DNA of 13,108 nt from Thalassiosira profunda (taxonomy: Eukaryota > Bacillariophyta > Thalassiosirophyceae > Thalassiosirales > Thalassiosiraceae), in NCBI GenBank assembly GCA_036939355.1, contig JALLAP010000412.1:1-13108 (forward strand). The letters are read 5' to 3'. Positions 1-13,108 of this stretch are shown here, in pieces; position 1 is the stretch's first letter, and each line of letters begins with the position of its first letter. The notes beneath the pieces were generated by a model. That model was not told where the DNA came from and searched no databases. It worked only from the letters and a program-made list of their open reading frames with translations. The position numbers were made by a program, and so were the translations under genes.

Positions 1-128
1 TTGGTTGGTTCCACGTGGAGGAAAAAGTTGGCAGGAAACTTTTGGGTTTTCTACGGAGGAATAAGTATTTATTTTCATTCGCTACCGGCTTATTGACCCA
101 TTCCCTCACACATCGCCATCACGACGCG
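1..128 (+). promoter_or_regulatory. Upstream region of the first plastid-protein gene, with a G-box palindrome
   Basis: The window opens 128 bp upstream of the first credible ATG. It holds a perfect palindrome CCACGTGG at 11-18, which contains a CACGTG G-box core of the kind bound by bHLH and bZIP factors. The surrounding 19 bp (9-27) recur with one mismatch at 2920-2938, upstream of another signal-peptide gene. The reading frame of the first gene stays open leftward to about base 15 but has no earlier ATG, and that extension would mask the signal peptide. I therefore treat it as leader or promoter. A regulatory role is inferred from sequence only. Confidence 0.35.
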
Positions 129-1256
129 ATGGCGACCGCCCTCGCCTTGCTATCCCTGCTGGGGCATCTGGTATGGGCGTCTGCCTTTGTGCCACCGTCG
201 CCGGCACATGCTAGAATCCTTGTGGGCACTCGCCTGCGCGCCGCCACCCCACTGGTCCTCGTCGGCACCCCCGACGAAGCGTTGGCAGCGGCGATGGCCC
301 TCGCCGCGCGAGATGTGCTGTCGAATGCATCAAGCCCAGACCAAAGCAGGTCGCCGATCCCTCCCGCACAGCCGGTGGCACACTTTGACGCTCCCGCGGC
401 AGAAGGCACCCATAAAAAGCATCAGCTGTCCACTGAAACGATAACCTCGTTGCAACACGCGCTCCTGTATTTGGGGCCATCACTCGAAGACTACGAGAAG
501 ATTCTTGCACATTCGCTTCAGCTGCTGTCGCGCATTGATGAGAGTGGCACCGAGCCGATGCTGCACTCGAGCATCGACTTTGGGGGCGACGAAGGTGCTG
601 CGCAGATGGAGTCCCTATCTCTGGTCCGCAACCGCTTCTCATTTCTGGGGCTGCATTTGAGACCTCCTTCAAACGCAAAGGAGGAGGGATTCATAATGTC
701 GAGAGATGAAGCCGAACTGTGGGGAAATCGACTGCATTATTTGTTGGAGGGTGGCCCGCCAGCAGCTGTGACAATGGACGTGCGGACACATCTGGCGATG
801 CTTCAAGCCAACTCGTTGCCAAAAACAAGAGGGGTGTTGGGCGAAAACGACAAGTGGGCGATATGTGGAGCAATCCAGGATGGGTTCTACGTCGCCGATG
901 GTGGCCTGCTGTTGGAATATCAATATGACTACGAAGACCCTTTTGGAGGCTGTGATCCGCTGCTCCGTCCGAGCGCTGGGTATGTCGTGCCGGCGGCGAG
1001 AGCAAAATCAGGGGACATAGCAAACGACGATGCATATGCAGCTGCCTACTCGGCGTTGGTGGGTTCGGGTCTCAATCGGATAGACGCCATCTCCATCGCC
1101 GCTGCGGTCAAATCGTTGTTTGGAGAAGCGGCACCGCCCTCATACACTTGGAGGGCCATCGATCAAATCGCAGATGCCAGTCGAGAGGCGAGACAGCAAA
1201 TGAAAAAAGAGGACGGTCTCTCCCGGAAAATGTACAAAGAGTTTGGCTATCAATGA
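129..1256 (+). CDS. Predicted plastid-targeted protein of unknown function
   Basis: This is a 375-residue single-exon protein. The ATG at 129 was chosen because it gives a classic heterokont bipartite presequence: a hydrophobic signal peptide (residues 1-19) ending in ASA, then Phe20 in the motif ASAFVPPSPA, then an Arg- and Ala-rich, acid-poor transit-like stretch to about residue 41. In diatoms and other secondary red algae, Phe at +1 after the signal peptide directs passage through the inner envelope into the plastid. The mature part has a low-complexity segment and then a better-structured second half. That half includes a WAICGAIQDGFYV stretch and a helical C-terminus (AISIAAAVKSLFG, then Ala-, Lys- and Glu-rich sequence) ending in KMYKEFGYQ. 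I recognise no enzymatic domain and assign no function. The stop lies 25 bp from the 3' end of the opposing decapping-enzyme gene, so the transcripts probably overlap. Targeting is well supported; function is unknown. Confidence 0.8.
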   Translation: MATALALLSLLGHLVWASAFVPPSPAHARILVGTRLRAATPLVLVGTPDEALAAAMALAARDVLSNASSPDQSRSPIPPAQPVAHFDAPAAEGTHKKHQLSTETITSLQHALLYLGPSLEDYEKILAHSLQLLSRIDESGTEPMLHSSIDFGGDEGAAQMESLSLVRNRFSFLGLHLRPPSNAKEEGFIMSRDEAELWGNRLHYLLEGGPPAAVTMDVRTHLAMLQANSLPKTRGVLGENDKWAICGAIQDGFYVADGGLLLEYQYDYEDPFGGCDPLLRPSAGYVVPAARAKSGDIANDDAYAAAYSALVGSGLNRIDAISIAAAVKSLFGEAAPPSYTWRAIDQIADASREARQQMKKEDGLSRKMYKEFGYQ

Positions 1257-1281
1257 ATAGACCCATTAAACAATTAATCAT

Positions 1282-2475
1282 CTACTCACCATCATTGCTC
1301 TCCCTTAAATGTTGCTCAATCAAGCTTTGCAGAGGAGTGCCCTTCTTGAGCTTGTATGTGATTGTCCGTTTGCAGTAATACTCCGGATCCAATTCCAAGT
1401 TCTGCACGACATCGCGCAGCAAGTGCCCGCGCTCCACCGAGCAGCCAGTCTCGTTCTCCAAGCGAGTGAAGTGCACATGAAAGTGGTAGAACTGAGGGTG
1501 GTAATGGATGAACACTCGAATCTGGTCCTCCTCGACGCCGTACACTTCTTTGATTGCAGCCAGTCCCTTCCGTTCCATTTCGTTTAGCAACGGTATGTGC
1601 TTACCCCTAAGGTCGCGAAGACAGGAAATGTCGCTTTGCTTTGCAATTCCGAGGCAGTACAAGTCCACTGTGGAGGGGTGCTTGTGCCACTCTTTTCTGG
1701 GTGTTGTGAGCGGAGGAGGGTGCGTTCTCCATTTCGTATCGACATTCACTATAAACTTGTCATCGTTCGCCAACAGCCGTTCCTTCTCCTTCTTGAGTTC
1801 GATGATGTTCGTGATCCAGGAGAGGCTGCCGCTGTCCACGATGGATTGGATGTAGGGCTTCACAACAGTGTTGTACATTTCCGGCGTTTCGTGGACGAGC
1901 ACGTGGCCGAGCGACGGCATGGCGCGGGATACCTGCCTGGCAGAGGCCGGGGTGATGAGTTCCACGTCGAAGGAGCCAAGTTTGGATGCCGCTGCAGACG
2001 CCGAACTATCAGTGCCATTGTCGCATGTTGTTGCATTTGTGGCCAACTTTGCATCAGAGCTTGGTCTCGCCTCGTAGTAACTGTATTCGGCGCCGCTCTC
2101 GGACTTGAGCGCAAAATTGTATCGTTGCAGAAACGATACGATTTCTTCGCTGGCTTTCGGATCGTGCTGCAGCAGATTCCTCTCCGGAAATTGGCCCTTA
2201 TCGATATCCTCCTGCGAGACGACTGGATTGCTCCCCAAGAGCGCCTTGTGAAAAGGCACGAGCGTCAACTTGAGGAGCGACGAGGTCGCATTGGATACCT
2301 CATCCTCGTTGTTTTCGTCAGGCTGCTGGATAACTTCGGTGTGGGAGAGCAGCAGCGTTGCGTGCTGATCCGACGTCGTTAGAGACTGCACCTTGCAGCC
2401 CTCCTTGGCAAGAATGTCGAGAGGAGTGGCCCTCCTATCCGCTGATTTGGCATCGGATGTCGATGTTGATGCCAT
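1282..2475 (-). CDS. DCPS: Scavenger mRNA-decapping enzyme DcpS (m7GpppX diphosphatase, HIT family)
   Basis: This is a 397-residue single-exon protein. DcpS hydrolyses the capped fragments (m7GpppN or short capped oligonucleotides) left after 3'-to-5' mRNA decay, releasing m7GMP. The diagnostic HIT signature HFHVHFT is at residues 331-337, with His333 as the expected nucleophile, preceded by FIHYHPQFY as in animal and fungal DcpS. Other family features are the ETPEMYNTVVKPYI segment (about 196-209), the WITNIIELKKEKERLL helix (about 220-235), SCLRDLRGKHIPLL (about 284-297), and the VERGHLL and LELDPEYY motifs after the HIT site. Residues 1-190 form the less conserved domain-swapped N-terminal half. 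A 25-residue acidic, Ser- and Ala-rich insert near 140-165 makes it longer than the human enzyme (337 aa). The ATG at 2475 sits in a good context (ACAATGG), and two CCAAT boxes lie upstream. The family call is very secure. Confidence 0.96.
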   Translation of the reverse strand: MASTSTSDAKSADRRATPLDILAKEGCKVQSLTTSDQHATLLLSHTEVIQQPDENNEDEVSNATSSLLKLTLVPFHKALLGSNPVVSQEDIDKGQFPERNLLQHDPKASEEIVSFLQRYNFALKSESGAEYSYYEARPSSDAKLATNATTCDNGTDSSASAAASKLGSFDVELITPASARQVSRAMPSLGHVLVHETPEMYNTVVKPYIQSIVDSGSLSWITNIIELKKEKERLLANDDKFIVNVDTKWRTHPPPLTTPRKEWHKHPSTVDLYCLGIAKQSDISCLRDLRGKHIPLLNEMERKGLAAIKEVYGVEEDQIRVFIHYHPQFYHFHVHFTRLENETGCSVERGHLLRDVVQNLELDPEYYCKRTITYKLKKGTPLQSLIEQHLRESNDGE

Positions 2476-3265
2476 TGTAATTCTGCGCTCGGTATCCTAC
2501 TCAGCGGCAACTGAAGAGCTACAGCGCGCATTGCATTGGCCATGCAACTGTAAATTGGATGAAACTTTCAATCCTCAGTTGGTTGATGTGAAACTTTCAC
2601 GCGGGTGCCTGACTTGTCGAGTCTGCGTCGGTATCTTTTTGCAACTCAGTGCACACACGTGTCCTTGGCTGAATGGCCAACCTCCAGCTGCCCCAATCCC
2701 CGTCGCCTGCGTATAGAGCCGTCGATAGATCTCCCGCGGGTGTGAGAGGAGGTTCCCGACACCGAAGCCGGGCAAGGACCTACCAAGGAGCAGCGAGTGC
2801 GACAACGACACAAGGGGCATGCAAAGTAGAGGCGAGGCTGGGCGGACGGCGAGCCGGCGAGGAGGGCAACTAAATCAATCTTTCTGATCAACGTAGGAAT
2901 CAGTACTAAACAGGTGCAATTCCACGGGGAGGAAAAAGAAGGCCTGGAAGCAAGCGGCCGGAGCCGGAAGCAAGAGCAAGAGAGGGCAAGAGGCTCGCCC
3001 GCCGAGGAACACAACGGCATGCAACGTGGGCAAGAACGTCGGCGCGTCGTTGATCACCCATTATTTCTGTCGCATAATCCGACGAGTTGCAATCAACAAC
3101 TGCAATTGAAAGGGACGTCGTGCGCAGCGTCCACTCCACCTAAGCTTGGCTGTCTGATCTTCATTCAGGTGCACTGTCCGCTCCTAAAGCGCTCGGGCAA
3201 GCCTCTGCCTTCGCCGTCGGCAGCCCCCTCATTCACTTCCAATCTCCCCCACATAACAATTCGTC
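2476..3265. promoter_or_regulatory. Divergent intergenic region between the DcpS gene and the signal-peptide gene
   Basis: This 790-bp stretch holds no convincing gene; its open frames lack signatures and compete with one another. It must contain the start regions of both flanking divergent genes. Visible elements are two CCAAT boxes oriented toward DcpS (ATTGG at 2535-2539 and 2554-2558), two copies of the palindrome TGAAACTTTCA at 2560-2570 and 2589-2599, and a purine-rich A/G tract at about 2926-2993. There is also a 19-bp near-copy (2920-2938) of the sequence upstream of the first plastid gene, and TTGCAA-type motifs at about 3090-3110. The boundary between the two promoters cannot be placed. 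Confidence 0.55.
2560..2599. repeat. Pair of 11-bp palindromes TGAAACTTTCA
   Basis: The sequence TGAAACTTTCA occurs at 2560-2570 and again at 2589-2599, 29 bp apart. Each copy is a perfect inverted repeat around a central C, and the second extends by one base pair on each side (GTGAAACTTTCAC, 2588-2600). They lie 85-125 bp upstream of the DcpS start codon. A spaced pair of symmetric sites in a promoter suggests a dimeric transcription-factor site, but no specific factor can be named. Confidence 0.4.
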
Positions 3266-4036
3266 ATGACGAGATTCACATCCGCCGTCGCGGCCATGAT
3301 ACTCTCATGCACCGTCCCCCGCGGCGATGCGTTCCAAACTTCCCAAATGCTCCCGATGCGGGTCGACCCCATCCCGAAGATGGAAATACAACAACGTCTC
3401 GGCCTCAAAGAGAGCGACCCGATCAATAATGCGAGCACGTTATCAATAGGCTCGGGTCCCAACATGGGATACGCGCTGACGAACGAGCACGAGGTCGTCT
3501 GTCCTGTGAGCGGGGCCCACCAGGGCATACTGTGCACGGCCTCCCTCTCAAACTCAATAGAGGGGGAGAACGCGGAATCCATCGCGAACAACAACGAGCT
3601 GATCTCGCAGGCAATCTTATCAGGATCGTTGGCGGCCAGCATCAGGAATCGGTGCAAGGATGGGAGCAGCGTGTACTATCTCCCGTATGTCATCACGCTG
3701 GTGGAATCATTGGTGGCAGAGGAGGTGGGGGGTCTTGACTTTGGGGAGATGGTGTTCAACAGCGGAGGACTTGAGACGAACGAGATATTGATGGATTGCA
3801 GCGGGGACGAGAAGGAGAGCGCGATGCTCTACGCCTGCAACACCCAACAAGATGCCCACAGTGCGACGTCAGACGTGTACCTCCTCCCGTCGTCGGGGGC
3901 GGGGAGCTGCTTGAGATTTACGGTCGACTTTAAGGTCGCAACGATCAACCTGCAACAAATTCGAAGCTTTGGGGATAGAGACTCCGTGACGCCGCTGAGG
4001 CCTGATGTGTGGCTGAAGGACGACTACAGTTACTAG
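3266..4036 (+). CDS. Signal-peptide protein of unknown function, possibly plastid-targeted
   Basis: This is a 256-residue single-exon protein. The N-terminus has a signal peptide with hydrophobic core AVAAMILSCTV and a probable cleavage site after GDA (residue 22). Phe23 then takes the +1 position, a weaker version of the ASAF plastid motif seen in the first gene. A Met- and Pro-rich segment (MLPMRVDPIPKMEIQQRLGL) follows. The mature protein contains several cysteines (in CPVSG, ILCTAS, NRCKDG, MDCSGD, YACNT and SCLRF) and a hydrophobic helix YVITLVESLVAEEV. I recognise no domain. The cysteines would also fit a secreted protein, so plastid delivery is only a suggestion. The TAG stop shares bases with the stop codon of the fucosyltransferase gene on the other strand (CTAG at 4033-4036), so the two coding regions overlap at their last codons. 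Existence of the gene is well supported; function is unknown. Confidence 0.75.
   Translation: MTRFTSAVAAMILSCTVPRGDAFQTSQMLPMRVDPIPKMEIQQRLGLKESDPINNASTLSIGSGPNMGYALTNEHEVVCPVSGAHQGILCTASLSNSIEGENAESIANNNELISQAILSGSLAASIRNRCKDGSSVYYLPYVITLVESLVAEEVGGLDFGEMVFNSGGLETNEILMDCSGDEKESAMLYACNTQQDAHSATSDVYLLPSSGAGSCLRFTVDFKVATINLQQIRSFGDRDSVTPLRPDVWLKDDYSY
4033..4036. other. Shared CTAG: overlapping stop codons of convergent genes
   Basis: The palindrome CTAG supplies TAG to both strands. The plus-strand signal-peptide gene stops at 4034-4036, and the minus-strand fucosyltransferase gene stops at 4033-4035 once its last intron is removed. The coding regions therefore meet tail to tail with no intergenic base, and each 3' UTR must be antisense to the other gene's coding exon. 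Confidence 0.75.
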
Positions 4037-5344
4037 CCGCTTACTGAGCTTTGGTGAATTTCTTCTATGCCCTTGTCGATGTCCCGCCAGCTTATCGGCT
4101 GCCGAGGAAACAGGAAGTTAGAGACAGCAGAGGCAAATAATAGAAGAAGGAACACAGAAACTCACAAACTCGCGCATATAGATGGGCTGGGGCGGAAGAG
4201 AAGGAGGTCAAAGGAGCTGCCAAACAAAAGAGACAAATGGACATGGAATCAACGCAGCTCACCTTCTTCACGGGCATGTATTGCTTCATTTGCTTGTGCC
4301 TCTCATCGGGGAAGAAATAGTAGCTGTCCATCGTCCCGTCCTCGTAGCTTTCTAGCTTGTGTTTTGCGATGTAGTAACCTCTCATCCGATTGACGTATCC
4401 GCTGAGGGTCGACCACCAGGTTCCATAGAACACTCTGCCTTTGGACGCCACCAGTTGATCCAGCATGCCATAGTAGTTGGTATTGATTCCTTTGAGCAAA
4501 TCCTGGAAGTCGTCAAGGAACACCACCTCGTAATGCTCTTTGAAGGGCGCAAAGAAGGACTTGTCCCTCTCATCGGTTGCAATGTACAGCAGTCCGCCTT
4601 CCTCCAGCTCCGCTTCGCTCTTTGCAATGAGCTCCTTCGCTTCCAGCCTCGTTTTCTTGTACTGGAAGTCTCCTCGTCTCACATGCATGCTGTCAAACAG
4701 ACCGTCCTTCTTCGACCGCCTTCGCACGGCTTCCACAACTCGTGCGGCGGCGCACATTATTTCGTCAATATAACGGAGATGATCTCGCACAAATCTTTTG
4801 CTCCAAAGATCGGCCTTCCAATTGGCAAAGAAGATGAACGCGTAGAAATGGGTCAGCAACCGGGTGCCCTTTTCTGCGGGAAAATAGAGCACGGGGGCCT
4901 CCTGCAGCTGTTTGTCGTATATGCACAGCTCGTCCCGATCGGCCAGCATCTCTCGCATTCTCTCTTCCATGGGAGCGTCCACCGGCACCGGCTTTCCCTC
5001 AAACTCCTCCAGAGATGGCCGTTTCCGCCCATCCTTCTCGGACATCATATCTTTGTGCGCTTGTCGCAGTTTGTCGATTGCATCGGCACCCTTTTCCGTT
5101 GGAATTGCCGCTATACAGTCCGATGGATTCCACCCTGGATTCACGCCAATCTTTTTGTAGTAGCTCTTCACCAACTGGGGCGTGATCTGCGTATTCTCTT
5201 TCCATATTTCCGGCTTGCCCGTTGCAATGTTGAGTAGCTGTCCAGTTTTCCCGTAGCGATGGAGGAATTCCTCCGACGTGATGACATTGAACCCCTCGTG
5301 CTCCACTGCTAATGAGTCCAGATGGAAGAAATCTCCAAAGTCAA
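4033..5344 (-). CDS. 3' part of an interrupted GDP-fucose O-fucosyltransferase-like gene (catalytic C-terminal region)
   Basis: This part holds two exons. The large exon, 5344 down to 4263, opens in frame at the insertion border with DFGDFFHLDSLAVEHEGF. Family motifs follow in order: SMHVRRGDFQYK, the GDP-fucose-binding Arg motif (residues 419-425 of the reconstructed 580-aa protein); LLYIATDE (about 451-457); and YGMLDQLVASKGRVFYGTWW with STLSGYVNRMRGYY near the C-terminus. A GTGAGC donor follows codon AAG at 4263. The intron is 4099-4262 (164 bp), and the acceptor CTCGGCAG joins in phase to the last exon, 4098-4033, which encodes PISWRDIDKGIEEI and a short tail before TAG. Without the intron the frame would run into an implausible Leu/Phe/Ser/Cys-rich tail. 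There is no start codon or membrane anchor here; these lie 5.4 kb away at 10724-11414. Expected role is transfer of fucose to glycoproteins in the Golgi or ER. In this configuration the part is separated from its promoter. Confidence 0.88.
4099..4262 (-). other. Last intron of the fucosyltransferase-like gene
   Basis: On the minus strand the intron begins GTGAGC, directly after the in-frame codon AAG, and ends in the acceptor TTTCCTCGGCAG. It is 164 bp, clearly longer than the 61-85 bp introns elsewhere in the window. Removal is phase 0 and yields a C-terminus with the PISWRDID motif and a stop that fits the compact gene end. The call rests on splice consensus and protein plausibility, not on transcripts. 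Confidence 0.75.
5334..5344. repeat. Left copy of the 11-bp target-site duplication
   Basis: TCCAAAGTCAA occurs here at the inner edge of the fucosyltransferase 3' part and again, identically, at 10724-10734 at the edge of the 5' part. Both copies code for the same residues (DFG) in the fucosyltransferase frame. Collapsing them to one copy restores the gene exactly. This is what staggered-cut insertion leaves behind. The true duplication could be a base or two shorter if the element ends in matching bases. Confidence 0.85.
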
Positions 5345-6398
5345 GCGAGTGGGGCGCGGCCTCTCGGGCGACGCGTCGGCGTCCTCGACGCGTCGGCAGA
5401 CACCAGCCGTGTGAAGACTCAGAACATTATATGGGCGTTAGTAAGCTTGAAGCTTGACGGCCAGCTGGATGCACGATCCGTCCATCCTTCAATCCCTCAT
5501 TTGAGGCTCTCGCTGTTGGCGATCTTGCCCAGACGTCACGAATTCGGTCACATACAGTCACATGTGATCACAAAGAGACTCACCTTCACCAAGCAACGCA
5601 ACGCCCCGCGCTGGTGCACCACTCCCCAACAGGTCATGGCGGCGTCGTCGCTCCTCCACTTGGGCGCCGGCCAACCGGCGATCGGCCAATCTCCTCGGTG
5701 GCGGTGCGCCCCTTATCGTACCTGCGGCGCTTCCAGCGACGCGAGTGGATGTCGCTCACCGATCCCCCCAACTCGGGCGGTCGGCCGCACCCAGCTTCGG
5801 CTCCCACCATGAGCGGACGATGCGCCCTTCGTCCGAGGCCGCGGCCTGATCCGTGGCCAGAATCGACGACCTACGAGACATTAACCGCCCGAGCAGGATG
5901 GCGTCGTTAGCGCCGGGCGGCCCGCGGGCCGGGTGGTGTGTGGTTGCGGTGATGTGCAAGCTGGTGCCTGCACCTCTCTCTCGCCGAGCGAACCTCGCGC
6001 GGTCGACGCCCCGCCTGCTTCGCCTTCCCCTCCCGCGTCGGGTCTTGTCCTGCTGGTGTCGTGGTGGTGCACCCGAGATCGGCATCGTGCGATTATCAAA
6101 TCGTTCCGGGCCTCTTGCTCTCTCGTTGGTGCACACACCGGTCCGGGTCGATTCCCTGCCGCCGCGGAGGCTTCGACTGACTGTGGTTGTTTGCGCCAGA
6201 GCGAGCTCTTGCACGCACGGCGTCCGAGGTTTGTGTGGCAACAGCGGGGGAATCGTGATTGAGTGGTCGTGGTGCTCCACCTCCGTCGCCGGTCTGCTGG
6301 TCGAGTAGGCAATTGATCACGAGACCGTGCGGCGCATACACCCCCCCCACCGACGCTTCCAGCGCGCCCACCAGTTGATTTCCATTTGTTTTGCAACG
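5345..6398. other. GC-rich non-coding left part of the insertion
   Basis: This stretch of about 1.05 kb shows no believable gene. Its open frames on both strands are Arg/Pro/Ser/Gly-rich shadows of GC-rich DNA, and one runs straight across the insertion border. Features seen are two 12-bp copies of CGACGCGTCGGC (5369-5380 and 5386-5397), a tandem AAGCTTG pair near 5446-5459, the palindrome TCACATGTGA near 5560, and a 14-bp perfect palindrome CGGCCCGCGGGCCG (5918-5931). It probably supplies the promoter and 5' leader of the insert's gene, and perhaps the binding sites needed for mobility. Confidence 0.4.
5369..5397. repeat. Twin palindromic motif CGACGCGTCGGC near the left border
   Basis: Two identical 12-bp copies (5369-5380 and 5386-5397) are separated by GTCCT. 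Each contains the perfect 10-bp palindrome CGACGCGTCG. They begin 25 bp inside the left border of the insertion. Subterminal repeated palindromes are common recognition sites of transposase-like proteins, which makes this a candidate site. No matching copy is seen near the right border. Confidence 0.5.
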
Positions 6399-6479
6399 GT
6401 GAGTGCGCTTGATTTGATCCTTCTTTGCTCTTTGATTCGTTTGCAATCTCCCACTCTCACAGCTTTTCCCTTTCCTCAG
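6399..6479 (+). other. Putative first 5'-UTR intron of the insert gene
   Basis: A strong donor (GTGAGTGCGC at 6399) follows TTTTGCAACG. A long pyrimidine-rich stretch ends in the acceptor TTTCCCTTTCCTCAG at 6479, giving an 81-bp intron. The size and signals match the coding introns downstream. No coding frame ties the upstream exon to the zinc-finger protein, so this would be an untranslated leader intron. It is unproven without transcripts. Confidence 0.45.
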
Positions 6480-6910
6480 ATACGTACCTAGAATGGGTAC
6501 GTGGTACGCGCTATTTCCCTCTCCACCAACCCCCAACCCGCATGCGCCATCTCATGAAGGACCAATCGACCAAGCCCAAGCCCTCCCAACCCAACCCCCG
6601 TCCTTCGTACCTCCGACGGGCGACCATACGCCTCCATTCGACGCCGCGCTGCTCGTCCAGCGCCCCTCCACGTCTCCAGCCATCATCTCGCGCACATTTT
6701 GGACGACGCCAACCAGCGTCCACCCCACCACCCCTCGCCTCGACATTACCAGGGTGTTAGACGCCTCCGCGCCGAGCCTTCCAACGCCCCTCAACTGCTA
6801 TCCCACCCACCACACGCGGCGACGTCGTTGGGTACCCCCTGGGCCTAAAATTGCAGCACCCCATTGATATCATTTGCAATATTTTTTGCAAAGGACGAAG
6901 CAGCGGCAGG
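6480..6910 (+). other. C-rich putative leader exon with a 124-codon upstream ORF
   Basis: The sequence between the two putative leader introns is conspicuously C-rich and G-poor on the plus strand. An ATG at 6493, just after the splice acceptor, opens a 124-codon frame that ends at 6867. Its product would be Pro-, Thr- and Ser-rich with no recognisable domain. The composition follows from the C-rich DNA, so I regard it as an upstream ORF or chance frame rather than a gene. The frame in phase with the downstream ATG has a stop at 6758-6760 and no later ATG, which supports translation starting at 6992. Confidence 0.3.
6869..6879 (+). promoter_or_regulatory. ATCATTTGCAA motif upstream of the insert gene
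   Basis: This 11-mer lies 113 bp upstream of the insert gene's ATG, followed by a T-run and another TTGCAA. The identical 11-mer recurs at 12032-12042, two bases upstream of the ATG of the right-edge gene. Recurrence just ahead of two plus-strand start codons suggests an initiator-like or leader motif. This is inferred from the two copies only. Confidence 0.3.
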
Positions 6911-6991
6911 GTGAGTTGCAATGATAATGCTCTCGTCGCAACAATTATGTGATGCTCTTATTGACACATCTGCGATTTATTTCTTCTGAAG
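6911..6991 (+). other. Putative second 5'-UTR intron ending at the start codon
   Basis: The donor GTGAGTTGCA at 6911 and the acceptor TTTATTTCTTCTGAAG at 6991 define an 81-bp intron whose last base directly precedes the ATG at 6992. Splicing would put GGCAGG immediately before the start codon. The signals are as good as those of the coding introns. It is not confirmed by a reading frame because the upstream exon is untranslated. Confidence 0.55.
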
Positions 6992-9900
6992 ATGGTTTGG
7001 AAATGTCTTTGGTGTGTAGAGTTCAACATCCGCGATGATAGAAAGAATTGCCGGCATTGCGGTGCACCCCGGAATGCAGCTGATACGACGTGGACCGCCA
7101 ATGCAGCCAGTGGCAATGCATTGAGCTCGGCGAGTGGCAATGCATCGAGCACAGCGAGAGGCAATGCAGCGAGGGCAGCGTATGCAGGGACTGCATCGAA
7201 TGGCAGGGCGAATGGCAATGCTGCAAAATCCAATGCTGCAAGTGCTACAAAATCCAATGACGAGATCATCGTGATCGATTCGGACAGTGAGAGCGAGGCT
7301 GACAAGAAGCCAAGTGCCACCACGATCAATAGAAATGCAGTAGCCCATGGAAAGAAGGACGATGATGCCATCATTATTGACTCAGATAGCGAGGAATCAG
7401 CTTTGGGGGATGGCGAGGGAGTGATAGAGATTGACGGCCAGCTGGGAAGGAAGAAGGCGGAGAGCATGGGCGCACAGCCAGAGAGGAAGAAGAGGAGGAC
7501 TGTGACTTTGTCGCCCACTGGCAAAGGTATGTAGGCGTGGGCTGTATCGACTGCCCTCTCTCAAATCAGTATCTGACATTTCTCTGCAGACGATGGCAAC
7601 GGCCATGCTGCTGGCTTCAGCTCGACAGACAGTGGGATGGACGTGGGGATGGACGCGGCGATCAACGCGAGCATGTCCGGGCGCAGGAAGAGCGGCGACA
7701 CGATGGACATGGTCGTCAAGGGTCACAGCTCGGACATGGCGATGACGGGCGCGAGCAAGCCCGGCGCGGGGAACAGCGGCAGCTCGTCGGGCATGTTGAT
7801 CGACGCGAGCGGGCCTGGCACGCTGAAGAGCAACGGGGGCTACGGGCCTTGGGACAGGAAGAGCGGCGCCTCGATGGCGATGAACATGGCCAGCGCGTCC
7901 GGCGCGGAGAAGGGCGACAGCTTGGACATCGGGAGCGGGCCCAGCGCGAGCAAGCCCGGCGCGGGGAACAGCAACAGCTCGTCGGGCATGTCGACCGGCG
8001 ACGACTGGATGGGCATGACGGCGAGCAGGGAGGCGCTGAAGAGCGAGAGCACATCAGAGGAGAGCTCGAACAGGCCCAGGAAGAGCAACGACTTGATGGA
8101 CATGTTGGCCGAGGTGAGCGGGCCCGGGCAGAGCAACGACTCGAGCGTCGGCGGGAAGAGCGACGACTCGAACGGCATGGCCAGCACGTCCGGCAAGGGC
8201 GGCATCGTGGGCATGGCCAACGCGTCCGGCAGTGCGAGCAAGTCCGGTGCATTGAAGAGCGACGACTCACTCAGCGTTGCAAACCCCTACGACGCCATTG
8301 AAGAAGCCTTGGAACGACTCAAACAAGATCCAAGTGATGCTTCTGCGGCAGCAACCCTCCTGAAGAATGGTGAGAATTCGAGACTTTTGGCACCCTCGTT
8401 TCTAGCACTTCGTCTCACATCTGTTTGCAGTCAACTCCTGCCTCGCAGATCACACCAGGCGGGTGTTCCCTTGGACGGGAAAGACCACCGGAGGGTCGAT
8501 GACCAAAGAACAAATGGAACTCTACGGCTTGATCTACGTTATAACAGGCGCACTCGGCAATGCCTGGACGACAATCCACGACCGTGGCTTGATGCCTGGT
8601 GGAGTTAACAAGATGTCAATCCAAAATAGGCTGACGCCTAGTACGGGTATGAAAGCGAAAAAGTTCCAGCCCATTATTGAGGCTGTGACCCCGGCGCGCA
8701 ATGCCATCATGCTGATGTCCGCGGCAGAGAAAAAGCTCGAGGTCCTGAAGGTCGAAGCAAAGATTGTGCTGAAACAGAAGAAGGTGCTTGACAGCTTCTT
8801 CAGCCCTGTGTCCATTGCAGACAAAGCATACAGGGCCGCAGAAGATGCGATCACAGGCGTCAAATTCTCCGCTTTGAGCAGCAGCGCCAACGGCTTTGCT
8901 GCGACGTCAAGGCAAAACACGACATTCGATGGAGAGGTGGTTGTCGATCCTGTCCTTCTCCAGCTGATTGCGGAGAACTCGCCCAAAGTTTGCGTCACCA
9001 ACCTACCAAACAGCAAAGGACGGGCGCTGTTGCGTGCAGCTCTGGATGCCATCCAAGGTGGGGGCATCTTGTGGGATCGACTGGCGGTGCCACAGCGGAA
9101 GGGCATTCTAGCGGTACGTCTCTTGTTTCCCTTTGTCTTCCGCATCTATTGCGCTGACTCAATCCCAACCAATACACAGGCCGTGGAGAAGAAGCAAACG
9201 ATCTTTGAATACAATCCAACCACTCAGAAATATCATTACCAGAACTACCTGATGCATGTTGTCAATGGCTGGTTTCACGACAAGAAGAAGCAAATCAATT
9301 TTGCCAAAATGAGAGAGGAAAGCAGAGAGTCGTGCCCCTTCGATGAGCTCGACATGACCGATCCGGCAGTCTATGTGGCGGGCAAGACAGACAGTGCCGG
9401 AAGCAAAGTGCTCGACCAGTTCGTTGCAAAGTTTGGAGAAGAATTCTTGTCCAAGGACACTACACGCGAGCGCAACGGGGAAATCGTGAACGTGAGCAGC
9501 CATTGCTTTGATGTGTGCTTTACAATCCATGCAATTTCTCATTACCGATGCCTATTCAGATCGCCAGTGCGAAGTTCACTACTTGGGCTATGCAGCCGGA
9601 CGGCAATGGTAATTGTGTCCTCCGGGAGGGTGATGATAAACGGCATGCGATTCGTACGTTATTGAGAAGCCGGGCCGAAACGGCTGCGATGCTAGCTGGG
9701 GCCAAAATTGACCCAGCGGATGTGGGCGAGTACGACTACATCATCGTGCAACGCGGGCAACGCGGCGGCTCTCAGAGTAAACGCAGCGATTCTGAAGGCA
9801 GGGCCAAGATGGTGGAGCTGGTTGAGGTGCATGTGCCTTTATATCGAACAGGATCGAGTGCACTGGTGATCCAAGGCGTGTCCAGTCTTTGGAAGGACAT

Positions 9901-10710
9901 GGGCGGCAGGGTTCTCTACCAGACGGCTGATGGGAAACTCCACGCGTTTCCAGAAAATCAGTGGGCGCGTCATGTAAGTCAGAAATGTTCGTTGTTGTAT
10001 AATCTCGTCCAACTCACAAACATCTTGTCTCTCCGTTGCCTTGATAGATCGACCAACTCTTCCGAAGTAGATGCGAATCTGTCGAAGAGAGCGCAGACGA
10101 GGAAAAGCTCAAAGTCGATCTGGAAAAGATCGACAAAGACGAGTCGATCCTCCCGGAGGACAAGGCGGCCGCGAAGCAGAAAGTGAGGAGAGCGTCCAAC
10201 CCCTACCGCACCTGCTTGGTGTACAACATCAGAGTGAAGTTCCAGAACCGCTTCAACGGTCACGAAGGAAGGTGGCCGACGGTTGACGAGGTTCCGGAAC
10301 TGCTGGGCTGCGAGTTGGAACTTTTTGCAGCGACAATCGTCATTGGGCAACTCGATGAGTTGGTCGAGGGCATTCTCAGCGGACAGACGCACCTCGATCA
10401 CGCCACCTCGCTCGAGGGCTGCGGGTTGCGAGCTCGGGCTAGTGTGGATGGCAGGAAGGAGGAGGATCCGGCCGTGACGAGGAAGAAGAAGTGGCACCAT
10501 TCGAACTACAAGCTCTTGGAAGCTTCTCTCAACAAGGGCAAAGGAGGAGCGAGGGGCGACGACAAGAAGCGCGTCTGGGACGACAAAGTAGATGGTGGGC
10601 GGTGGGTCGAAACTTGTGATACAAAGGCTGGCGACGAGGAAATCATGGAGAAGCGAATTGCGTTCCTCCGCACGAACAACTCCAGGTTCTACAAGAACTA
10701 CAAGAACTAA
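6992..10710 (+). CDS. Six-exon RanBP2-type zinc-finger protein with SUMO-interaction motifs, cargo of the insertion
   Basis: The exons 6992-7526, 7590-8369, 8431-9113, 9180-9491, 9560-9973 and 10048-10710 join in frame to 1,128 residues. Every intron (61-74 bp) has GT-AG ends. Residues 3-23 form a RanBP2-type zinc ribbon (Trp3, Cys5, Cys8, Asn12, Cys20, Cys23), a fold that binds RNA or ubiquitin-like proteins. Residues 32-90 are Ala/Asn/Ser repeats. Two SUMO-interaction motifs follow, IIVIDSDSESE (92-102) and IIIDSDSEE (127-135), plus a weaker VIEID (144-148) and a basic nuclear signal ERKKRR (164-169). Residues 180-405 are a Ser/Gly/Met/Asp-rich disordered linker. From about 415 to the end lies mixed helical sequence I cannot assign, including a charged helix (about 920-955) and a basic C-terminus ending KNYKN. 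It is probably a nuclear protein working on SUMO-modified or nucleic-acid targets. Whether it moves the insertion is a hypothesis. Confidence 0.8.
7109..7180 (+). repeat. Three 24-bp degenerate tandem repeats in exon 1
   Basis: The units at 7109-7132, 7133-7156 and 7157-7180 each start AGTGGCAATGCA or AGAGGCAATGCA and encode an eight-residue Ser/Gly/Asn/Ala unit (SGNALSSA, SGNASSTA, RGNAARAA). They form the linker between the zinc finger and the first SUMO-interaction motif. Shorter GGCAATGC echoes flank them, consistent with recent slippage expansion. Confidence 0.7.
7527..7589 (+). other. Coding intron 1 of the insert gene
   Basis: This 63-bp intron has donor GTATGT and acceptor TTTCTCTGCAG, in phase 1 (codon G|AC). 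Without splicing the frame stops at a TAG inside the intron. With splicing it continues into the long exon 2 frame. Confidence 0.85.
7751..7991 (+). repeat. Two 46-bp near-identical copies within exon 2
   Basis: The segments 7751-7796 and 7946-7991 match at 44 of 46 positions and encode the Ser/Gly-rich ASKPGAGNSxSSSGM unit twice. The spacing is 195 bp, a multiple of three, so the protein frame is kept. The whole of exon 2 is built from related GAGCGGGC, AAGAGC and GACGAC blocks, suggesting growth by internal duplication. Confidence 0.75.
8370..8430 (+). other. Coding intron 2 of the insert gene
   Basis: This 61-bp intron has donor GTGAGA after AAGAATG and acceptor CTGTTTGCAG, in phase 1. 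It joins the low-complexity exon 2 to the frame that opens VNSCLADHTRRVFPW. Confidence 0.85.
9114..9179 (+). other. Coding intron 3 of the insert gene, in frame and stop-free
   Basis: This 66-bp intron has donor GTACGT and acceptor AATACACAG, in phase 0. Its length is a multiple of three and it has no stop in the reading frame, so retention would insert 22 mostly hydrophobic residues instead of breaking the protein. The splice signals and the uncharged insert favour removal. Confidence 0.7.
9492..9559 (+). other. Coding intron 4 of the insert gene
   Basis: This 68-bp intron has donor GTGAGC and acceptor GCCTATTCAG, in phase 0. It joins the frame ending GEIVN to the frame starting IASAKFTTW. 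Retention would shift the frame and stop soon after. Confidence 0.8.
9974..10047 (+). other. Coding intron 5 of the insert gene
   Basis: This 74-bp intron has donor GTAAGT and acceptor TTGCCTTGATAG, in phase 0. It joins NQWARH to IDQLFRSRCESVEE. The acceptor tract is weaker than the others, but the frame switch requires it. Confidence 0.8.
10690..10707 (+). repeat. Two tandem 9-bp repeats at the right end of the insertion
   Basis: The 9-mer TACAAGAAC is present twice in tandem, ending three bases before the insert gene's stop codon is complete and about 16 bp from the right border. It encodes the repeated YKN tail (KNYKN) of the cargo protein. The repeat may be part of the element's terminus or simply protein repetition. 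Confidence 0.5.
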
Positions 10711-10723
10711 ATCGTCTCCTTGT

Positions 10724-10734
10724 TCCAAAGTCAA
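10724..10734. repeat. Right copy of the 11-bp target-site duplication
   Basis: TCCAAAGTCAA is identical to 5334-5344. To its right the fucosyltransferase exon 2 continues in frame (HQKTDFDFG on the minus strand). To its left the frame runs into foreign sequence and stops. Confidence 0.85.
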
Positions 10735-11414
10735 AGTCCGTCTTCTGATGCGAATCGGCTTTGCCCAGCAAATAGAATCTTTGCTGGGGCGGCAACACGA
10801 GCGTCCTTCCCATTGCGTGCGACATTACCAGTGCTGATTCCATTGCCATCCGAATGTTACTGCAACGAGAAAGAATTGATGAGCAAGATGCATCAAGAAG
10901 ATACATAAACATACATCACAATATCAGATAGGTACAACACTCACTTCCAGCCGCCGTGGTCCGGCTCGAACGCCAGAAAGCGCTCCGCCTCGTCCATGAA
11001 CGGACTTTTGTAGCTGGCATCGGAGGGTATGTCCGACCAAAACGCCATTTCCCTCTCGGCATACTCGTCTCCCGGTCCACCGTACTTTCCGCATCGCAGC
11101 CCCGCCAATTTGTGCCCGTGGCTGCTTGCGTTTGTTTGCAATTGCGGCTCGTCGGCAACCATTGCACCTCGACGCTGCACGTAATCGTCCGTCTCGTGCC
11201 GGCTCGTCCGGAATCGCCCCTGGAATTGGCGGTGCGCCAGCTCGTGCACGTGCTCGTCGTGAAACCGGTGGTGGAATTGGATGTTGATGGCGGCCACCGC
11301 GAAGGAGAGCAGCGCGAATGCGAGGAAGAGGCGGTTGGTCTTCAGTTTGGTGGCCGGTTGCTTGGCACTGGAGGCACCGGCGCCGGGCGCAGAGATGGGA
11401 GGCGTGTCCGACAT
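10724..11414 (-). CDS. 5' part of the interrupted GDP-fucose O-fucosyltransferase-like gene (membrane anchor and donor-binding start)
   Basis: Exon 1 (11414-10945) starts with ATG and encodes a short cytoplasmic tail, one membrane span (LFLAFALLSFAVAAINI, about residues 29-45) and a stem: a type II Golgi or ER topology. The donor GTGAGT at 10944 and acceptor TCGTTGCAG at 10860 bound an 85-bp phase-2 intron. Splicing creates GGWNNIRMAMESALVM (154-169) and GRTLVLPPQQRFYLLGK (174-190), the N-terminal GDP-fucose-binding signature of the O-fucosyltransferase superfamily. Exon 2 then reaches the 11-bp duplication. Read-through into the insertion adds 26 unrelated residues and stops at 10643, giving a 228-residue product without the HVRRGD motif, so presumably inactive. 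The missing remainder is at 4033-5344. Family assignment is strong from the motifs in both parts; the acceptor substrate is unknown. Confidence 0.88.
10860..10944 (-). other. First intron of the fucosyltransferase-like gene
   Basis: This 85-bp minus-strand intron has donor GTGAGT after GGCTGGAA and acceptor TTTCTCGTTGCAG. Splicing in phase 2 creates the conserved GGWNNIR motif across the junction, which is strong support. Unspliced, exon 1 ends at once in a TGA. Confidence 0.9.
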
Positions 11415-12044
11415 CTTACTTCAACACAAGATGTGCGCACTCTCGCCGTACGGCCATAGCAGTAGACTCCCCTCCTAACGCTGCGCTGCCTCGGTTTGCC
11501 CCGCCGCCGCGCCGGGTGGCTGGTTGCTTCGGGGTCAATCAAGCAAGAGGAGGCGCGCGGGGAGGCGCGCGGGTGGTCCAGCCCGTGACGGATCGTGACA
11601 AATGTGTCACGGTATGGATCACGTGAAAAGTAAGACGTGGTCTCGCTCCTCTTCTTCCGCACCACAGAAGCCCCCACGCGTCGATGAAACTGCAAGCTGC
11701 TCCGCCCCGACGGAAAAAGCTGGCAGCAACCGTCCATCTGCATCGTTGCAGCTGTTGGATTGGTCTCATTTTCAATGGCCCTGGCTGGTTGAGGGGGGGA
11801 TCTCGGCGCGAGCGGAGGAAGTTGATTCGATGATGCACCGAGCGAGCAGATTCCTCGCGCTGTCATTGTTACGATCTGCACGAGATTGACGGTGAAGGTG
11901 AACCTTGCCGCGACGGTGGACGGGCACGCAAAGAAAAATCATTGTCGAGAGATTGGCTCGCCAGCATCGCCCCAGCGCCATCACATTGCAACAGGAGGCC
12001 ATTCTACCATTCTACTGCAAGCTACTGCAACATCATTTGCAACA
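11415..12044. promoter_or_regulatory. Divergent upstream region of the fucosyltransferase and right-edge genes
   Basis: This 630-bp stretch has no gene I can support; open frames on both strands overlap and lack signatures. It holds a 12-bp tandem repeat GGAGGCGCGCGG (11549-11572), an 18-bp hairpin-capable site (11594-11611) and a CACGTG box (11620-11625). A tandem CTACTGCAA pair lies at about 12012-12030, and ATCATTTGCAA at 12032-12042 sits just before the right-edge ATG. It should contain both start regions. Confidence 0.5.
11594..11625. promoter_or_regulatory. Inverted repeat CGTGACA-N4-TGTCACG with adjacent G-box
   Basis: CGTGACA (11594-11600) and TGTCACG (11605-11611) form a perfect 7-bp inverted repeat around AATG. 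A further CGTGAC lies just upstream (11584-11589) and a CACGTG palindrome at 11620-11625. Clustered TGAC/GTCA half-sites with a G-box resemble bZIP or bHLH binding sites. They lie about 180-210 bp upstream of the fucosyltransferase ATG. The role is inferred. Confidence 0.4.
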
Positions 12045-13108
12045 ATGGGGCACAAGGTCAGCACGACGCGCCACGAATCCCACGGCCGCTCCCACGCGGC
12101 CGTTGCAACTTCCCTGGCGGTCCTGCTGGCGGTGGCCGCGGCCTCCGCCGAGGTGGCCTCCGCCAACAGCTGCTACGTGGCATCACGTGCACCTTGGCTG
12201 CCGTCAGCACACGCTACTCACCTAGGCACGTCCGCGACGTCGTCCCTGCGTGCCACGAGCACAAGCACGGCCATTGCCGCCTCCGTTCCCCCGCCCAACT
12301 CCCGCCTGGGGCGGCTGCGGCAGCGGTCCCGGTCGGCGTCTCTGCGGCAGCTGCCGGGGACGAAGCGCAGCCAGCGCAAGGGCAAGGGCGGGAGTTTGAG
12401 GAGTTCGGACCTGGGATATGCCACGCACGGCTCGCATTACGCACAGTTCACGGACACTAACAGCGACGACGACGGGGAACCGGTATGGAGGGGCTTCTCT
12501 CTCCGGCCTGCTAATGCTATGGAAGAGGCGGGAGAGGGTGAAAGATTGCCAGATGCGGTGAGGGAGGCTCCGGAGGCGGTCTCGTCGGAAGGACCTGACG
12601 CGCCAACCCTCGCGTATAAGCAGCAGGGCAAAGTCACCAACTCCAAGCGCAAACGGGCGCGGATGCTCCGATTCATAGACAACCGCCTCGGCCGGCAATC
12701 CAAAGCCGCGTCCAAATCCAAATCGTCCACCGATCGCCGCCTCGTCTACGAACAACGGAAAGCGGCCTGGGCTGCCAAATACACCTCCGTGCACACCCTG
12801 AGAAAGTCCTTTGGGAAGAACAAGAATCGGATCTGGGGCGATTACGACCCCACGTCCACGCGAAAATTGTACCACACGCTGCTTCCCAAGGCGCTGTTGG
12901 AGCTGAGGGGATTGCAGGACGGGCTGCTGTCCAACAGAGACGAGGCTGACGAGGTTGACGAGAAAAAGAAAAGTAGACAGAGTGCCCGGGCTCTCAGCGA
13001 TACAGTCGTCGATGATGGCATCGACTCCTATCTGCAGCAAGAGCTCAAAGAACTGGCCCCGCTCGCCTACCAAGCAAGGCTCGCGGCCAAGAAGTACGCC
13101 CGGGAACG
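12045..13108 (+). CDS. Secretory/plastid-type basic protein of unknown function, open to the right edge
   Basis: From the ATG at 12045 (context ACAATGG) the frame stays open for 354 codons to the window end without a stop, in GC-rich sequence. The start is followed by a basic stretch and a hydrophobic Ala/Val/Leu core (residues 18-40, ending EVASA) typical of a signal peptide, then a Ser/Thr/Arg/Ala-rich, acid-poor stretch (41-120) like a plastid transit peptide. No Phe follows the likely cleavage site, so plastid targeting is less certain than for the first gene. Downstream are a basic KRKRARMLRFIDNRLGR segment (about 211-227) and conserved-looking helical sequence KNKNRIWGDYDPTSTRKLYH (about 268-287) followed by TLLPKALLELRG. 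LAPLAYQARLAAKKYARE ends the visible part. The overlapping minus-strand frame of 283 codons is judged a shadow. The 3' end is outside the window. I recognise no domain. Confidence 0.7.
   Translation, partial: MGHKVSTTRHESHGRSHAAVATSLAVLLAVAAASAEVASANSCYVASRAPWLPSAHATHLGTSATSSLRATSTSTAIAASVPPPNSRLGRLRQRSRSASLRQLPGTKRSQRKGKGGSLRSSDLGYATHGSHYAQFTDTNSDDDGEPVWRGFSLRPANAMEEAGEGERLPDAVREAPEAVSSEGPDAPTLAYKQQGKVTNSKRKRARMLRFIDNRLGRQSKAASKSKSSTDRRLVYEQRKAAWAAKYTSVHTLRKSFGKNKNRIWGDYDPTSTRKLYHTLLPKALLELRGLQDGLLSNRDEADEVDEKKKSRQSARALSDTVVDDGIDSYLQQELKELAPLAYQARLAAKKYARE

Follow-up and report, generated by a model that had tools for sequence, protein, structure and literature searches.

The O-fucosyltransferase gene and its interruption

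The window analyzed here (the whole stretch of 13,108 nucleotides, from Thalassiosira profunda assembly GCA_036939355.1, contig JALLAP010000412.1, denoted C411) encodes, on the minus strand, a GDP-fucose protein O-fucosyltransferase with a second coding exon that is interrupted by a long insertion flanked by two copies of the 11-bp sequence TCCAAAGTCAA. The features of the interrupted gene are as follows:

10945-11414, minus strand: O-fucosyltransferase exon 1, with the start codon at 11414 and a membrane span; the N-terminal order is that of T. profunda protein P0004
10735-10859, minus strand: O-fucosyltransferase exon 2, piece upstream of the insertion (PF10250 profile positions 13-52)
10724-10734, no strand: target-site duplication, right copy of TCCAAAGTCAA (exact match)
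5345-10723, no strand: inserted core of 5,379 bp, which C342, the syntenic sister contig, lacks
5334-5344, no strand: target-site duplication, left copy of TCCAAAGTCAA (exact match)
4263-5344, minus strand: O-fucosyltransferase exon 2, downstream piece, containing HVRRGDF, IATDE and GTWWSTLSGYV (PF10250 profile positions 53-326)
4166-4186, minus strand: O-fucosyltransferase exon 3, 21 nt, encoding PIYMREF, which is also present in the T. profunda protein
4033-4098, minus strand: O-fucosyltransferase exon 4 and stop codon, in the joined frame

The two copies of TCCAAAGTCAA are identical, have no further exact match in the window and cannot be extended at either end; two copies occurred in none of 200 shuffled sequences (shuffled mean 0.02), and none of 300 shuffles matched the exact border repeat at k = 11. 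Both the duplication and the size of the core agree with the initial annotation. When the flanks are joined over a single TCCAAAGTCAA, the frame remains open, with GT-AG introns, up to the stop codon at 4033, again as annotated, although we count 587 codons rather than 580; the difference equals the 21-nt exon at 4186-4166, which may have been left out of the earlier count. The side at 5342-4263 matches the Pfam O-FucT profile (PF10250) with E = 5.2e-17 and 62.9 bits, above the curated cut-off of 31.5, and the side at 10702-10861 matches it with E = 0.0007 and 19.7 bits, alone below that cut-off. Given the score of the C-terminal half and the adjoining profile positions of the two halves, the gene belongs to the O-FucT family, but, unlike the family profile that it matches across both halves, the window copy has its domain broken midway by the insertion. 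The spacing across the site in the joined frame is the same in 10 of the 11 relatives compared (the remaining one, P0013, has 12 extra residues upstream), in line with the alignment to related fucosyltransferases that had been proposed as a check. The fucosyltransferase frame, entering the insert from the duplication, runs for 26 codons and reaches a stop ahead of the part containing HVRRGDF; this fucosyltransferase copy is presumably inactive.

An empty site on a sister contig

The T. profunda genome has been described as 41 Mb in size, with 6% repeats (PMC11309476), and as showing 26% BUSCO duplication, yet it is estimated to be diploid (PMC12159174). The assembly that includes the window is fragmented (21.8 Mb in 1366 contigs), and the loci examined are present in it as two diverged copies. 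Positions 95-5344 of the window align with 2672-7918 of contig C342 at 89.7% identity, and positions 10744-13108 align with 7919-10280 at 85.9% identity, the alignment leaving out 1-94 of the window. Between the two syntenic blocks, C342 has nothing inserted and carries a single target copy, CCCAAAGTCAA, with one mismatch to the window, so the empty site anticipated in the initial annotation is found within the same assembly. The fucosyltransferase encoded by C342 is 100% identical to the T. profunda protein over the 400 aa compared, and its N-terminal exon also agrees with that protein by eye. Because the syntenic contig lacks the insert and encodes a protein identical to that of T. profunda, we conclude that the insertion at the fucosyltransferase gene, with its exact 11-bp target-site duplication, is real and lineage-specific; together with the open joined frame, the family spacing and the adjoining Pfam matches, the empty sister locus bears out the earlier interpretation of the split gene. 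C411 may stand to C342 as a sister species, a diverged haplotype or a homeolog; dS between the two ranges from 0.19 to 0.47 across six gene pieces of the locus, the seventh (12013-13106) giving no useful alignment.

One might suspect an assembly or binning chimera, given the fragmentation and the two diverged copies of the loci. Nevertheless, a misjoin would not duplicate 11 bp exactly and leave both flanks in one gene and in the register of the family, and a second independent case exists on contig C103 (see below), so that we consider an artifact of this kind extremely improbable.

Relative to the sister copy, dN/dS of the fucosyltransferase is 0.046 for the C-terminal half, 0.166 for exon 1 and 0.115 for the exon 2 piece (42 codons). 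No stop, frameshift or other decay was detected in either half, and the window copy has 6 derived residues vs 8 in the intact T. profunda copy, 19 being ambiguous. Since the copies of the duplication are identical, the halves are undecayed and the derived residues number 6 vs 8, the recent insertion proposed in the initial annotation is supported. Just to the right of the duplication, the window is 9 bp longer than C342. The possibility that this difference of 3 codons is a repair scar was considered and rejected, as 11 of the 11 relatives keep the length of the window; because all of them carry the longer form, the most plausible reading is that the 9 bp are ancestral and were deleted in the C342/T. 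profunda copy.

An intact orphan gene inside the insert

In addition to splitting the host gene, the insert contains an intact gene of its own, which had been missed in the initial annotation:

6992-10710, plus strand: six-exon orphan gene, intact, 1128 aa (the exon model is ours and is supported by the intron positions shared with a second family member)
6992-7526, 7590-8369, 8431-9113, 9180-9491, 9560-9973 and 10048-10710, plus strand: exons of the orphan gene, separated by GT-AG introns of 61-74 nt
6992-7078, plus strand: RanBP2-type zinc-finger-like N terminus, W-x-C-x2-C...C-x2-C (pattern recognized by eye in the translation)
10711-10723, plus strand: gap of only 13 bp from the orphan-gene stop codon to the right duplication
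5345-6991, plus strand: 5' noncoding part of the insert, with patches resembling intergenic DNA on contigs C13 and C29

The GC3 of the orphan gene (0.69) lies inside the range of the seven host gene pieces (0.61-0.78). The 5' 1.65 kb of the insert appears to be noncoding as far as tested, with no Pfam match for any of 6 ORFs, and its patches match C13 over 54 bp at 100% and C29 over 123 columns at 81%. Searched alone in the assembly, the C29 patch matches C29 and the window only; the stretch of C13 that resembles the insert is a mosaic of dispersed repeats. Searches of the window for tandem repeats, tRNAs and Rfam families yielded nothing relevant to the insertion.

The middle of the encoded protein is rich in serine, and its C-terminal half matches no known family. 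The protein also contains two acidic runs, DEIIVIDSDSE and DDAIIIDSDSE, which may be similar to SUMO-binding motifs. For the zinc-finger-like N terminus, the Pfam RanBP2-type profile (PF00641) gave no match in the window protein and a match with E = 0.003 and 17.2 bits, below the cut-off of 27, in the relative on C103; with neither member above the curated cut-off, we describe this region as finger-like and do not assign it to the family. A profile of the two members reached, at residues 4-36, four PDB chains (Mdm4, ZRANB1, TRABID and RBM10) only at E = 2.3-3.4. Of the 32 RanBP2 finger matches in the assembly, one is C103 itself; 11 places, including one on C13, were compared by eye and none resembled the family.

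No transposase, integrase or nuclease domain was recognized in the orphan family in Pfam, NCBIfam, PHROGs and PDB sequence searches, although the protein may contain a remote catalytic fold; AlphaFold models of two parts of the protein had mean pLDDT of 43 and 37 and were unusable. Weak matches to DUF5986 (E = 0.011), DAHL (0.017), MiaE_2 (0.033) and NOV1T2S5_fam (0.036), and to seven PDB sequences at E = 0.71-3.4, were judged to be due to chance. Among 5.8 billion proteins, an alignment of the last exon identified no homologs in 2447 candidates, the lengths of which exclude full-length proteins, and residues 600-1128 identified none in the 7999 candidates sharing most words, with the proviso that both searches could miss a full-length relative at 30-40% identity. 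No relatives of the gene were confirmed in IMG/VR (600 pattern matches and a further 128), in phage records or in prokaryote genomes (83). The term orphan thus applies to the public sets searched, none of which is a broad collection of diatom genomes read in six frames.

A second family member inserted in another exon

Two full-length searches and one last-exon search of the assembly identified a single other place occupied by the orphan family, on contig C103, so that the family has at least two members in this assembly. The C103 relative is an eight-exon gene encoding 1081 aa, collinear with the window gene at 29% identity (39% for the last exon). Each of the five window-gene introns is matched in C103 by one of identical phase that lies no more than one alignment column away, and the C103 gene has two introns beyond these. 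In the C-terminal part, codon positions 1 and 2 are conserved above position 3 between the two members (0.472 and 0.557 vs 0.396 over 646 codons); the 386 aligned N-terminal codons (0.381, 0.435 and 0.404) are without such constraint. No short derivatives of the insert were seen in the assembly, in a search that scored one of two candidates and in which C103 itself was not among the matches listed.

The syntenic partner of C103 is contig C247, with 87-89% identity. The alignment breaks at position 3055 (locus L004) and restarts at 7303, with 3 bp of C247 in between, so that C103 carries an insertion of 4,247 bp relative to C247, and this insertion contains the second family member. The C247 site is uninterrupted, with one frame of 1,524 aa in which there are ankyrin repeats, an FH2 domain and a match to CCDC53; on C103, the insertion separates the ankyrin part from the FH2 part. 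Because C247 reads through the site in one frame, the second member is likewise a lineage-specific insertion, into an exon of the ankyrin-formin gene. By eye, the residues interrupted in C103 look like a WW domain, for which there was no Pfam call at E = 0.01.

Apart from the two insertions, the aligned blocks of both sister pairs contain 145 gaps, all of 38 bp or less, in 17,841 columns (5330 + 2432 for C411/C342 and 3808 + 6271 for C103/C247), spanning the window minus 1-94 and the insert, and positions 4317-18504 of C103 minus its insert; both loci were examined because the family is present there, and two members are a small sample.

For the parts that surround the C103 insertion, dN/dS (0.106 and 0.178) suggests purifying selection, as do the values for the two fucosyltransferase halves (0.046, 0.115 and 0.166). 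This pattern would be expected if splicing removed the insert from the fucosyltransferase transcript as an exceptionally long intron, leaving the host gene functional. By eye, however, no donor resembling those of the modelled introns is seen at the ends of the insert on the minus strand, the introns of the insert gene are only 61-74 nt long, and a recent insertion accounts equally well for the absence of decay. We therefore regard splicing of this kind as very unlikely and retain the interpretation of recent exon insertion.

Comparison with known classes of mobile elements

In neither insertion did terminal inverted repeats come to light, the comparison of the first 30 with the last 30 bases scoring no better than shuffles. 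A blastn comparison of the 400-base ends gave two matches of 10-13 bases for the first insertion (E = 0.12 and 0.47) and no match for that on C103. The two insertions share no terminal sequence; a 16-base match between their ends (E = 0.008) was discarded because it sits in homologous coding sequence near the 3' end. The duplications differ as well: that at the first insertion is exactly 11 bp long, and nothing above chance is present at C103, where the best candidate for an 11-bp duplication has 5 mismatches and is equalled by 257 of 300 shuffles.

An LTR retrotransposon would be expected to have long direct repeats at its ends, which were not found, and the insert gene has no reverse transcriptase match in Pfam, which also argues against a LINE; with regard to a LINE or a processed retrocopy, introns are kept in both members and the borders of the first insertion have no A-tract. 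Helitrons make no target duplication and encode a Rep/helicase protein, whereas the 11-bp duplication is present here and the insert gene has no helicase match. With respect to DNA transposons with terminal inverted repeats, including Mutator-like elements, we found neither such repeats nor a match to a DDE-type or other known transposase. Mutator-like elements make target duplications of about 8-11 bp and thus resemble the first insertion, with its exact 11-bp duplication, internal coding gene and movement at the DNA level with introns kept; they differ from the case described here, which has no terminal inverted repeats, no MULE domain and a second insertion without a comparable duplication. 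Cryptons are without terminal inverted repeats, and in this respect, as well as in the short direct repeats that border the first insertion, they are similar to the inserts; however, Pfam scans of both members gave no tyrosine recombinase match. Cryptons have been reported in Phaeodactylum tricornutum as tyrosine-recombinase DNA transposons, and the border repeats given there for CryptonS are 5-6 bp (PMC3212892), as opposed to 11 bp and no recombinase match here. Introners, as described (PMC9860276), likewise insert into genes, but the insert at the fucosyltransferase gene is 5.4 kb long, carries a full gene and has no splice sites evident by eye at its ends. Among the titles and opening parts of abstracts listed in literature searches, no report of such an element was found.

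A proposed model of the insertions

In a diatom lineage near T. profunda, a DNA segment of 5,379 bp entered coding exon 2 of the O-fucosyltransferase gene. The exact duplication at this site suggests that the target was cut in a staggered manner and then filled in, yielding the 11-bp repeat. The segment brought with it an intact gene, introns included, that belongs to a small orphan family. The second member was inserted separately into the ankyrin-formin exon, in the same assembly, and a single process may have moved both. Because all five introns are common to the two members, movement at the DNA level is favored over copying of a spliced messenger. Given that 2 of 2 members lie in lineage-specific insertions and that the other gaps in the blocks are at most 38 bp long, it appears that the family itself moves; on balance, it is probably a mobile gene family that moves as DNA. 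In view of the second member, inserted independently in another exon, the orphan gene appears to be a mobile gene of a hitherto unrecognized kind. Against a mobile family, we note the unlike ends, the lack of terminal inverted repeats and of an 11-bp duplication at C103, the low copy number (two members) and the lack of a known catalytic domain.

With no fixed ends and no fixed duplication, both a gene that moves itself and capture at chromosome breaks have to be considered. Under the former scenario, which goes further than the model above, the orphan gene would encode a eukaryotic transposase or integrase of a new type and, together with its flanks, would form an autonomous mobile unit, the duplication length varying with the cut. 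Such a scenario is compatible with the finding that both members detected in the assembly occupy a lineage-specific insertion within a coding exon, with the zinc-finger-like N terminus and with the constraint on the C-terminal 646 codons; moreover, because only 13 bp separate the orphan-gene stop codon from the end of the first insert, the mobile unit would be close to the gene in extent. These points are countered by the failure to find a known catalytic family, the unusable structural models, the lack of terminal repeats, the presence of a duplication at one of the two sites and the lack of constraint on the N-terminal 386 codons. That the gene moves itself is unproven and rather doubtful, and that the encoded protein makes the cuts is only faintly suggested by these features. 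Equally tentative is the more specific notion of a new superfamily of eukaryotic mobile DNA, in which a gene rich in introns would encode a recombinase of unknown fold, ~1,100 residues long and with a zinc finger at its N terminus, that inserts its own gene into host exons, without terminal inverted repeats and with variable duplications.

Passive capture, in which a broken chromosome end is joined to a stray fragment that happens to hold the orphan gene, would account for junctions that differ between the two sites and for ends that are not shared, the 11-bp duplication being a filled-in staggered break and the C103 junction a near-blunt one. The 5' patches of the first insert, which match other intergenic places (including the 54 bp of C13), also fit this explanation. 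It is, however, at odds with the fact that both fragments hold complete, intact members of one otherwise unseen family and that the ~17.8 kb of sister blocks that were aligned contain no other gap longer than 38 bp, and we consider capture unlikely.

Implications

The presence of an intact orphan gene in the insert, together with an independently inserted second member, changes the meaning of the split fucosyltransferase. The occupied and empty sites of two members are found side by side in one assembly and, because they co-occur, each insertion can be delimited to within a few bases. Were the gene to move itself, it would represent a mobile element of eukaryotes that belongs to none of the families tested here, and it would be one cause of recent loss of function among diatom genes.

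Sequence features of the insert

The 5' noncoding part of the insert (window positions 5345-6991) shares 54 identical base pairs (5818-5871) with an intergenic stretch of another contig of the assembly (C13:23006-23059), and this alignment does not extend at either end. In the orphan gene inside the insert, the first two exons contain short degenerate repeats (7104-7259 and 7669-8291) that encode low-complexity stretches rich in Asn/Ala and Ser/Gly.

The fucosyltransferase of the sister contig

In C342, the syntenic contig without the insert, three codons are missing from the T. profunda-like fucosyltransferase, directly adjoining the position at which the insertion is located in the other lineage:

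C342 (L026) 7918/7919, corresponding to window 5344/10744: site of the three-codon gap

The assembly also encodes a diverged O-fucosyltransferase paralogue (G000:C1333:126-1373), which matches in three separate exon pieces with 45-71% identity, and additional paralogues on contigs C125 and C1216.

Divergence between paired contigs

Both loci examined are represented by syntenic contig pairs with approximately 86-90% identity, namely C411 (the contig of the window) with C342, and C103, which carries the second orphan-gene member, with its uninterrupted sister C247; the zinc-finger ORFs of contigs C57 and C60 likewise resemble each other. The paired contigs may represent two lineages, haplotypes or homeologs. 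The final 55 bp of the window (13054-13108) have a second, 100% identical match in C342 (10299-10353), a short way past the end of the syntenic block.

Across the adjacent genes in window positions 126-5342, dS relative to C342 ranges from 0.19, for the ORF at 3266-4033, to 0.47, for the C-terminal half of the fucosyltransferase. Such uneven divergence among neighbouring genes may reflect exchange between the two copies.
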